This document shows, one piece after another, positions 1-64,000 of a stretch of DNA of 64,000 bases. Each line of letters opens with the position of its first letter. Within the stretch, counting starts at the first letter, position 1. The notes below the pieces were generated by a model. It had not been told where the DNA came from. It worked only from the letters and a program-made list of their open reading frames with translations, and did no database searches. Source of the stretch: Acidobacterium sp. (GTDB lineage Bacteria; Acidobacteriota; Vicinamibacteria; Vicinamibacterales; UBA2999); contig NSIL01000004.1 in assembly GCA_002737365.1 (NCBI GenBank), positions 62,001 through 126,000 of the forward strand. The letters run 5' to 3'. Made by a program: the position numbers and the translations under genes.

Positions 1-93
1 GCCGACCCGATCGCGGTCACCGACCTGCCAGGTCACGTGTTCAAGCAGGGTCTTCTCGCCGAACGACTTGGTAACGTCTTGAAGCTGGATCAT
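1..93 (-). CDS. ABC-F family ATPase, N-terminal fragment
   Basis: Only the first 31 codons lie in the window. The peptide begins MIQLQDVTKSFG and continues with LLEHVTWQVGDRDRVG, the usual opening of an ABC ATPase with the aromatic A-loop region; the DRDRVG wording just before the expected Walker A is typical of ABC-F proteins (DRIGLVG), which are soluble ribosome-associated ATPases rather than transporters. The Walker A motif itself is outside the window, so ABC-F rather than a transporter ATPase is inference. The start is the ATG at 93-91. It is divergent from nothing nearby; the downstream-oriented regulator at 136-741 is upstream on the same strand. Confidence 0.6.
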   Translation of the reverse strand, partial: MIQLQDVTKSFGEKTLLEHVTWQVGDRDRVG

Positions 94-135
94 TGCGGAG
101 GCTTGCGCCCTGGGGCCCCAAGCCCCAAGCCGGTT

Positions 136-741
136 CTATTCGCCGAGGGCGCGAGCCGAGGCGGCCAACACCTGGGGCACGCGGAACGGCTTGGTCAGGT
201 AGCCCGCCACGCCGAGGTTGATCGCCTCGATGGCGCTCGACTCGGTGGAGAAGCCCGTGATGATGATCACCGGGATGTCCGACTTCAGCCGCTTGGCTTC
301 GCGGATTAGTGTGAGGCCGTCCATGCCAGGCATCTTCAGATCGGCAATCAGCAGGCCGTAGTGACCGAGCCGCAGGCGCTCGAGCGCGGCCCGGCCGTCA
401 GGCGCGGTGTCAACGTCGTACTCGGCGAGGGCCAGGGTCTTGGCCAGCAGTTCCCGGATACTCGACTCGTCGTCCACGACCAGCACGCGCGAACGGCCTT
501 CGCGGGCCTGCGGCTTGTCCGAGACTTCCGCCTGGGGCATCGGCCCACCGCCGTGAGGGCGCTGGGTGTCCAACCAGGCGTCGATGTCCCGTTTGCGGAA
601 TCGCCACTGCCGGCCCACCCGGACCGCAGGGATCTTTCCGGCCTTGATCAGCCGGTAGACCGTGCGAAGGTTCACCTGGAGGTATTCCAGGACCTCCTCG
701 GTCGTGAGAAAGATTTCATCGTCTGGAAAATTCACGCCCAC
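136..741 (-). CDS. Response regulator with N-terminal excisionase-type HTH and C-terminal receiver domain
   Basis: 201 residues. Residues about 10-57 form an excisionase/MerR-type winged HTH (LTTEEVLEYLQVNLRTVYRL, then GKIPAVRVGRQWRFRKRDIDAWL), a DNA-binding fold. After a Gly/Pro-rich linker, residues 84-200 are a CheY-like receiver: acidic pair D90-D91, phospho-acceptor D134 in LIADLKMPGMDG, T162 and K184 in LTKPF. The usual order in response regulators is receiver first, output second, so this layout is reversed. Start is GTG at 741; a second GTG at 735 is possible. No kinase is adjacent, so the partner is unknown. A 6-bp inverted pair (AAACCG at 754-759, CGGTTT at 779-784) lies just upstream and could be an operator, but this is weak. 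Confidence 0.85.
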   Translation of the reverse strand: MGVNFPDDEIFLTTEEVLEYLQVNLRTVYRLIKAGKIPAVRVGRQWRFRKRDIDAWLDTQRPHGGGPMPQAEVSDKPQAREGRSRVLVVDDESSIRELLAKTLALAEYDVDTAPDGRAALERLRLGHYGLLIADLKMPGMDGLTLIREAKRLKSDIPVIIITGFSTESSAIEAINLGVAGYLTKPFRVPQVLAASARALGE

Positions 742-794
742 TAAATGTCTCTGAAACCGGTATCTTACCCTAACACTTCGGTTTAGCCTGCCGA

Positions 795-825
795 CTTGTC
801 CACCGTAGCGTTAGCGAAGGTGGCA
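795..825. repeat. Dispersed palindromic repeat, family B
   Basis: The core reads CCACCGTAGC, a 4-nt centre, then GCGAAGGTGG, giving an imperfect hairpin with CCACC/GGTGG outer arms. Close copies occur at 40049-40080 inside aguA and at 42863-42894 inside rho. This copy is in the spacer upstream of the ECF sigma gene, and a second partial piece (GCCTTCGCTAGG) follows directly. The recurrence in one window supports a dispersed family; mechanism is unknown. Confidence 0.6.
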
Positions 826-904
826 GCCTTCGCTAGGTTACCGACTTTCGGGGCACCCCCGCCGTCTTAGGGGTATCGCAAGTGCCATTGGCCAAACGTT
901 CTTG

Positions 905-1495
905 ATGGTTGCAACTGACGAAGAACTCGTCGCCAGGTCCATGGCCGGCGACGCAGAAAGCTTCAACCAGCTGGTTTTACGCTGGGAACGGCCGATCTAT
1001 GCCTTGGCGTACCGCGTGATCGGCCGGGATGAGGATGCCCGGGACGTCGCGCAGGAAACCTTTCTGCGGGCCTTCCGCGCCTTGCCTGGGTTCAAGGGCC
1101 AGGCGAAATTTTCCTCGTGGCTCTACCGAATCGCCCTGAATCTGTGCCGGGACTGGATCCGCCGGAAAAAGCGGACGCCCGTCGTCCAGATGCCAGAGGA
1201 CATGGACGTCATCGAAATGGCCGCCGACCGGGGGCCGGTTGAGTCGATTGAAGACCTGGTCGCCCGAAACGAGATGAGCCGAATCGTGGCCGAGGGCATG
1301 AAGCTGCTGCCCGACGAGCAGCGCACGGCCATTGTTCTGAAGGAATATCACGGCCTGACCTTTCAGGAGATCGCCGACCTGCAGGGCTGCCCGCTGAGTA
1401 CGGTCAAGACGCGGCTGTACCAAGGATTAAGCGTGTTGCGCAAGCACCTGGAGAGCCAGGGCATGACGAGTTTTGCGAGTGGAAGAGCATCATGA
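905..1495 (+). CDS. RNA polymerase ECF-type sigma factor (RpoE-like)
   Basis: About 196 residues. Sigma-70 region 2 is clear (FNQLVLRWERPIYALAYRV, then EDARDVAQETFLRAFRAL and FSSWLYRIALNLCRDWIRRK), and region 4 carries the HTH (EYHGLTFQEIADLQGCPLST followed by VKTRLYQGLSVLRKHL). It would direct RNA polymerase to a special set of promoters when released from its anti-sigma factor. The ATG at 905 is preferred over the in-frame TTG at 902. The stop overlaps the next start as ATGA, so it is translationally coupled to the zinc-finger anti-sigma gene. Targets cannot be read from the sequence. Confidence 0.95.
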   Translation: MVATDEELVARSMAGDAESFNQLVLRWERPIYALAYRVIGRDEDARDVAQETFLRAFRALPGFKGQAKFSSWLYRIALNLCRDWIRRKKRTPVVQMPEDMDVIEMAADRGPVESIEDLVARNEMSRIVAEGMKLLPDEQRTAIVLKEYHGLTFQEIADLQGCPLSTVKTRLYQGLSVLRKHLESQGMTSFASGRAS

Positions 1496-2259
1496 GCCTC
1501 ATGTTCACCTGTGACGACAAGGCCACCCTGGTGGCGTACCTCTACGACGAGCTTGATGCGCAGGCCCGACTGCGCGTTGACGAACACCTGCGGCAGTGCG
1601 CGGCCTGCGCGGCCGACGTGGGCGCCCTCGCTGGTGTGCGGATCGAGCTGACGCAGTGGGCGGCTCCCAACGTCGAATTGGGTGTTACCGTCGTGCGCGC
1701 CGGCGCGCCACCGCCGTCCGCGACGGTGCTGCGACCCGTGCCATGGTGGAACACCGTGCCCGTGTGGGCCCAGGCCGTGGCCGCCATCCTCGTGCTGGCC
1801 GTCAGTGCGGCCATTGCCAACGTGCAGGTCAAGTCGGGTCCCGAGGGCTTCGTGGTCTCGACCGGCTGGATGACGTCGACGGCTGGTTCAGTAGCGCCGG
1901 CGGTGGTTCCCGCGCCGGCCGGCGACGCACAGTGGCGGCCCGCGTTGATCGCCCTCGAGCAAAAGTTGCGTGATGGAATTCGCGCCAACAAAGAGACCGG
2001 AACGGTGCGCGCGGCGTCGAGATCAGAAGTGGACAATGCGACGATGGCCAGGGTGCGGGTGTTGCTTGAGGCGAGCGAGACCAAGCAGAACCGTGAGCTG
2101 GCGTTCCGCATGACCCAACTGATGGGTGACATCAACGTCCAGCGCCGCGCCGACTTGCTGCGCGTCGAGCAGGCTATTGGCCACACCGGCGTCGAAGTGG
2201 CGAAGCAGCGCCAGCAACTGAACTACGTCATCCGGGCGTCCACGGTACCTCACGAGTGA
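1492..2259 (+). CDS. Anti-sigma factor, zinc-finger (zf-HC2) membrane protein
   Basis: 255 residues. The N-terminus holds the ZAS motif H32-x3-C36-x2-C39 (DEHLRQCAAC), which binds the partner sigma factor. A single transmembrane helix lies at about residues 91-110 (VWAQAVAAILVLAVSAAIAN), and the remaining ~145 residues would be extracytoplasmic and are rich in charged, helical sequence. It overlaps the sigma gene by four bases (ATGA), the normal arrangement for a cognate pair. Signal release probably involves the periplasmic part, but no protease gene is adjacent. The family assignment rests on motif, topology and context. Confidence 0.9.
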   Translation: MSLMFTCDDKATLVAYLYDELDAQARLRVDEHLRQCAACAADVGALAGVRIELTQWAAPNVELGVTVVRAGAPPPSATVLRPVPWWNTVPVWAQAVAAILVLAVSAAIANVQVKSGPEGFVVSTGWMTSTAGSVAPAVVPAPAGDAQWRPALIALEQKLRDGIRANKETGTVRAASRSEVDNATMARVRVLLEASETKQNRELAFRMTQLMGDINVQRRADLLRVEQAIGHTGVEVAKQRQQLNYVIRASTVPHE

Positions 2260-2278
2260 GGCACCGACGGTGCCTCAC
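2256..2278. repeat. Perfect 10-bp hairpin over the anti-sigma stop codon
   Basis: GTGAGGCACC, loop GAC, GGTGCCTCAC: a perfect inverted repeat whose first arm contains the TGA stop (2257-2259) of the anti-sigma gene. There is no T-tract, so it is not a standard terminator. It could tune expression of the third gene or protect the upstream message; this is inference. Confidence 0.7.
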
Positions 2279-2315
2279 GCTAGTGAGTGTCAGAGTCAAG
2301 AAATTGAGACCAGTC

Positions 2316-3200
2316 ATGAAGCAGCAGATGAGCACGTGGGTTGTCCTGTCGGCGTTGGTCGCGGCGATGCCCGTCGTGGCGCAGGAAGCGACCGCCACCA
2401 AGCCGGTCAACATGAACGACATGCGCCATCACATCTACGTGATGGAAGGCGCGCTGGCGCGGGCCGTCGATTACGGCGCCAAGGCCTTGAACCGCGAGAT
2501 CCTGGCCGTGATTCCAGGCCTCTTCATGCTCGCCGGTCAAGCGCAGGCGCGTGGTGTCTACCTGGATGGCTACGGCGTCTACTTTGACGTGCAGGTGCCG
2601 ATGATGCGCCAGAGCATGATGTGGAGCGTGCGCACGATGCTCGATCAGGACAACGTCGCCGCGCAAATGGCGATCAATGACATGCGCAAGATTGGCCAGA
2701 GCATCTCCGAGCCGGCCTCGCGGGCGGCCTTCGAGCGCTCGCTCAAGCAGCTCGAGGCCCAGTCGGAACCGGTCAACGGCTATGCGCGAACCGGCAACCC
2801 TGCCAATCCTGCGGTCGCGCCAGGGGTCCTTATTCCTGACAATGCCTCGGGCGGAGTCGGCGCCGCCGCCGCAGCCGGCGTGGCCGCGCCGCGGCTGGCC
2901 CCGGCGGTTGGCGACAAGGCGTGGGCGCAGGATCCCAATCGCGCCTACACCGAGGCGGTCACCCGCGCGCTGGTGGATGCCATCATCGACTACAGCACGC
3001 CAATGGCCCTCGGCCCCGACCAGTGGTTGACCGTCGCCGCGCGCGACAACGAGGGCCGCGACACGCTCGCGCCGCAGGACCCGATTGAAGAAGTGGTGAC
3101 GATGATCTACCGCATCAAGGGCGCCGACCTGATTGCCTACCGGGCCGGCAAGATCGATCGCGACGAGGCCCGCAAGCGGGTCCAGGTCAGCCAGTTTTAG
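2316..3200 (+). CDS. Exported protein of unknown function in the sigma/anti-sigma operon
   Basis: 294 residues from the ATG at 2316, chosen because it gives a clean signal peptide (MSTWVVLSALVAAMPVVAQ, cleavage after VAQ); an in-frame ATG at 2256 would add 20 residues before the signal and overlaps the hairpin. The mature part starts with a Met- and His-rich helical stretch (NMNDMRHHIYVMEGALARAV), has a central Tyr/Gly patch (YLDGYGVYFDVQVP), a low-complexity Gly/Ala linker near residues 185-205 and a second helical part. I recognise no family. Its position directly behind a membrane-linked sigma pair suggests a cell-envelope role or a target of the same sigma factor. Confidence 0.8.
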   Translation: MKQQMSTWVVLSALVAAMPVVAQEATATKPVNMNDMRHHIYVMEGALARAVDYGAKALNREILAVIPGLFMLAGQAQARGVYLDGYGVYFDVQVPMMRQSMMWSVRTMLDQDNVAAQMAINDMRKIGQSISEPASRAAFERSLKQLEAQSEPVNGYARTGNPANPAVAPGVLIPDNASGGVGAAAAAGVAAPRLAPAVGDKAWAQDPNRAYTEAVTRALVDAIIDYSTPMALGPDQWLTVAARDNEGRDTLAPQDPIEEVVTMIYRIKGADLIAYRAGKIDRDEARKRVQVSQF

Positions 3201-3240
3201 GGCGGCGCCACGACGGAACCTTCTTCGGGGGCCGGTGTCT

Positions 3241-3246
3241 TAGAAT
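3241..3246 (+). promoter_or_regulatory. -10-like TAGAAT, leaderless start
   Basis: TAGAAT ends six bases before the ATG at 3253, which would put the transcript start at or next to the A of the start codon. No Shine-Dalgarno is present and no good -35 is seen. Part of the window-wide pattern of TANNNT followed by 6-8 nt and a start codon. Confidence 0.55.
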
Positions 3247-3252
3247 AGCGAG

Positions 3253-3756
3253 ATGGCATCTTTGCTGACGCGCGCGCCGGGGCTGGTTCTCGTCGCCGTA
3301 CTGGCGCTGTTCTCCTCCAACTGCGGAGCCTCAGTCGCGGCCGTCGCGGCCCTTGAGCCGATCGATGTCGTCACCGGCTGGTTCGACGATGGCCTCGTTG
3401 TGGGGCAGAAGAACAAGCTGGTGCCGAGCGTCACGCTCAAGCTGCGTAACAAGTCTGGCGAGCCATTGAAGTCGATTCAGATCAACGCCATCTTCCGCCG
3501 TGTCGGCGAGCAGGAGATGTGGGGCGAGTACTTCGGATGGGCCATTCCCCGCAACCCGGGCCTGGCGGCCGGCGCCGAGACCCAGCCGATGGTGATGCGC
3601 TCGGCTCTGGGCTATACCGGCACCGAGGCGCGGATGCAAATGCTGCAGAACAAGGAATTCGTCGACGCCAAGGTCGAGATCTTCCTGAAGCAGGGCTCCA
3701 AAGTCTGGGCCAAGCTCGCCGAGTATCCGATTCAGCGCCAACTCCTTACGAAGTAG
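3253..3756 (+). CDS. Exported protein of unknown function, beta-sandwich-like
   Basis: 167 residues. A hydrophobic N-terminal signal (LVLVAVLALFSSNCGAS) could be a signal peptide or, with SSNC, a weak lipobox. The rest alternates short strands (PSVTLKLRNKSGEPLKSIQI, then NAIFRRVGEQEMWGEYFGWA) like proteins that compare modified backbone strands in an immunoglobulin-like fold; the LKLRNKSGEPLKSIQINAIF segment resembles FxLYD-type exported domains. No function is assigned. It stands alone with its own -10-like hexamer, and the APC permease follows 20 nt later behind another one. Confidence 0.75.
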   Translation: MASLLTRAPGLVLVAVLALFSSNCGASVAAVAALEPIDVVTGWFDDGLVVGQKNKLVPSVTLKLRNKSGEPLKSIQINAIFRRVGEQEMWGEYFGWAIPRNPGLAAGAETQPMVMRSALGYTGTEARMQMLQNKEFVDAKVEIFLKQGSKVWAKLAEYPIQRQLLTK

Positions 3757-3762
3757 TAGGGC

Positions 3763-3768
3763 TATAAT
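3763..3768 (+). promoter_or_regulatory. -10 TATAAT, leaderless start
   Basis: A perfect TATAAT eight bases before the ATG at 3777. Transcription would begin at or within a base or two of the start codon. No Shine-Dalgarno lies in the gap. Confidence 0.6.
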
Positions 3769-3776
3769 CGCCCGCG

Positions 3777-5168
3777 ATGGCGAGTTCCTCGGCCCCTGCC
3801 CACACTCTCGATCGCCGCCTCGGTCCGTTCGATGCGGCGGCGATCATCGTCTCCAACGTCATCGGCGGCGGCATTCTGTTTACGCCGCCACTGATCGCGG
3901 CCGGGGTCCCGAATCCCTGGTTGTTCCTGGGCATCTGGCTCGCGGGCGGTGTGCTCGCGTTCTGCGGCGCCTCGGCCTATGCCGAGCTCGCGGCGCTGCG
4001 CCCCAAGGCGGGCGGCGAGTATGTCTACTTGCGCGCGGCGTATGGCCAGCTCGCGGGCTTTCTGACCGGGTGGGTATCATTTGTCGCCGGGTTCGCCGGT
4101 GCGATCGCGGCGACCTCGGTGGTGCTGGTGTTTTACCTGGATCGTTTCTTCCCCGGAGCGGCCGACCACACGCCCTTCTTCGTGATCCCGCTCCCGTATT
4201 TCCCGCTGACCGTGTCGCGCCGCACCCTGGTGGCGATTTCGGCAGTGATCGCCTTGTCGTACGTGCACTACCGCGGCGTGGGTCCCGGCCGGTTGTTGAT
4301 GAACTTCCTGGCGGTACTGAAAGTCGCGGCCCTGCTGATCTTCATTGCCGCCGGGTTCTCGATGGGGGCCGGGTCATCGGTCAACATGCAGGTGGTCGCC
4401 GGGCCGGTCGCCGCCTCGTCGTGGCTGCTCGCCTTGCTGGCCGTGATGTTCACCTATTCCGGCTGGAACGCCGCATCGTACATGGCTGAGGAGATCCGCG
4501 ACCCTGGCCGCAACGTGCCCAAGGCGCTGGCGCTTGGCACCGGCGCAGTGATCGTGATCTACCTCTTGTTGAACGCCTTGTATCTCTACGTGATGCCGGT
4601 TGGGGACCTCGCCAAAGTGCAGGGCAGCGTGCTTGATGTCGTGGCCGACAAGATGCTCGGGTCGGCGGCGGGCAACATCATGGGTGTGGTGTCGATCGTG
4701 AGCCTGTTGGCCAGCGTGAGCGCCAACATCTTTGCCGGCCCGCGCGTCTACTACGCGATGGCGCGCGATGGCGTGTTCCTGCCCGCGGCCGCGCGCATCC
4801 ATCCAACCTACCGCACCCCAGCCGCGGCCATTGTGGCGCAGGCCATCTGGGCCAGCATCCTGATCATGTCAGGCTCGGCTGACACCCTGACGACCTACAC
4901 CGGGTTTGCGGTCACGCTGTTTGCCACCATCGCCGTCGCCGCCGTGTTTGTGCTGCGCTCGCGGGAACCCAACGCCGAGCGCCCGTTCAAGGCGTGGGGC
5001 TATCCGTACACGCCGGCGCTGTTTGTGATCGTCGGCACGGCGACCGTGATCAACGGCTTCTATTCCGCGCCGATGACCACCCTCGCGGGCGTGGCGGTAA
5101 TGGTGGCGGGCATCCCGCTGTACTTCTACTTCGTGGCGGCAAGCCAGCAACCCATCGCGACCAGCTAG
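3777..5168 (+). CDS. APC-family amino acid permease
   Basis: 463 residues with about 12 hydrophobic segments. The first helix has the APC signature GGGILFTPP preceded by IIVSNVIGGGI, the unwound Gly-rich substrate site of LeuT-fold transporters; AELAALRPKAGGEYVYLRAA is the typical second-helix/loop motif and YSGWNAASYMAEEIRDPGRN the helix 6 region. It moves amino acids or similar compounds across the inner membrane, by proton symport or exchange; the substrate cannot be told. A second, less similar APC permease is at 33472-34815 on the other strand. Monocistronic, with its own -10. Confidence 0.9.
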   Translation: MASSSAPAHTLDRRLGPFDAAAIIVSNVIGGGILFTPPLIAAGVPNPWLFLGIWLAGGVLAFCGASAYAELAALRPKAGGEYVYLRAAYGQLAGFLTGWVSFVAGFAGAIAATSVVLVFYLDRFFPGAADHTPFFVIPLPYFPLTVSRRTLVAISAVIALSYVHYRGVGPGRLLMNFLAVLKVAALLIFIAAGFSMGAGSSVNMQVVAGPVAASSWLLALLAVMFTYSGWNAASYMAEEIRDPGRNVPKALALGTGAVIVIYLLLNALYLYVMPVGDLAKVQGSVLDVVADKMLGSAAGNIMGVVSIVSLLASVSANIFAGPRVYYAMARDGVFLPAAARIHPTYRTPAAAIVAQAIWASILIMSGSADTLTTYTGFAVTLFATIAVAAVFVLRSREPNAERPFKAWGYPYTPALFVIVGTATVINGFYSAPMTTLAGVAVMVAGIPLYFYFVAASQQPIATS

Positions 5169-5228
5169 GTGCCGAGGCGGCCGACGGTCGCGCCGATTGC
5201 GCGGGCCGCCGTGTGAGACACTACAGGG

Positions 5229-5765
5229 ATGGAGTCGACGTTCCACGCCACCACCATCCTCGCGGTGCGCCGCGACGATCGGGCCGTGCTGGCCGGGGAC
5301 GGGCAAGTCACGCTCGGTAACACCGTCGTGAAGCAGAACGCCCGCAAGATCCGCCGCCTTTACAACGACAGCATCCTCGCCGGATTCGCTGGGTCGGCGG
5401 CCGATTCGTTCGCGCTGTTTGCGCGATTCGAAGCGAAGCTGGAGCAATATCGCGGCAACCTCGAGCGCTCGGCGGTGGAGTTGGCGAAAGACTGGCGCAC
5501 GGATCGCGCGCTGCGCCGCCTTGAAGCCATGCTGATCGTGCTCGACCGCAAGTCGATGTTCCTGCTGTCAGGCACCGGCGACTTGATTGAGCCAGACGAT
5601 GGCGTGATTGGGATTGGCTCGGGCGGAGCGTTCGCGCAATCGGCGGCCAAGGCGCTGGTGCGCAACACCACCTTGTCGCCGCGTGAGATTGCCGAGCGAG
5701 CGATGGCCATCGCCGCTGAAATCTGCATCTATACCAACAGCAATTTCACGATCGAAGAAATCTAG
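5229..5765 (+). CDS. hslV: ATP-dependent protease proteolytic subunit HslV (ClpQ-like)
   Basis: 178 residues, the family length. HslV forms a double hexamer of threonine-type protease subunits capped by HslU. Conserved stretches include [58 protein letters not shown] and the C-terminal [17 protein letters not shown]. The catalytic threonine is usually residue 2 (MTTI); here the start reads [15 protein letters not shown], so TTI is preceded by a seven-residue leader, as in Bacillus ClpQ/CodW. Whether the leader is removed or the enzyme works differently cannot be told. One base separates its stop from hslU. Confidence 0.96.
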
Positions 5766-5766
5766 G

Positions 5767-7143
5767 ATGTCCATTTCCTTGCCCGAGCGCCCGTCCACGT
5801 TCATCGACTCACTCACGCCGCGCCAGATCGTCGCCGAACTCGACAAGTACGTGATCGGCCAGGCGAAGGCCAAGCGAGCGGTGGCCATCGCCCTGCGCAA
5901 TCGCCTGCGGCGGCAACAGCTGCCCGCTGAATTGGCCGAAGATGTCGCCCCCAAGAACATCCTGATGATCGGCCCGACCGGCGTCGGCAAGACCGAGATC
6001 GCGCGGCGCCTCGCGCGCCTGGCGCAATCGCCGTTCATCAAGGTCGAGGCGTCGAAATTCACCGAGGTCGGCTATGTTGGCCGCGACGTCGAGTCGATGG
6101 TCCGCGACCTGGTCGAGCTGGCCGTCAACATGGTTCGCGACGAGCGCATCGAGGAAGTGCGGGTCAAGGCGGAGCTCAATACCGAAGAGCGCCTGCTCGA
6201 CCTGCTGTTGCCGCCGCGTCCGGCCGCCCCCGATGAAGACCCCGGCCGCATTCGCGACGAGATGCACGGCACCCGCCAGCGCATGCGGGAGCAACTGCGC
6301 GAGGGCAAGCTCGACGAGCGCTCGGTCGAAATCGAGGTGCAGGAGAAGTCGTTCCCGTCGATCGAGTTGATCTCCGGACCGTCGATGGAAGACGTCGGCG
6401 TCAACTTACGCGAGATGATGCCCGGGCTGTTCCAGGGGCGCTCGAAGCGCCGCCGCGTGACGGTGGCTGAAGCACGCGAACGGCTGTCCACCGAGGAAGA
6501 GCAGAAGCTGATCGATATGGAGGCGGTCTCGGCCGCCGCGGTCGAACGGGTCGAACAGACGGGCATCATCTTTGTCGACGAGATCGACAAGATCGCCGGC
6601 CGCGAGGGCAGCCACGGGCCCGAAGTGAGCCGCGAAGGTGTCCAGCGCGACATCCTGCCGATTGTCGAGGGCACCACGGTCAACACCAAGCACGGCTTGG
6701 TACGCACCGATCACATCCTGTTCATCGCCGCCGGCGCGTTCCATGTCTCGAAGCCGTCGGACCTGATTCCCGAGCTGCAGGGGCGCTTCCCGATTCGCGT
6801 CGAGCTCGACGCGCTCGGTCAGGCCGAGTTTGTCCGCATTCTCACCGAGCCCAAGAGCGCGCTGATCAAGCAGTACATCGCGCTGATGGCGACCGAGGGC
6901 GTTGACCTCACGTTTACCGAAGATGGCGTGGCGACCATTGCCGAGTACGCGACGCTCGTCAACGAACGCACCGAGAACATCGGCGCCCGGCGCCTGCACA
7001 CCGTGATGGAGCGGCTGCTCGACGAAGTGTCGTTCGACGCGCCGACTCTCGAGGACAAGTCGGTGACCATCGATGCGGCTTACGTGACACGCATGCTGGC
7101 CGATATCGTCAAGAACGAAGACCTGTCTCGCTACATCCTGTGA
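5767..7143 (+). CDS. hslU: ATP-dependent protease ATPase subunit HslU
   Basis: 458 residues from the ATG at 5767, one base after the hslV stop. AAA+ unfoldase that feeds substrates to HslV. Visible features: N-terminal [20 protein letters not shown], Walker [10 protein letters not shown] at residues 69-77, the [20 protein letters not shown] pore-region block, the variable I-domain at about 110-240, Walker [13 protein letters not shown], sensor region [14 protein letters not shown], and the C-terminal DLSRYIL tail that docks into HslV. Longer in-frame reading upstream overlaps hslV and is not needed. Forms an operon with hslV; the following lipoprotein gene overlaps it. Confidence 0.97.
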
Positions 7144-8519
7144 ATCGCCCGACGATTAGAACGGCCATCGGCCTGGTGTGTCTGCTTGCCACCGCGTGCG
7201 GCAAGAAGGGGCCGCCGCTCGCCCCGTTCGCGCGCGTGCCGGCGACGGTGGACAATGTCACCGCCCAGCGCAGTGGCGATGACGTGTTCGTGACGTTCAA
7301 GGTGCCGACCGCAAACGTGGACGGCCAGCAGCCGGCCGACATTGGGTCGCTTGAAATCTATGCCATCACGGCCATCAGCCCGCCGGAGACGGACGAACAG
7401 CGCGAGCTGGCGACCCTGGTGGCGACGTTGCCGGTGCGGCCGATCCTCCCTCCCTTCGCAACTCCCTCTTCGCCTGAGGTTGCTACCGGGGGTAAACCCC
7501 TTGAGCTACCACTCTTGCCTCCGGGGATTGATCGCGCGGTTCCCGCGGTCGTCAAGGAAGCGCTCACCGCCGAAATGCGAGTGGCCGTGCCCCTGCCTCC
7601 CAAACCCGGCACCGTGGCGCCGGTCGTGTCGGAGGCTCAAGACCCCCTGGTGGGTCCGCTGATCGCGCCAGAGCCGACCCAGTTGCCGCGCCGCTATTAT
7701 TTCGTCGTCGGCGTCAGTCCGCGTGGCCGCAAGGCGCCGGCGTCCGCCGCGATCGCCGTGCCGCTCGAGGCCGCCAGTTCAGCACCGGGCGCACCACAGA
7801 TCGTGGTCGCAGAAACCGGGCTCACACTCAGTTGGACACCGCCAGCCGACGCGCGCTCGGCGGTGTTTGCCGAGCTACCGCCACCGCCACCGCCGGTGGT
7901 CGTGCCGCCAGGCAATGCCTCGCCCGCGACCCTGAAGCCGCCGCCGATCCCGTTGGCGCCGCTCGTCGCGAAGTCGCTGGGCTTCCAGTCTGAAGCGACG
8001 ACCTACAACCTGTTCGAGGTGCCGGCGATGCCGCCCGCCGAGGATCCCTTCGCGATCGTGCTGCCCACCCCGCTGACGGCCCTTCCCCTGGCGGTGACCG
8101 GGCATGTCATCACCGGCGCAGCGTTCGGCGTGGAACGGTGCTTCGTGGTGCGGCCGGTGGACAAGCTCGCCGGTGCCACGGTCATGGGACCCGCGTCGCC
8201 GAAGACTTGCGTGACGCCGGCGGACACGTTCCCGCCTGCTGCGCCGCGTTCGCTGGCCGCCATCGCTGGCAGCGGCGTGATCAGCTTGATCTGGGAACCG
8301 AACATCGAGACCGACCTCGCCGGATACCTGGTCTTGCGTGGCGAAGCGCCCGGTGACACACTTCGAGCGGTCACCCCGGAGCCGGTGGTGGCGACGACCT
8401 ATCGCGACACCACGGCGCGCGCGGGCACGCGCTACGTCTACGTCGTGGTGGCGGTTGACCGCGCCACTCCGCAGAATGTCAGCCCGCAGTCGAATCGGGT
8501 GGAAGAGACGGCGCGTTGA
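7140..8519 (+). CDS. Lipoprotein with C-terminal fibronectin type III domain
   Basis: 459 residues, GTG start overlapping the hslU stop (GTGA). The N-terminus has a lipobox ([10 protein letters not shown], cysteine about residue 21) followed by GKKGPPLAP, so it is likely lipid-anchored. Two fibronectin III-like regions can be seen: residues about 35-90 ([20 protein letters not shown]) and 370-455 ([20 protein letters not shown], then [16 protein letters not shown] and [12 protein letters not shown]). The middle is very Pro-rich and low in complexity. Probably an envelope-anchored adhesive or scaffold protein; no enzyme motif. Acidobacterial genomes often carry such proteins, but its link to hslVU is only positional. 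Confidence 0.8.
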
Positions 8520-8533
8520 GGATGAGGACTTGC

Positions 8534-8563
8534 GACTTGAGGTTTGAAACCAAGCCCCAAGTC
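8534..8563. repeat. Imperfect hairpin built from CCCAAGY-type heptamers
   Basis: Arm GACTTGAGGTTTG at 8534-8546, loop AAAC, arm CAAGCCCCAAGTC at 8551-8563: 13 positions with one mismatch and one G-T pair. Both arms are runs of a 7-bp unit (GACTTGx / CAAGYCC) that also appears at about 107-131, 39530-39550 and 45940-45970. It lies between the lipoprotein and FAH genes. Confidence 0.55.
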
Positions 8564-8586
8564 CCAAGCCCAAGGACGTGAGGATC

Positions 8587-9342
8587 ATGGACCGTATTTA
8601 TCGGGTGAAGCAGGGAATGGGCGGGCGCTACGCCGTGGAGCGCGACGGCAACCTGTTCTGGTTGCGCGGCGACGTCTTCGGTAACTACGAACCGGGCGAT
8701 GAAATTCCCGCCGGCCCGGGCCTCACGTATCTCGCGCCGGTACAGCCGTCGATCGTCGTCTGCATCGGGTTGAACTACAAGGATCACGCCGCGGAGATGA
8801 AGAAGAAGCTACCCGAGGAGCCGCTGGTGTTCCTCAAGCCGGCGACGACGGTGATTGGCCCGGACGAGGCGATCCGGCTGCCCGGCTGGGCCGGCCGCAT
8901 CGAGCACGAGGCCGAAATGGCGGTCGTGATCGGCAAGCGGGCGTCTCAGGTGAAAGCCGCTGATGCCATGGATTACATCCTCGGCGTCACGTGCCTGTGC
9001 GACGTGACCGCGCGCGAACTGCAAGTGCAGGACGTCCAGTACTCACGTGCCAAGGGCTTCGACACCTTTGCTCCCCTCGGCCCCTGCATTGCCGTCGGTC
9101 TCGATCCGTCGGCGCTCGAGATTGAAGGCTGGGTGAATGGCGAGAAGCGCCACCACTCGAACACGCGCGAGCTGATCTTTCCGGTGCCATACCTGGTGGA
9201 GCACGTCTCCCGCTTCATGACCCTGCAGCCCGGCGATGTCATCACCACCGGCACGCCGTCCGGAGTCGGACCCCTGGTCCCCGGCGACCGCATGATGGTC
9301 AAGCTTGAAGGCGTCGGCACGCTCAGCAACCCGTGCCGATGA
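8587..9342 (+). CDS. Fumarylacetoacetate hydrolase (FAH) family protein
   Basis: 251 residues from the ATG at 8587; a GTG at 8578 would add three residues. FAH-fold proteins cleave or isomerise beta-diketo acids or decarboxylate oxaloacetate in catabolism. Motifs seen: [15 protein letters not shown] (substrate loop with catalytic His), [15 protein letters not shown] (metal-binding Glu pair), [11 protein letters not shown]-type segment at [24 protein letters not shown] and the C-terminal [15 protein letters not shown]. The stop overlaps the pccB-like start (ATGA), so it is coupled to the carboxyltransferase. Exact substrate is open: acylpyruvate, oxaloacetate or 5-oxopent-3-ene-dioate type compounds fit the fold. 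Confidence 0.9.
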
Positions 9343-10880
9343 ATCCGGTCGAACGCCTGAGAGCACGCGAGCGCCTCGCCGAACTGGGTGGTGGCGAGGC
9401 GCGCCTCCAGAAACAGCATCAGCAGGGCAAGCTCACGGCCCGCGAGCGCATGACGCGGCTGTTCGATCCCGGCACGTTCGAGGAAGTCGACAAGCTGGTC
9501 ACCCATCGCTGCCAGGACTTCGGCATGGAGCAGCAGATTGTGCCGGGCGACGGGGTGGTGACCGGCCACGGCCGCATCCACGGCCGGGTCGCCTACGCCT
9601 TCGCGCAGGACTTCACCGTGTTCGGCGGCTCGCTGTCGGAGACCAACGCCGCGAAGATCTGCAAGGTGATGGAGATGGCCGTGCGCAACGGCGCACCCGT
9701 CATTGGCCTCAACGACTCGGGCGGCGCGCGCATCCAGGAAGGGGTCGCCTCGCTCGGTGGCTATTCCGACATCTTCCTGCGCAACACCCTGGCCTCGGGC
9801 GTCGTCCCGCAGATCTCCGCGATCATGGGGCCGTGCGCTGGCGGCGCGGTCTACTCGCCCGCCATCACCGACTTCATCGTGATGGTCAAAGAGACCAGCT
9901 ACATGTTCGTCACCGGTCCAGACGTGATTAAGACCGTCACGCACGAGGACGTCACCAAGGAAGACCTGGGTGGCGCGATGACGCACAACGAGAAGAGCGG
10001 CGTTGCCCATTTCGCGGTTGAAGACGATGCCGAATGCCTGGCGTTGATTCGCGAATTGCTGTCGTTCATGCCGGGCAACAATCTCGACGATCCACCACGT
10101 AAGCCGACCGCCGATCCCGCCGATCGCGAAGACGAGTCTCTCGACTCACTCGTGCCGGCGTCGCCCAACCAGCCGTACGACATGCTGGACCTGATCCACA
10201 CGGTGGTGGACGATGGCTACTTCCTGGAAGTGCACCAGCACTACGCGCGCAACCTGCTGGTGGGGTTTGCCCGGCTCGGTGGCCGGCCGGTCGGTATTGT
10301 TGCCAATCAGCCGGCCTATCTCGCCGGCACGCTCGACATCAATGCCGCGGTGAAGGGCGCGCGCTTCGTGCGTTTCTGCGACGCCTTCAACATTCCGCTG
10401 ATCACGTTCGAGGACGTGCCCGGGTTCCTGCCCGGCACCGTGCAGGAGTACGGCGGCATCATTCGCCACGGCGCCAAGTTGTTGTACGCCTTTGCCGAAG
10501 CCACGGTGCCGAAAATCACCGTGATCACGCGCAAGGCCTACGGCGGCGCGTACTGCGTGATGGCGAGCAAGCACCTCCGGACCGACTTCAACTACGCGTG
10601 GCCGAGCGCGGAGATTGCCGTGATGGGCGCCGAAGGCGCCGTCAACATCCTCTACAAGCGCGAGATCGAGAAGGCCGACGATCCGGCGGCCATGCGGGCG
10701 CAGAAGATCGCCGAGTTCCGCGAGCGCTTCGCCAGTCCCTATGTCGCCGCTGAGCGCGGCTACGTCGACGAAGTCATTCTGCCGCGCACGACCCGCGCCA
10801 AGCTGGTGCAGGCGCTGGCGACGCTCGATCACAAACGTGACAAGAACCCGCCGAAGAAGCATGGCAACATTCCGCTCTAA
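9339..10880 (+). CDS. pccB: Acyl-CoA carboxylase carboxyltransferase (beta) subunit, propionyl-CoA type
   Basis: 513 residues from the ATG at 9339. It moves the carboxyl group from carboxybiotin to an acyl-CoA. The start [17 protein letters not shown] and [20 protein letters not shown] are typical of PccB/methylmalonyl-CoA carboxyltransferase. Oxyanion-hole Gly motifs are present in both halves: [20 protein letters not shown] and [12 protein letters not shown] in the N-half, and [20 protein letters not shown] with [15 protein letters not shown] in the C-half. The biotin carboxylase and carrier genes follow at 11747 and 13249, giving a complete enzyme in one cluster. Acetyl-CoA versus propionyl-CoA specificity is inferred from similarity to the family. 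Confidence 0.94.
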
Positions 10881-11024
10881 CCTTCTGGCCGGTCTGGTGG
10901 TGGCGAGCGTGGCGTGCGCACAGGCCTCCGAGGCGCCGGCACCTACTACTGGGCGGTGGGCGCCTTCAAGGGTGGCCGCCAGGTGGCCTACTCGGGACGT
11001 GCGGCCTTCGTCGTGCTGAAGTAG
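10861..11024 (+). pseudogene. Remnant of a small lipoprotein gene (signal peptide and C-terminal tail in different frames)
   Basis: An ATG at 10861, inside the last codons of pccB, opens a signal peptide with lipobox ([20 protein letters not shown]). From 10932 a different frame reads GAGTYYWAVGAFKGGRQVAY and SGRAAFVVLK, ending at TAG 11022-11024. That second part looks like the last strands of a beta-sandwich domain. The two pieces are in frames 1 and 3, so a deletion with a frameshift has joined the ends of one gene. No intact reading frame spans both. Not certain: the N-terminal piece could be chance. Confidence 0.5.
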
Positions 11025-11027
11025 CGG

Positions 11028-11717
11028 ATGCGCCTGCGTCCCCGCGCCGTTGTCTTTGACATCGACGGCACGCTCGTTGACAACATGTCGCTGCACGCCG
11101 AGGCCTTCGCGGCATTCGCGCGGCGTCACGGCCTGCCACCGCTGACCAGCGGAGATCGCGCCCTTCTCGACGGCCGGCGCAACAGCGAGATCTTCCCGAT
11201 CCTGTTCAACCGCGAGGTGCCGCGCGACGAGTGGCTGGCGTTCGAGCACGAGAAGGAAGGTCTCTATCGCGAGATCTCGCGCGGCCGGCTGGCGCCCATG
11301 ACCGGTCTCCTGCGATTGTTGGCGCGCTTGACGGACGAAGCTATCCCAGTCGCGCTCGCCACCTCGGCGCCCGAACCCAACGTGGTGCATACGCTCAGCG
11401 AGATTGGTCTCGGTGGCACCTTCGAGATCATCGTTCGTGGCGATCAAGTCGGGCGAGGCAAGCCCGCGCCCGACGTGTTTATCGAGGCCGGCCGGCAGCT
11501 GGGCATCGCCGCCGCTGATTGTCTGGTCTTCGAAGATGCGCCGGTGGGGATCGTGGCCGCGCAGGCCGCCGGCATGCCGGTCGTCGCCCTCACCACCAGC
11601 TTCAGCGAGAGCCACTTCGCCGGGTTGCAGCCACCACCCACCGCGACGTGCGCGGATTTCGACGCCTTCCTCGACCGACACTTCTCGTCGCCGCCGAGAC
11701 GACAGCAGTCCCTGTAA
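11028..11717 (+). CDS. HAD-superfamily hydrolase, beta-phosphoglucomutase / phosphoglycolate phosphatase-like
   Basis: 229 residues. HAD motif I is AVVFDIDGTLVDN with nucleophile D11 and acid D13; motif II is the Thr/Ser in VALATSAPEP; motif III Lys lies in GRGKPAPDVFIEA and motif IV is LVFEDAPVGIVAAQAAGMPV. The cap between residues 18 and 80 is the helical type 1 (C1) form (LHAEAFAAFARRHG). It would be a cytosolic phosphatase or phosphomutase on small sugars or glycolate; specificity is not visible. It sits between the carboxyltransferase and biotin carboxylase genes without overlap. Confidence 0.88.
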   Translation: MRLRPRAVVFDIDGTLVDNMSLHAEAFAAFARRHGLPPLTSGDRALLDGRRNSEIFPILFNREVPRDEWLAFEHEKEGLYREISRGRLAPMTGLLRLLARLTDEAIPVALATSAPEPNVVHTLSEIGLGGTFEIIVRGDQVGRGKPAPDVFIEAGRQLGIAAADCLVFEDAPVGIVAAQAAGMPVVALTTSFSESHFAGLQPPPTATCADFDAFLDRHFSSPPRRQQSL

Positions 11718-11746
11718 CTGATAGAATCGCAAGCGGTTTGGGCTCA

Positions 11747-13252
11747 ATGAAGAAGATCCTGATCGCCAATCGCGGCGAGATTGCCGTGCGCGTGATTCGT
11801 GCCTGCCGCGACATGGGCATCGCGACGGTCGCCATTTATTCGGAGTGCGATCGCGCCGCGTTGCACGTTCGCCTCGCTGATGAAGCGTGGCCGGTGGGTC
11901 CGAGTGCGCCGCGCGAGAGTTATCTGCGCATCGACGCGATCATCGAGGCGGCGAAGAAGTCGGGCGCTGATGCGGTGCATCCGGGCTACGGGTTCCTGGC
12001 TGAAAACGAAGACTTCGCGGCCGCCTGCCGTGATGCCGGCCTGGTGTTCATCGGCCCGTCGCCCGAAGCCATCACCTTGATGGGCAGCAAGACCGCGGCG
12101 CGACAGGCGGCGATCAAGGCCGGGGTGCCCGTCGTGCCCGGAACCGAAGAGCCGCTGAGCGAGGACACGTCGGATGCTGACGTCCTGACGGTGGCAGAGC
12201 GCATCGGCTATCCGCTGATGCTCAAGGCGGTGGCGGGCGGCGGCGGCAAAGGCATGCGCATGGTGTCGACGCCGGCTGACCTGCCCGCGGCCCTGCGGGC
12301 GGCCCGCTCCGAGGCGCTGTCGGCGTTTGGCGACGGTGCCGTCTATCTCGAGCGGCGCATTCTGGCGCCCCGCCATATCGAGGTGCAATTGCTCGGCGAT
12401 CACCATGGCACCGTGCTGCCGTTCGTTGAGCGCGAGTGTTCCATTCAACGTCGGCACCAGAAGGTGGTCGAAGAGAGCCCCTCGCTGGCGGTGTCACCCG
12501 AGTTGCGCCGGCGCATGACCTCGGCGGCCGCGGCCGTAGCGAAGACCGTCGGCTACACCAACGCCGGCACGATTGAGTTCCTGCTCGACCGCGACGGGTC
12601 GTTCTACTTTCTCGAGATGAACACGCGCCTGCAGGTCGAACATCCCATCACCGAGATGGTGACCGGTGTGGACCTGGTGCAGTGGCAGATTCGCATTGCC
12701 CGCGGCGAGCCGTTGACCCTCGCTCCCGAATCGTTGCTGACGCCCAAGGCACACGCGATCGAGTGCCGCATCTATGCCGAGGATCCGGAGACTGGTTTCA
12801 TGCCGTCACCCGGTCGCATCCAGGGTCTGCGCGTGCCGCATGGCCCCGGCGTGCGCGATGACAGTGGCGCCTACGAGGGCGGCGAGGTGCCGATTTTCTA
12901 CGACCCGATGATCTCGAAGCTGGTGACGTGGGGCGAGACCCGCGGTCACGCCATTGCCCGCATGAAGCGCGCGCTCGCGGAATACCAGGTGCGCGGCATC
13001 CGTACCACCATCCCGTTCTTCCAGTGGCTCCTCGACGACGAGGACTTCAAGGCCGCGCGGTTCGACACCACCTTCATCGATCGCAAGTGGGGCGCGCCCG
13101 GAAGCCGCCTGCCACAAGCCATCGATTCCGCGCACGAAGACCTCGCCGTGATCGCCGCTGCCGTTCACATGTTCACGCGGTCGACCGCGACAGTGGTCAG
13201 CGAGCCGGTGAGCATCTGGAAACAGGCCGGCCGGGCCGAGGCCCTGCGATGA
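11747..13252 (+). CDS. accC: Acetyl-/propionyl-CoA carboxylase biotin carboxylase subunit
   Basis: 501 residues from the ATG at 11747, which gives the standard opening MKKILIANRGEIAVRVIRAC. It uses ATP and bicarbonate to carboxylate biotin. Features: PGYGFLAENEDFA, ATP-grasp KAVAGGGGKGMRMV, ERRILAPRHIEVQLLGDHHG, VERECSIQRRHQKVVEE, EMNTRLQVEHPITEM with catalytic residues, and the C-terminal ECRIYAEDPETGFMPSPGRI. A -10-like TAGAAT lies at 11722-11727. The stop overlaps the biotin carrier start (ATGA). Length fits a single biotin carboxylase, not the fused alpha subunit, because the carrier is a separate gene here. Confidence 0.96.
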   Translation: MKKILIANRGEIAVRVIRACRDMGIATVAIYSECDRAALHVRLADEAWPVGPSAPRESYLRIDAIIEAAKKSGADAVHPGYGFLAENEDFAAACRDAGLVFIGPSPEAITLMGSKTAARQAAIKAGVPVVPGTEEPLSEDTSDADVLTVAERIGYPLMLKAVAGGGGKGMRMVSTPADLPAALRAARSEALSAFGDGAVYLERRILAPRHIEVQLLGDHHGTVLPFVERECSIQRRHQKVVEESPSLAVSPELRRRMTSAAAAVAKTVGYTNAGTIEFLLDRDGSFYFLEMNTRLQVEHPITEMVTGVDLVQWQIRIARGEPLTLAPESLLTPKAHAIECRIYAEDPETGFMPSPGRIQGLRVPHGPGVRDDSGAYEGGEVPIFYDPMISKLVTWGETRGHAIARMKRALAEYQVRGIRTTIPFFQWLLDDEDFKAARFDTTFIDRKWGAPGSRLPQAIDSAHEDLAVIAAAVHMFTRSTATVVSEPVSIWKQAGRAEALR

Positions 13253-13776
13253 ACTTCGAGATCGCGGTTGGCCACGGCGTGCGCACTGTGTCGGTGACTC
13301 GGCAGGGATCACAGCTGCAGGTGTCGATTGACGGCCGTACGGTGGTCGTCGATGCCCGCCGGGTTGGCGACATGGAGCTGTCGTTGTTGGTGGCGCCCGC
13401 GGGTGGCGCGGATCCCGTGCACAGCGTGGACGCGTCCCTTGCGGCTCGGCGAACCGCCGGTGACTTTGATGTCCACGTCGCGGGCCGGACCATTCCCGTC
13501 CAGGTCCGCCTGGCGGGCGGCTTTGGCCGTCAGAAGAAGGCCGGCGCGGCCCAGGGCACCGGACCGCAACGCATCACCGCTCCCATGCCCGGCAAGATCG
13601 TTCGCGTGCTGGTGAAACCCGGCGACGAGGTGAAGGCCCGGCAAGGCCTCGTCGTGGTTGAAGCCATGAAGATGGAGAACGAACTGCGCGCCGCGCGCGA
13701 CGGCCGTGTTCGCGACGTCGCGGTCACGGAAGGGCAGTCGGTCGACGCGGGTGCGCTCCTGTTGGTCGTGGAGTAA
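13249..13776 (+). CDS. Biotin carboxyl carrier protein of the acyl-CoA carboxylase
   Basis: 175 residues, start coupled to the biotin carboxylase stop. The C-terminal lipoyl/biotinyl domain (about 108-175) has the biotinylation site EAMKMEN with K141, preceded by APMPGKIVRVLVKPGDEV and followed by VRDVAVTEGQSVDAGALLLV. The first ~100 residues are beta-rich and resemble the BT domain that links carrier and carboxyltransferase in propionyl-CoA carboxylase alpha subunits. With the upstream gene it makes a split alpha subunit. Confidence 0.93.
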   Translation: MNFEIAVGHGVRTVSVTRQGSQLQVSIDGRTVVVDARRVGDMELSLLVAPAGGADPVHSVDASLAARRTAGDFDVHVAGRTIPVQVRLAGGFGRQKKAGAAQGTGPQRITAPMPGKIVRVLVKPGDEVKARQGLVVVEAMKMENELRAARDGRVRDVAVTEGQSVDAGALLLVVE

Positions 13777-13784
13777 CTGCCGGC

Positions 13785-16700
13785 ATGACCCAGACGACGC
13801 CGATGACCAGCAGGCTGCGTTCGGCGGTCAGCGTCGGGTATCGACTGGCGCGGCGATTTGCCGTCACCATCGGCGTGGTCGTCGCCGTGATTCTCGTCTC
13901 GACCCTGACCATCGACCTCGGCCCCGCCTTGCGCGCGCGCGCCGAGTCGGCGGGCAGCAACTGGTTCGCGCGGAAGCTGACCATCGGCCGGCTCGGCATC
14001 CACCTCGCCGCTGGCCGCTTTGCGATCGAAGACCTCCGCATCGAAGGGATGCTGCCGGGCGAGCCGCCCTGGCTGGTGGCCAAGCACATTTCCGTGTCGC
14101 TGGCGTGGAGCGCGTTGTTCGGCCGCGAGCTCCTGCTCGACGACATCGAGATGACCGACTGGCGCATGACGGTCGAATCGTTTCCTGATGGCCGCCAGAC
14201 GTTTCCGCGCGTGACCGGGCCGCCGCGATCGCCGCGCAGCGGTCCGGGGCTGGTGAGGACGACGCTGCAGTATGTCCACGCGCACCGTGGCGAGTTGGTC
14301 ATCAACGACTACGGTTCCGACTGGTTTGCCGTGCTCCCCAACTTCGACGTCACGGTGGCCAGAATTGGTGAGTACCGGGGCACCCTGAAGTTTGACGGCG
14401 GCAACATCGCCATTCAGAAGTACGTGCCGATCACGGCCCAGTTCAGCTCGGCCTTCAGACTCACCGACGGCAAGATCGTCTTCGACCGCATGGACCTGGT
14501 TACCGACGGGGCCGTGTCACAACTGTCGGGGGTCATCGATCCGGCGCAGTGGCCGGAGCAGTTGTATCAAGTCAAGTCGCGGATGCAGCTTCCCAAGATG
14601 CGCGAGATTTTCTTCGCCCGTGATCAGTTCACGCTGTCGGGTGAGGGCAACTTCACGGGTACGTTCCACATGTTCGCGGGGGGGCGTGAGTTGAAGGGGG
14701 ACTTCTCCAGCGTGGCAGCCGGCGTCAACGACTACCGCTTTCCCAATCTCGCCGGCTCGGTGGTCTGGGTGCGCGAGAAGATGGAAGTGACGCGTGCCAC
14801 CTCTGGCTTCTACGGTGGCACGACCGAGTTCCGGTACGAGATGGCCCCGCTCGGCAATCGCACCACGCCGGCGCGCGCCACGTTCGACGCCAAGTACACC
14901 GACGTCGACCTCTCGGCGCTCTCGGACTTCTTCCAGATGCGCGGCTTGCGCGTGGCGGGACGGGCCACGGGTCACAACGAGATGGCGTGGACGCTCGGAA
15001 AGTTCGCCGATCGCAGTGGCAGCGGCGAGGTGACTGTTGCCGCTCCGGAAGGCGTGCCGTTGCAGGGCCCGCAACTGCCGGCCGGGGCCGCGGCCGACGC
15101 GCGCGATCGCTACACCATCCCCGGGCCGTTCAGTAACCACACGCCGCTCAACCCGATGCCGGTGGCCGGCCACTTGACCTACGCGTTTGATCCCGAGGCG
15201 ATTCGCTTCGAGCCAAGCCAGGTCTTCACCGAGGACACCTATCTGGCATTCGAGGGTGCCACTGCATACGGCGAGCGGTCGAAGCTGCCGTTCCGGCTGA
15301 CCAGCCGCAATTGGCAGGAAAGCGATCGCATGCTGGCGGGCATCATGACCGCCTTTGGCGCAGGCACCCGGGCGATTCCGATCGACGGGGTGGGCCGGTT
15401 TGAGGGCGTCATGCTCGGCGCTTTTCGCCGGCCGCGGATCGAGGGCCACCTGGTCGGCGCCGAGATGCGCGGGTGGGACGTGAACTGGGGCGAGGTGGAT
15501 GGCGACTTCGTCGTCGAGAACTCCTACGCCAACGTCAGCCGCGCCGTGATCCGCTCCGGCTCGTCGCGCATGGATGTGACCGGTCAGTTCTCGCTCGGCT
15601 ATCCGCGGGCCGACGGCGGCGACGAGATGGACGCGCGCATTCGCGTCACCGAACGCGATCTGGTCGACTTCCGCGAGGCGTTCGATCTGCAGGATTACGA
15701 AGTCGACGGCAGTCTGTCCGGCGACTTCCACGTCTATGGCCACTACGAAGGGCCGCAGGGCTTCGGCCGCATGACCATTGCCCGCGGCCTGGCCTACGAC
15801 GAACCGTTCGCCGTGGCCGAGACGGCGCTGCGGTTCGAGGGCGCCGGCGTGCGGCTCGACGCGTTGGCGATGTCCAAGGGCGGTGGCGAGATTACCGGGG
15901 CCGCCTATGTCGGCTGGAATGGCACGTATTCGTTCAATGCCGACGGCCGCAACATCGCGGTCGAGACGCTGGCGCTCACCACCTATCCCGGCTACCCGAC
16001 CTTCTTTGGGTCGCTCGATTTCAGCGCCAGCGGCACCGGCACCTTCGAGGCGCCGCGTTATGACGTGCGCTTCAGCGCCAGCGACCTGTTCTTCGGCGAC
16101 GAAGGCGTCGGCGAGATGTCGGGCCGGCTGTCGATGCGCGGCCTGTTGATGACCTACGAGGTGGAAGTCGCGTCGACGCGACTGGCGATGTCGGGCACGG
16201 GCCGCATCGAGCTGAACGACGAGATGGATGCCGAAATGTCGTTCCGGGTCAGTGACTCGTCTCTCGATCCGTTCATCCGTGCGTTCCAGCCGGCCTTTTC
16301 GCCGTTCACGTCGGCGATTGCCAGCGGCACCATTCGCGTCGTCGGCGAGCTCTACAATCCCGACGCCTTGCGCATTGACACCGCGGTCGAGTCGGTGGAC
16401 TTGCGCTTGATCGACTACCGGCTGCACAACGCCGCGCCGATTCGCTTGAGCGTTGAGGGGCAGTCGCTGCAAGTGGATGCCTTGCGGCTGGTTGGGGATG
16501 GCACCGAGCTGGACCTGACCGGCAGTGTCGACCTGCGCGATCAGTCGCTGGCGCTGCAGGCCAACGGGGCTGCGAACCTGGCGGTGCTGCAGGGATTTGT
16601 CGCTGATGTTCGCAGTTCCGGCCGCGCCGAGGTGACCGCGCGCATTGGCGGCACGGCGCGTGAACCGGTGGTGGCGGGCAACGCCCTGTTGACTGATGGC

Positions 16701-17888
16701 CGGGTGCGCTACCTGGCGTTCCCGCATGCGATGGAAGAGGTCAACGGCATCGTGACGTTCGATGTCAGCGGCGTCCGGCTCGATGGCCTGACGGCTCGTC
16801 TCGGTGGCGGCCCGCTCCGATTTGGCGGCCGCATTGGACTGTCCGGGTACCAGTTGAGCGAATTCGATGTGACGGCGGTCGGCCAGGACATGCGGTTGCG
16901 CTATCCCGAAGGCATGCGATCGCTGGTCGATGGCACGTTCGCGCTGCAGGGACCCGCGGCGTCGCCGGTCGTCACCGGAACCGTCACCGTGAAGAACGCC
17001 AGTTGGACCCGCGGCATCGACACCTCGGGCGGCCTGTTCAGTGGCTTGGGCGGCGAGGCGGCGCTGCCCGCAATGCAGGGACAAGTGGCGCCGCCGTCGG
17101 CCCTGCGTTTCGACGTGCGCTTGATCGCGCCGTCGAGCCTGCACATCGACAACGACCAGGCCCGCGTGGTCGCGAGTGCTGACCTGACGCTGCGCGGCAC
17201 CCTCGACCGGCCCCTGATCTTCGGGACCGCGGAGATCGTGCGCGGCGAAGCGGAATTCGAGGGCCGGCGCTATGTCGTGACCCGCGGCAGCCTGGACTTC
17301 GCCAATCCCGTCCGCATCCAGCCGTTCTTCGACATCGAGGCCGAGACGCGGGTCCGGGTGCCGGGACAGACCTATCGCATCACCATGCGCATGGCGGGCA
17401 CCACGGACCGACTGCAACCGCAGTTCCAGTCGGATCCGCCGTTGCAGACCCTCGACATCCTGGCCCTGCTGTTCAGCGACCAGGCACCGAGCGGCGACAT
17501 GGAGCTGGCCCGCCTGCAGCGGCCGAACGAACAGGAACAGCGACTGGTCGAAGCCCGAGCGACCCGCGCGCTGACCGGCACCCTCTCGGCCGAAGTGGGT
17601 CGTGTCGTCGAACAGACATTTGGCGTCGATACGTTTCAGATCACGCCGCTCCTGAACGATCCCTATCAGCAGTCGGCGCGGATCAACCTCAACCCCACCG
17701 CGCGCGTGACCATCGGCAAGCGCATTTCGAGCCGGGTCTTCCTGACCTACGCGCGCAGCCTGTCGTCGGCCGAATACGACCAGATCATCCTGCTGGAGTT
17801 CGATGAGAGCGACACCTTGTCGTGGGTGCTGTCGCAGAACGAGGATCGGACCTACGCGCTGGAAGTCCGCAAGAGGCACTCCTTCTGA
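13785..17888 (+). CDS. tamB: TamB-like inner-membrane/periplasmic translocation and lipid-transport protein
   Basis: 1367 residues. A single N-terminal transmembrane anchor (residues about 25-43, FAVTIGVVVAVILVSTLTI) is followed by an AsmA-like start (LTIGRLGIHLAAGRFAIEDL, a form of the RIxIxNPxGF pattern) and a very long repetitive beta-region (the hydrophobic groove proposed to bridge inner and outer membranes). The last ~400 residues are the DUF490/TamB domain (IFGTAEIVRGEAEFEGRRYV, GRVVEQTFGVDTFQI, RKRHSF end). It joins bamA by a one-base overlap (TGATG), the standard tamB-tamA/bamA neighbourhood. Role in outer-membrane protein insertion or lipid flow is known for the family, not proven here. 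Confidence 0.92.
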   Translation: MTQTTPMTSRLRSAVSVGYRLARRFAVTIGVVVAVILVSTLTIDLGPALRARAESAGSNWFARKLTIGRLGIHLAAGRFAIEDLRIEGMLPGEPPWLVAKHISVSLAWSALFGRELLLDDIEMTDWRMTVESFPDGRQTFPRVTGPPRSPRSGPGLVRTTLQYVHAHRGELVINDYGSDWFAVLPNFDVTVARIGEYRGTLKFDGGNIAIQKYVPITAQFSSAFRLTDGKIVFDRMDLVTDGAVSQLSGVIDPAQWPEQLYQVKSRMQLPKMREIFFARDQFTLSGEGNFTGTFHMFAGGRELKGDFSSVAAGVNDYRFPNLAGSVVWVREKMEVTRATSGFYGGTTEFRYEMAPLGNRTTPARATFDAKYTDVDLSALSDFFQMRGLRVAGRATGHNEMAWTLGKFADRSGSGEVTVAAPEGVPLQGPQLPAGAAADARDRYTIPGPFSNHTPLNPMPVAGHLTYAFDPEAIRFEPSQVFTEDTYLAFEGATAYGERSKLPFRLTSRNWQESDRMLAGIMTAFGAGTRAIPIDGVGRFEGVMLGAFRRPRIEGHLVGAEMRGWDVNWGEVDGDFVVENSYANVSRAVIRSGSSRMDVTGQFSLGYPRADGGDEMDARIRVTERDLVDFREAFDLQDYEVDGSLSGDFHVYGHYEGPQGFGRMTIARGLAYDEPFAVAETALRFEGAGVRLDALAMSKGGGEITGAAYVGWNGTYSFNADGRNIAVETLALTTYPGYPTFFGSLDFSASGTGTFEAPRYDVRFSASDLFFGDEGVGEMSGRLSMRGLLMTYEVEVASTRLAMSGTGRIELNDEMDAEMSFRVSDSSLDPFIRAFQPAFSPFTSAIASGTIRVVGELYNPDALRIDTAVESVDLRLIDYRLHNAAPIRLSVEGQSLQVDALRLVGDGTELDLTGSVDLRDQSLALQANGAANLAVLQGFVADVRSSGRAEVTARIGGTAREPVVAGNALLTDGRVRYLAFPHAMEEVNGIVTFDVSGVRLDGLTARLGGGPLRFGGRIGLSGYQLSEFDVTAVGQDMRLRYPEGMRSLVDGTFALQGPAASPVVTGTVTVKNASWTRGIDTSGGLFSGLGGEAALPAMQGQVAPPSALRFDVRLIAPSSLHIDNDQARVVASADLTLRGTLDRPLIFGTAEIVRGEAEFEGRRYVVTRGSLDFANPVRIQPFFDIEAETRVRVPGQTYRITMRMAGTTDRLQPQFQSDPPLQTLDILALLFSDQAPSGDMELARLQRPNEQEQRLVEARATRALTGTLSAEVGRVVEQTFGVDTFQITPLLNDPYQQSARINLNPTARVTIGKRISSRVFLTYARSLSSAEYDQIILLEFDESDTLSWVLSQNEDRTYALEVRKRHSF

Positions 17889-20800
17889 TGCCCGTGCCAC
17901 TGTGGCGTTCGGCTTCAGCCGGACAAACCGTGACTCGCCTGGCGGCCGTGATGGCCGTGGTCGTGCTGACGGCCGGTGCCGCGACGGCGCAACAGTACGT
18001 GGGGCGGACCATCGCCGACGTGCAGGTCGAGGTCTCGGGCGTGCCGCTGGTCGGTCGCTCACTGATCGACCTGATCGATCGCTCACTGATCGACCTGATC
18101 GAGACCCGCATTGGCGAGCCGCTCACCATGATTCACGTCCGGTCGACGATCGATCACCTGGTCGGACTGGGCCGATTCGAGGATGTGCGCGTCTTCGCCG
18201 ACCCGTCTGACCAGGGCGTGGTGGTGCGCTGGCAGTTGACGCCGGTTCGTCGCATCAGCGCGATCGTGCTCGACGGTGAGGCGCAGGTGCCGGAGCCGGC
18301 CATTCGGGCCGAGCTCGGCGATCGGTTCGGTGCCATGCCGTCGGCCACCCGCGTCCCCGAGATTGTCGCTGCCCTCGAGGCGTTCTACGCCGAGCGCGGG
18401 TTTCGACAGGCGGCCATTGTCGCCAGGCTCGAGGAACGTGAGTCACGGCCCGAGCGGATGACGCTGGTGCTGGCGTTGAAGCCCGGCGCGCGAGCGGCGA
18501 TCAAGACCGCGACCGTGACGACCACGCCGCGTGAGCCTGAGTCGGAGGTGCTGCGACGGTTGGACCTGCTGGCCGGTCGGCCCTTCGATCGCCACGCCCT
18601 CGAGGCGCGGATGGCCGACTACGAAGAGAACTTGCGTGGTCGTGGCTTCTACGAAGCACGGGTGCGGCAGGTTCACGAGTTCTCCGGTGAGGGCACGACC
18701 GTCTCGGTAGAGATCACGGTCGAGCCCGGTCCGCATGTTCGCGTGGTGTTCGCAGGCGATCCCCTCGAAGGCAAGAGCGAAGACCTGGTACCCGTGCGCG
18801 AGGAACGGACCGTTGACCAGGACCTGCTGGAAGACGCCAGCTTGCGCATTGCCGAGGCCCTGCGCCGGCAAGGCTACCGCGCCGCGCAAGCGCCGTTTGA
18901 CCGCCGCCAGGAGGGCGACGAGGTGATCGTGACGTTTACCGTGACCCGCGGTCCACAGTACCGAGTCAGTACCGTGGCCGTGTCGGGCTTCGCCGCTCTG
19001 GCGCACGCCGAGATCGCCCCATTGCTGCAACTGAAGGCCGGTGACCCATTCGTTGAATCACGGGTCGGCCTGGTCGCGTCGGCGATCACCGAGTTGTACC
19101 GCGTGCGTGGCTTCGCACAAGCCGCCGTCAAGCCGGGTATCGAGGTGCTGCCGCCCGAGACGCGCGCCGGTGCCTCGTTTCGCCCGGTGGAGCTTCAATT
19201 CGAGATCCAGGAAGGGCCGCAAACGCTGGTGACTGGTGCAACGGTTGACGGGGTCACGGCCCTCGAGCCGTCGGCCATCGCCTCTCAGTTGGCGCTGTCA
19301 GCCGGCCGGCCCTTTTATCGGCCGCAACTGGCCGCCGACCGCGACACTTTGTTGCGGGCGTATCGCCACCTCGGCTACCAGAACGTCTCGGTCACCTCGC
19401 AGTTGGCGTTCGCCGACGAGCAGCGGCGTGTCGCCGTCACCTGGACCGTGACCGAAGGGTCGCAGATTCTCGTCGACCGTGTCTTGATCAAAGGCCACGA
19501 GCGCGTTGGCGTCGACTTGATTCGGCGTGAGCTCACGATCAAGTCCGGCAGCCCGATGAGCGACACGGCGCTACTTGAGAGCCAACGGCAACTGGCCGCG
19601 ACCGGGTTGTTCCGCCGCGTGCGGGTGAGCGAGCTGCCGCGCTCCGGGTCCAACACCCGCGACGTGCTGGTTGACGTGGCCGAGGCGCCCGCGACCACCA
19701 TCAGCTACGGCGGCGGTTTCGAAGTGGGCCGCATCACCGGCCAGGACGATGACGGCCAGGCCAACGAGGAATTCGACGTCGCCCCGCGTGGCTTCTTCGA
19801 CTGGAGCCGTCGCAACCTGTGGGGCAAGAACCGGTCGGTCACCTTTTTCGCCCGCGTGACGTTGCGCCGGGGTAACGGCGTCGAAGGGGTCGACGGCGCG
19901 AACGGCACCGGCTATGGCTTCAACGACTATCGCGGGCTGTTCACGTTCCGCGAACCGCGCGCTTTTGGCACGACCGGCGACGCTCAGGTCAGCGCGTTCC
20001 TCGAGCAGGGCCTGCGGTCGAGTTTTGATTTCAATCGCAAGGGCGTCACGGCCGACTACGCCAAGCGATTCACCGGCTTCACCGTCACCGGCCGCTACAC
20101 CTTCGACTACACCGAGCTGTACAACGAGCGCATCGAACCCGAGGACCAGCTGCTGATCGATCGCCTGTTTCCGCAGGTCCGGCTGTCCAAGGTGTTCAGT
20201 TCGGTCTTGCGCGACTCGCGCGACGATGTGCTCGATCCGCAGCAGGGGTCGGTCCTGGGCGTCGATGGAGCAGTGGCGGCGAGGGTGCTCGGTTCCGAGG
20301 TCGGGTTCGTGAAGACATTTGCGCAGGCGTTCGTCTATCGCCGCTTGCCGGGGCGCGGCTTCGTGCTCGCCGCCGGCGCACGCCTCGGCGTGGCCGTCGG
20401 CTTCGCGCAGATGGTCCCGGCCGTCGACGAGATCGCGGCCTCGCCCAACGGGGCGATCGCCCGCGCGGGTTCTCGCGCGGCCAGTTTCCCGACGGTCATC
20501 CGTGACCTGCCGGCGAGCGAGCGCTTCTTTGCCGGCGGTGACACCACGGTGCGTGGCTTCGCCCTGGATCGGTTGGGTACGCCAGAGACGCTCGACCCGC
20601 AGGGCTTTCCGCAGGGCGGCAACGGCCTCGCGGTGTTCAACCTCGAGGCGCGGGCGCCCTACTGGAAGAATGTGCAGTTGGTGTGGTTTACCGATGCGGG
20701 CAATATCTTCAAGCTGGCCTCCGATCTCCGGTTGGATGAACTGCGCCTCACCAGTGGTGTGGGCTTCCGCTATCGCTCGCCGATTGGTCCGCTGCGGGTG

Positions 20801-20893
20801 GACTGGGGCTTCAAGCTGAGCACGCAGTTGTTGACGACCGGCGGTCGAGAGCGGTCCAACGTGCTGCACATCTCCCTGGGGCAGGCATTTTGA
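17888..20893 (+). CDS. bamA: BamA/TamA-like outer-membrane assembly factor
   Basis: 1001 residues. Signal peptide in the first 35 residues (LAAVMAVVVLTAGAATAQ), then several POTRA domains to about residue 600 (for example IADVQVEVSGVPLV, YRVSTVAVSGFAALAHAEI, ILVDRVLIKGHERVGVDLIR) and a C-terminal Omp85 16-strand barrel (TISYGGGFEVGRITG, ERFFAGGDTTVRGFALDR, IGPLRVDWGFKLS, terminal aromatic F). The family folds proteins into the outer membrane. Two oddities: a palindromic repeat coding RSASAGQ lies in front of the signal peptide core, and a perfect 24-bp tandem duplication (18055-18102) repeats RSLIDLID. Main BamA or a second TamA-like paralogue cannot be decided from one window. Confidence 0.93.
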   Translation: MPVPLWRSASAGQTVTRLAAVMAVVVLTAGAATAQQYVGRTIADVQVEVSGVPLVGRSLIDLIDRSLIDLIETRIGEPLTMIHVRSTIDHLVGLGRFEDVRVFADPSDQGVVVRWQLTPVRRISAIVLDGEAQVPEPAIRAELGDRFGAMPSATRVPEIVAALEAFYAERGFRQAAIVARLEERESRPERMTLVLALKPGARAAIKTATVTTTPREPESEVLRRLDLLAGRPFDRHALEARMADYEENLRGRGFYEARVRQVHEFSGEGTTVSVEITVEPGPHVRVVFAGDPLEGKSEDLVPVREERTVDQDLLEDASLRIAEALRRQGYRAAQAPFDRRQEGDEVIVTFTVTRGPQYRVSTVAVSGFAALAHAEIAPLLQLKAGDPFVESRVGLVASAITELYRVRGFAQAAVKPGIEVLPPETRAGASFRPVELQFEIQEGPQTLVTGATVDGVTALEPSAIASQLALSAGRPFYRPQLAADRDTLLRAYRHLGYQNVSVTSQLAFADEQRRVAVTWTVTEGSQILVDRVLIKGHERVGVDLIRRELTIKSGSPMSDTALLESQRQLAATGLFRRVRVSELPRSGSNTRDVLVDVAEAPATTISYGGGFEVGRITGQDDDGQANEEFDVAPRGFFDWSRRNLWGKNRSVTFFARVTLRRGNGVEGVDGANGTGYGFNDYRGLFTFREPRAFGTTGDAQVSAFLEQGLRSSFDFNRKGVTADYAKRFTGFTVTGRYTFDYTELYNERIEPEDQLLIDRLFPQVRLSKVFSSVLRDSRDDVLDPQQGSVLGVDGAVAARVLGSEVGFVKTFAQAFVYRRLPGRGFVLAAGARLGVAVGFAQMVPAVDEIAASPNGAIARAGSRAASFPTVIRDLPASERFFAGGDTTVRGFALDRLGTPETLDPQGFPQGGNGLAVFNLEARAPYWKNVQLVWFTDAGNIFKLASDLRLDELRLTSGVGFRYRSPIGPLRVDWGFKLSTQLLTTGGRERSNVLHISLGQAF
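17907..17924. repeat. Dispersed palindromic repeat, family A, inside the bamA-like gene
   Basis: GTTCGGCTTCAGCCGGAC, a variant of the GTCCGGC-TTCA-GCCGGAC hairpin seen at 54745-54762 and, in related form, at 35344, 56751 and 56788. Here it is translated in frame as part of the signal peptide. Confidence 0.55.
18055..18102 (+). repeat. Perfect 24-bp tandem duplication in bamA-like gene
   Basis: The 24 bases at 18055-18078 are repeated exactly at 18079-18102, giving two in-frame copies of RSLIDLI(D/E). It lies in the first POTRA helix. An exact copy suggests a recent slip, since synonymous drift has not started. Confidence 0.9.
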
Positions 20894-21537
20894 GGCGCCG
20901 TGTTCTGGGCTGGCTCGCGGTCTTGTGGCTCGGTGGCGCCAGTGATGCTGCCGCGCAGACCGGGGAGTTGATCGCCTCAAAAGGTGATCTGATCGAGCGT
21001 ACGCTCGCCATTGTCGGCACCCAGGTGATCACCCTGAGCGACGCGCGCGCAGCCATTCGCTTCGGGCTGATCGCGGGACCACCGCCGGCCGAGCCAGCCG
21101 CAGTCACGCAGCTACTGGTGGACCGGGAGCTGATGCTCCGCGAGGTGCAACGCTATGCCCCGCCCCCGCCAGCTGACAGTTCAGTCGAGGCCGGGATGGA
21201 CGAGATTCGCCAACGTTGGTCCAGTGCGAACCTCTGGTCGCGAACCTTGGACGAGACGGGCTTCACCGAGGTGCGCCTGCGTGCGTGGGTGCGGGACGAC
21301 CTGCGGACGGTGGCCTACCTGGCGCAACGGTTCGCCTCGGCCAGCACGCCGACCGAGAGTGAGATTGCCGCCGCCTTCGCGCAGCAACGGGTGGAGTTCG
21401 AGCGCGCGGGGACCACGTTCGCGCAAGCGTCGTTCATCCTGCGCGACCGGCTGATCGCCTCGCGCCGCGCCGAACTGATTGCCGACTGGGTGACCGACCT
21501 CCGTCGCCGCACCGACGTGGTGATCCTGCCGCAGTAA
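20890..21537 (+). CDS. Periplasmic SurA-like chaperone (SurA N-terminal domain, no PPIase domain)
   Basis: 215 residues, TTG start overlapping the bamA-like stop (TTGA). Signal peptide to about residue 23 (WLAVLWLGGASDAAAQ). The next part reads IERTLAIVGTQVITLSDARA, the hallmark of SurA/PpiD N-terminal chaperone domains (VVAxVNxxxITxxDL), followed by VTQLLVDRELMLREVQRYA and a helical body. No parvulin PPIase domain is present and the length is about half of SurA. With tamB and the bamA-like gene it makes an outer-membrane assembly operon: chaperone, insertase and TamB. The chaperone role is inferred from domain and position. Confidence 0.85.
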   Translation: MRRRVLGWLAVLWLGGASDAAAQTGELIASKGDLIERTLAIVGTQVITLSDARAAIRFGLIAGPPPAEPAAVTQLLVDRELMLREVQRYAPPPPADSSVEAGMDEIRQRWSSANLWSRTLDETGFTEVRLRAWVRDDLRTVAYLAQRFASASTPTESEIAAAFAQQRVEFERAGTTFAQASFILRDRLIASRRAELIADWVTDLRRRTDVVILPQ

Positions 21538-21540
21538 ATG

Positions 21541-21607
21541 CCACAGAGGACACCGAGGACACTGGTCTTTGAGGGATATTCCTCTGGGTTCTCTGTGTTT
21601 TCTGTGG
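21541..21607. repeat. Imperfect long inverted repeat of CACAGAGGA-type units between convergent genes
   Basis: Starts CCACAGAGGACACCGAGGAC and ends CTCTGTGTTTTCTGTGG, which pair imperfectly around a central loop. It lies exactly between the stops of the SurA-like gene and the CPBP protease gene, so it may serve as a terminator for both. A shorter piece of the same unit (CCACCGAGGACACCGAG) is at 59715-59731 behind the DapA-like gene. Confidence 0.55.
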
Positions 21608-21619
21608 CTAACAGGTCGC

Positions 21620-22375
21620 TCACCGCACAAACGCGCGCAACAACTCGCCGCCATTGAACAGGCTGTGGCTGACGATCGAGGCGACGGCACTGCCGCGGGT
21701 CAGGTAGAACACGCCCCACGTCGCCCCGAGGGCGCCGGTCAGGATGGCCGCATCCCAGCCCTGCAGCGTGTGGCCGAGGCCGAAGGCCAGGCTCGTGATC
21801 ACTAGCCCCATGCCGGCCTGGCCCAGGTTGTGGCGGAACCGATGGAGCAGGAACGCGCGCTGCAGTTCTTCGCGCAGTCCCCCGGCCACGATCACGACGA
21901 ACAGGAACGCGAGCAGGCCGGTCTGGGTGCCCAGCAGGCCTTCGAGGGGATTGACCGGCACGTTGCGAAGAACGGGGGCGACCGCCCGGATCAGCAGCGA
22001 GAGCACCAGGACGAGAGCGACGACAAACGGCACTGACAGCACGCCGACCACCGCCTCTTCGCTGACGCGCCGTCGGCCAAGAAAGACGTCGCGAGGCCGT
22101 TCGCCGTTGCGGACGAGCAGCCACGACGCCAGCGCGATCAGCACCACGGTGTCGGCGAGTGACAACGCGAAGACGAAGGTCGCCGACAACGAGCCATCGG
22201 CTGTGAGCGGGGCAATCCCCAGGTCCTTGAGCAAGACGCCCAGCAGAATCTGCGAGGGGTACCCCGAGCACAAGACGATCTCTGCCCACACCTGCCATGG
22301 CGGTCGCATGGCTCGCGGCACCGGCGGCACCTCCTCGAGTCCGGGTTCGATGTGGTCGGGGGTGACAGGCAGCAC
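21620..22375 (-). CDS. CPBP (Abi/CAAX-like) intramembrane metalloprotease
   Basis: 251 residues with six to eight hydrophobic segments. The glutamic-type/metal site of the family is complete: motif 1 EELQRAFLLHRF with E169, E170 and R173, motif 2 FGLGHTLQG with H202, motif 3 SIVSHSLFNGGE with H237 and N241. CPBP proteins cleave or process membrane proteins or peptides; substrate is unknown. It is convergent to the SurA-like gene and divergent from the NtrC-like regulator, with about 38 bp between starts. Confidence 0.9.
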   Translation of the reverse strand: MLPVTPDHIEPGLEEVPPVPRAMRPPWQVWAEIVLCSGYPSQILLGVLLKDLGIAPLTADGSLSATFVFALSLADTVVLIALASWLLVRNGERPRDVFLGRRRVSEEAVVGVLSVPFVVALVLVLSLLIRAVAPVLRNVPVNPLEGLLGTQTGLLAFLFVVIVAGGLREELQRAFLLHRFRHNLGQAGMGLVITSLAFGLGHTLQGWDAAILTGALGATWGVFYLTRGSAVASIVSHSLFNGGELLRAFVR

Positions 22376-22399
22376 GCTCAGTCAGTCTCAGGCCGATGG

Positions 22400-22405
22400 T
22401 ACACT
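22400..22405 (+). promoter_or_regulatory. -10-like TACACT, leaderless start
   Basis: TACACT, then seven bases, then the GTG at 22413. No Shine-Dalgarno. Supports the GTG as the true start of the NtrC-like regulator. Confidence 0.5.
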
Positions 22406-22412
22406 CGAAACA

Positions 22413-23804
22413 GTGGCCGAGCCGATTTCGCATGCCGCCGAGCGCGTCCTGATCGTTGACGACGATCCGGCGACACGTACCGGGTTGACCGAATTGGTGC
22501 GGGCGTGGGGCTTCACCGCCGAATCGGTCGGCGATGGCGTCGAGGCCCTCGCGCGGGTTACCGATTTTCGTCCCTCGATCATCGTCTCGGACCTGGTCAT
22601 GCCGCGGATGAGCGGCCTCGATCTGCTCAAGGCCCTGGCCGGTGACGTCGGGCAGATCAAGGTGATCCTGCTGACGGCGCAGGGCACGGTCGACACCGCG
22701 GTTGAGGCGGTGAAGGCCGGCGCCGAAGACTATCTGACCAAGCCGCTCGATCCACACAAGTTGCGACGGCTCCTGGAGCGCCTGGCCGAAATCAACCAGC
22801 AGAAGCGCGAGAACCAGGTGTTGCGGCGCCAGCTGACCGGCAGTGGCCGTTTCGGCCGCATCATCGGCCACAGCGCCGCCATGCGGGCGCTCTACCAGGT
22901 GCTGGAGCAGGCCGCGCCGACGCCGGCGTCGATGCTGCTGCTCGGCGAGTCGGGCACCGGCAAGGAGCTGGTCGCGCAGACTATTCATCAGCTCAGTCCG
23001 CGCGCCACCGCGCCGTTTGTCGCCCTCAACTGCGCGGCTATTCCCGACACCCTGCTCGAGAGCGAGATCTTCGGCCACGAGAAGGGCGCGTTCACCGGCG
23101 CCACTGACCGGCGCCTGGGCTGTTTCGAACTGGCCGACCGCGGCACGCTCTTTCTGGATGAGATTGCCGAGATGACGCCGGCGACGCAAGTGAAGCTGCT
23201 GCGGGTGTTACAGGAACGCAAGTTCCGCCGCCTCGGCGGGCGTACCGAGCAAGCGGTCGACGTGCGCGTGATTGCCGCCACCAACATTGATCCCGCTGCG
23301 GCCATTCGTGAGGGCCGCCTCCGCGAGGACCTCTACTATCGCCTCAACGTCTTCTCGATCACGCTGCCGCCCCTGCGCGACCGCACGGACGACCTGCCGT
23401 TGCTGATCCAGGCGTTCATCGACGAATTCAACGCCCGTGACCACCGCACCGTGAAGACGGTGGCGCCGCCGGCGATGCGGCTGCTTGCACAATATGACTG
23501 GCCCGGCAACGTGCGCGAACTGCGCAACGTGATCGAACGCGCCATCATCCTGGCGCGTGGCGAGGTCATTGAGCCGTCGCACCTGCCGGTGCTCGGCGCG
23601 CCGTCGCTCGCCGCGACTGCGGCCAACGGCGTGACCATCGTTCCGGGGATGACCGTCGATGAAGTGGAACAGAAGCTGATTGTCGCCACGCTGGAGGCGT
23701 CGAATGGCAACAAGACCCGCGCGGCCGAGATGCTGGGCATCAGCCTCAAGACCCTCCACAACAAACTCAACCGCTTCAAAGAAGATGGCGCGAAGGCACT
23801 CTGA
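22413..23804 (+). CDS. Sigma-54-dependent response regulator (NtrC family)
   Basis: 463 residues from the GTG at 22413. Receiver domain about 10-125 (ERVLIVDDDPATRTG, phospho-Asp in IIVSDLVMPRMSG, Lys in YLTKPLDPHKL). AAA+ domain about 150-390 with Walker A GESGTGKELVAQ, the sigma-54 contact GAFTGA (in EKGAFTGATDRR), Walker B GTLFLDEIAEM and arginine finger region LREDLYYRLNVF. Fis-type HTH at the end (TRAAEMLGISLKTLHNKLNR). It would turn on sigma-54 promoters when phosphorylated by the downstream kinase (stop and start are adjacent). Regulated genes are not visible, and no -24/-12 site was found nearby. Confidence 0.96.
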   Translation: MAEPISHAAERVLIVDDDPATRTGLTELVRAWGFTAESVGDGVEALARVTDFRPSIIVSDLVMPRMSGLDLLKALAGDVGQIKVILLTAQGTVDTAVEAVKAGAEDYLTKPLDPHKLRRLLERLAEINQQKRENQVLRRQLTGSGRFGRIIGHSAAMRALYQVLEQAAPTPASMLLLGESGTGKELVAQTIHQLSPRATAPFVALNCAAIPDTLLESEIFGHEKGAFTGATDRRLGCFELADRGTLFLDEIAEMTPATQVKLLRVLQERKFRRLGGRTEQAVDVRVIAATNIDPAAAIREGRLREDLYYRLNVFSITLPPLRDRTDDLPLLIQAFIDEFNARDHRTVKTVAPPAMRLLAQYDWPGNVRELRNVIERAIILARGEVIEPSHLPVLGAPSLAATAANGVTIVPGMTVDEVEQKLIVATLEASNGNKTRAAEMLGISLKTLHNKLNRFKEDGAKAL

Positions 23805-23807
23805 TTG

Positions 23808-25265
23808 GTGAGGCGTCTCTCCATCAAGCACAAGCAGGTGCTCGGCGTCACCGTGATGGTGGCAGTCATCGTGACGGCGCTCAGCCTGCTGCACCTGGTC
23901 AACGTGGCGCGGGTGCTGCTGAACGAAAGCCGGGCGCGCGTCGACCTGCTGTCGAACGGCGTCTACAGCCAGGCGCGGGATGTCGTGACCAGCCGCGCGG
24001 CGGCTGCCGAAGAGTTGCGGTCGAGCCGCAACGTCCAGTCGGCGCTCGAAGCCGCCATCTACACCCAGGACGTCGTCGACGCGGTGATCGTGGACGGGGG
24101 CAACACCGTGCTGGCCTCGAGCGATCCGGCGCAGGTGGGGAAGACCGTGGCGGCGCGGGTGCCGCTCAATATCATCCTGGCCGCGAGCGGGCTGGCGCAG
24201 GTCCGCGCGATTTATGCGACGGGCCAGACGCTGGAGTGGAGCCAGCCGATTGCCCTTGGTGACGAGCCGTTTGGCGAGATTCGCATTGGCCTCTCGACGC
24301 TGTTGGTGCGGCGCGATCTCAGCAACTCGCTGGCGCCGGCGGCGCTGGCCGCCGGCATCTCGCTGCTGGTGGCGGTCGTGGTGGCCATGCTGCTGGCGCA
24401 ACTGGTGCTGCGGCCGATGCACGTGATTCGCAGCAGCCTGACGCGGCTGGGTCGAGGGGACCTCGGGGCCACGCTCGACTTGAGGGCCGACGAGGAACTG
24501 CGTGACCTGGGCGATGTCTTTGACCAGGTCAGCGCGCAGTTGCGCGCCGCCACGCGCGAGGACTTCAACCCGGCGCAGCTGGTGAAGCTGGCGCGTCGCA
24601 TCCAGATTGCCGGCCGCCAGTTTTCAGGGGTGCCGCACGAGTTGAAGAACCCGCTCAACGCGATGACCATTCACCTGGAGCTGCTCAAGCAGAAGCTGGC
24701 AGGCGACCCGGCCGTCTCGCACGTGGAGGTCATCAGGCAGGAAGTCCGCCGCCTCGACGACCGCGTCCAGGGGTTGATGCGGTTCGTGAAGCCGTCGGAT
24801 GTGACGTTTGCGCCGGTTCCGGTCGCCCCGATGCTCGAGAGCATGCTGGCCGCGGTGCAGCCCGAAGCCGAACGCGCCGGCGTGGCGATGCAGGCGGGCT
24901 GCACGGATCCGTCACTTGAGGTCGAAGGCGATGCGGCGCTCCTGCGAGATGCGTTCATGAACCTGGCGCAGAACGCGATTCAGGCGATGCCCAACGGCGG
25001 CCGCCTGTCCGTCAGTTGCGCGAGCGTGGCCGACCGAAAGGTCCGCGTGCGCGTCGAAGATACAGGGGTCGGCATTCCGCCCGAGAATCTCGAGCGGATC
25101 TTCGAGTTGTATTTCACCACCCGGGAAGGTGGTACCGGGATGGGGCTGGCACTGGTATTCCGGACCATTCAGATTCACGACGGCACCATCGACGTCGAAT
25201 CCACGGTTGGCGGCGGGACGTCATTCGTCGTGGTCTTGCCCAAGGCCCAGGGCATACAATCGTGA
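23808..25265 (+). CDS. Membrane sensor histidine kinase
   Basis: About 485 residues; start GTG at 23808 or TTG at 23805, directly after the regulator stop. Two transmembrane helices (about 12-32 and 180-203) flank a periplasmic sensor region of about 145 residues. A HAMP domain follows (RPMHVIRSSLTRLGRGDL). The phosphorylation box is PHELKNPLNAM, HATPase motifs are NLAQNAIQAMP, DTGVGIPPENL and GGTGMGLAL. It phosphorylates, by position, the adjacent NtrC-like regulator. The box reads HELKNPL rather than the more usual HEIRNPL, a normal variation. Signal sensed is unknown. Confidence 0.95.
   Translation: MRRLSIKHKQVLGVTVMVAVIVTALSLLHLVNVARVLLNESRARVDLLSNGVYSQARDVVTSRAAAAEELRSSRNVQSALEAAIYTQDVVDAVIVDGGNTVLASSDPAQVGKTVAARVPLNIILAASGLAQVRAIYATGQTLEWSQPIALGDEPFGEIRIGLSTLLVRRDLSNSLAPAALAAGISLLVAVVVAMLLAQLVLRPMHVIRSSLTRLGRGDLGATLDLRADEELRDLGDVFDQVSAQLRAATREDFNPAQLVKLARRIQIAGRQFSGVPHELKNPLNAMTIHLELLKQKLAGDPAVSHVEVIRQEVRRLDDRVQGLMRFVKPSDVTFAPVPVAPMLESMLAAVQPEAERAGVAMQAGCTDPSLEVEGDAALLRDAFMNLAQNAIQAMPNGGRLSVSCASVADRKVRVRVEDTGVGIPPENLERIFELYFTTREGGTGMGLALVFRTIQIHDGTIDVESTVGGGTSFVVVLPKAQGIQS
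25255..25260 (+). promoter_or_regulatory. -10-like TACAAT, leaderless start
   Basis: TACAAT, seven bases, then ATG at 25268. It lies inside the last codons of the kinase gene, so the lipoprotein could be transcribed alone as well as with the two-component pair. Confidence 0.5.
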
Positions 25266-25267
25266 CG

Positions 25268-25807
25268 ATGAGAGGGGGACGTCTTGTGGCGCTGGTGCTG
25301 CTGACGGCGTCGCTTGGTGCGTGCGCCGCCAAGGCACAGGTGCGCACCGAGGTCGAGGTGCCACTCCTCGACCCGCCGCCGCCGCCACCTCGAGTCGTCA
25401 CCATCTACCAGGAGGCGCCGCCGCTGGTGCCAGCGCCGCCAGTGGTCGAAGCCGTTCCCGCGCGTCCCGCAGGGCGACCCGCGCGTCCCGATGCAAAGCC
25501 CGAGGCGCCGGCGCCCGTCGAACCAGTGCCGGAAGCTCCCAGGCCCTCACCGCCGTCGCTCACGCTCACGCCGTCTCCTGGTGCCGAGGCGCAGACCGTG
25601 GTGGCGATTCGCGAGTTGATGGCCAGGGCGACGCGTGACCTGTCGCGAGTCAACGCCGCGTCATTGAATGCCGACGGCCGCGTCCAGGCCGAGGCGGCCC
25701 GCCGCTTCCTGCAGCAAGCCAACGAGGCGCTCAAGGGGCGCAACGTCGTGTTTGCCGGCAAGCTCGCCGATAAAGCCGCCACCATCGCCGCTCTGCTCGT
25801 TCGCTAG
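25268..25807 (+). CDS. Proline-rich lipoprotein
   Basis: 179 residues. Lipobox LLTASLGAC with cysteine near residue 19, then a Pro-rich extended region (residues 35-110, PPPPPP and many PxP) that could span the periplasm, and a helical C-terminus (VVAIRELMARATRDLSRVNA, then AARRFLQQANEALKGRNVVF and LADKAATIAALL) resembling the C-terminal helices of several acidobacterial lipoproteins that follow NtrC-type two-component systems. No enzyme motif. It probably belongs to the operon of the two preceding genes. A GTG at 25262 is an alternative start. Confidence 0.8.
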   Translation: MRGGRLVALVLLTASLGACAAKAQVRTEVEVPLLDPPPPPPRVVTIYQEAPPLVPAPPVVEAVPARPAGRPARPDAKPEAPAPVEPVPEAPRPSPPSLTLTPSPGAEAQTVVAIRELMARATRDLSRVNAASLNADGRVQAEAARRFLQQANEALKGRNVVFAGKLADKAATIAALLVR

Positions 25808-25828
25808 CCGGCGGCGACGAGCGCCGCC
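25808..25828 (+). terminator. Hairpin behind the two-component/lipoprotein operon
   Basis: CGGCGGCG, loop ACGAG, CGCCGCCG: a perfect 8-bp GC stem immediately after the TAG at 25805-25807. The U-tract is poor (TTAATTT begins about ten bases later), so it may be an mRNA-stabilising end rather than a true intrinsic terminator. Confidence 0.5.
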
Positions 25829-25949
25829 GTGCGGGCAGTTAATTTCTGGTTGTCGCGACTGCACACGCCTGCACCGTGACGATTGTTTACGTTGCCGAAA
25901 AACTTTCGTTAAGCGAAAATATAACGAATCAAAGCATTACGGCCAAAAT

Positions 25950-25997
25950 CCGCGAGATATTGCGGACGCCCTAAAAGAAAAGCGCAATATGTTGTGC
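25950..25997 (+). promoter_or_regulatory. Two NrdR-box-like operators upstream of nrdJ
   Basis: Site 1, 25950-25965, CCGCGAGATATTGCGG; site 2, 25982-25997, GCGCAATATGTTGTGC. Both fit the NrdR consensus acaCwAtATaTwGtgt at its core (site 2 is the better match), both are near-palindromes (12 of 16), and they are exactly 32 bp apart, close to three helical turns, the usual NrdR spacing. NrdR is the ATP/dATP-sensing repressor of ribonucleotide reductase genes. The next gene on this strand is the class II reductase. The nrdR gene is not in this window. Confidence 0.75.
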
Positions 25998-26006
25998 CCA
26001 AGGTGC

Positions 26007-26035
26007 TTGACAACCATTAGTTACAGGCGCATATT
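26007..26035 (+). promoter_or_regulatory. nrdJ promoter
   Basis: TTGACA at 26007-26012, a 17-bp spacer, and CATATT at 26030-26035: a close sigma-70 match, among the best in the window. It starts nine bases after the second NrdR-box-like site, which would let NrdR compete with RNA polymerase. Transcript start would be near 26042. Confidence 0.65.
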
Positions 26036-26041
26036 TGGCTC

Positions 26042-26237
26042 CGCGCTCGAAGATGACTTTCAATCGCCAGACACCTCCCGGCGTCAAACGATTGAGGCTG
26101 AATCGGAGCCGAGTACGAAACGAAAAGAGCCGATTTAGAGACGTCAGACCGCGCGTAATAAACAACTTTAGAAGTAATTAGTTCAGATAGGGCGTTCGCC
26201 CCATAGGGGAGGGGTGTCGCCATTCGGAGGAAGAAGC
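26042..26237 (+). other. nrdJ 5' leader, AT-rich, no recognised riboswitch
   Basis: About 196 bases from the predicted transcript start to the ATG, clearly poorer in G+C than the rest of the window. It contains a small hairpin GGGC-GTTC-GCCC (26190-26201) whose right arm could instead pair as CCCC-ATA-GGGG (26199-26209), two mutually exclusive structures near the Shine-Dalgarno GGAGG at 26226-26230. I looked for a cobalamin riboswitch, which would suit a B12-dependent enzyme, and found no B12-box. Function unknown. Confidence 0.45.
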
Positions 26238-29126
<2,889 letters not shown>

Positions 29127-29168
29127 TCAAACCACGAAGGACGCTTGGTAAGAGGCTGAACTAGGGAG

Positions 29169-29192
29169 GGCCGGGAGCAATCCCGGCCTTTT
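29169..29192 (+). terminator. Intrinsic terminator of nrdJ
   Basis: GGCCGGGA, GNRA-type loop GCAA, TCCCGGCC, then TTTTCTCCTTT: a perfect 8-bp stem with a U-rich tail, about 43 bases after the nrdJ stop. The best intrinsic terminator in the window. Confidence 0.9.
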
Positions 29193-29208
29193 CTCCTTTA
29201 GGAACGTC

Positions 29209-31017
29209 GTGGGCCTGCTCGAGATACTCGAAAAATACTGGGGCTACAGCTCCTTCCGGCCGCTTCAGCTCGAGGCGATGGAGGCGGTGATGGCCGACCG
29301 CGATTCGCTGCTGGTGCTGCCCACCGGTGGCGGCAAGTCGCTGTGCTTCCAGGCGCCGGCGATCGCCCGCGAGGGGCTGGCCATTGTCGTGTCGCCGCTC
29401 ATTTCGTTGATGAAGGACCAGGTCGACACGCTCGTTGGCAACGGGGTGTCGGCGGCGTACTACAACAGCGGAATGTCGTCAGAGGCGCGGACCGAGGTCA
29501 CCCGCGGCATTCGCGACGGCCGCTACCGGATGCTCTACGTCGCGCCCGAGCGGCTGGTCGGTGATGGCGGCGACGGCTTCCTCAAGCTGCTCGAATCGAA
29601 CCCCGTCAGTTTCATCGCCGTCGATGAGGCGCACTGCATCAGCCAGTGGGGCCACGACTTCCGCACTGAGTACCGGCAGCTGGCGCGGCTGCGCGAGCGA
29701 TGGCCGTCGGTCAGCATGCACGCCTACACCGCGACCGCGACCGCCCGGGTCCGCCGCGACATCATCGACCAGCTCGGCCTGCGCGATGCCGCCGAACTGG
29801 TGGGGTCATTCGACCGGCCGAACCTGGTGTATCGCGTCCTGGCCCGGGCGACGCTCAAGGCGCAGATTCTCGACGTGCTCGGCCGCCATCGCGGCCAAGC
29901 CGGGATCATCTACTGCACCTCGCGCAAGGAAGTGGACAGCCTGTCGCAATGGCTGAACGACACCGGCTGGCGATCGCGGCCGTATCACGCCGGCCTGCCA
30001 GACGACGAGCGCAGCCGCAACCAGGATGCGTTCCTGAACGAAGAAGTGGACCTGGTGGTCGCGACGGTGGCCTTCGGCATGGGCATCGATCGCTCCGATG
30101 TGCGTTTTGTGATCCACTCGGGCGCGCCGCAATCGCTCGAGCACTATCAACAGGAATCAGGCCGCGCCGGCCGTGACGGCCTCGAGGCCGAGTGCGTGCT
30201 GATCGCGTCGGGCGCCGACTTCCTGAAGTGGCGCGTGATGCTCGAGAAGAACGGCGAGATGTCCGACGCGCGCCGGGCCCTGCTGCGTGACATGGAGCGT
30301 TACGCGGCCAGCGTCGGCTGCCGCCACAAGCGGTTGGTCGGCTACTTCGGGGAGCAGTTCACGAAAGATGACTGTGGTGCCTGCGACTACTGCCTGGGCG
30401 AGCTGGAAACGATGGCCGATGCCGTCACCATTGCCCGCAAGGTGTTGTCGTGCGTGGCTCGGGTCGGGCAGCGTTTCGGCGCCGCTCACGTCGGCAACGT
30501 GCTGCGCGGCAGCGACAGCGAGCAGGTGCGATCGCGCGGCCACCACGAGCTGTCGGTCTTTGGCCTGATGACAGACGCCAGCATCGACGAGCTGCGTGGC
30601 TACATCGATCAACTGCTGGCGCACGGGCTGCTGCAACAGGGTGGAGACGAGTATCCGATCCTGCAGCTCACGGCCGAAGGTCTGGCGCTCTTGAAAGATG
30701 CCGGCGCGCAACCGGACCTGTCGCTCGCCCGGCAGAAGCGTCCCGAGAAGGGCCGTCTGCCCAAGCGGGCGCGGGTCGAGACTGAAGGGTGGGAAGGCGT
30801 CGACCGCGAGCTGTTCGAGCGGCTGCGCGCCATGCGGATGCAGGTGGCGCGCAAGCGCGGCGTGCCGCCCTACGTCATCTTCCACGACACCACCTTGCGC
30901 GAGATCGCGCGCACCAAGCCGGAGACGATCGAGGAACTACGTCACGTCAAAGGCGTCGGCGACCGCAAGTCGGCAGACCTCGGCGAGTTGATCCTCTCGA
31001 TTATTGCCACGCCCTGA
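29209..31017 (+). CDS. recQ: ATP-dependent DNA helicase RecQ
   Basis: 602 residues, GTG start. RecQ unwinds DNA 3'-5' in recombination and repair. Motifs: zero motif GYSSFRPLQLEAMEAV, Walker A LPTGGGKSLCFQAP, motif Ia VVSPLISLMKDQV, DEAH box AVDEAHCISQWGHDFR, motif V ATVAFGMGIDRSDVRFVIH, motif VI QESGRAGRDG, zinc site (CRHKRLVGYF, CGACDYC), winged-helix domain (MTDASIDELRGYIDQLLAHG) and a C-terminal HRDC (LFERLRAMRMQVARKRGVPP, EELRHVKGVGDRK). Full length. Shortly after the nrdJ terminator, so independently transcribed or with the hydrolase gene that follows 36 bases later. Confidence 0.96.
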   Translation: MGLLEILEKYWGYSSFRPLQLEAMEAVMADRDSLLVLPTGGGKSLCFQAPAIAREGLAIVVSPLISLMKDQVDTLVGNGVSAAYYNSGMSSEARTEVTRGIRDGRYRMLYVAPERLVGDGGDGFLKLLESNPVSFIAVDEAHCISQWGHDFRTEYRQLARLRERWPSVSMHAYTATATARVRRDIIDQLGLRDAAELVGSFDRPNLVYRVLARATLKAQILDVLGRHRGQAGIIYCTSRKEVDSLSQWLNDTGWRSRPYHAGLPDDERSRNQDAFLNEEVDLVVATVAFGMGIDRSDVRFVIHSGAPQSLEHYQQESGRAGRDGLEAECVLIASGADFLKWRVMLEKNGEMSDARRALLRDMERYAASVGCRHKRLVGYFGEQFTKDDCGACDYCLGELETMADAVTIARKVLSCVARVGQRFGAAHVGNVLRGSDSEQVRSRGHHELSVFGLMTDASIDELRGYIDQLLAHGLLQQGGDEYPILQLTAEGLALLKDAGAQPDLSLARQKRPEKGRLPKRARVETEGWEGVDRELFERLRAMRMQVARKRGVPPYVIFHDTTLREIARTKPETIEELRHVKGVGDRKSADLGELILSIIATP

Positions 31018-31053
31018 CGACGAAGCGGCGAGATACAATGCCGCCACCCTTCA

Positions 31054-31869
31054 ATGACGCGTCAGTACTGTCACGTCGGCTCCAGCACCATTGCCTACCT
31101 TGATTCGGCTCCGGGTGACAGCACGCTGCGCACCTACGTGTTGCTGCACGCGTTTCCGCTTGGCGCCAACCAGTGGGAGCCACAAATACGGAGCATCCCG
31201 GCCGGTTGGCGGCTGATTACGCCGGACTTGCGCGGCTTTGGTGGCTCGACGGAGCTCGATTCGCTCAACGCGCTGGCCATTACCGACTTCGCCGACGACG
31301 TCGTGGATTTGCTGAAGGAGTTGTCGGTTGAGCGGGCGGTGATTGGCGGACTGTCGATGGGTGGTTACGCCGCGCTGGCGTTGTTGCAGGGCGCCCCGCA
31401 GGTGATCGAGGCGCTCGTGCTCGCCGATACCCGGGCCACGGCGGATTCGCCTGAAGGCCGTGCCAATCGCCGCAACCTGCTCGCGCTGGTTGACCGCGAA
31501 GGGCCGTCGGGCGTGGCGCGCGAGATGATGCCCAAGCTGCTCGGCAAGACCACGCGCGAGTCGAATCCCGGCATCGAAGCGCAGGTGCGGCGGCTGATCA
31601 AGCAGCAGTCGCCGGTGGCCATTCGCGGCGCCATTCACCGCATGATGCAGCGGCCCGACTCGACCGCGCTGCTGCCGCAGATCACCGTGCCCACCCTCGT
31701 GATCGTCGGCGAAGAAGACGAACTGACGCCGCCCGAGGATTCGCGGCGCATGGCCGAGGCGGTGCCGGGCGCGACCCTCGTCACGATCCCCGGTGCGGGC
31801 CACCTGTCGAATCTCGAGCAGCCGGATGCATTCAACGCCGCGTTGACCGCGTTCTTGGCTAAGCTCTAA
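31054..31869 (+). CDS. Alpha/beta-fold hydrolase
   Basis: 271 residues, no signal peptide. Canonical fold and active site: oxyanion segment VLLHAFPLGANQW, DLRGFGGSTE, nucleophile elbow G-L-S-M-G-G around residue 97, acid in IVGEEDELTPPEDSRRM and histidine in IPGAGHLSNLEQPD. It is a cytosolic esterase, lactonase or similar; the substrate is unknown. A -10-like TACAAT at 31034-31039 is 14 bases before the ATG. Confidence 0.9.
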   Translation: MTRQYCHVGSSTIAYLDSAPGDSTLRTYVLLHAFPLGANQWEPQIRSIPAGWRLITPDLRGFGGSTELDSLNALAITDFADDVVDLLKELSVERAVIGGLSMGGYAALALLQGAPQVIEALVLADTRATADSPEGRANRRNLLALVDREGPSGVAREMMPKLLGKTTRESNPGIEAQVRRLIKQQSPVAIRGAIHRMMQRPDSTALLPQITVPTLVIVGEEDELTPPEDSRRMAEAVPGATLVTIPGAGHLSNLEQPDAFNAALTAFLAKL

Positions 31870-31874
31870 AGACG

Positions 31875-32708
31875 ATGCGAGTGATTGCCATGGCCCTGTT
31901 GGTTGCCCTAGTGGCCGGACTGCCGGCTGCGCAGGAACCGGTCGCGGTCACGGTCGACCCTCTGCACAAACCATTTGACGAAATTCTCGACCTCTACGTC
32001 CGTGATGGCCTCGTGTATTACTACGCGCTCAAGGTGGAGCGCAGCAAGTTCGATCGCTACGTGCAGGCGGTCAGCGACGTCAGTGCCGACATGCTCGCCA
32101 AGTGGCCGCAACCGCGGCGACTGGCGTACTGGATCAACGCCTACAACGCCTTTGTCCTGCGCACCGTGATCGACGGCTACCCGATTCGCGGCAAGGCCCC
32201 GGACTACCCGGCGAACAGCATCAGGCAGATTCCCGGTGCCTTCGAGCGGCACACCTTCCGCGTCGGCGGCCGGCAGTTGACGCTCGACGCGATTGAGCGA
32301 GACGTGATCGGCGCGTTCGATGACCCGCGCGCGTTGCTCGCGCTCAGCCGCGGGGCCGTCGGCGGTAGCCGCCTCAAGAGCGAAGCGTTCACGTCGGAAC
32401 GGCTCGACCAGCAATTGACGACGATGACAAGCGAACTGGTGACGCGGCGGGTACTCGTGCAGGTGGATGCCGGCAACAACCGCCTGTCGGTGAACCCGAT
32501 GTTCTCGTGGCGCGAAGCGCTGTTCACCCGCACCCTCGCCAGTCGCGCGCCGGCCGTCTACGCCTCACGAAGCCCGCTGGAACGAGCCGTACTGGCCTTG
32601 ATCGAGCCGTTGATTGTGCCGAACGAAGCGGAGTTCTTGCGCACGAACGAGTTCAGCATGGTGTTTCACGCATTCGATTGGAGATTGAACGACTTGACCG
32701 GTCGATAG
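31875..32708 (+). CDS. DUF547-domain exported protein
   Basis: 277 residues. Short signal peptide (VIAMALLVALVAGLPAAQEP), then the DUF547 core: RLAYWINAYNAFVLRTVID, the L-x-W-x-N-A-Y-N block, LTLDAIERDVI and the SRGAVGGSRLKSEAFTSERL segment. The fold is distantly related to papain-like peptidases (Cys often missing); biochemical role is undefined. Five bases after the hydrolase stop, so probably co-transcribed. Confidence 0.85.
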   Translation: MRVIAMALLVALVAGLPAAQEPVAVTVDPLHKPFDEILDLYVRDGLVYYYALKVERSKFDRYVQAVSDVSADMLAKWPQPRRLAYWINAYNAFVLRTVIDGYPIRGKAPDYPANSIRQIPGAFERHTFRVGGRQLTLDAIERDVIGAFDDPRALLALSRGAVGGSRLKSEAFTSERLDQQLTTMTSELVTRRVLVQVDAGNNRLSVNPMFSWREALFTRTLASRAPAVYASRSPLERAVLALIEPLIVPNEAEFLRTNEFSMVFHAFDWRLNDLTGR

Positions 32709-32735
32709 GGTGCGTACGGTGCCATTTGGTGATTT

Positions 32736-33512
32736 ATGGATCTAGGGCTGACAGGAAAGGTGGCGGTCGTGACCGGCGGCAGCCGCGGCATTGGGTTCGC
32801 GGCGGCGAAGGCGTTGATCGCGGAGGGCGCGCATGTGGTCGTATGTGCGCGTGGCGCCGAGCAGTTGCGGATGGCCGTTGAGCAGGTGCGCGCGGTGGCG
32901 ACCAATGGCGCGAAGGCCGCAGGCGTCACCGCCGATGTGTCGACCGAAGCCGGCGTGGCGACGGTGATTGACGCCGCGGTCGCGACGTTCGGCCGTCTTG
33001 ATGTGCTCGTCAACAACGTCGGCCTGGCGAAGGGCGCGGATCTCGAGAGCACGACCGATGCCGACTGGCAGGACGCGTTCGATCAGACGCTGTTCCCGGC
33101 CATTCGCGCGTCACGCCTGGCGGTGCCGCACATGCGCAAGCAAGGCGGTGGCGCGATCGTCACGGTGTCGTCGATTTTCGGCCGAGAGTCGGGCGGCCGC
33201 ATGACGTATAACGCCGTGAAGGCCGCAGAGATCAGCCTGACCAAGTCGCTTGCGCAACAGCTCGCGAAGGATCAGATCCGCGTCGTCTCGGTGGCGCCTG
33301 GGTCGATCCTGTTCGAGGGCGGATCGTGGTGGAAGCGCGTGCAGGCCGATCCCAAGGGGATGGCCGATTTCGTTGCGCGCGAACTGCCGTTTGGCCGCTT
33401 CGGCAAGCCCGATGAGATTGGCGCCGCCATCGCATTCCTGGCCTCTCCCAAGGCCAGCTGGGTGAGCGGCACTACCGTAGTTGTGGACGGCTGTCAGTCG
33501 CGGATGTTCTAA
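32736..33512 (+). CDS. SDR-family oxidoreductase (FabG-like)
   Basis: 258 residues with the classical short-chain dehydrogenase pattern: cofactor site TGGSRGIGFAAAKAL at residues 12-27, VNNVGLAKGADL, catalytic Ser in TVSSIFGRESGG, and YNAVKAA supplying Tyr and Lys. The C-terminus SKASWVSGTTVVVDGCQSRM is normal. It would oxidise or reduce a small alcohol/ketone with NAD(P)(H). The last 41 bases overlap the end of the convergent permease gene at 33472. Confidence 0.92.
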   Translation: MDLGLTGKVAVVTGGSRGIGFAAAKALIAEGAHVVVCARGAEQLRMAVEQVRAVATNGAKAAGVTADVSTEAGVATVIDAAVATFGRLDVLVNNVGLAKGADLESTTDADWQDAFDQTLFPAIRASRLAVPHMRKQGGGAIVTVSSIFGRESGGRMTYNAVKAAEISLTKSLAQQLAKDQIRVVSVAPGSILFEGGSWWKRVQADPKGMADFVARELPFGRFGKPDEIGAAIAFLASPKASWVSGTTVVVDGCQSRMF

Positions 33513-34815
33513 ACCACACGTAATACACCGGGAGCCCCAGCAGCACCACGCCGAAGGTGATCGAGGTCCACACCGGATCGCTGATCAGCGCGTTGACCAC
33601 CAGATAGACCGCCGCCGCGATGAACACGGCCGGCACGAACGGATATCCCACCACTTTGTAAGGCCGATGCAGGTTCGGCTGCGACTTGCGCAAGGTGTAG
33701 ATGGCGGCGACGCTCAATGCGTAGAAGGGCCACATCGCCAGCACGAATGTGTCGGTGAGCTGCTCGAACGTCTGCGTCATCACCATGGCCACACCCAGCA
33801 CCGTCGCCAAGCCAATCGCCACATGCGGGGTCTGCCACTTCGGGTGGACCCTGGCGATCGGCTCGAACAGCATCTTGTCGTCGGCCATGGCAAAGAAGAT
33901 GCGCGGCGAGGCGAGCATGCTGCCCATCAACGATCCAAAGGTGGAAATCATCACGACCACCGCGATGAACGAGACGCCGGCCTGCCCGAACAGCGCGCCC
34001 ATGGTGTCGGCGGCAATCAGGCGCGAGCTGGCCATCGTCTCGATCGGGCTCACATACAGGTAGGCCGCGTTCGCCAGCACGTAGATGGCGATGATCATCA
34101 CCGTGCCGATGATGATCGCGCGCGGCAGGTTGCGCTGCGGGTCCTTGACCTCGCCGCTGGCAAAGGTCAGATCCGCAAACCCGTCGTAGGCCCACATCAC
34201 CGAAATCAACGCCAGGCCGAAGACGCCGGCGTCGACGGTGGCACCGTTCGACGCCAGGTGGCTAATCGACGCGCCGGCGTTGCCGCCCAGCAGAAAGGCA
34301 GCGCCGACCAGCAAGGCGAGCGCGCCGAACTTGGTCACGGTCGAGATACCCGCGAACAGCGCACCCAACTGAACGCCGACGATGTTCGTCACCCCGGCGA
34401 AGATGATCGCCGCGGCCGCGAGGTAGTCAGCCCAGGCCGGATGAGCAATGGGATCGAGTCCGAACACCCGCATGAAGTACTCGCCGAATACCGACGAGAT
34501 GCCGCCGAGCGCTGCGGCGCGAATCAGCACCAGTTGCGCCCAGCCGTAGAGAAAGGCGTAGGGCCGGCCCCAGCCCTCGCGCAGGTAGACATACATGCCG
34601 CCCGTTTCGGGCATGGCCGCCGACAGCTCCGCGAAGGCCAGTGCCCCGCACAGCACGATTATGCCGCCGAGCACCCACACGCCCATCATCAGGACGGGAT
34701 CGGGCACCCGCGTGGCTATGCCGGCCGGGGTGCGGAAAATACCGCCGCCAATGGTGATGCCGATGACGAGGCCGATCGAGCTCATGAGGCCAAGGCGGCG
34801 AACGAGAGTAGCCAT
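33472..34815 (-). CDS. APC-family amino acid permease
   Basis: 447 residues from the ATG at 34815 (an upstream in-frame ATG at 34842 would add nine residues). Twelve hydrophobic helices; GITIGGGIFRTPAGIAT is the helix 1 substrate-binding motif, AELSAAMPETGGMYVYLREG the helix 2-loop motif, and YDGFADLTFASGEVKDPQRN the helix 6 motif. It belongs to the same superfamily as the gene at 3777 but is only distantly alike. Its 3' end overlaps the SDR gene by 41 bases, an unusually long convergent overlap. Confidence 0.9.
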   Translation of the reverse strand: MATLVRRLGLMSSIGLVIGITIGGGIFRTPAGIATRVPDPVLMMGVWVLGGIIVLCGALAFAELSAAMPETGGMYVYLREGWGRPYAFLYGWAQLVLIRAAALGGISSVFGEYFMRVFGLDPIAHPAWADYLAAAAIIFAGVTNIVGVQLGALFAGISTVTKFGALALLVGAAFLLGGNAGASISHLASNGATVDAGVFGLALISVMWAYDGFADLTFASGEVKDPQRNLPRAIIIGTVMIIAIYVLANAAYLYVSPIETMASSRLIAADTMGALFGQAGVSFIAVVVMISTFGSLMGSMLASPRIFFAMADDKMLFEPIARVHPKWQTPHVAIGLATVLGVAMVMTQTFEQLTDTFVLAMWPFYALSVAAIYTLRKSQPNLHRPYKVVGYPFVPAVFIAAAVYLVVNALISDPVWTSITFGVVLLGLPVYYVWFRTSATDSRPQLR

Positions 34816-34827
34816 GCTGGGGGAAAC

Positions 34828-34833
34828 TATAAT
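34828..34833 (+). promoter_or_regulatory. -10 TATAAT of the OmpA-domain pseudogene, leaderless
   Basis: TATAAT, seven bases, ATG at 34841. It matches the leaderless pattern and so fixes the original start of the broken gene that follows. Confidence 0.5.
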
Positions 34834-34840
34834 GGCAAAC

Positions 34841-35341
34841 ATGGTGTGACCGACCTCGATTCTGCTGTTCGCGCTGCTGGTGGCCGTTCCGGCGTGGGCT
34901 CAGGAACCGGGCGGCTACACGCAGATCTTCAGCGGTCCCCATGCCGACCGCGATTTTCCCGTCGTCACCGCCCGCAAGGGCGCGCAGTGGAACTCGGTGC
35001 TGGTGAAAGTGATAGCGCAGGACATCTCCGCGAGCGCGCAGGCGATGTCCGACGCCATCGCGAAGAGCGGCACGTCGGACGTCTATGGCATTACCTTCGC
35101 GACGGGCCAGGCCGCGATCACGCCGGCATCCGGTGCCGTGTTGAACGACGTGCTGGCGGTATAGACGGCCAACACGGAGTGGAAACTGCGTATCGAAGTC
35201 CACACCGACAACGTGGGCGACAAGGCTGCCAACCTGAAGCTCGCCACTGCGCGCGCCGCGGCGGTAGCGGCGTGGCTGACGGGGAAGGGCATCGAAGACG
35301 GCCGCGCCCGCAATCGCCGCGTGGTCCTGATCAAGACGTAG
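34841..35341 (+). pseudogene. OmpA-family peptidoglycan-binding protein, disrupted by two stops and an internal loss
   Basis: Reading from the ATG at 34841 gives M-V-stop (TGA 34847) and then PTSILLFALLVAVPAWAQEP, a perfect signal peptide, so the stop probably arose from CGA. The frame goes on through VYGITFATGQAAITPASGAV to a second stop TAG at 35162-35164, then without a frame change ANTEWKLRIEVHTDNVGDKA, ANLKLATARAAAVAAWLTGK and RARNRRVVLIKT, ending at 35341. IEVHTDNVG and NLKLATARA are OmpA peptidoglycan-binding motifs; the usual GYGxxxP block before RxRNRRV is gone. One or two in-frame C-to-T changes explain both stops. Confidence 0.85.
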
Positions 35342-35343
35342 CA

Positions 35344-35359
35344 TCCGCCTTTGGGCGGA
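35344..35359. repeat. Palindromic repeat, family A
   Basis: TCCGCC-TTTG-GGCGGA, three bases after the pseudogene end, followed by a T-rich stretch (TTTTGTTGTTTG) about nine bases on. It may double as a terminator. Confidence 0.6.
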
Positions 35360-35426
35360 CAGGCTGACTTTTGTTGTTTGTTCGCCCTTTCGTCCAATGA
35401 TCGTGTAGCATTGCACATGATTACCT

Positions 35427-37850
35427 ATGGCGTCAGACAAAGCGACGCTGCCCGCACGGCGCTCGCTCGAACATAAGCAGGTCGCCCTCCAGAGCGCGCT
35501 CCACGTTCTGGCTTCGGGCACGGAGCTCGACCGCGCGGACACCCCAGACGAAGTCGTGACCGCGGTCCGGCGGCTGCCTGCGGTCGAGGCGGCGTATGCG
35601 CCATTTCCCGCCGGCATCGACCCGCGCCTGCGCGCCGCGTTCGAAGCGCGTGGTGTGCAGCAGCTCTACACGCACCAGGCCGAGGCGTTCGACCTGGTGA
35701 CGCAAGGCCGGCACGTCGTGGTCACCACGCCCACGGCATCGGGCAAGACGCTCTGCTACAACCTGCCCGTTCTCGATCGCATCCTGAAGAACCCGGCGAC
35801 CCGCGCGTTGTATCTGTTCCCGACCAAGGCGCTGGCGCAGGATCAGATGGCGGAGCTGCACGAGCTAGTCGGCGCGATCAGCAAAGTGGCCGGTGACGAG
35901 AATGAGATCGGCGTCCACACTTACGACGGTGATACGCCGCAGGATGCGCGCCGTACCATCCGCACCAAGGCCCACATCGTTTTGAGCAATCCCGACATGG
36001 TGCACTCCGGGATCCTGCCGCATCATCCGCGTTGGGCCAAGCTGTTCGAGAACCTCCAGTTCATCATCATCGACGAGCTGCATGCCTACCGTGGCGTCTT
36101 CGGCAGCCACCTGGCCAACGTCCTGCGGCGGCTGCAGCGCATTTGCCGGCACTACGGCTCGAATCCGCAGTTCATCTGCTCGTCGGCGACCATCGCCAAT
36201 CCGTCGGAACTGGCGGCAGGGCTGGCGGAGCGGCCGTTCTCGCTCGTGAGCAAGAGCGGCGCGCCGAGAGGCGAGAAGTTCTTCGTGTTCGTCAATCCGC
36301 CGGTGGTCAATCGCGAGTTGGGCATTCGCAAGTCGTACGTCGCAGAATCGCGGCGCGTCGCCGGCGAGTTCCTGCGCCGCAATCTCCAGGTGATCGTGTT
36401 CGCGCAGAGCCGGACGACCACCGAGATCCTGACGACCTACCTGAAAGAAGACTTCGAAGACGTGCCGGGCATGCCCGAACGCATTCGCGGCTACCGCGGT
36501 GGCTACCTGCCGCTGCGTCGCCGTGAGATCGAGAAGGGCTTGCGCGCCGGTGAGGTGCGCGGCGTGGTTTCGACCAACGCACTTGAGCTTGGCATCGACA
36601 TCGGCGCCCTCGACGTGTGCGTGATGGCCGGCTATCCGGGCACGATCGCCTCCACCTGGCAGCGCGCCGGCCGCGCCGGCCGGCGGACCGGTCAGTCGGC
36701 GGCCGTGATGGTGTCGTCGAGCGCGCCGATTGATCAGTTTGTCGTGCGGCATCCCTCGTATTTCTTCGATGCCTCGCCGGAACACGCGCTGGTCAATCCC
36801 GACAACCTGCACATCCTCGTGGACCACGTGAAGTGTGCGGCCTTCGAGTTGCCATTCACCACCGAAGAGACCTACGGCCAGGTGAACGTGCAAGAGGTGC
36901 TGGGCGTGTTGCAGGAGTCGGGCCTGGTGCATCGGTCTGGCCACGAGGATGAAGCGGGGCAGTGGCACTGGACGAGCGAATCGTACCCGGCCAACGCCGT
37001 GAGCCTGCGGTCTATTTCCTCCGACAACTTCGTGATTACCGACCACACCAGCGGCGCCAAGGTGATTGGCGAAACCGACTTCACGAGCGCGCTCTCGACG
37101 TTGCACCCCAAGGCCATCTACATGGTCGAAGGCAAGATCTTCCAGGTCGAAGAGCTCGACTTCGTGGGCCGCAAGGCGCACGTGAAGGAAGTGGACTGCG
37201 ACTACTACACCACGGCCATCACTTACACCAAGGTGACGATCCTGGGTCGCTTTGCGGCCGACTCGCCGAGCGTGGCGCTTCACGGCGAGGTGCACGTGGT
37301 GTCGCGCGTGGTCGGCTTCAAGAAGATCAAGTTCCACACCAACGAGAACGTCGGTTCGGGTGAACTTGATCTGCCTGAGCAGCAGATGCACACCACCTCG
37401 TACTGGCTCGAGATCCCGCTGGCGATGATGAACATGCTGCCGTACGCCACCGACGATCGCCGCGACGGCGTCGTCGGGCTGGCGTTTGCCATGAAGCAGG
37501 TGGCGCAGCTGCTGTTAATGTGCGACGCGCGCGACGTCGGACTGTCGGTGAACGCTGGAGAAACTGACGGAGACGACACGCCGCGCATCTTCATTTACGA
37601 CGCCTATCCCGGCGGCATCGGCTTTAGCGCGCCCCTGTGGGGAATGCAGCGGGAGCTGCTGTCGAAGGCGAGCGCCCTGATCGCGGGTTGTGACTGCGAG
37701 ACCGGCTGCCCGACATGCGTGGGCCCCGTGGGCGAGACCGGACCGCTGGCCAAGACGGTGGCACTCAGGCTGCTGGAGCACCTGTTAACTGGCGCGGCCG
37801 AGTTGCCGCCGCCGGCCATTTCGTCCCCAGAAGACCTGGTACCCTTCTAG
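35427..37850 (+). CDS. mrfA: DEAD/DEAH-box DNA-repair helicase with DUF1998 (MrfA/YprA family)
   Basis: 807 residues. N-terminal helicase core: Walker A TPTASGKTLCYN, FPTKALAQDQM, SNPDMVHSGILPHH, DExH box IIIDELHAYRGVFGSHLANV, SSATIANPSELA, second RecA domain TNALELGIDIGALDVCVMAG and QRAGRAGRRTGQSA. The C-terminal DUF1998 carries a four-cysteine site (GCDCETGCPTCVGP). In Bacillus the homologue acts with the exonuclease MrfB to repair mitomycin C-type DNA damage. The gene right behind, two bases away, is an RNase H-like exonuclease, so the pair is conserved here. Function is inferred from the family. Confidence 0.9.
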   Translation: MASDKATLPARRSLEHKQVALQSALHVLASGTELDRADTPDEVVTAVRRLPAVEAAYAPFPAGIDPRLRAAFEARGVQQLYTHQAEAFDLVTQGRHVVVTTPTASGKTLCYNLPVLDRILKNPATRALYLFPTKALAQDQMAELHELVGAISKVAGDENEIGVHTYDGDTPQDARRTIRTKAHIVLSNPDMVHSGILPHHPRWAKLFENLQFIIIDELHAYRGVFGSHLANVLRRLQRICRHYGSNPQFICSSATIANPSELAAGLAERPFSLVSKSGAPRGEKFFVFVNPPVVNRELGIRKSYVAESRRVAGEFLRRNLQVIVFAQSRTTTEILTTYLKEDFEDVPGMPERIRGYRGGYLPLRRREIEKGLRAGEVRGVVSTNALELGIDIGALDVCVMAGYPGTIASTWQRAGRAGRRTGQSAAVMVSSSAPIDQFVVRHPSYFFDASPEHALVNPDNLHILVDHVKCAAFELPFTTEETYGQVNVQEVLGVLQESGLVHRSGHEDEAGQWHWTSESYPANAVSLRSISSDNFVITDHTSGAKVIGETDFTSALSTLHPKAIYMVEGKIFQVEELDFVGRKAHVKEVDCDYYTTAITYTKVTILGRFAADSPSVALHGEVHVVSRVVGFKKIKFHTNENVGSGELDLPEQQMHTTSYWLEIPLAMMNMLPYATDDRRDGVVGLAFAMKQVAQLLLMCDARDVGLSVNAGETDGDDTPRIFIYDAYPGGIGFSAPLWGMQRELLSKASALIAGCDCETGCPTCVGPVGETGPLAKTVALRLLEHLLTGAAELPPPAISSPEDLVPF

Positions 37851-37852
37851 CC

Positions 37853-39175
37853 ATGTCGACGCTCGACCGGCTGCGCGGCATCGTCCAGGGCACCAAGCCT
37901 TCGGCAGTTCCCATAGCGACTTCCTCACAACCCGACATCGCCAGCGCCGCCTCAACGCTCGGCGGCTCGGTCCGCGAACGTGCCGAAGGCGGTGTGATCG
38001 TGGTCGACCGCGAATATCGCGCTGACGATCTGCATGGCTGCTGTCGCATCGGCGACATCATCGAGACGCTGAACGAAGAGCGGGACGCGTTGGCGGCCAT
38101 CGCCCGTGCTTGGCCCACCAAGGCCCTTTCTTCACCTTTGCTGTTTCTCGACCTGGAAACCACGGGCCTCTTCACCGGCGCTGGCACGCAGGCCTTCCTG
38201 GTTGGGTGCGCGGTGATCGATGGCGACGCCATCTGCGTTCGTCAGTTCCTGATGCCTGGCTTCGAGCACGAGCGCGCGGTGCTCGCGGAACTGGCGGCGT
38301 TTGCCGCGAGGCATGGGGCGCTTGTGACCTATAACGGCAAGACCTTCGACGTGCCGTTGATCGAAACGCGATTCCTGTTTCACCGCCTGCCATTCCCGCT
38401 GGCCGAGACGCCGCACCTTGACATGCTGCACCCCGCGCGGCGATTGTGGCGCGGCCGGCCGGCCACCGCCGGACCGGATCCTGATGAGAGCAGTTGCTCG
38501 CTGTCGGTGCTCGAGAAGCACCTGGCGGGCCTGCATCGCGTGGGCGACGTGCCCGGCTTCGAGATACCGTCGCGGTATTTCCAGTTTGTCCGCGACGGCG
38601 ATGCCCGCCCGTTGGAAGCCGTGCTCGAGCACAACCGCCTGGACCTGGTCTCGCTGGCCGCCGTCATGGCGCGGGCGCTGACCCTGGTCAGCCGCGGACC
38701 GCTCGAATCGTCCAACCCACACGAGTGCTTAGGCTTGGCGCGGCTCTACGAGCGAGCCGGCTCGCACGACAACGCGGAAGGCGCGCTGCTGCGCTGCATC
38801 GACCTGGCGAAGAGAATCGGCTCCGAGCCCGACGTGCACGCCGATGCCTTGCGCCGGCTGGCGTGGATCCGCCGGCGAGCCGGCCGCGTGCACGAAGCCG
38901 CGGAGGCCTGGCGTGAGTTGGCGATACTGCCGCGATGCGCCGGGTCACTGAGGCGCGAAGCCAAGGAAGCGCTGGCGATTTATCACGAGCATCGCTCGCG
39001 CGACCTCGGCGAGGCGCGTTCGCTGGTTCTTGATGTGCTGAAGGACGATCTCGAGGGCAACCGCAAAGCCGCTGCCGAGCATCGGCTGCAGCGGCTCGAC
39101 CGCAAGTTGGCCGTACGCGAACAGGGCGGCCTGGTGGCCGCCCTGGACGACACATTGGGTTCCGGCCTGACTTAG
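37853..39175 (+). CDS. mrfB: RNase H-like (DEDD) exonuclease, MrfB/YprB family
   Basis: 440 residues. The nuclease core, about 95-270, has [20 protein letters not shown] (first Asp and Glu), [16 protein letters not shown] (second Asp) and [19 protein letters not shown] (last Asp), the DEDD set of three-metal-site exonucleases, as in YprB. The C-terminal ~150 residues are TPR-like helices ([33 protein letters not shown]). It follows mrfA by two bases and would digest DNA at or near the lesion exposed by the helicase. Its last four bases overlap rpmE on the other strand. Confidence 0.88.
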
Positions 39176-39444
39176 CTGGGCTTCTTGGCCGTCTTGGCCT
39201 TGGTGGCCTTCACCGCGGTGGCCGCGGTCTTGGCCTTCTCGACCGTCTGCGCGCCGAACTTCTTGGTGAAGCGCGTGATGCGGCCTTCGGTATCGAGCAG
39301 CTTCTGGCGGCCGGTGAAGAAGGGATGGCAGCTCGAGCAGACATCCAGGTGGAGGTCCTTGCTCGTCGACTTGGTCATCCACTTCGCGCCACAGGCGCAG
39401 TGGGCTTCGACTTCAAGGTATTCGGGGTGAATATTCGGCTTCAT
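39172..39444 (-). CDS. rpmE: 50S ribosomal protein L31 (zinc-type)
   Basis: 90 residues. [20 protein letters not shown] and [20 protein letters not shown] give the two Cys pairs that bind zinc, with the [15 protein letters not shown] end of L31. A Lys/Ala-rich tail of about 20 residues ([18 protein letters not shown]) extends the usual length. A -10 TAGAAT with an extended TG element is about 65 bases upstream, leaving a leader that could allow autoregulation. Convergent with mrfB, overlapping by four bases. Confidence 0.95.
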
Positions 39445-39509
39445 GGTCAGCGTCCTTCTGCTGGATCCGGAGCGGTAGGCTCACTTTCCAGCGCGCTTAC
39501 GAAACTCCC

Positions 39510-39515
39510 ATTCTA
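39510..39515 (-). promoter_or_regulatory. rpmE -10 TAGAAT, extended form
   Basis: On the reverse strand TGC-TAGAAT, an extended -10; no matching -35. The transcript would start about 57-60 bases before the rpmE start codon. Confidence 0.5.
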
Positions 39516-39550
39516 GCACGCGGCCCAGCACCCCAGGAACCCCAGGGCCC

Positions 39551-40648
39551 TTAGTATTTTGGTATTTGCTGGGTAAAACAGTGAATCGCGCCCAAGCCCC
39601 AAATCAGGGCGCGGCAGTCCACGCCAATGACCTCGCGCTTCGGGAGGTGACGCTGCAGAACGGCCATGGCCTGGCGATCCCGGGAGGGCTGGCCGAAGGT
39701 GGGGACCAGCAGCGCGCCGTTCACGAAGTAGAAGTTCAGATAGGTCGCCGGCAGGCGCTGGCCGTCGTACCAGACCGGCTTGGGCATGGGCAACTCGAGG
39801 ATGTCGAACGGCCGCCCGTCCTGGTCGCGGGCCCTGTCGAGCGCGCGGCGCGCGCGCTGCAGGATGGCTTGGTTCTGGTCGCGCCGATTGTCCTCGATGC
39901 CAATCGCAATGGTCCGCTCGTCCACGAACCGCGCCAGGTCGTCGATGTGGCCGTCGGTATCGTCGCCTGCAATGCCATTACCGAGCCACACGACGTGCTG
40001 CTGCCCGTAGTAGTCGCGCAGGTACTGCTCGACACGTGACTTCAGCGCAGCCTGCCCACCGTAGCCTTGGCGAAGGTGGCGGTTCCGGTTCTTGTTCAGG
40101 AGGCACGACGTCGTGGTCAGCACGGTGCCGGCGCCATTGAAGTCGACCGCGCCGCCTTCCATCACGATGCCGGGATAGAACACGGGCAGGCCGAGTTCCT
40201 CCGCAATCCGCGTCGGCACGGCATCGTCCGCATCGTACGGCGGATACTTGCCGCCCCACGCGTTGAAGTCCCAATCGACGATGGCGGCTTCGGTCTTACC
40301 GCGCCGCGAGCGCAGGACAAAGGCCGGACCATGGTCACGGGCCCAGCATTCGTTGGTCTTGATGTGATGGAAGTGCACCCGCCGCAGCGGCACCTTGCGC
40401 GATCGCAGGAACTCGCGCACCAGCCGCTCGTAGTTGCCGTTAGGCACGTTGAGGTGCACCTCTTCGCGCGTCACCAGGACGCGGATGAGGCCAGCGATGT
40501 CTTCGATGGCTTCGTGATGCCGGTCGGGGAACGAGATTCCCTCGGGACGGGGCCAGGAGATCAATGTGCCGCGGTGGGGGTGCCATTCCGGCGGGAACGA
40601 AAAGCCGTGATCCGCCGGCGTGCCCTTGAGCGTGCGAGCCCTGGCCAT
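39551..40648 (-). CDS. aguA: Agmatine deiminase, with a repeat-derived insertion
   Basis: 365 residues; ATG at 40648 overlaps the aguB stop by one base (TGATG). It converts agmatine to N-carbamoylputrescine. Peptidyl-arginine-deiminase fold features: WPRPEGISFPDR, ECWARDHGPAFVL, MEGGAVDFNGAG, GNGIAGDDTDGHIDDLARFV, and near the end GAIHCFTQQIP with the catalytic Cys. Between TTSCLLNKNRNRHL and KSRVEQYLRDYYG a run RQGYGGQAAL interrupts a place where relatives go straight from NRNPHL to the helix; it is coded by a dispersed palindromic repeat. The enzyme may still work, as the loop lies away from the active-site residues. Confidence 0.92.
   Translation of the reverse strand: MARARTLKGTPADHGFSFPPEWHPHRGTLISWPRPEGISFPDRHHEAIEDIAGLIRVLVTREEVHLNVPNGNYERLVREFLRSRKVPLRRVHFHHIKTNECWARDHGPAFVLRSRRGKTEAAIVDWDFNAWGGKYPPYDADDAVPTRIAEELGLPVFYPGIVMEGGAVDFNGAGTVLTTTSCLLNKNRNRHLRQGYGGQAALKSRVEQYLRDYYGQQHVVWLGNGIAGDDTDGHIDDLARFVDERTIAIGIEDNRRDQNQAILQRARRALDRARDQDGRPFDILELPMPKPVWYDGQRLPATYLNFYFVNGALLVPTFGQPSRDRQAMAVLQRHLPKREVIGVDCRALIWGLGAIHCFTQQIPKY
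40049..40080. repeat. Family B palindromic repeat inserted in frame in aguA
   Basis: Reads CCCACCGTAGCC-TTGG-CGAAGGTGGC on the plus strand, a close copy of the element at 795-825. On the coding strand it gives HLRQGYGGQA in frame. Confidence 0.75.
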
Positions 40649-41556
40649 CAATCCGAGAAGCGCTTAGTGAGATCGCCGTAGGCGTCGATGCGGCGATCGC
40701 GCAGGAACGGCCAGTGGGTACGGCTGAACTCGACATTGGCGAGGTCGCACGGCACCACCATCACGGCTTCTTTGTTGATCGGCGCCCGCTCGACCACCTG
40801 GCCATTGGGCGAGGCGACAAACGACTGGCCCCAGAACACCAGTCCGTCCTTGTCGACGGGCTTGCCGGACTCGCTCGTGATGAATTCGTGGCCGATGCGG
40901 TTGGGCACGCAGACGTAGCAGCCGTTGGCCACGGCGTGGCTGCGTTGAATCAGCTCCCACGAGTCGTGCTGCGCCGCGCCGTAGTGCTTCTTCTCAGACG
41001 GGTGCCAACCGATCGCGGTGGGATAGAACAGGATCTCGGCGCCTTGCATGGCGGTGAGCCGAGCGCCCTCCGGGAACCACTGATCCCAGCAGATCAACAC
41101 GCCGATGGTGGCCATCTTGGTCTTCCAGGCCTTGAAGCCGGTGTCGCCGGGCGTGAAGTAGAACTTCTCGTAGAACAGCGGATCGTCCGGGATGTGCATC
41201 TTGCGATACACCCCCATCAGCGAGCCGTCGGCGTCGATGACGGCGGCGGTGTTGTGATACACGCCGGCGGCGCGCTTCTCGAACAGCGACGCGACGATCA
41301 CCGCGCGATACTTCTTGGCGAGCTTGCAGAACGCGTCGGTGGACGGACCGGGGATGCTCTCGGCCAGCGCGAAAAAACGATGCTCTTCGCTCTGGCAGAA
41401 ATACTGCGACCGAAACAGCTCCTGCGTGCAGACGATCTTGGCGCCCTTCTTCAGGGCACGCTCGAGCAGCGCCAACTGCTTCGCGAGGTTCTTCCTGGGG
41501 TCTTCGCCGCACGCCATCTGCGTGAGGCCCACCTTCACCGTGGTCGACGCGGCCAT
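40648..41556 (-). CDS. aguB: N-carbamoylputrescine amidase (carbon-nitrogen hydrolase)
   Basis: 302 residues. Nitrilase-superfamily triad: Glu in CTQELFRSQYF, Lys in VYRKMHIPDDPL and Cys in IGVLICWDQWFPEGARL; the final VEFSRTHWPFLRDRRIDAYG matches AguB. It hydrolyses N-carbamoylputrescine to putrescine, carbon dioxide and ammonia, the second step of the aguA-aguB route. The gene starts at the ATG at 41556 six bases behind a -10-like TAAGAT. It precedes aguA in one operon, and both follow rho. Confidence 0.95.
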   Translation of the reverse strand: MAASTTVKVGLTQMACGEDPRKNLAKQLALLERALKKGAKIVCTQELFRSQYFCQSEEHRFFALAESIPGPSTDAFCKLAKKYRAVIVASLFEKRAAGVYHNTAAVIDADGSLMGVYRKMHIPDDPLFYEKFYFTPGDTGFKAWKTKMATIGVLICWDQWFPEGARLTAMQGAEILFYPTAIGWHPSEKKHYGAAQHDSWELIQRSHAVANGCYVCVPNRIGHEFITSESGKPVDKDGLVFWGQSFVASPNGQVVERAPINKEAVMVVPCDLANVEFSRTHWPFLRDRRIDAYGDLTKRFSD

Positions 41557-41562
41557 CTCGGT

Positions 41563-41568
41563 ATCTTA
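41563..41568 (-). promoter_or_regulatory. -10-like TAAGAT, leaderless start of aguB
   Basis: On the reverse strand TAAGAT, six bases, ATG at 41556. The TAA stop of rho is the first three bases of this hexamer, so the promoter sits on the end of rho. Confidence 0.5.
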
Positions 41569-42939
41569 CTTCCCCTGTTGCATCGCCGACAGGAACTCGG
41601 CGTTGGTCTTGGTCTTGCTCATCTTCGAGAGCAGCAGTTCCATGGCCTCGACCGCCGATAGCGGCGTCAGCACGCGCCGCAGCACGTAGACGCGGGCGAG
41701 GTCTTCCTTCGACAGGAGCAGTTCTTCCTTGCGGGTGCCGCTCTTCTGGATGTCGATGGTGGGGAAGACGCGGCGGTCGGCGAGCTTGCGGTCCAGGTGC
41801 ACTTCCATGTTGCCGGTGCCCTTGAATTCTTCGAAGATCACTTCGTCCATGCGCGAGCCGGTGTCGACGAGCGCGGTGGCGACGATGGTCAGCGAGCCGC
41901 CCTGTTCGATGTTGCGCGCGGCGCCGAAGAACCGCTTGGGCCGTTGCAGGGCGTTACTGTCGACGCCGCCCGACAGCACCTTGCCCGAGGTCGGGACAAT
42001 GGTGTTGTAGGCGCGGGCAAGACGCGTGATCGAGTCGAGCAGAATGACGACGTCCTTCTTGTGCTCGACCAGGCGCTTGGCTTTTTCAATCACCATTTCG
42101 GCGACCTGCACGTGGCGCTGGGCCGGTTCGTCGAACGTCGACGACACCACTTCGCCCTTCACCGAGCGCTGCATGTCGGTCACTTCCTCGGGCCGCTCGT
42201 CGATCAGCAGCACGATCAGGTAGACCTCGGGGTGATTGGTCGTGATGGCGTTGGCAATCGACTGCAGCAGCATGGTCTTGCCGGTGCGGGGCGGCGCCAC
42301 GATCAGGCCGCGCTGGCCCTTGCCGAGCGGCGTCATCAGGTCCATTACCCGGGTCGACAGGTTTTCGGGGTCGGCCTCGAGGTGGATGTGCTCCTGCGGA
42401 TAGAGCGGCGTCAGGTTCTCGAAGAACACGCGCTCCTTGCCGCGGGCGGGCGGCTCGAAGTTGATGGCCTCGACCTTAATCAGCGCGAAGTAGCGTTCGC
42501 CTTCCTTGGGCGAGCGAATCTGCCCCGAGATGGTGTCGCCGGTGTGCAGGTCGAACTTGCGAATCTGTGAGGGCGAGACGTAGATGTCGTCGGGGCCGGC
42601 CAGGTAGTTGTAGTCGGGCGCGCGCAGGAACCCGAAGCCGTCGGGGAGCACTTCGAGCACGCCCTCCGAGAAGATCAACCCGGCCTTCTCGGCGCGGGCG
42701 CGGAGGATCTCGAAGATCAGCTCCTGCTTGCGCATGCCGGTGGCGTTGGGAATGTCGAGGTCCCTCGCGATCTTGGTGAGCGCCGTGACGCTCATGTCCT
42801 TGAGGGTCGACAGGTCCAGCGTCGTCGGTTCGTGGGGCCCGCCTTCGCGGCCGGCGGGGGCTTCCACCTTCGCGGAAGCTACGGCGGACGAGCCTGAGGC
42901 TACCGCGGTGTTGTTGTCAGCGTTGCGATCTTCGTCCAC
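41566..42939 (-). CDS. rho: Transcription termination factor Rho
   Basis: 457 residues, GTG start at 42939. RNA-binding N-domain ([40 protein letters not shown]), Walker [41 protein letters not shown], Walker [20 protein letters not shown]-loop region [20 protein letters not shown] and the C-terminal [20 protein letters not shown]. It ends untranslatable transcripts and is an RNA-driven helicase. The first 30 residues are low-complexity (Ala/Ser-rich); part of that stretch is coded by a family B palindromic repeat. The start overlaps the 3' end of engB by about 40 bases. Confidence 0.95.
42863..42894. repeat. Family B palindromic repeat in the 5' part of rho
   Basis: TCCACCTTCGCGGAAGCTAC followed by GGCGGACGAGCC, the complement of the type at 795-825. 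On the rho strand it is translated in frame as [11 protein letters not shown] inside the disordered N-terminus. Confidence 0.6.
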
Positions 42940-43532
42940 AGTGCGTCCAATCCTTCACCGGTTTCCGCCGAGACGGGCGTGACCGGCATTGAGTAAAGCC
43001 GTTCCAGTTCCGAGAGATGACGATGCCGCTCGGCACGCGTCAGTTTGTCCACCTTGGTGGCCACCACATGGCGTTCAATCCCCATGCGGCTCAACCACGT
43101 CCAGGTAATGCGATCGGCGTCGAGTCCCGGGTGGCGGCTGTCCACCAGCGACAGCACCCCGCAAAATCTTGGTGCCTTCCGTCCAGAAGCGGCCGCGTCG
43201 GGATCCTCTTCGGCATGCCGGCTGCTGAAATACTCAGCCGCGAGCGCGTCGAATTCCTGGCGGCTCTTCTCGCCCCCGCGTGCGTAACCGTAGCCGGGGA
43301 GGTCCACCAGGTAAAACGGCGGTCTGCTCTCGACATTGACCCGGTAAAAGTTCGCCAGGCGCGTTTTGCCGGGAGCGGCGCTCGTCCGGGCGAGTTTCTG
43401 CCGGACGAGAGCATTGATCAGGGTCGACTTGCCAACGTTCGAGCGGCCCACCATGGCCAACTCTGGCACGCCGTCGGTCGGGAACCCAGCGGCTCCCGCC
43501 GCGCTCGTGACGAACTCTGAAAATACCTTCAA
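42900..43532 (-). CDS. engB: Ribosome-assembly GTPase EngB (YsxC/YihA)
   Basis: 210 residues; the likely start is the TTG that gives [17 protein letters not shown]. GTPase motifs: G1 [16 protein letters not shown]3 [12 protein letters not shown]4 [12 protein letters not shown] and G5-like [13 protein letters not shown]. EngB assists 50S subunit maturation. An unusual part at 105-120 ([16 protein letters not shown]) extends the loop between G3 and G4. The gene lies four bases after lon and runs into rho, consistent with an operon. Confidence 0.93.
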
Positions 43533-43535
43533 AGA

Positions 43536-45917
43536 CTAGTGCGTAATGGCTTCAGCCGATTCGTCGATGTCGGCATCGGGCGTCGGCGTCAGCGGCGTCA
43601 ACGGGCCATCGAGCGCGACCTTGAGCACTTCATCCATGTGGCTGACCATGTGGATACTGAGCAGGTCGAGCACGTTCTTCGGAATGTCGGCCAGGTCCTT
43701 CTCGTTGTCTTTTGGCACGAGAATGGTCTTCACGCCGGCGCGATGTGCGGCCAGCATTTTTTCCTTGAGGCCGCCGATCGGCAGCACCTTGCCACGCAGG
43801 GTGATTTCGCCGGTCATGGCGACATCGCGGCGCGTGGGAATGCGGGCGAGCGCCGAGATCAGGGCCGTCGCGAGCGTGATGCCGGCGGACGGGCCGTCCT
43901 TCGGAATGGCGCCTTCGGGGATGTGCACGTGCACGTCGACCTTGCGGTTGAAGTCTTTCGGGATGCCGAAGGCCTCGGCGCGCGAGCGCACGTAGCTCAT
44001 CGCGGCCTGCGCCGATTCCTGCATCACGTCGCCGAGTTTGCCGGTGAGGATCAGGCGGCCGCGGCCCGGCATTAAGGTGCACTCGGTGACCAGGATCTCG
44101 CCGCCGACTTCGGTCCACGCCAGGCCGGTGGCGACGCCGATTTCGTTGCTCTCCTCAGCCATGCTCGGGCGGTAGCGCGGCACACCGAGGTACTCGGTGA
44201 CTTTCTCGGCGGTGATGAGCTCTGACGTGCTCGGACCCTCAACCACCACCTTGCGCGCGAGCTTGCGGCAAATGGTGTTGATCTCGCGTTCGAGGTTGCG
44301 GACGCCCGCCTCACGGGTGTAGCGCTGGATCACGTTGGTGAGCGCCTCGTCTGCGAAGGTGATGTTCTTCTCGGTGAGGCCCGTGCCTTCGACCGCCTTG
44401 CTGACCAGGAAGCGCTTGGCGATCTCGGTTTTTTCCTGCTCGGTATAGCCGGCCAGTTGCAGCACTTCCATGCGGTCGCGCAGCGCCTGCGGAATAGTGT
44501 GCAGCACGTTGGCGGTGCAGATGAACATCACGTGCGACAGGTCGTACTCGACGTCGAGGTAGTGATCGGCGAAGGTGTTGTTCTGCTCGGGGTCGAGCAC
44601 TTCGAGCAGCGCCGCCGAGGGATCGCCGCGGAAGTCCATCGACATCTTGTCGATTTCGTCGAGCAGGAACACCGGGTTCATCGTCGTGGCCTTCTTCATC
44701 ATCTGGATGATCTGGCCGGGGAACGCGCCGATGTAGGTGCGGCGATGGCCGCGAACTTCCGCTTCGTCACGGACGCCGCCGAGCGACAGGCGCACGAACT
44801 TGCGGTTCATGGCGCGCGCAATCGACTTGGCGAGCGAGGTCTTGCCGACGCCCGGGGGGCCGACAAACGTCAGGATCGTCGCCTTGGGCTTTTTCACCAG
44901 GGCGCGGACGGCGAGGAACTCGAGAATGCGGTCCTTGATCTTGTCGAGGCCGTAGTGGTCTTCGTTCAGCACCACTTCCGCGTTCTTGAGGTCGCGGTTC
45001 TCCTTGGTCTTCTTGTGCCACGGCACCGCGATCAGCCAGTCAAGGTAGTTGCGCGAGACGGTCGCCTCGGCCGACATCGGCGGCATCGCTTCCAGGCGCT
45101 TCAGTTCCTGGACTGCCTTCTCTGCGACGTCCTTGGGCATCCGCGCCTGTTCGATCTTCTTCTTCAGATCGTCGGCCTCGTTGCCCTTGTCGTCCTTGCG
45201 GCCCAGTTCCTTCTGGATCGCCTTCATCTTCTCGTTGAGGTAGTACTCTTTCTGCGCCTTCTCCATCTGCTTCTTGACACGCGACTGGATGCGGCGGTCA
45301 ACCTGCAGCTTGTCGACTTCGGCTTCGAGCAGGCCGGCGATGCGATTGAGGCGCTCGAGAGGCGAGACGATCTCGAGGAGGTTCTGTTTTTCGTCGATGC
45401 CGACCAGCAGGTGCGCCGAGATGGTGTCAGCCAGCTTGCCCGGGTCGTCCACGCGCACCGCTGCGATCATCGCGTCGTAGTGGAGGTTGTTCGACAGCTT
45501 GACGTACTGCTCGAACAGCGTGACCACCTTGGTCATGGTCTGTTCGACGTCGCCGGCCGAATCCTTCTGCCGCTGCAGCACCTTCACAACCACGCGGTAG
45601 AAGCCCTTGTCTTCCTTCCACTCGATCACGCGCGCGCGCTCGACGCCCTCGACCAGCACCTTGATGTTGCTGTCGGGCAGCTTCAGGCTCTGCACCACGT
45701 TGGCGACGCAGCCCATGGTGAAGATGTCCTCGCCCCTGGGATCGTCGGTCGAGGCGTCGTGCTGCGCCGCCAGGAAGATTCGCTTGTCCTTGCCGAGCGC
45801 GTGCTCAAGCGCGCGGATTGACGACGGCCGCCCGATGACGAACGGCATCATCATGTGCGGAAAGACCACGACATCGCGGAGGGGGACGATCGGGAGGGTC
45901 TCGTAGACTTCAACCAT
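43536..45917 (-). CDS. lon: ATP-dependent protease Lon
   Basis: 793 residues, normal length. N-terminal LAN domain ([20 protein letters not shown]), coiled helical linker ([20 protein letters not shown]), AAA+ domain with Walker [17 protein letters not shown], Walker [12 protein letters not shown], and the protease domain with Ser-Lys dyad in [16 protein letters not shown] (Ser) and [17 protein letters not shown] (Lys). Cytosolic serine protease for damaged and regulatory proteins. Downstream of clpX with a 90-base gap that contains CCCAAG-like sequence. Confidence 0.97.
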
Positions 45918-46007
45918 AAATTTTACAAACGGTCGGCCTGGGAATTGGGATCTGGGGCTTGGGGCCTGAAACGATGCTCAGCTGATGGCTCTCGGCACGT
46001 CTCAAGC

Positions 46008-47258
46008 CTATCCGGCTTTCTCGATCACTTCGAGGCCAGTGTTCTTGCTGAGAACCATCTCGCGCGTAATGACGACTTCACGGGCCTTCTTCTGGCCGGG
46101 CATCTGATACATCAATTCGAGCATCAGGTCTTCGATGATCATCCGCAGGCCGCGGGCGCCGATCTTCCGCGCCAGTGCCATCTCGGCGATCGCCTCGAGC
46201 GAGTCTTCCGTGAAGCGCAACTTCACGTTCTCATACTCGAACAGCTTTTGGTACTGACGGGTAATGGCGTTGCGCGGCTGGGTCAGGATCTGGACAAGCG
46301 CCGGACGGTCGAGTTCGTGCAGCGTGCCCATGACCGGCAGGCGGCCGACGAACTCGGGAATCAGCCCGAACTTGATCAGGTCCTGGGGTTCGGCCTGCTC
46401 GAGAATGGCGCCGACGTCGAAATTCTTGTTCGACTTGATCTCGGCCTTGAAGCCCAGGGTCTTCTTGCCGATGCGGCGCTCCACGACCTTGTCGAGGCCG
46501 ACGAACGCGCCACCGCAGATGAACAGGATGTTGGTGGTGTCGATCTGGAAGAATTCCTGGTGCGGGTGCTTGCGCCCGCCCTGCGGCGGCACGTTGGCCA
46601 CCGTGCCTTCGAGGATCTTCAGCAGCGCCTGCTGCACGCCTTCGCCCGACACGTCGCGCGTGATCGACGGGTTCTCGTCCTTGCGGCCGACCTTGTCGAT
46701 CTCGTCGATATAGACAATGCCCTGCTGGCACTTCTCGATGTCGCCGCCGGCGGCCTGCAACAGCTTGAGGATGATGTTCTCGACGTCTTCACCGACGTAA
46801 CCTGCTTCGGTCAGCGTGGTGGCATCGACGATGGTGAACGGCACCGACAACAGCTTGGCCAGCGTCTGCGCCAGCAGCGTCTTGCCCGAGCCCGTGGGAC
46901 CGACCAGCAGGATGTTGCTCTTGGTCAGCTCGACGTCGTTGCGGCTGCGCGGCTGCTTCTGGATTTCGAGGCGCTTGTAGTGGTTGTAGACCGCGACCGC
47001 GAGCTTCTTCTTGGTCCGTTCCTGGCCGATCACGTACTCGTCGAGGAACTTCTTGATTTCGGGGGGCGCCGGCAGGGACGTGCGGGTCCCGCGGTTATCG
47101 AAACGGTTGTCGTCGGCAATGATGTCGTTGCAGACCTCAACGCACTCATCGCAGATGAATACGGTCGGTCCGGCAATCAATTTGCGGACATCGTTCTGGT
47201 CTTTGTTGCAGAACGAGCAGCGCAAAATCTCGCCGCCGTCACCGCTCTTTTTTACCAT
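46008..47258 (-). CDS. clpX: ATP-dependent Clp protease ATP-binding subunit ClpX
   Basis: 416 residues. N-terminal zinc-binding domain [20 protein letters not shown] with CDECVEVC; Walker [39 protein letters not shown]; Walker [21 protein letters not shown]; sensor region [20 protein letters not shown]; ClpP-docking loop region QGGRKHPHQ is normal. It unfolds tagged proteins and passes them to ClpP. Fifteen bases after clpP, in the usual tig-clpP-clpX order. Confidence 0.97.
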
Positions 47259-47273
47259 GCCGATAGCACTAGG

Positions 47274-47879
47274 TTACACCCGTTTCCGAATGACATCGTC
47301 AATAATTCCGTACTCTTTACCCTGGTCCGCCGACATGATGTAGTCGCGTTCCGTGTCGTCCTGAATGCGCTTCATGTCCTGGCCGGTGTGCTGGACCAGA
47401 ATCTCGTTGATCCGCGCACGCATGCGGATGATTTCCTTGGCCGCCAGGTCGATATCGGTGGCCTGGCCGCCCAGGCCCGACATCCACGGCTGGTGGATCA
47501 GGATGCGCGAGTTCGGCAGCGAAAAGCGCTTGCCCTTGGTCCCCGCCGTCAGCAGCACCGCCGCAATCGACGCCGCCTGGCCGATGCAGATCGTCTGCAC
47601 GTCGGGACGGATGAATTGCATGGTGTCGTAAATCGCAAACCCGGCGGTAATCGAACCGCCCGGGCTGTTGAGATACAGCTGGATGTCCTTGTCCGGGTCT
47701 TCGGCCTCGAGAAACAGCATCTGCGCAATCGCGAGATTGGCGACGTTGTCATCGATCGGCGTGCCGATGAAGATGATGTTGTCCTTGAGCAGTCGCGAGA
47801 AGATGTCGTAGGCGCGCTCGCCACGGTTGGTCTGTTCGACCACCATCGGCACAAGCTGGTTCTGAGGGTAGACGCTCAT
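47274..47879 (-). CDS. clpP: ATP-dependent Clp protease proteolytic subunit ClpP
   Basis: 201 residues from the ATG at 47879, chosen as standard [20 protein letters not shown] with the short propeptide. Catalytic triad: Ser in [11 protein letters not shown], His in [12 protein letters not shown] and Asp in the [20 protein letters not shown] region. [20 protein letters not shown] and [20 protein letters not shown] are well conserved. The nucleophile box is ASIAA where most have ASMGA. A TATAAT abuts the ATG, but the spacing is too short for a start at that ATG. Confidence 0.96.
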
Positions 47880-47941
47880 ATTATAGGCTTCTCTACTGTT
47901 ATCGGCTGAGATGCGGGGAAGTGCAATAGCCAAAGGGCCGG

Positions 47942-49231
47942 TCACGATTTGGTGATCTTGGCCTTGGAAATGACCAGGGAAACGGCCTTTTCCCGTCGCA
48001 ATCCCGCCGCCAGGCGGCCCAATTCGCCGTCCTTCTGCAGGCGCGCCTTGATGCTGGGCACGGTGTGGCCGGTCTGCTCCGCGTAGCGTTGCAGTTCGAC
48101 GTCGATCTCTTCGTCCGTCACCGTGACGTTGTCGCGCTTGGCAATTTCGTCGAGGACAATCGCCGAGGCGACGGCTTCGGTGGCCGGCGCGCGCTGGCCC
48201 TCGCGGAACGCGTTCCAGTCGATGTTGGCCTGCCGCGGATCGATCCGCTGATCCATCAAGCGGCGGGCGAAGTCTTCGAGCCGGCGCTCGATCTCGCGTG
48301 CGACCAGGGTCTCGGGCACGGCGAAGGGCACGCGCGCGGCGAGTTGCTTCAACAGGTCCTGCCGCAGTTGCCGTTCGGCGGCGTGCATGGCCTCGTGTTC
48401 CAGGTCTTGGCGGACGCGCGTGCGTAGCGCCTCGAGCGAGTCGAACTCGCCAAGGTCCTTCGCCAGCTCGTCGTCCAGCGGCGGCACGACGCGCTTCTTG
48501 ATCTCCTTGAGCGTGACCGTGTAATCCACGGTGCCGCTCGCCAGTTCGGCGATGGTGTAGTCGGCGGGGTAGGTGATCGTGAAGCTCTTGGTCGCAGCCG
48601 GCGCCAGGCCCAGCATCTCGGCGTCGAAGCCCGGTGGGTTCGAGGGGGCACCCAGTTCGATTGAGACCTGATCGTGCTTTTCGGTCTCGCCCTTCTTGCC
48701 GTCCTTGTCGGTGCCCTGGCGTTCGAGGCTGATTACCACGGTGTGGCCCGCATCCACGAGGCCCGTCTCGACCGCTTCGAAGCGCGCGGCGCGTTCGCGT
48801 AGCCGTTCGAGTGACTGGTTCACGACTTCGGCGGCAATCGTCGCCGCCGGCTGCGTGGCTTCGATTGTAGCGAGGTCGCCCGGGTCGAATGACGGGACGA
48901 CGTCGAACGAGGCCGTGAACGTGAGCGGCTTGCCTGCTTCGAGCACCAGGTCCTTGATATCGGGCGTGGCAATGGGCTCGACGCCGCGCTCGGTGAGGGC
49001 ATCGCCGACGGCGCGGCTGATCAGGGACTCGGCCACGTCCTGCATGATCTCGCCCTTGAAGCGCTGGCGGACCACCGTGACGGGCACCTTGCCGGGACGG
49101 AAGCCCGGGATCTTCGCGGCGCGGCCAATCCTGGCGGCGGCGCGGCCGATCGCCTCGTCAACCACGGTGCTCGGGACCTCCACCGTGAGATCACGGCGCG
49201 TTTCGTTCACGTCGACGATTTCTGATTTCAT
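47942..49231 (-). CDS. tig: Trigger factor
   Basis: 429 residues. Ribosome-bound chaperone with peptidyl-prolyl isomerase activity. The ribosome-docking motif is [16 protein letters not shown] (G-F-R-x-G-K-x-P), followed by an FKBP-like PPIase domain from about residue 155 ([14 protein letters not shown] to [12 protein letters not shown]) and a helical C-terminal cradle ([20 protein letters not shown]). First gene of tig-clpP-clpX-lon-engB, 17 bases behind tRNA-Leu, which may share the promoter. Confidence 0.96.
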
Positions 49232-49248
49232 GGATCTTTAAAGGGATG

Positions 49249-49332
49249 TGCGAAAGAAGGGACTCGAACCCTTACAGCCTTTCGGCCACCGGCTCCTAAG
49301 GCCGGCGCGTCTGCCAATTCCGCCACTTTCGC
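49249..49332 (-). tRNA. tRNA-Leu (anticodon UAG)
   Basis: 84 nt on the reverse strand, beginning GCGAAAGUGGCGGAAUUGGC and ending CUUUCGCA; the acceptor stem GCGAAAG/CUUUCGC is perfect. The anticodon stem CCGGC/GCCGG holds loop CUUAGGA (anticodon UAG). A long variable arm (UGGCCGAAAGGCUGUA) and GUUCGAGUC T-loop complete a class II leucine tRNA. CCA is not coded. It is 17 bases upstream of tig. Confidence 0.95.
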
Positions 49333-49367
49333 GCGCGGAGCCTTTCAAGAGTAGCACGGACCGGCGA

Positions 49368-49586
49368 TCATTTGCCGCGGAGCCTGGGCTTCTTGGCCGG
49401 ACGGACCAGGGTATTGCGCCCGCCGAGGTCGGTCGCCAGTTGAGCAAGGTCGAGGCGGAGCGACCGCTCCAGGCGGCCGCGCTTGCGGCCGACGACGTAC
49501 CGGTCGTGCGACACCTCGTTCCGCAAGCACGCGTGCTCGTCGAACGGCGCCTCAATATCGAGGCGGGTCTCGAAAGTCCTGCCGAT
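49368..49586 (-). other. Possible broken reading frame downstream of dam
   Basis: On the reverse strand an open frame without ATG reads FETRLDIEAPFDEHACLRNE, VSHDRYVVGRKRGRLERSLR and RNTLVRPAKKPRLRGK, ending at TGA 49370-49368. It could be joined with a frame just upstream (GWDYDRNLNRQDF) by one base shift to give a longer protein-like sequence. Amino-acid usage looks coding-like, but I recognise no family, and it may be chance. Confidence 0.25.
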
Positions 49587-49610
49587 TCAGGTTGCGGTCG
49601 TAATCCCACC

Positions 49611-50627
49611 CTACCGACTGGGAGCCAGGCGACTCCTCCGGCCGGGTCCGCGTGGTGCCGTGTTCGAAGCACTCGCACGAGACTGCCAGGTCGACGGTAG
49701 CGAAGGTGTTGGCCGGATGTTCGAGACCACCAGTTCCTCGACGGGGCCGCGCCGGTCTGCCTTTGAGTTGACGGCGCGCCGGGCGGGGAAGCGCCACGTG
49801 CGCAAGCCCGCGGCGCCGACGGCAGCATTGCCTTCGTACAGCCGTGTGACGGCGGGCGCCGTGGAGTTGCTGAGCAGCACCTTGACGCCGCGCGTGGCGA
49901 GCGCGATCAGCACCTGTTGCAACCGTTGCTGATCGGCGTCGCCAAACCCGCGGCCGGTATAGCCTCGGAAGTTGGCGGTGGCGCTCAACGGTGCGTACGG
50001 GGGATCGAAGTAGACGAAGTCGTCGGCCAGGGCCTCGTCCAGCACCCGCTGGAATCCTGCGACTTGCACCCGTACGTCAGGTAAGGTGAAGGTGCGCGAG
50101 GCCAGCTCGAGCAGCAGCCGATCAACAATGCGCGGGCGGTCGTAGCGGCCCGGCGGCACGTTGTACTCGCCGGTCGAGTTGAGCCGGAAGAGCCCGTTGT
50201 AGCCGGTGCGATTCAGGTAGATCAGCATCGCCGCCAGTTCGGCGGGGTAGGTGGTGATGTCGCTACCGGCGTCGCGCCACACCGCGCGCGCCGGGTTGAA
50301 CCGGGAGTCGCGCACCTGCAGGTAGTGGTCGCGCCCACCCTGGCCGTGTCCTGCCGCCAAACTGTCGAGCGCGGCGAGGACCGCGTCGAGCGAGTCGCCG
50401 ACGCGGGCATAGCAGCCAATCAGGTCGGCGTTGTCGTCACTGAGGGTGACGGCGTGGCCGTCGAGCAGACCCTGGCCGAGCAGATCGAAGAACACCGCGC
50501 CGCTGCCGAGAAACGGCTCGAAGTAGGCGCCGTGGGTGTTTGGGTAAAAGCGCCGCAGCACCGGCAGCAACTGCCGTTTGCCACCGACCCATTTGAGAAA
50601 CGGGCGCAAGCCCCGGCGTTCCACCAC
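49611..50627 (-). CDS. dam: DNA adenine methyltransferase, Dam/D12 class
   Basis: 338 residues, GTG start at 50627 (the codon at 50624 is also GTG). It transfers a methyl group to adenine in DNA. Motifs: FLKWVGGKRQLLPVL (target/AdoMet opening), YFEPFLGSGAVFFDL (motif I, FxGxG), NRTGYNGLFRLNSTGEYNVP and the catalytic DPPYAPLSATANFRGY (motif IV, DPPY). VLLSNSTAPAVTRLYEG is motif VI. After EELVVSNI the last ~35 residues (RPTPSLPSTWQSRASASNTA) have no likeness to the family and may be a read-through beyond a lost stop. No partner endonuclease is seen, so it looks like a solitary enzyme. Confidence 0.9.
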   Translation of the reverse strand: MVERRGLRPFLKWVGGKRQLLPVLRRFYPNTHGAYFEPFLGSGAVFFDLLGQGLLDGHAVTLSDDNADLIGCYARVGDSLDAVLAALDSLAAGHGQGGRDHYLQVRDSRFNPARAVWRDAGSDITTYPAELAAMLIYLNRTGYNGLFRLNSTGEYNVPPGRYDRPRIVDRLLLELASRTFTLPDVRVQVAGFQRVLDEALADDFVYFDPPYAPLSATANFRGYTGRGFGDADQQRLQQVLIALATRGVKVLLSNSTAPAVTRLYEGNAAVGAAGLRTWRFPARRAVNSKADRRGPVEELVVSNIRPTPSLPSTWQSRASASNTAPRGPGRRSRLAPSR

Positions 50628-51117
50628 GACATCTTAGCGTCAGCACGACCACCAGCACGCCACTAGTCACTGGGGATCGAGACAACGACCGGGCGTCGCA
50701 GGCATCCGGCTGCCGGGTCAATCGGATAGAATCCGGCCTCTTGGCATTGTCGAGACCGAGGTTCCATCGTTTGTGACGCGTAGCGACTCAGGCCATCGAG
50801 CAGCGTCCGGCGCTGGTGGTGTGGCTGCTCGCGGCTCTGGCGACGGTTCATCTCCTGCCGATTACCATCTCGCCAACGAGGCTAGGTATTCGCCCATGCC
50901 AAACACTATAGTTACCTTCTGTCTATCGGACGCTGGAGGCGGTGCCCGGGTCGTATGACACTAAGGTCGTCATTGTCCACCCGTGCACTGGGAAACCTAT
51001 TTTGTGGTCATGGCACTGTTTTGATGTCAATCAGCGGTCCGAATCGCCCCGGACCGGTGAGTTGTGCCCCGACGATGGTGGCGTAAACAGCCACTGAAAG
51101 GATCGCGTAAGCCAATC
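50628..51117. other. Long intergenic region, no convincing gene
   Basis: About 490 bases between divergent genes. G+C is slightly below the surroundings. I see a few promoter-like hexamers (TAGAAT near 50726, TATAGT near 50905), no inverted repeat of note, no RNA gene I can recognise and no coding frame with the composition of neighbours. It could hold upstream control sites for both dam and the propeller protein, or a small RNA. Confidence 0.4.
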
Positions 51118-53325
51118 ATGTATCTCGCATTACGGCAGTCAGTTCTGCGCCGCGCCGGCCTGGCGGCGGCGCTCGTGGCGGGCGCGATTACGGTGACCGG
51201 CGCCGCTGACTGGCCCGAATGGCGAGGGCCGTCGCGTGATGGCCACTCGACCGAGACCAATCTGCCAGGCAAGTGGTCGCCCAAGGGTGAGAACCTCGCG
51301 TGGCGCATCCCCATTGGCAGCCGCTCGTCGCCGGTCGTGTTTGGCAATCGCATTTATCTCAATACGCCGACCGGTGATCCGGCGAATACGCAGGAACGGC
51401 TGGTGGCGCTTGATGCCGAGACCGGCAAGATCGTGTGGGAGCGGCGCTTCAGCCTGTACTTGAGCGACGTCCCGCAGCACCGGTCGTCGTGGGCCTCGCC
51501 CTCGGTCGATCCGGAAACCGGCAACATTTACCTGTTCACGGTCGCCGCGCAGCTGGTGTGCCTCGCGCCGGACGGGAAGGTGCTGTGGAATCGTTCGCTG
51601 CCGGATGAGTACGGCGCGGTCACTACGCACGGCGGGCGCACGACGTCGCCGATCATCGAGGGTGACAAGGTCATTCTGAACGCGCTGATTCTGGCCTGGG
51701 GCGACCTCAACCGCACTGGCAACCGTTACTTCGCCTTTGACAAGAAGACCGGCCAGACCATCTGGATCGCCTCGCCGCAGACGCGGCACTACGACACCAA
51801 CTACTCGACGCCGATCGTCGGCACCATCGACGGCACCCGGGCGCTCCTTGTTGGCGGCACCGACGGCGCCTACCATGCGCTGAAGCTCAACACCGGCGAG
51901 CGCCTGTGGTCGCTCGACGTCAGCAAGCGCGCCATCCTGAACAGCCCGCTCTTGCGCGACAACGTGGCGTATCTCACGCACGGCGAAGAGAACATGGACA
52001 CCACCGAGATGGGGATGATCGCGGCGGTCGACGCCACCAGGAGCGGCCTGCTGACCACGGATGCCTTCACGTGGCGCACGCGCGGCTTCCTGCCCACCTT
52101 CGCCTCGCCGGTGGCAGACGCCGAGCGGCTCTACACCGTGGACAACAGCGCCATCGTTGGCGCGTTCGACTTGAAGACCGGCGCGAAGCTCTGGGAGAAG
52201 ACGCTGGGCACGCTCCAGAAGGGCTCGCCGGTGCTGGCCGACGGCAAGCTGTATGTCGGCACCGAGAACGGCAAGTTCTACATCCTGCGTCCGAGCGCGA
52301 CCGGCGTCGAGGTACTGGACGAGGACGTGCTGGGCACGCCGCAGGCGCCGGAGGTCATTGTCGCGTCGCCGATTATCGCGGACGGCCGGGTCTACGTGAC
52401 CAGCATGGATGCGCTCTATGCGATCGGCAAGCGCCGGCCGAGTGCCTCAGGTGCAGCTCGTGGGTCGGGTGCCGAACCCGCTGCGCCTGCCGCACCCGCC
52501 GTGGTCCAGGTGTTTCCGTATGAATCGCTGCTGACGCCTGGGCAGACCGTGAGCCTGAAGGCACGGCTGTTCGACGCGAAGGGCAACTTCATCCGGGAAG
52601 AACCGGCCGCGCAGTGGACCGTCGAGCAACTGACCGGAGCGGTTGACGCGAAGGGGACGTACACCGCGTCGCCGGCCGGCTCCACAGCAGGCGTGGTCAA
52701 GGCGACCGTCGGTGCGATTAGCGGCACCGCCCGGGTGCGCGTCATCGAGCCGTTGCCCTGGGCCTGGGATTTTGAGGCGGCCGTCGCTGAGGCGCCGCCC
52801 ACGTGGTGGACCGGCGCGCCCGGCAAGGTGTTCCAGCGCACGATTGAAGGCGCCGGCAAGGTTCTGATGCGGCCCCGCGACGATACCGTCGGGCGCCGCT
52901 CGAAGGTGTTCTTCGGACAGCCGAACCTGTCGGGCTACACGGTTGAGGCCGACGTGCGCGGCCGCGAACAGCGCCGCCAGCGCGGTGATGTCGGCCTGAT
53001 CAACGAACGTTACGGACTCGTGCTGTTCGGCAACGGCCAGAAGCTCGAGCTGCATCCGTGGCAGGCCGCCGATGAGATGACAGCGCGCGTGCCGTTCATC
53101 TGGGACGCCGAGAAGTGGTACCGCATGAAGCTGCGCGTCGATCACCTGGCCGATGGCTCGGCGCGCGTGCGCGGCAAGGTGTGGCCGGCGGCGGAGGCCG
53201 AGCCGGCGGCGTGGACGATCGAGAAGATCGACAAGATTCCACACCAGATGGGCAGCCCCGGCATCTATGCCGATGGCATTTCCGACGTCTATTTCGACAA
53301 CCTCAAGGTCTATAAGAGCCAATGA
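51118..53325 (+). CDS. Exported PQQ-type beta-propeller protein with C-terminal jelly-roll domain
   Basis: 735 residues from the ATG at 51118. Signal peptide about 1-34 (LAAALVAGAITVTGAADWPE). Residues 40-460 form PQQ-like propeller repeats with Ala/Gly-Trp signature strands (WPEWRGPSRDGHSTETNLPG, VALDAETGKIVWERRF, FDLKTGAKLWEKTLG). After a Pro/Ala linker come an Ig-like segment (VFPYESLLTPGQTVSLKARL) and a concanavalin/LamG-like domain (SKVFFGQPNLSGYTVEADVR to DGISDVYFDNLKVYKSQ). The Trp-docking repeats resemble PQQ dehydrogenases and BamB, but I see no Cys-Cys pair and no PQQ ligand set, so it may be structural. Overlaps the next gene (ATGA). Confidence 0.85.
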   Translation: MYLALRQSVLRRAGLAAALVAGAITVTGAADWPEWRGPSRDGHSTETNLPGKWSPKGENLAWRIPIGSRSSPVVFGNRIYLNTPTGDPANTQERLVALDAETGKIVWERRFSLYLSDVPQHRSSWASPSVDPETGNIYLFTVAAQLVCLAPDGKVLWNRSLPDEYGAVTTHGGRTTSPIIEGDKVILNALILAWGDLNRTGNRYFAFDKKTGQTIWIASPQTRHYDTNYSTPIVGTIDGTRALLVGGTDGAYHALKLNTGERLWSLDVSKRAILNSPLLRDNVAYLTHGEENMDTTEMGMIAAVDATRSGLLTTDAFTWRTRGFLPTFASPVADAERLYTVDNSAIVGAFDLKTGAKLWEKTLGTLQKGSPVLADGKLYVGTENGKFYILRPSATGVEVLDEDVLGTPQAPEVIVASPIIADGRVYVTSMDALYAIGKRRPSASGAARGSGAEPAAPAAPAVVQVFPYESLLTPGQTVSLKARLFDAKGNFIREEPAAQWTVEQLTGAVDAKGTYTASPAGSTAGVVKATVGAISGTARVRVIEPLPWAWDFEAAVAEAPPTWWTGAPGKVFQRTIEGAGKVLMRPRDDTVGRRSKVFFGQPNLSGYTVEADVRGREQRRQRGDVGLINERYGLVLFGNGQKLELHPWQAADEMTARVPFIWDAEKWYRMKLRVDHLADGSARVRGKVWPAAEAEPAAWTIEKIDKIPHQMGSPGIYADGISDVYFDNLKVYKSQ

Positions 53326-54743
53326 TGAAACGCGCGTCCGTCCTCCTCGCCCTGCTTGTTGCCACCAGCACCGGCCTGTCCGCCGATTGGCCCATGTGGG
53401 GCGGTACGCCCAGCCGTAACATGGTGTCGCCCATGACCGGCCTGCCGATCGCGTGGGACCTCAAGACCGGCAAGAACGTGAAGTGGGTCGCCGAACTCGG
53501 CTCGCAGTCGTATGGCAACCCGGTGGTCGCCGGCGGGGTCGTGATGGTTGGCACCAACAATGAAGCGCTGCGGGATCCCAAGCAGCCCGGCGATCGCGGC
53601 GTGCTGATGGCGTTTCGCGAAGCGACCGGTGAGTTCATGTGGCAGGCGACGTTCGAGAAGCTGTCGTCGGGCCGTGCCAACGACTGGCCATTCCAGGGCA
53701 TTGCCAGCTCGCCGCTCGTGATTGACGGCATCGCGTACTTCACCTCGAACCGCGGCCAGATTGTCGCGGTTGATCTGCAGGGCTTTCACGACGGCGAGAA
53801 CGACGGCCCGGTGAAGGACGAGAAGCTGACCGGCAAGAACGACCCCGATATCCTCTGGATCTTCGACATGATCGAGGAGGTCGGCGCGTTCCCGCACAAC
53901 CTCGCCAACTGCTCACCGGTCGCCGATGGTGACCTGCTCTATTGCAGCACCGGCAACGGCCAGGATGAGAGTCACGTCAACATTCCGTCGCCCAAGGCGC
54001 CGTCGCTGGTTGCCGTTAATCGGCTCACCGGCAAGCTGGCGTGGGAAGACAACTCGGTCGGCGAGCGCATTCTGCACGGCCAGTGGTCGACCCCCGCGGC
54101 GGGCGACATCGGCGGCGTCCGGCAGGTCGTGCACGCCCAGGGCGATGGCGTAGTGCGCGGTTACGAGGCACAGACCGGTAAGAAGCTATGGGAGTTCGAC
54201 ACCAACCCCAAGGACTCGGTGTGGCCGAAGACCCGCAACGAGGTGATCAGCACGCCCGTGATCTACGAGAACGTCGTCTACATCACCAACGGGCAGGACC
54301 CCGAGCATGGCGAGGGCGTCGGCCACGCCTACGCCATCGACGCCACCAAGCGCGGTGACATCACCGAGTCGGGCCGGCTGTGGCACTTCGACAAGATCCG
54401 CCGCTCGATCTCAACGGCCGCCATCAAGGACGGCCTGATCTACCTCGCCGACTTCAGCGGCTTCCTACATTGCCTCGACCTGAAGACCGGCAAGCCGTAC
54501 TGGACCCACGACATGTTCGCGGCCATCTGGGGGTCGCCGATGCTGATTGGCGACAAGGTCTACCTCGGCGACGAAGACGGCGACGTCACGGTCATCGAGC
54601 ACAGCAAGACGTTCAAGCTGGTGTCGGAGCAGAACATGGGCAGTTCCGTCTACGCCACGGCCGTGCCCGCCAACGGCGCCCTGTTCGTGATGAACCGCAA
54701 CCAGCTCTACGCGCTAGCCGAGGGCACTCAGCTGAAGAAGTAG
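53322..54743 (+). CDS. Exported PQQ-type beta-propeller protein
   Basis: 473 residues; start coupled to the previous stop. Signal peptide MKRASVLLALLVATSTGLSA. About seven PQQ-like blades (ADWPMWGGTPSRNMVSPM, LMAFREATGEFMWQATFEKL, VAVNRLTGKLAWEDNS, GYEAQTGKKLWEFDTNP, HCLDLKTGKPYWTHDMF). The opening SADWPMWGGTPSRNM is the usual start of PQQ-binding-like propellers in planctomycetes and acidobacteria. Enzyme activity cannot be read from sequence. Confidence 0.87.
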   Translation: MMKRASVLLALLVATSTGLSADWPMWGGTPSRNMVSPMTGLPIAWDLKTGKNVKWVAELGSQSYGNPVVAGGVVMVGTNNEALRDPKQPGDRGVLMAFREATGEFMWQATFEKLSSGRANDWPFQGIASSPLVIDGIAYFTSNRGQIVAVDLQGFHDGENDGPVKDEKLTGKNDPDILWIFDMIEEVGAFPHNLANCSPVADGDLLYCSTGNGQDESHVNIPSPKAPSLVAVNRLTGKLAWEDNSVGERILHGQWSTPAAGDIGGVRQVVHAQGDGVVRGYEAQTGKKLWEFDTNPKDSVWPKTRNEVISTPVIYENVVYITNGQDPEHGEGVGHAYAIDATKRGDITESGRLWHFDKIRRSISTAAIKDGLIYLADFSGFLHCLDLKTGKPYWTHDMFAAIWGSPMLIGDKVYLGDEDGDVTVIEHSKTFKLVSEQNMGSSVYATAVPANGALFVMNRNQLYALAEGTQLKK

Positions 54744-54744
54744 A

Positions 54745-54762
54745 GTCCGGCTTCAGCCGGAC
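54745..54762. repeat. Palindromic repeat, family A
   Basis: GTCCGGC-TTCA-GCCGGAC, a perfect 7-bp stem, two bases after the stop of the second propeller gene. Related to 17907, 35344, 56751 and 56788. Confidence 0.75.
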
Positions 54763-54781
54763 CATGCGTCCTTAGACCACC

Positions 54782-55906
54782 ATGAACCGCCGCGACTTTT
54801 TCCTCACGTGCGGGGCGCTGGTTGTTGGCCCCCGCACGATGTGGGCTCAGGCGCCCGCCGCATCGCCCGCGGACCGCTGGGTGCAGTTCCGCGGCTCTCC
54901 CTCATTAACCGGCGTGTCGTTGACCACCATTGCGCCGGCGCCGAAGTTGGCGTGGGCGTGGGAGGGCGGCGAGGCGTTTGACTCGTCCGCAGCGATTGCC
55001 GACGGCGTGGTCTATGTCGGCACGGCCACCGGCGAGCTGGTGGCGATCGGACTGGCCGATGGTCAGCTGCGCTGGCGCTACAAGGCCGGCGAGGCGATTG
55101 GCGAGTCATCGCCGACCGTCGCCAATGGCCTGGTCTTCATCGGCGACCTGATCGGCGTGGTCCATGCCGTGCGCATCGCCGACGGCAAGCCGGCCTGGAC
55201 ATTCCAGACCAAGTCCGAGATCAAGTCATCTCCGGTCGTGGTTGGCGATGTGCTGTTGATGGGGTCGTACGACGGCACGCTGTACGGTCTTGATGCCGCC
55301 ACCGGCAAGCAGGTGTGGGCCTACCCGACTGAGAACTACGTCCATGGCACGCCGTGCGTCGTCAACGGCGTAGCGCACTTCGCCGGCTGCGATGAGATCT
55401 TCCATGCCGTGGACGTCAAGACCGGCAAAGAACGCCTCAACACCTCGGCCACGGCGTATACCGGCGCCTCAGTGGCGATGGTCAACGGCGTGGCGTACTT
55501 CGGCACCTTTGACAACCAGGTCCTGGCGCTCGACCTCGTCTCGCGCAAGGTACTGTGGCGCTACGAACATCCCGAGCGCAAGTTCCCGTTCTATTCGTCG
55601 GCGGCTGTCGTCGACGGCACGGTGGTACTGGGAGGTCGCGATCGCATGGTGCACGCGCTGGATGCGAAGACCGGCAAGGCCCGCTGGACCTACATGACGC
55701 GCGCGCGCATCGACTCGTCGCCGGCGATTGCCGGCGGGCGGGCCTACGTGGGTTCGAACGACGGGCGCTTCTATGCGATCGATCTCGCCACTGGCAAGGT
55801 GGTGTGGGAACACGATGAAGGTGCGGCGATGAGCGCATCGCCCGCCCTGGCGGCCGGCCGCATCGTGATCGGATCCACCGCCGGCCGGCTGCTGTGCTTT
55901 ACTTGA
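54782..55906 (+). CDS. Exported PQQ-type beta-propeller protein, likely Tat-exported
   Basis: 374 residues. The N-terminus MNRRDFFLTCGALVVGPRTM has a twin-arginine motif (R-R-D-F-F), so export by the Tat system in folded form is likely. Eight blade-like repeats of the form AV-D-ttGk-W (IGLADGQLRWRYKAGEA, VRIADGKPAWTFQTKSE, LDAATGKQVWAYPTE, IDLATGKVVWEHDEGA). It is a short, BamB/PQQ-like propeller. It is the third of the series, and the stop overlaps the convergent lipoprotein gene by eight bases. Confidence 0.85.
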   Translation: MNRRDFFLTCGALVVGPRTMWAQAPAASPADRWVQFRGSPSLTGVSLTTIAPAPKLAWAWEGGEAFDSSAAIADGVVYVGTATGELVAIGLADGQLRWRYKAGEAIGESSPTVANGLVFIGDLIGVVHAVRIADGKPAWTFQTKSEIKSSPVVVGDVLLMGSYDGTLYGLDAATGKQVWAYPTENYVHGTPCVVNGVAHFAGCDEIFHAVDVKTGKERLNTSATAYTGASVAMVNGVAYFGTFDNQVLALDLVSRKVLWRYEHPERKFPFYSSAAVVDGTVVLGGRDRMVHALDAKTGKARWTYMTRARIDSSPAIAGGRAYVGSNDGRFYAIDLATGKVVWEHDEGAAMSASPALAAGRIVIGSTAGRLLCFT

Positions 55907-56702
55907 ATTCGACCGAGATGGTCGGGCCATCGACCTTGATGCCCTTGATGTCTTTCAGGTAGGGCTTGATCGCCGATAGCGACGTGTCGGGGCCGAGCTT
56001 GCCCTGCAGCGCCTTCAGCTTCGCTTCGTCGGCCAGCAGTGAATCCATATCCATCTCGAGCAGCGTCAGGCGCGAGCCGGTGACGTACTCGGCGTTGGTC
56101 TTGACGATCGAACCCGCCACTTCGAGACCGATGTTGATCTTGAAGCCCGCGAACATGCTCTTGAGCATCCCCATCATCATCGGGTTGGTGAGATCCATGT
56201 CGGCCATGGGATTGGCGCCGGGTTCGGCCGTGCTGCCGCCGCCGGGCTGATCGATGAACGCAATCGTCAGCGTCGAGGTGCCGCCCGCGCGGGTCAGCTT
56301 GAACTTGACCGGGTCGTCGGGCGAAGGCTCAGACGACATTCGACCGTCGGTGCTGCCGCTCATGCTGGGACCCTGGTTCACCTGAATCTGGTTGATGTCA
56401 TCGAAGGCGAAGATGGCTTTCGATCCTTCGAAGCCATTAGCGGCCTTGACCGGCTCGGCCGACACCAGTCGCACGCCCTTGCCCATGCGGGTCGCGGTGC
56501 GTTCAAGGTCGGCCTGGTTCACCCCGCCGATCGGCTTGTCGGCGCCGGGGGCGAACGATTTGAGTGCGGCCACGTTCATCAACGTGGTTTGCTCCACGGT
56601 GCCGCTGCCATCAGCCTGCAGCTTGATGAGCGTGGTGCTGTTGAGGCAGGCCGTCAAGGCAACCGTGGAGACGAGAGCGAGCAGGACTCGTAATGAGCGC
56701 AT
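55899..56702 (-). CDS. Lipoprotein of unknown function
   Basis: 267 residues. Lipobox LVSTVALTAC with cysteine near 19. The body reads TTLIKLQADGSGTVEQTTLM, then a Met-rich segment (MADMDLTNPMMMGMLKSMFA) and VSIVKTNAEYVTGSRLTLLE with a C-terminal TISVEFK. The N-terminal half resembles exported acidobacterial proteins with a conserved DGSGTVEQ phrase that often accompany similar lipoproteins; no enzymatic residue is apparent. Confidence 0.75.
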   Translation of the reverse strand: MRSLRVLLALVSTVALTACLNSTTLIKLQADGSGTVEQTTLMNVAALKSFAPGADKPIGGVNQADLERTATRMGKGVRLVSAEPVKAANGFEGSKAIFAFDDINQIQVNQGPSMSGSTDGRMSSEPSPDDPVKFKLTRAGGTSTLTIAFIDQPGGGSTAEPGANPMADMDLTNPMMMGMLKSMFAGFKINIGLEVAGSIVKTNAEYVTGSRLTLLEMDMDSLLADEAKLKALQGKLGPDTSLSAIKPYLKDIKGIKVDGPTISVEFK

Positions 56703-56746
56703 ATGGGTTCCTTCCGACCGGGTGCGCCATCATACCCCTCATGATG

Positions 56747-56812
56747 TAGTGTCCGCCTTTAGGCGGACCGTTGCCGACTTTGGCAAGCTCCGGCTAAAGC
56801 CGGAGGCTACAC
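56747..56812. repeat. Composite palindromic repeat (two family A hairpins, BIME-like)
   Basis: Hairpin 1 GTCCGCCTTTAGGCGGAC (56751-56768), a 19-base spacer, and hairpin 2 CTCCGGCTAAAGCCGGAG (56788-56805). The whole is flanked by GTAG on the left and CTACAC on the right, so the two halves face each other. A third CGGAGGCTACAC follows at 56821-56832. It is between two divergent genes; its right end forms part of the promoter of the SDR gene. Confidence 0.8.
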
Positions 56813-56827
56813 CGCGCCAGCGGAGGC

Positions 56828-56833
56828 TACACT
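56828..56833 (+). promoter_or_regulatory. -10-like TACACT supplied by the repeat, leaderless start
   Basis: TACACT, seven bases, ATG at 56841. The hexamer is the last part of a repeat copy (CGGAGGCTACAC), which suggests that repeats may provide promoters. Confidence 0.45.
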
Positions 56834-56840
56834 GATGGGC

Positions 56841-57647
56841 ATGAAAGAAGGAGAGGGCCGGACGGCACTCGTGACCGGCGCCTCGTCCGGGATCGGCAAG
56901 GCATTCGCTGAACTCCTGGCGGCCAAGGGTTATGCCGTGGTGCTGACGGCCCGGCGCCGCGACCGGCTCGACGAGTTGGCGGGGCAGTTAGCCGCTCAAC
57001 ACCAAGTGGTCGCGCACGTGATCGTCGCCGACCTCGCCGAACCCGCGGCGTCCGCGCAGATTGCCGAGGCGGTTCGCGCGCAAGGACTCCACATCGATGT
57101 CCTCGTCAATAACGCCGGCTACGGCGTGCCCGGCAGTTACGTGAACGTGCCGTGGACCGACCACCAGCGCTTCATCCAGATCATGATGACGGCGGTGTGC
57201 GATCTCACGTATCGCTTGTTGCCGCCGATGCTCGAACGCGGATGGGGACGCGTCATCAACATTGCCTCGGTGGCGGGCATGGTGCCGGCGCCGGCCGGTC
57301 ATACGCTGTACGGCGCCTCGAAGGCATTTGTGATCCGCTTCTCCGAGGCGCTGGCGGCCGAGAACGGGCCCAGGGGCGTGAACGTCACCGCGGTGTGTCC
57401 CGGCTTCACCGACAGCGAGTTTCACGACGTGACGGGCACGCGCGACAAGATGGGCAGCGTGCCGGCCATGCTGTGGTTGAACGCCAACGACGTCGCGCGC
57501 GAGGGTTATGACGCGGTCATGCGCGGCGACTCGGTCGTCGTGACTGGGCGCGCCTACCAGTTCCTGGTCTGGCTGATTGGCGTGGTGCCCCGAAGCATCG
57601 TGAAGGCCGTCTCGGCCAGCGCGGGACGACGGTATCGGAAGGTGTAG
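56841..57647 (+). CDS. SDR-family oxidoreductase
   Basis: 268 residues from the ATG at 56841; an ATG at 56835 is also possible. Cofactor site TGASSGIGKAFAELLAAKGY, VNNAGYGVPGSYV, Ser in NIASVAGMVPAPAG, YGASKAF (Tyr and Lys) and the typical CPGFTDSEFHDVTG. Classical short-chain dehydrogenase of the DltE/YqjQ kind, perhaps using NADP, with a C-terminal hydrophobic part (QFLVWLIGVVPRSIVKAVSA). Substrate unknown. Confidence 0.9.
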   Translation: MKEGEGRTALVTGASSGIGKAFAELLAAKGYAVVLTARRRDRLDELAGQLAAQHQVVAHVIVADLAEPAASAQIAEAVRAQGLHIDVLVNNAGYGVPGSYVNVPWTDHQRFIQIMMTAVCDLTYRLLPPMLERGWGRVINIASVAGMVPAPAGHTLYGASKAFVIRFSEALAAENGPRGVNVTAVCPGFTDSEFHDVTGTRDKMGSVPAMLWLNANDVAREGYDAVMRGDSVVVTGRAYQFLVWLIGVVPRSIVKAVSASAGRRYRKV

Positions 57648-57658
57648 CTCGGCGGAAC

Positions 57659-57939
57659 TGAAGTCCCGCCCTCCTGCTCGTCGTCGCCGGCTTGCTGCTG
57701 CGCAGTTTCGGCGCGTCTCAGCGCGCCGACGTCGGCTTCGAGACACGCGGCCTGGCGGCGTGCTGGCGGCAGTTGTGGTGTTTGTCCTGCAGGGCATCCT
57801 CTACGGTGTGCAGCGGCTCGACCCCCTGGTGTGGGGCCTGGCCTGCACGGCCATGACCCTGGCGGCCGGTCTCGCCAACTTCGTGCCCGCCCGCCGGGCG
57901 ATGCGCATCGATCCGATGACGGCGCTGCGGACCGACTGA
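57659..57939 (+). pseudogene. Remnant of a duplicated (ADOP-type) ABC permease
   Basis: From about 57668 one frame reads LLLVVAGLLLRSFGASQRAD and VGFETRGLA, the typical middle block of MacB/ADOP permeases. In another frame, up to TGA 57937-57939, VLQGILYGVQRLDPLVWGLA and NFVPARRAMRIDPMTALRTD give the C-terminal helix and the end of such permeases. Hundreds of residues that should lie between are missing and the frame changes, so only scraps remain. Confidence 0.8.
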
Positions 57940-58020
57940 ATCTCACAGGAGATTAGGAGGCTAGTTTGATCTCTTCGTCTCCTGTTAAAATTTCCGCTTC
58001 CAACGGAGATTCGACAGACG

Positions 58021-58794
58021 ATGAAGATGCTGCTGAAGATTGTGGGAGCCTTGGTCGGGCTGGTCGTGGTTCTGGTGCTCGGTGGCCTTGGCGACCTGAT
58101 GCTGGCCTTTCCCAATGTGCCGCCGCCGGCGGTGGTCACGATCGAGCCAACCCCGGAACGGCTGGCGCGCGGCAAGTACTTGAGCGACCACGTCACGGGG
58201 TGCACCTCCTGTCACAGTGAGCGCGACTGGACGAAGTTTTCGGGTCCGGTCAAGCCGGACCGCCTCGGCGTTGGTGGCCAGGAGTTCCCGCTGATGCCGT
58301 ACCCGCACTTCGGGGCGATGGCGGCCGACGACATGCACGCGATCCTGGCCTACATCCGCTCATGGAAGGCCATCGAACACCAGGTGCCGGCGCCCACCGA
58401 CCAGGTGGGGTACGGGAAGTACATGACGCGCTCGGCCCTGTGCGGCGATTGCCACACGCCGATCGATGATCGCAGGCAGCCCTTGCCGGGTAAAGACTTT
58501 GCCGGCGGCCTGGAGTTCCTGGAGACCGGCTGTCGGGTCCGTTCGGCCAACATCACGCCTGACGTCGGTACCGGCATCGGCTCGTGGACCGAGCAGCAGT
58601 TCGTCGACAAGTTCAAGGCCTTCGAGACACCGTCCGATGCCGTGCTGAGCGAGAACGAGCGGCGTCAGAACACCGTGATGCCGATGACCGCCTATGCCGG
58701 CATGACGCGGGAAGACCTGGCGGCCATCTACGCGTATCTCCGCACGCTGACGCCGGTGGTCAACCGCGTCACCCGCTTCCCGGATGCGAGGTAG
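58021..58794 (+). CDS. Di-haem c-type cytochrome, shortened internally
   Basis: 257 residues. N-terminal anchor/signal (LLKIVGALVGLVVVLVLGGL). Two haem sites: GCTSCHSERDW (first) and LCGDCHTPIDDR (second), with distal Met candidates in LMPYPHFGAM and VMPMTAYAGM. It would carry electrons at the periplasmic face. Relatives have about 50-60 residues between KPxxxGxGGxxF and FPLMPYPxFG, including the first NITP...W-T block; here VGGQEF is joined directly to PLMPYPHFG, while the second half is complete (NITPDVGTGIGSWTEQQFVD). The reading frame is unbroken. Confidence 0.88.
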   Translation: MKMLLKIVGALVGLVVVLVLGGLGDLMLAFPNVPPPAVVTIEPTPERLARGKYLSDHVTGCTSCHSERDWTKFSGPVKPDRLGVGGQEFPLMPYPHFGAMAADDMHAILAYIRSWKAIEHQVPAPTDQVGYGKYMTRSALCGDCHTPIDDRRQPLPGKDFAGGLEFLETGCRVRSANITPDVGTGIGSWTEQQFVDKFKAFETPSDAVLSENERRQNTVMPMTAYAGMTREDLAAIYAYLRTLTPVVNRVTRFPDAR

Positions 58795-58797
58795 AGT
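58792..58797 (+). promoter_or_regulatory. -10-like TAGAGT, leaderless start
   Basis: TAGAGT, eight bases, ATG at 58806; the first three bases are the stop of the cytochrome gene. A weaker match than the other cases. Confidence 0.35.
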
Positions 58798-58805
58798 ACG
58801 AGGCA

Positions 58806-59714
58806 ATGTTTGATTACCTGACCGGCATCTACAACATTACGCCGACGCCGTTTCTGCCCGATGGCGGCCTCGATGACGACAGCTTGCGGCGCCTGACCGC
58901 GTTTACCCGCGGCACACGCGTCAATGGCATGACCATTCTCGGAGTCCTGGGCGAGGCCGACAAGCTCACCGAGAGCGAGCGCGACCGCGTGACCGCGATC
59001 GTGATGGAAACCGCCGGCGCCGATTTTCCGATCTGCGTGGGCACCACCCATGCCGGCACCGACGGGTGCATCGCCTACAGCCGCCGGGCACAGGAACTGG
59101 GCGCCCGGGCGGTGATGGTGGCGCCGCCCAAGCTGGCGCGGACCAACGACGCGGCCCTCGAACGCCACTATCTCGCCGTCGCCGAGGCGGTCGACATCCC
59201 GGTGGTGGTGCAGGACTTTCCACCGGCGGTCGGCGGCATCACCATGAGCGTCGAGTTGATCGCGAAGCTCGGCGCCGCGACGCCCCGATTGTCGTTCCTC
59301 AAGCTCGAAGACGAGCCTGCGCCGATGAAGATCACGCAGATTCGGGCCGCCTCGAAGGACGTCAAGATCTTTGGCGGCCTCGGCGGCATGATGTTCCTGG
59401 AAGAGCTGCGCCACGGCGCCATTGGCACCATGACCGGGTTTGCCTTCCCCGAGATCCTGGTCGACATCTACACTCGATTTACGGCCGGGGATCTCGACGG
59501 CGCCACCGAGGTGTTCTACCAGTTCCTGCCGATCATTCGCTTTGAGAACCAGCCGCGCATCAACCTCGCGCTGCGTAAGCATATTTATCAACTGCGTGGC
59601 GTGATCAAGCACTCGCGGGTCCGCGCGCCCTTCGCGGCGGTGGATGCCGAGACGTTGAAGGACCTCGACGACATTCTTGCCCGGCTCGATCTCCTGGCCG
59701 TCCACAAGAACTAG
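58806..59714 (+). CDS. Dihydrodipicolinate synthase (DapA/NAL superfamily) enzyme
   Basis: 302 residues. TIM-barrel family with the Schiff-base Lys in SFLKLEDEPAPMKI and the pattern GLDDDSLRRL at the start, GVLGEADKLTESER and VGTTHAGTDGCIAYSRRAQE. The position normally held by the catalytic Tyr (TPYY) reads APPKLARTNDA, so it is not a standard dihydrodipicolinate synthase. Related members act on keto-acid sugars or hydroxyproline products. Its start is directly behind the cytochrome gene stop, with a -10-like TAGAGT. Confidence 0.85.
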   Translation: MFDYLTGIYNITPTPFLPDGGLDDDSLRRLTAFTRGTRVNGMTILGVLGEADKLTESERDRVTAIVMETAGADFPICVGTTHAGTDGCIAYSRRAQELGARAVMVAPPKLARTNDAALERHYLAVAEAVDIPVVVQDFPPAVGGITMSVELIAKLGAATPRLSFLKLEDEPAPMKITQIRAASKDVKIFGGLGGMMFLEELRHGAIGTMTGFAFPEILVDIYTRFTAGDLDGATEVFYQFLPIIRFENQPRINLALRKHIYQLRGVIKHSRVRAPFAAVDAETLKDLDDILARLDLLAVHKN

Positions 59715-59767
59715 CCACCGAGGACACCGAGTCATCTTTTCAAAATACCAAGACAGGAACAGCAGAC

Positions 59768-60556
59768 ATGGATTTCGGATTAAAAGGAAAGCGCGCCATC
59801 GTCATGGCCGCCAGTCGCGGACTCGGTTATGCGTCGGCGCTCGGCCTCGCCCGTGAAGGGTGCAGCCTCGTGGTGTGCAGTCGCGATCAGGCACGCATTG
59901 AAGCGGCCGCCGACACCATTCGCAAGGAGACCGGCACCAAGGTGACGGCGCTGGTGGCCGACGTCAGTAGCGGCAGCGAAGCCAGGCGGCTGGTGGACAC
60001 GGCGGTCGCTGAGTACGGCGGCCTCGAGATCGTGGTTCACAACGCCGGTGGTCCGCCCGCGGGCGAGACGCTGGCCATGACCGACGAGCAGTGGCAGAAG
60101 GCGTTTGAGCAAAACCTGTTGAGCTTCACGCGCATCGTCCAGGCGGCCGCGCCCGAGATGAAGAAGGCCGGCTACGGTCGCGTCATCACCATCGCCTCTT
60201 CGTCCATCAAGCAGCCGATTCCGAATCTCGCGCTCTCGAATGCGCTGCGGGCCGGCGTCTGGGGTATCGCCAAGACGCTGTCGCGCGAGTTGGCGCCGCA
60301 GGGGATTCTCGTCAATGTCGTCGCTCCCGGCCGCATCGACACCGAGCGCATCGCCGAGCTGGACGCGATCAACGCGCAGAAAAACGGCAAGGCCCTCGAA
60401 GAAGTCCGCCAGGCGTCGCTCGCCAGCATCCCGCTGGGCCGCCTCGGCCGGCCGGAAGAGCTGGCCAACCTGGTCGTGTTCCTCGCATCGCAGGCGGGCA
60501 GCTACATCACCGGCCAGGCCATTACGGTCGATGGGGCGGCAGGGAACGCGCTCTGA
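59768..60556 (+). CDS. SDR-family oxidoreductase, atypical active site
   Basis: 262 residues. Cofactor site MAASRGLGYASALGLAREGC and VHNAGGPPAGETLAM are typical, and the Ser is in TIASSSIKQPIPN. The expected Tyr-x-x-x-Lys reads NLALSNALRAGVWGIAKTLS: Asn and Arg where Tyr and Lys should be. This matches a known subgroup with the wording PIPNLxLSNxxRxGV. Activity is thus uncertain; it may work with another base. The end TVDGAAGNAL is normal. Follows the DapA-like gene by about 50 bases. Confidence 0.9.
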   Translation: MDFGLKGKRAIVMAASRGLGYASALGLAREGCSLVVCSRDQARIEAAADTIRKETGTKVTALVADVSSGSEARRLVDTAVAEYGGLEIVVHNAGGPPAGETLAMTDEQWQKAFEQNLLSFTRIVQAAAPEMKKAGYGRVITIASSSIKQPIPNLALSNALRAGVWGIAKTLSRELAPQGILVNVVAPGRIDTERIAELDAINAQKNGKALEEVRQASLASIPLGRLGRPEELANLVVFLASQAGSYITGQAITVDGAAGNAL

Positions 60557-60558
60557 AG

Positions 60559-61560
60559 TTGCCGTTCTTCGGTGTCGCGATCGGTGTGGTCCTGAGCACG
60601 ACGATGCTCGTCGCTCAGGACACGCCGCGCTCACAGTTTTCAGAGTTCCTCGCCCAGGCGCGGGAGCAGGCGCTGGCGAAAGGCATCAGCGTCGCGACGG
60701 TGGATGCTGCCTTCACTGGTCTCGCACCGCTCGAGGTGGTGGTCGAGCGCGATCGCACGCAGGCCGAGACCGTGCTGACCATCGATCAGTATATTGACCG
60801 TCGCCTGACCCGCCAGTTTGTCCGGACTGCGCGCCAGCAGGTGACCGCGCATCGCCAGCTCCTCACCGAGATCAGCAAGCACTACGGGCCGCCGCCCGCG
60901 TTGATGGTGGCGGTGTGGGGCATGGAGTCGAACTTCGGCCGCTTCACCGGGACCCGGCCGGTCGTGCAGGCGCTGGCCACGCTCGCGTGGGATGGCCGTC
61001 GCGGCGTCTTCTTCACCGCCGAGCTCATGAACGCGCTCGAGATTGTTGACAAGGGATTCATCGACCTCGCGGTCATGAAGGGTTCGTGGGCCGGCGCGAT
61101 GGGGCAGACCCAATTCATGCCGTCGAGTTACCTGGCCCACGCGCAGGATTTCGATGGCGATGGCCGCCGCGACATCTGGACGGCGCTGCCCGATGTGTTC
61201 GCGTCGATCGCCAACTATATGAAGGCCTACGGCTGGACCGCACGGCAGGCGTGGGGCAGGGAAGTCAAGGTGCCGGCCGGCGGCGCCGATCGACTGGTCG
61301 AGAAAGTCGGCCTGCGCCAGAGCGGCTGTCGCGCGTCGCGCGAGCTGACCGTGGCCGTGCCTCTCAAGCAGTGGCAACAGCTGGGCGTGAGAACGGTGAC
61401 CGGCGCCGCACTTCCCGCGGTCGATCGGGCCGCTTCGCTGCTGCGCGCCGGCAAGAAACACTACCTCGTCTATGCGAATTACGACGCGCTGCTGGGCTAC
61501 AACTGCGCCCACGCCTATGCGCTGGCCGTCGGGCTCCTCTCAGACCGCATTGGCGGCTAG
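60559..61560 (+). CDS. Lytic murein transglycosylase, MltB-type
   Basis: 333 residues with TTG start three bases after the SDR stop. Signal peptide about 1-19 (FFGVAIGVVLSTTMLVAQ). The SLT/MltB fold has the catalytic Glu in LMVAVWGMESNFGRFTGTRP, KGSWAGAMGQTQFMPSSYL, DGDGRRDIWTALPDVFASIA and the C-terminal YDALLGYNCAHAYALAVGLL. It cleaves peptidoglycan between MurNAc and GlcNAc with formation of 1,6-anhydroMurNAc. No lipobox cysteine is seen, so it is soluble rather than lipid-bound. Confidence 0.93.
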   Translation: MPFFGVAIGVVLSTTMLVAQDTPRSQFSEFLAQAREQALAKGISVATVDAAFTGLAPLEVVVERDRTQAETVLTIDQYIDRRLTRQFVRTARQQVTAHRQLLTEISKHYGPPPALMVAVWGMESNFGRFTGTRPVVQALATLAWDGRRGVFFTAELMNALEIVDKGFIDLAVMKGSWAGAMGQTQFMPSSYLAHAQDFDGDGRRDIWTALPDVFASIANYMKAYGWTARQAWGREVKVPAGGADRLVEKVGLRQSGCRASRELTVAVPLKQWQQLGVRTVTGAALPAVDRAASLLRAGKKHYLVYANYDALLGYNCAHAYALAVGLLSDRIGG

Positions 61561-61618
61561 GCCGCTGAACGAACAGCGGCAGATTCATCCAACCGAACTG
61601 TTGCAGGCCGCAATTAGA

Positions 61619-61624
61619 TAGAAT
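61619..61624 (+). promoter_or_regulatory. -10-like TAGAAT, leaderless start
   Basis: TAGAAT, seven bases, ATG at 61632. This supports the small membrane-protein gene as real. Confidence 0.5.
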
Positions 61625-61631
61625 CAAGGGC

Positions 61632-61808
61632 ATGGGTCACAAGCCATCAGCCGCCCTTGTCTCCGCTGTGCTGGCCACGGCGGTGTTGTCGATGCTGGCG
61701 GCGGTGTATTTCGGGGGAAACGGTCAACTCCCGCTTGCTATGACCGGAACCGGACTTTTTGTCATTCTTGGAGGCGTGGGCTTTGAGCTCGCGCGTCGTC
61801 GATCATGA
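61632..61808 (+). CDS. Small membrane protein, 58 residues
   Basis: Two hydrophobic helices (ALVSAVLATAVLSMLAAVYF and TGTGLFVILGGVGFELARR) separated by a short polar loop, a positively charged start (MGHKPS) and end (RRRS). It begins behind a -10-like hexamer and its stop overlaps the next start (ATGA at 61805), so it is likely translated with the lipoprotein. No family recognised. Confidence 0.6.
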   Translation: MGHKPSAALVSAVLATAVLSMLAAVYFGGNGQLPLAMTGTGLFVILGGVGFELARRRS

Positions 61809-62215
61809 ACCGTGTGCTTGCTTACGTCGCTCCTGTTGCTCTGATTGTTGTCACCGTCGCCTGTGGCGGCACTGCGCCAGCCCCCGCCGCGCCCGTTGCC
61901 GAGGCCGTAGCCGCGACCGCGCCGAAGCCGGCCGGCACGCTATCGCTGCTCGAGCCGATTGAGGGCGCGATGGGCGGCCACATCGACATGTTCCGCTGGT
62001 CGGCGGTCGAAGGCGCCGACGGCTACGTGATCAAGATCACGGCCGTGATCGGTGATCGCGTGGTGTGGGAAAGCCCCGTGATGACCGCGACCGAAACGAA
62101 GCTGCCCGCCACCGTCGCCCTCGAGCCGGAACCCCACACCTGGCTGGTAACGGCCCGCAAGGCCGGCCAGCCGCTGCTGACCTCGGCCACCCAGAAGTTC
62201 ACCATCACGCCGTGA
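61805..62215 (+). CDS. Small lipoprotein with Fn3-like domain
   Basis: 136 residues. Lipobox VALIVVTVAC with cysteine near 20, then an Ala/Pro-rich linker and one beta-sandwich-like domain (IDMFRWSAVEGADGYVIKIT, VVWESPVMTATETKLPATV, HTWLVTARKAGQPLL), similar to fibronectin III repeats. Probably an envelope-bound small protein. Coupled to the 58-residue membrane protein. Confidence 0.75.
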   Translation: MNRVLAYVAPVALIVVTVACGGTAPAPAAPVAEAVAATAPKPAGTLSLLEPIEGAMGGHIDMFRWSAVEGADGYVIKITAVIGDRVVWESPVMTATETKLPATVALEPEPHTWLVTARKAGQPLLTSATQKFTITP

Positions 62216-62230
62216 CAGCGAAAGTCCATC

Positions 62231-62752
62231 ATGACGAAAGACCTGCTGAACGGCCTGAACGAGCATCTCAAGCTCGAATTCCGCGCGTCGCACGAATATC
62301 TGGCGATGTCGATCTGGCTGTCGGAGCACGACCTGCCGGGGTTCGCGACCTGGATGCGCAAGCAGTCGTCTGACGAACTGCTGCACGCGCAGCGAATCAT
62401 CGACCACCTGGTCGAGCGCGATCAGAAAGTCGGGCTGCCCGCCATTGCCGCGCCGCCCATGACGTGGAAGACGGCTGAGGCACTGTGCGAGCACGTGCTG
62501 AAGAACGAGAAGGACGTCACGGCCTCGATCAACGAGCTGTATGTGATCGCCGAAAAAGCCAAGGATCGCCCGGGCGTCGTCATGCTGCAGTGGTTCGTCA
62601 CCGAGCAGATGGAAGAAGAGGCGGCCGCTCGTGCCGTCCTCGGACGCATCCGCCTGGCCGGCGACACCGGCGTCGGCCTGCTGATGATTGATCAAGAGCT
62701 GGCGGGCGGCACCGTGCCAGGCATGCCCGCCGAACCCGCCGCCGGCGCGTAA
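62231..62752 (+). CDS. Ferritin-like non-haem iron storage protein
   Basis: 173 residues. Four-helix bundle with the ferroxidase ligands: Glu in NEHLKLEFRASHEYLAMSIW (first helix), the SSDELLHAQRIIDHLVERDQ block with Glu and His, and QWFVTEQMEEEAAARAVLGR in the last helix. This is the FtnA pattern (E-x-x-A-S-x-x-Y, EExxH-like). It oxidises and stores iron in the cytosol. Bacterioferritin haem Met is not evident. Sixteen bases after the lipoprotein stop. Confidence 0.9.
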   Translation: MTKDLLNGLNEHLKLEFRASHEYLAMSIWLSEHDLPGFATWMRKQSSDELLHAQRIIDHLVERDQKVGLPAIAAPPMTWKTAEALCEHVLKNEKDVTASINELYVIAEKAKDRPGVVMLQWFVTEQMEEEAAARAVLGRIRLAGDTGVGLLMIDQELAGGTVPGMPAEPAAGA

Positions 62753-63058
62753 GTGGCCGTTCAGCGGTGGAGCACCTCTGACGGCGCGCCCACCGAAGCG
62801 GCGCTACGCGCCAAGCTCGAATCGCTTGGCTACACCGTGGCCAGGTACGTCTACGAACCTGGCACGGTGTTTCCCGATCACAAACACGGCGTTGACAAAA
62901 TCGATGCCGTCGTCTCCGGCCGCTTCCGCCTGGTCGTGCGCGGCCACATGAAGATGCTGACCGCGGGTGACTGGATCGAGATTCCGCGCGACACCATCCA
63001 CAACGCAGCCGTCATCGGCGACGAACCTGTTGTCAGCCTGGATGCCGTGAAACTATGA
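62753..63058 (+). CDS. Cupin-domain protein
   Basis: 101 residues, GTG start immediately after the ferritin stop (TAAGTG). Cupin motif 1 PGTVFPDHKHGVDKIDAVVS with His ligands and motif 2 AGDWIEIPRDTIHNAAVIG with His. Binds a metal or small ligand; enzymatic role not visible. Its stop overlaps the panE start (ATGA). Confidence 0.88.
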   Translation: MAVQRWSTSDGAPTEAALRAKLESLGYTVARYVYEPGTVFPDHKHGVDKIDAVVSGRFRLVVRGHMKMLTAGDWIEIPRDTIHNAAVIGDEPVVSLDAVKL

Positions 63059-63972
63059 AAATCGCCATCTTCGGATCCGGCGGCGTCGGTGGTTACTTCG
63101 GCGGTCGGCTGGCCGCGGCCGGCGAGGACGTCACGTTCATTGCGCGCGGCACGCATCTCGCTGCGCTGCAACAGGGCGGCCTCCACATCGACAGCCCCAA
63201 CGGCGCGCTGCACCTGTCCACCGTGCAGGCAACCGACGACCCGGTGATGGTGGGCCCGGTCGACGTGGTGCTGTTCACCGTGAAGCTCTACGACGTGGAT
63301 GCGGCAGCCGCCGCCCTCAAGCCGATGATTGGGCCGAACACTGTCGTGATCACCCTGCAGAACGGCGTCGATGCCGTCGACATGGTCGCGAAGCACGTTG
63401 GCGCCGAGCATGTGGCTGGCGGCGTCGCCTACATCGTGATCGTGATCGACCAGCCTGGCCACCTGCGCCACACCACCGCCCAGCAACTGGTGTTCGGCGA
63501 ACGCGATGGCACGCGGTCGCCACGCCTCGTCGCTTTCGAAGAAGCCGGCATCCGCGCCGGGTTCCAGGCCACGGCCAGCACCACGATGGAGACCGACTTG
63601 TGGATCAAGTTCGTCCGCCTGGCGACGTGGAGCGGCATGACGACCGTGACCCGCTCGTCAATGGCCGTGGTGCGGGACAACGCCGAGCTGTTCGCGATGA
63701 TGATGGCGGCCATCGACGAGACCATCGCCGTCGGCCGCGCCCGCGGCATCGTGTTTCCGCCGACGCTGGTGGATGACACGCTGGCGCTCATCCGCAGCTT
63801 CCCGGCGGCCTCGAAGTCGTCGATGCTCGAAGACTTCGAACGCGGCCGCCGGCTTGAGCTGCCGTGGCTGAGCGGCGCGGTGGTTCGCCTCGGCAAGGCA
63901 GTGGGCGTGCCCACGCCCACGCACCAGTTCATTGCCGCGGTGCTGCAGCCGTTTGTGAATGGCGTCCGCTAG
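63055..63972 (+). CDS. panE: 2-dehydropantoate 2-reductase (ketopantoate reductase) family
   Basis: 305 residues. NADPH-binding start MKIAIFGSGGVGGYFGGRLA, KLYDVDAAAAALKPMIGPNT with VITLQNGVD, and the catalytic Lys in TDLWIKFVRLATWSGMTTVT. KSSMLEDFERGRRLELPWLS is the typical C-domain signature. It makes pantoate for coenzyme A; other members reduce similar keto acids, so panE is the family call. Last of a ferritin-cupin-panE run of overlapping genes. Confidence 0.9.
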   Translation: MKIAIFGSGGVGGYFGGRLAAAGEDVTFIARGTHLAALQQGGLHIDSPNGALHLSTVQATDDPVMVGPVDVVLFTVKLYDVDAAAAALKPMIGPNTVVITLQNGVDAVDMVAKHVGAEHVAGGVAYIVIVIDQPGHLRHTTAQQLVFGERDGTRSPRLVAFEEAGIRAGFQATASTTMETDLWIKFVRLATWSGMTTVTRSSMAVVRDNAELFAMMMAAIDETIAVGRARGIVFPPTLVDDTLALIRSFPAASKSSMLEDFERGRRLELPWLSGAVVRLGKAVGVPTPTHQFIAAVLQPFVNGVR

Positions 63973-63973
63973 G

Positions 63974-64000
63974 CTACTTACCCAGCTCGGCGTAGATCTT
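63974..64000 (-). CDS. C-terminal end of an unidentified gene
   Basis: Reverse-strand frame at the window edge reads KIYAELGK followed by TAG (63976-63974). Too short to assign; it ends one base after the panE stop on the other strand, so the two genes are convergent. Confidence 0.35.
   Translation of the reverse strand, partial: KIYAELGK

Follow-up and report, generated by a model that had tools for sequence, protein, structure and literature searches.

The closest described systems are the promoters of ribonucleotide reductase (RNR) genes controlled by NrdR. Loaded with ATP and dATP, NrdR assembles into a tetramer on two boxes three helix turns apart; its targets include the class II promoter nrdRJ in Streptomyces coelicolor, where residues D15 and R17 read the boxes, and it is also present in species that have only one RNR operon (PMC9110341). 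A second study describes repression of nrdJ by NrdR during aerobic growth of Pseudomonas aeruginosa (PMC4409342), and a third reports that binding is best when the box centres lie at integer helix turns, that the usual spacer is 15-16 bp, and that the boxes of S. pneumoniae nrdHEF stand entirely upstream of the -35 element (PMC12051234). That NrdR can control class II genes and that it occurs in single-RNR genomes is already published, and the novelty that the original prediction saw in NrdR control of a lone class II enzyme is not supported (PMC9110341, PMC4409342). At the RNA level, an nrdJ RNA (RF03034) is reported from Streptomyces in two papers (PMC8079986, PMC8388888).

Here we compare with these systems the region in front of nrdJ in a 64,000-nucleotide stretch of DNA from the order Vicinamibacterales (Acidobacteriota), the whole of which we call the window; coordinates of its features are collected in Table 1. 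In common with S. coelicolor nrdRJ, P. aeruginosa nrdJ and E. coli nrdHIEF the locus has two 16-bp palindromic boxes, and it shares with the known NrdR operators a spacer of 15-16 bp, a distance of about three helix turns from centre to centre, and a position at an RNR promoter. The arrangement has the two boxes, the spacer (16 bp) and the integer-helix-turn distance between centres (32 bp) expected of NrdR promoters. The box pair lies directly upstream of the -35 element, as it does at S. pneumoniae nrdHEF. What sets the locus apart from known NrdR double operators is a conserved CCTAA in the spacer and, in this order, a leader RNA. We regard the nrdJ region as an ordinary NrdR promoter joined to a candidate new cis-regulatory RNA.

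Table 1. Features of the nrdJ upstream region, in window positions.
Feature	Position	Strand	Remarks
NrdR box 1 CCGCGAGATATTGCGG	25950-25965	+	16 bp, near-palindromic
Inter-box spacer	25966-25981	+	16 bp; contains conserved CCTAA
NrdR box 2 GCGCAATATGTTGTGC	25982-25997	+	16 bp, near-palindromic
Sigma-70 type promoter TTGACA-N17-CATATT	26007-26035	+	-35 = 26007-26012, -10 = 26030-26035
Candidate leader RNA, whole	26052-26236	+	span of covariance model R1 match
H1 outer stem TCAATCG/CGATTGA	26060-26066/26089-26095	+	fold, 7 pairs; H1 = 26060-26095
H1 inner stem GAC/GTC	26070-26072/26083-26085	+	3 pairs, score 3
H1 loop core UCCCGG	26076-26081	+	conserved core
H2 outer arms GGCG/CGCC	26191-26194/26218-26221	+	H2 = 26191-26221
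H2 inner arms GCCCC/GGGGT	26198-26202/26211-26215	+	within H2
H2 loop AUAGGGGA	26203-26210	+	contains GGGG
Shine-Dalgarno GGAGG	26226-26230	+	sequence
nrdJ, class II (adenosylcobalamin-dependent) ribonucleotide reductase	26238-29126	+	NF005122 1449.7 bits, TIGR02504 578.5 bits

A single NrdR box is a weak signal, since CWATATATWG, which we take to be the 10-mer NrdR box consensus, had 9 matches with at most two mismatches in the window against 6.7 expected; the cores of boxes 1 and 2 depart from it at 2 and 1 positions, respectively. Allowing at most one mismatch, a search for twin boxes in the 32-bp register hit a single site in the 3.05 Mb of the genome and none in the control. Because the pair is unique in the genome and recurs upstream of nrdJ across the order, we conclude that it is not a chance occurrence. 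An open frame at 25668-26138 matched no Pfam family and was treated as chance.

For the comparison across Vicinamibacterales we used 110 nrdJ upstream regions drawn from at least 149 genomes with a NrdJ match, leaving one of only 148 nt (L085) out of the box counts. Twin boxes with up to two mismatches at 31 or 32 bp, a pattern relaxed after seeing the same data, were present in 106 of the remaining 109 regions and in 0/109 after shuffling. When at most one mismatch was permitted, 85 loci had the pair at 32 bp and 12 at 31 bp, and no other distance from 26 to 39 bp was represented by more than 4 loci. The double operator with centres 32 bp apart, as originally predicted, is borne out both in the genome and in the order, and the family designated f8 has kept it as well (16/17). 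Beyond the order, 17 of 20 Acidobacteriota, one of them from the same class, had a pair with up to two mismatches at 30-33 bp. In a separate set of 80 nrdJ loci from named records a pair with up to four mismatches was counted, without a shuffle control, in 29. The spacer motif CCTAA occurs in 60 of the 93 order loci that have the 32-bp register (3/10 in family f8) and is not explained by the NrdR boxes alone. The promoter lies next to the boxes and ahead of the nrdJ start at the positions that had been predicted for it, its -35 and -10 elements agree with the consensus in 10 of 12 letters, and transcription of nrdJ is predicted to begin at about 26042. Promoters and start codons of the relatives were assigned by a scripted rule, by which 100 of the 110 loci received a TTGAC promoter with a spacer of 16-18; it stood 5-20 bp past the box pair in 95 of these 100, and the 10 loci to which none was assigned were omitted from the leader counts. 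The operator upstream of nrdJ is an ordinary NrdR site.

The genome to which the window belongs (G000; 3.05 Mb, 97% complete) encodes an NrdR, on which the original prediction depended, at a site away from nrdJ (TIGR00244, 181.5 bits). This protein carries the Zn-ribbon and ATP-cone domains, and D15 and R17 fall at the same positions in it as in the S. coelicolor protein, by count rather than by alignment. At nrdR itself, where boxes were to be looked for, the 32-bp register yielded no twin box. The NrdJ protein gave domain matches at E≤0.001 to PF02867, PF08471 and PF12637, and the same search at that threshold showed no ATP-cone. PF02867 had a single match in the genome, nrdJ, and NrdD (PF13597) was not found, so that nrdJ seems to be the only RNR detected there, as the description of a lone class II enzyme had it; this rests on searches with PF02867 and PF13597 of a genome 97% complete and is not absolute. 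We noted that in four genomes (G177, G225, G255 and G217) the NrdJ match, although it stays in one open frame, breaks near query residue 500 into two neighbouring parts, which suggests a short insertion or a dissimilar stretch in some Acidobacteriota.

The leader of nrdJ had been described as AT-rich, and it is so in relative terms, with a G+C content of 0.53 against 0.65 for the window. Two small hairpins can be read from its sequence, GGGC-GTTC-GCCC at 26190-26201 and GCCCC-ATAGGGGA-GGGGT at 26198-26215, and these are mutually exclusive, as originally proposed; they exist as sequence, and both belong to a more extensive leader RNA with the hairpins H1 and H2, which most of the order has conserved. 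As a whole the window leader shows no exceptional stability given its composition (z -0.63). No terminator or attenuator was found in it, and that reading was rejected on this ground; since H2, in addition, ends four bases ahead of GGAGG, an effect of the leader on translation or decay is likelier than one on termination. A 42-codon open frame (26053-26181) overlies H1 and the linker, and no Shine-Dalgarno sequence was seen before it.

Alignment of the leaders on the promoter brought out H1, with the loop core pattern [UA]CCC[AG]G at 28-46 nt past the -10 box. This core was present in 72 of 87 leaders from families other than f8 and in 0/13 from f8, against about 4/100 after shuffling, and was represented in all 12 of the non-f8 families sampled (12/13 families overall). 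Five of the 13 f8 leaders had their promoter assigned away from the boxes; they may be misplaced, which makes the judgement on f8 less secure. The order-wide loop of H1 is UCCCAG: 65 of 71 core-selected leaders have U at its first position and 63 have A at its fifth, the remaining letters being fixed by the selection itself. H2, which has GGGG in its loop and closely precedes the Shine-Dalgarno sequence, is mostly present too. GGGG at 20-75 nt before the start was found in 59 of the 71 H1-bearing leaders against 29.5 expected, and in 4/17 f8 leaders against 5.0 expected. The mean stem score of H1 was 5.29 in 84 leaders (16/100 had no H1 candidate and were omitted), compared with 3.63 when the 3' arms were swapped and 4.10 in the top of 50 replicates; that of H2 was 5.73 in 80 leaders (20/100 had no GGGG and were omitted), compared with 4.05 for swapped arms and 4.36 in the top replicate. 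Well-scoring stems are not present in every leader: of the 87 non-f8 leaders, 54 reached 4.5 or more for H1 and 67 reached 4.4 or more for H2. The geometry of H1 is variable, with loops of 7-12 nt among the selected cores; its per-pair counts take the best-pairing geometry for each sequence and are inflated accordingly, the arm-swap controls having been given the same freedom. Both hairpins were present in 60 leaders, H1 only in 18, H2 only in 8 and neither in 14, a co-occurrence with an odds ratio of 5.8 (p 6e-4, no correction for kinship). The linker between them contains the motif CAACA in 19 of 80 cases, where 5.1 were expected.

The H1 and H2 stems are supported by covariation: their arms change and their loops stay fixed. 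We drew up 22 leaders and placed 19 of them in an alignment, A1, leaving out L044, L046 and L060 by choice. RNAalifold on A1 returned H2 only, with both-sided changes at 8/8 consensus pairs and a covariation term of 0; the test of H1 used its core as an anchor instead. The 17-pair structure had a covariation of 0.393 against 0.228 for shuffled alignments, none of 500 of which reached as high a value, and this dropped to 0.107-0.210 when the partners were slid. Two weaker measures gave 11 both-sided changes against 9.5 (102/500 shuffles as high) and 32 further pair types against 27.5 (16/500 as high). The two loops could also pair with each other. The loop-loop cells are paired in 97% of cases and nearly invariant, and because both loops vary so little this pairing draws no support from covariation. 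The UCCC of the window has a full Watson-Crick partner, GGGA, within the GGGGA of its H2 loop, and in the six of 71 H1 cores that read ACCC three loop pairs remain. From this complementarity we infer that a kissing contact of the H1 and H2 loops, which would tune translation, is likely.

The reach of the leader RNA was examined with a covariance model, R1, built on A1. The window scored 51.5 bits (E 7e-8) with its own row (L004) among the training rows. With 91 other nrdJ loci R1 matched 42 times at E≤1, and 18 of these matches reached E≤0.01; one of the 42 (the second of L028) has the wrong strand, and we judge a number of the best ones to be close kin of training rows, those of L021, L113, L046, L053, L047 and L088 being less so. 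In 79 loci from named records there was one match, L189, apparently the named counterpart of training row L026. When 80 genomes of the order were searched under strict filters, 24 had a match at E≤1. The 26 matches in these genomes comprised 21 in front of nrdJ, 4 elsewhere (E 0.15-0.77) and 1 (G292) that could not be assigned; every one of the 17 that reached E≤0.02 stands before nrdJ. Among the 20 Acidobacteriota outside the order, none had H1 with a stem score of at least 4.5 and R1 found no leader, its best match (E 0.016, L220) lying about 600 nt upstream. The counts of boxes, H1 and R1 matches outside the order thus show boxes across the phylum and an RNA that was seen in this order only. 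Within the order, the leader RNA may have been lost from family f8, or never gained by it.

The leader RNA matched no family in Rfam. Positions 25900-26350 gave 0 matches at E≤10, with Cobalamin (RF00174) and RF03034 included, and at gathering thresholds none of the 20 relatives' nrdJ loci searched, out of 29, gave a match. Like the Streptomyces RF03034 RNA, the leader has two hairpins in front of nrdJ; unlike it, the Vicinamibacterales leader has other loops and other conserved letters. The RF03034 model found nothing in 60 genomes of the order under strict filters; in a positive control, 7 of 118 genomes from the class to which an Amycolatopsis record belongs passed its cut-off, and none of three named actinobacterial genomes did. 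As neither the window, its relatives nor the 60 genomes gave a match, and as the loops differ, membership of the leader in RF03034 was rejected. In two actinobacterial nrdR-nrdJ regions (L190 and L192) we noticed GCGGCTCTTCCCCAGCC at 14 and 135 nt, respectively, before the nrdJ match; the hairpin there, with its C-rich loop, resembles H1 by eye and was not found by R1. No description of the Vicinamibacterales leader turned up in the mostly open-access literature covered on nrdJ and RNR leaders and riboswitches.

Cobalamin riboswitches regulate B12-related genes and use a loop-loop contact (L5-L13). With a kissing contact and a B12-related gene the nrdJ leader would resemble RF00174, but it has no covariance match to that family, and a cobalamin riboswitch in the leader was rejected on the Rfam results for the window and the 20 relatives' loci. 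The absence of such a switch, read originally from the letters alone, holds under a covariance search. It had also been called unexpected for a cobalamin enzyme if no class I enzyme exists, and here we differ: in the presence of B12 these riboswitches usually repress B12-independent isozymes or B12 uptake. The genome has one Cobalamin riboswitch match, away from nrdJ (L003, 1501-1696), and the open frame beside it, judged from reading the frame, looks like a TonB-dependent (BtuB-like) receptor.

The reading we favour, and hold to be fairly probable, is that an NrdR operator acts on the only detected RNR and that the leader RNA, through H1 and H2, adds control near the ribosome site. NrdR, encoded elsewhere, would bind the twin boxes as a dATP/ATP-loaded tetramer and repress the nrdJ promoter at high dATP, as extrapolated from other species. 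The nrdJ transcript would then begin with the leader RNA, H1 with its UCCCAG loop at the 5' end and H2 with its GGGG loop before the Shine-Dalgarno sequence, and the making or breaking of the contact between the loops would change the access of ribosomes; their complementarity, their position and the lack of a terminator point this way. It is possible, if rather unlikely, that the NrdR operator alone regulates and that the hairpins have a passive role, one perhaps stabilising the 5' end and the other keeping the ribosome site clear. The conserved core is indeed small (a 6-nt loop and GGGG), f8 keeps its boxes without the RNA core, and the best R1 matches all lie at one gene. Passive hairpins, however, would need neither a fixed loop nor a partner loop of GGGG, yet the core is found far above its shuffled frequency in non-f8 leaders and GGGG is enriched.

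That the leader is a ligand-sensing riboswitch, turned on by adenosylcobalamin or responding to a nucleotide, with the H1-H2 kissing as its expression platform in the manner of L5-L13, we consider unlikely. Its conserved position, the complementary loops next to the Shine-Dalgarno sequence, the excess of CAACA in the linker and the B12 dependence of the sole detected RNR would suit such a device, whereas the leader matches neither Cobalamin nor any other Rfam family, has no large conserved junction able to form a pocket, and gives R1 matches at E≤0.02 only at nrdJ, the four elsewhere being weaker. In its most specific form, a new riboswitch class in which either adenosylcobalamin, acting as an activator, or a deoxynucleotide governs the UCCCAG-GGGG contact, the proposal is distinctly speculative; a ligand, if the leader has one, is something that we can only infer. 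H1 might instead be an anti-Shine-Dalgarno element, the CCUCC of its loop binding GGAGG and not GGGG. All five letters of CCUCC (26074-26078) in the window can pair with GGAGG, but the 71 core-selected leaders contain CCTCC in 19 cases and CTCC in 30, as against the downstream GGGG in 59, and we judge this improbable. Control by a leader peptide is more remote still and can hardly be entertained: the 42-codon frame is open in the window, but it lacks a visible Shine-Dalgarno sequence, its ATG is missing, by eye, from the genus relatives L006, L009 and L011, and the hairpin occurs where the frame does not. As the frame is not conserved among relatives, this reading was rejected.

For the biology of these bacteria, the operator half of the finding is ordinary and places nrdJ in the NrdR regulon. 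The leader half is a conserved structured RNA before an enzyme to which the genome showed no alternative. Because no ATP-cone was found in NrdJ, NrdR and the leader together may carry most of the control of total activity. The prediction is compact, with two loops of a few nucleotides each that are testable directly in a reporter. If the riboswitch reading were true, synthesis of the single B12-dependent reductase would be matched to its cofactor or its product, on top of control by NrdR; should the leader sense the cofactor or nucleotides, it would provide a second, RNA-level control of dNTP supply.
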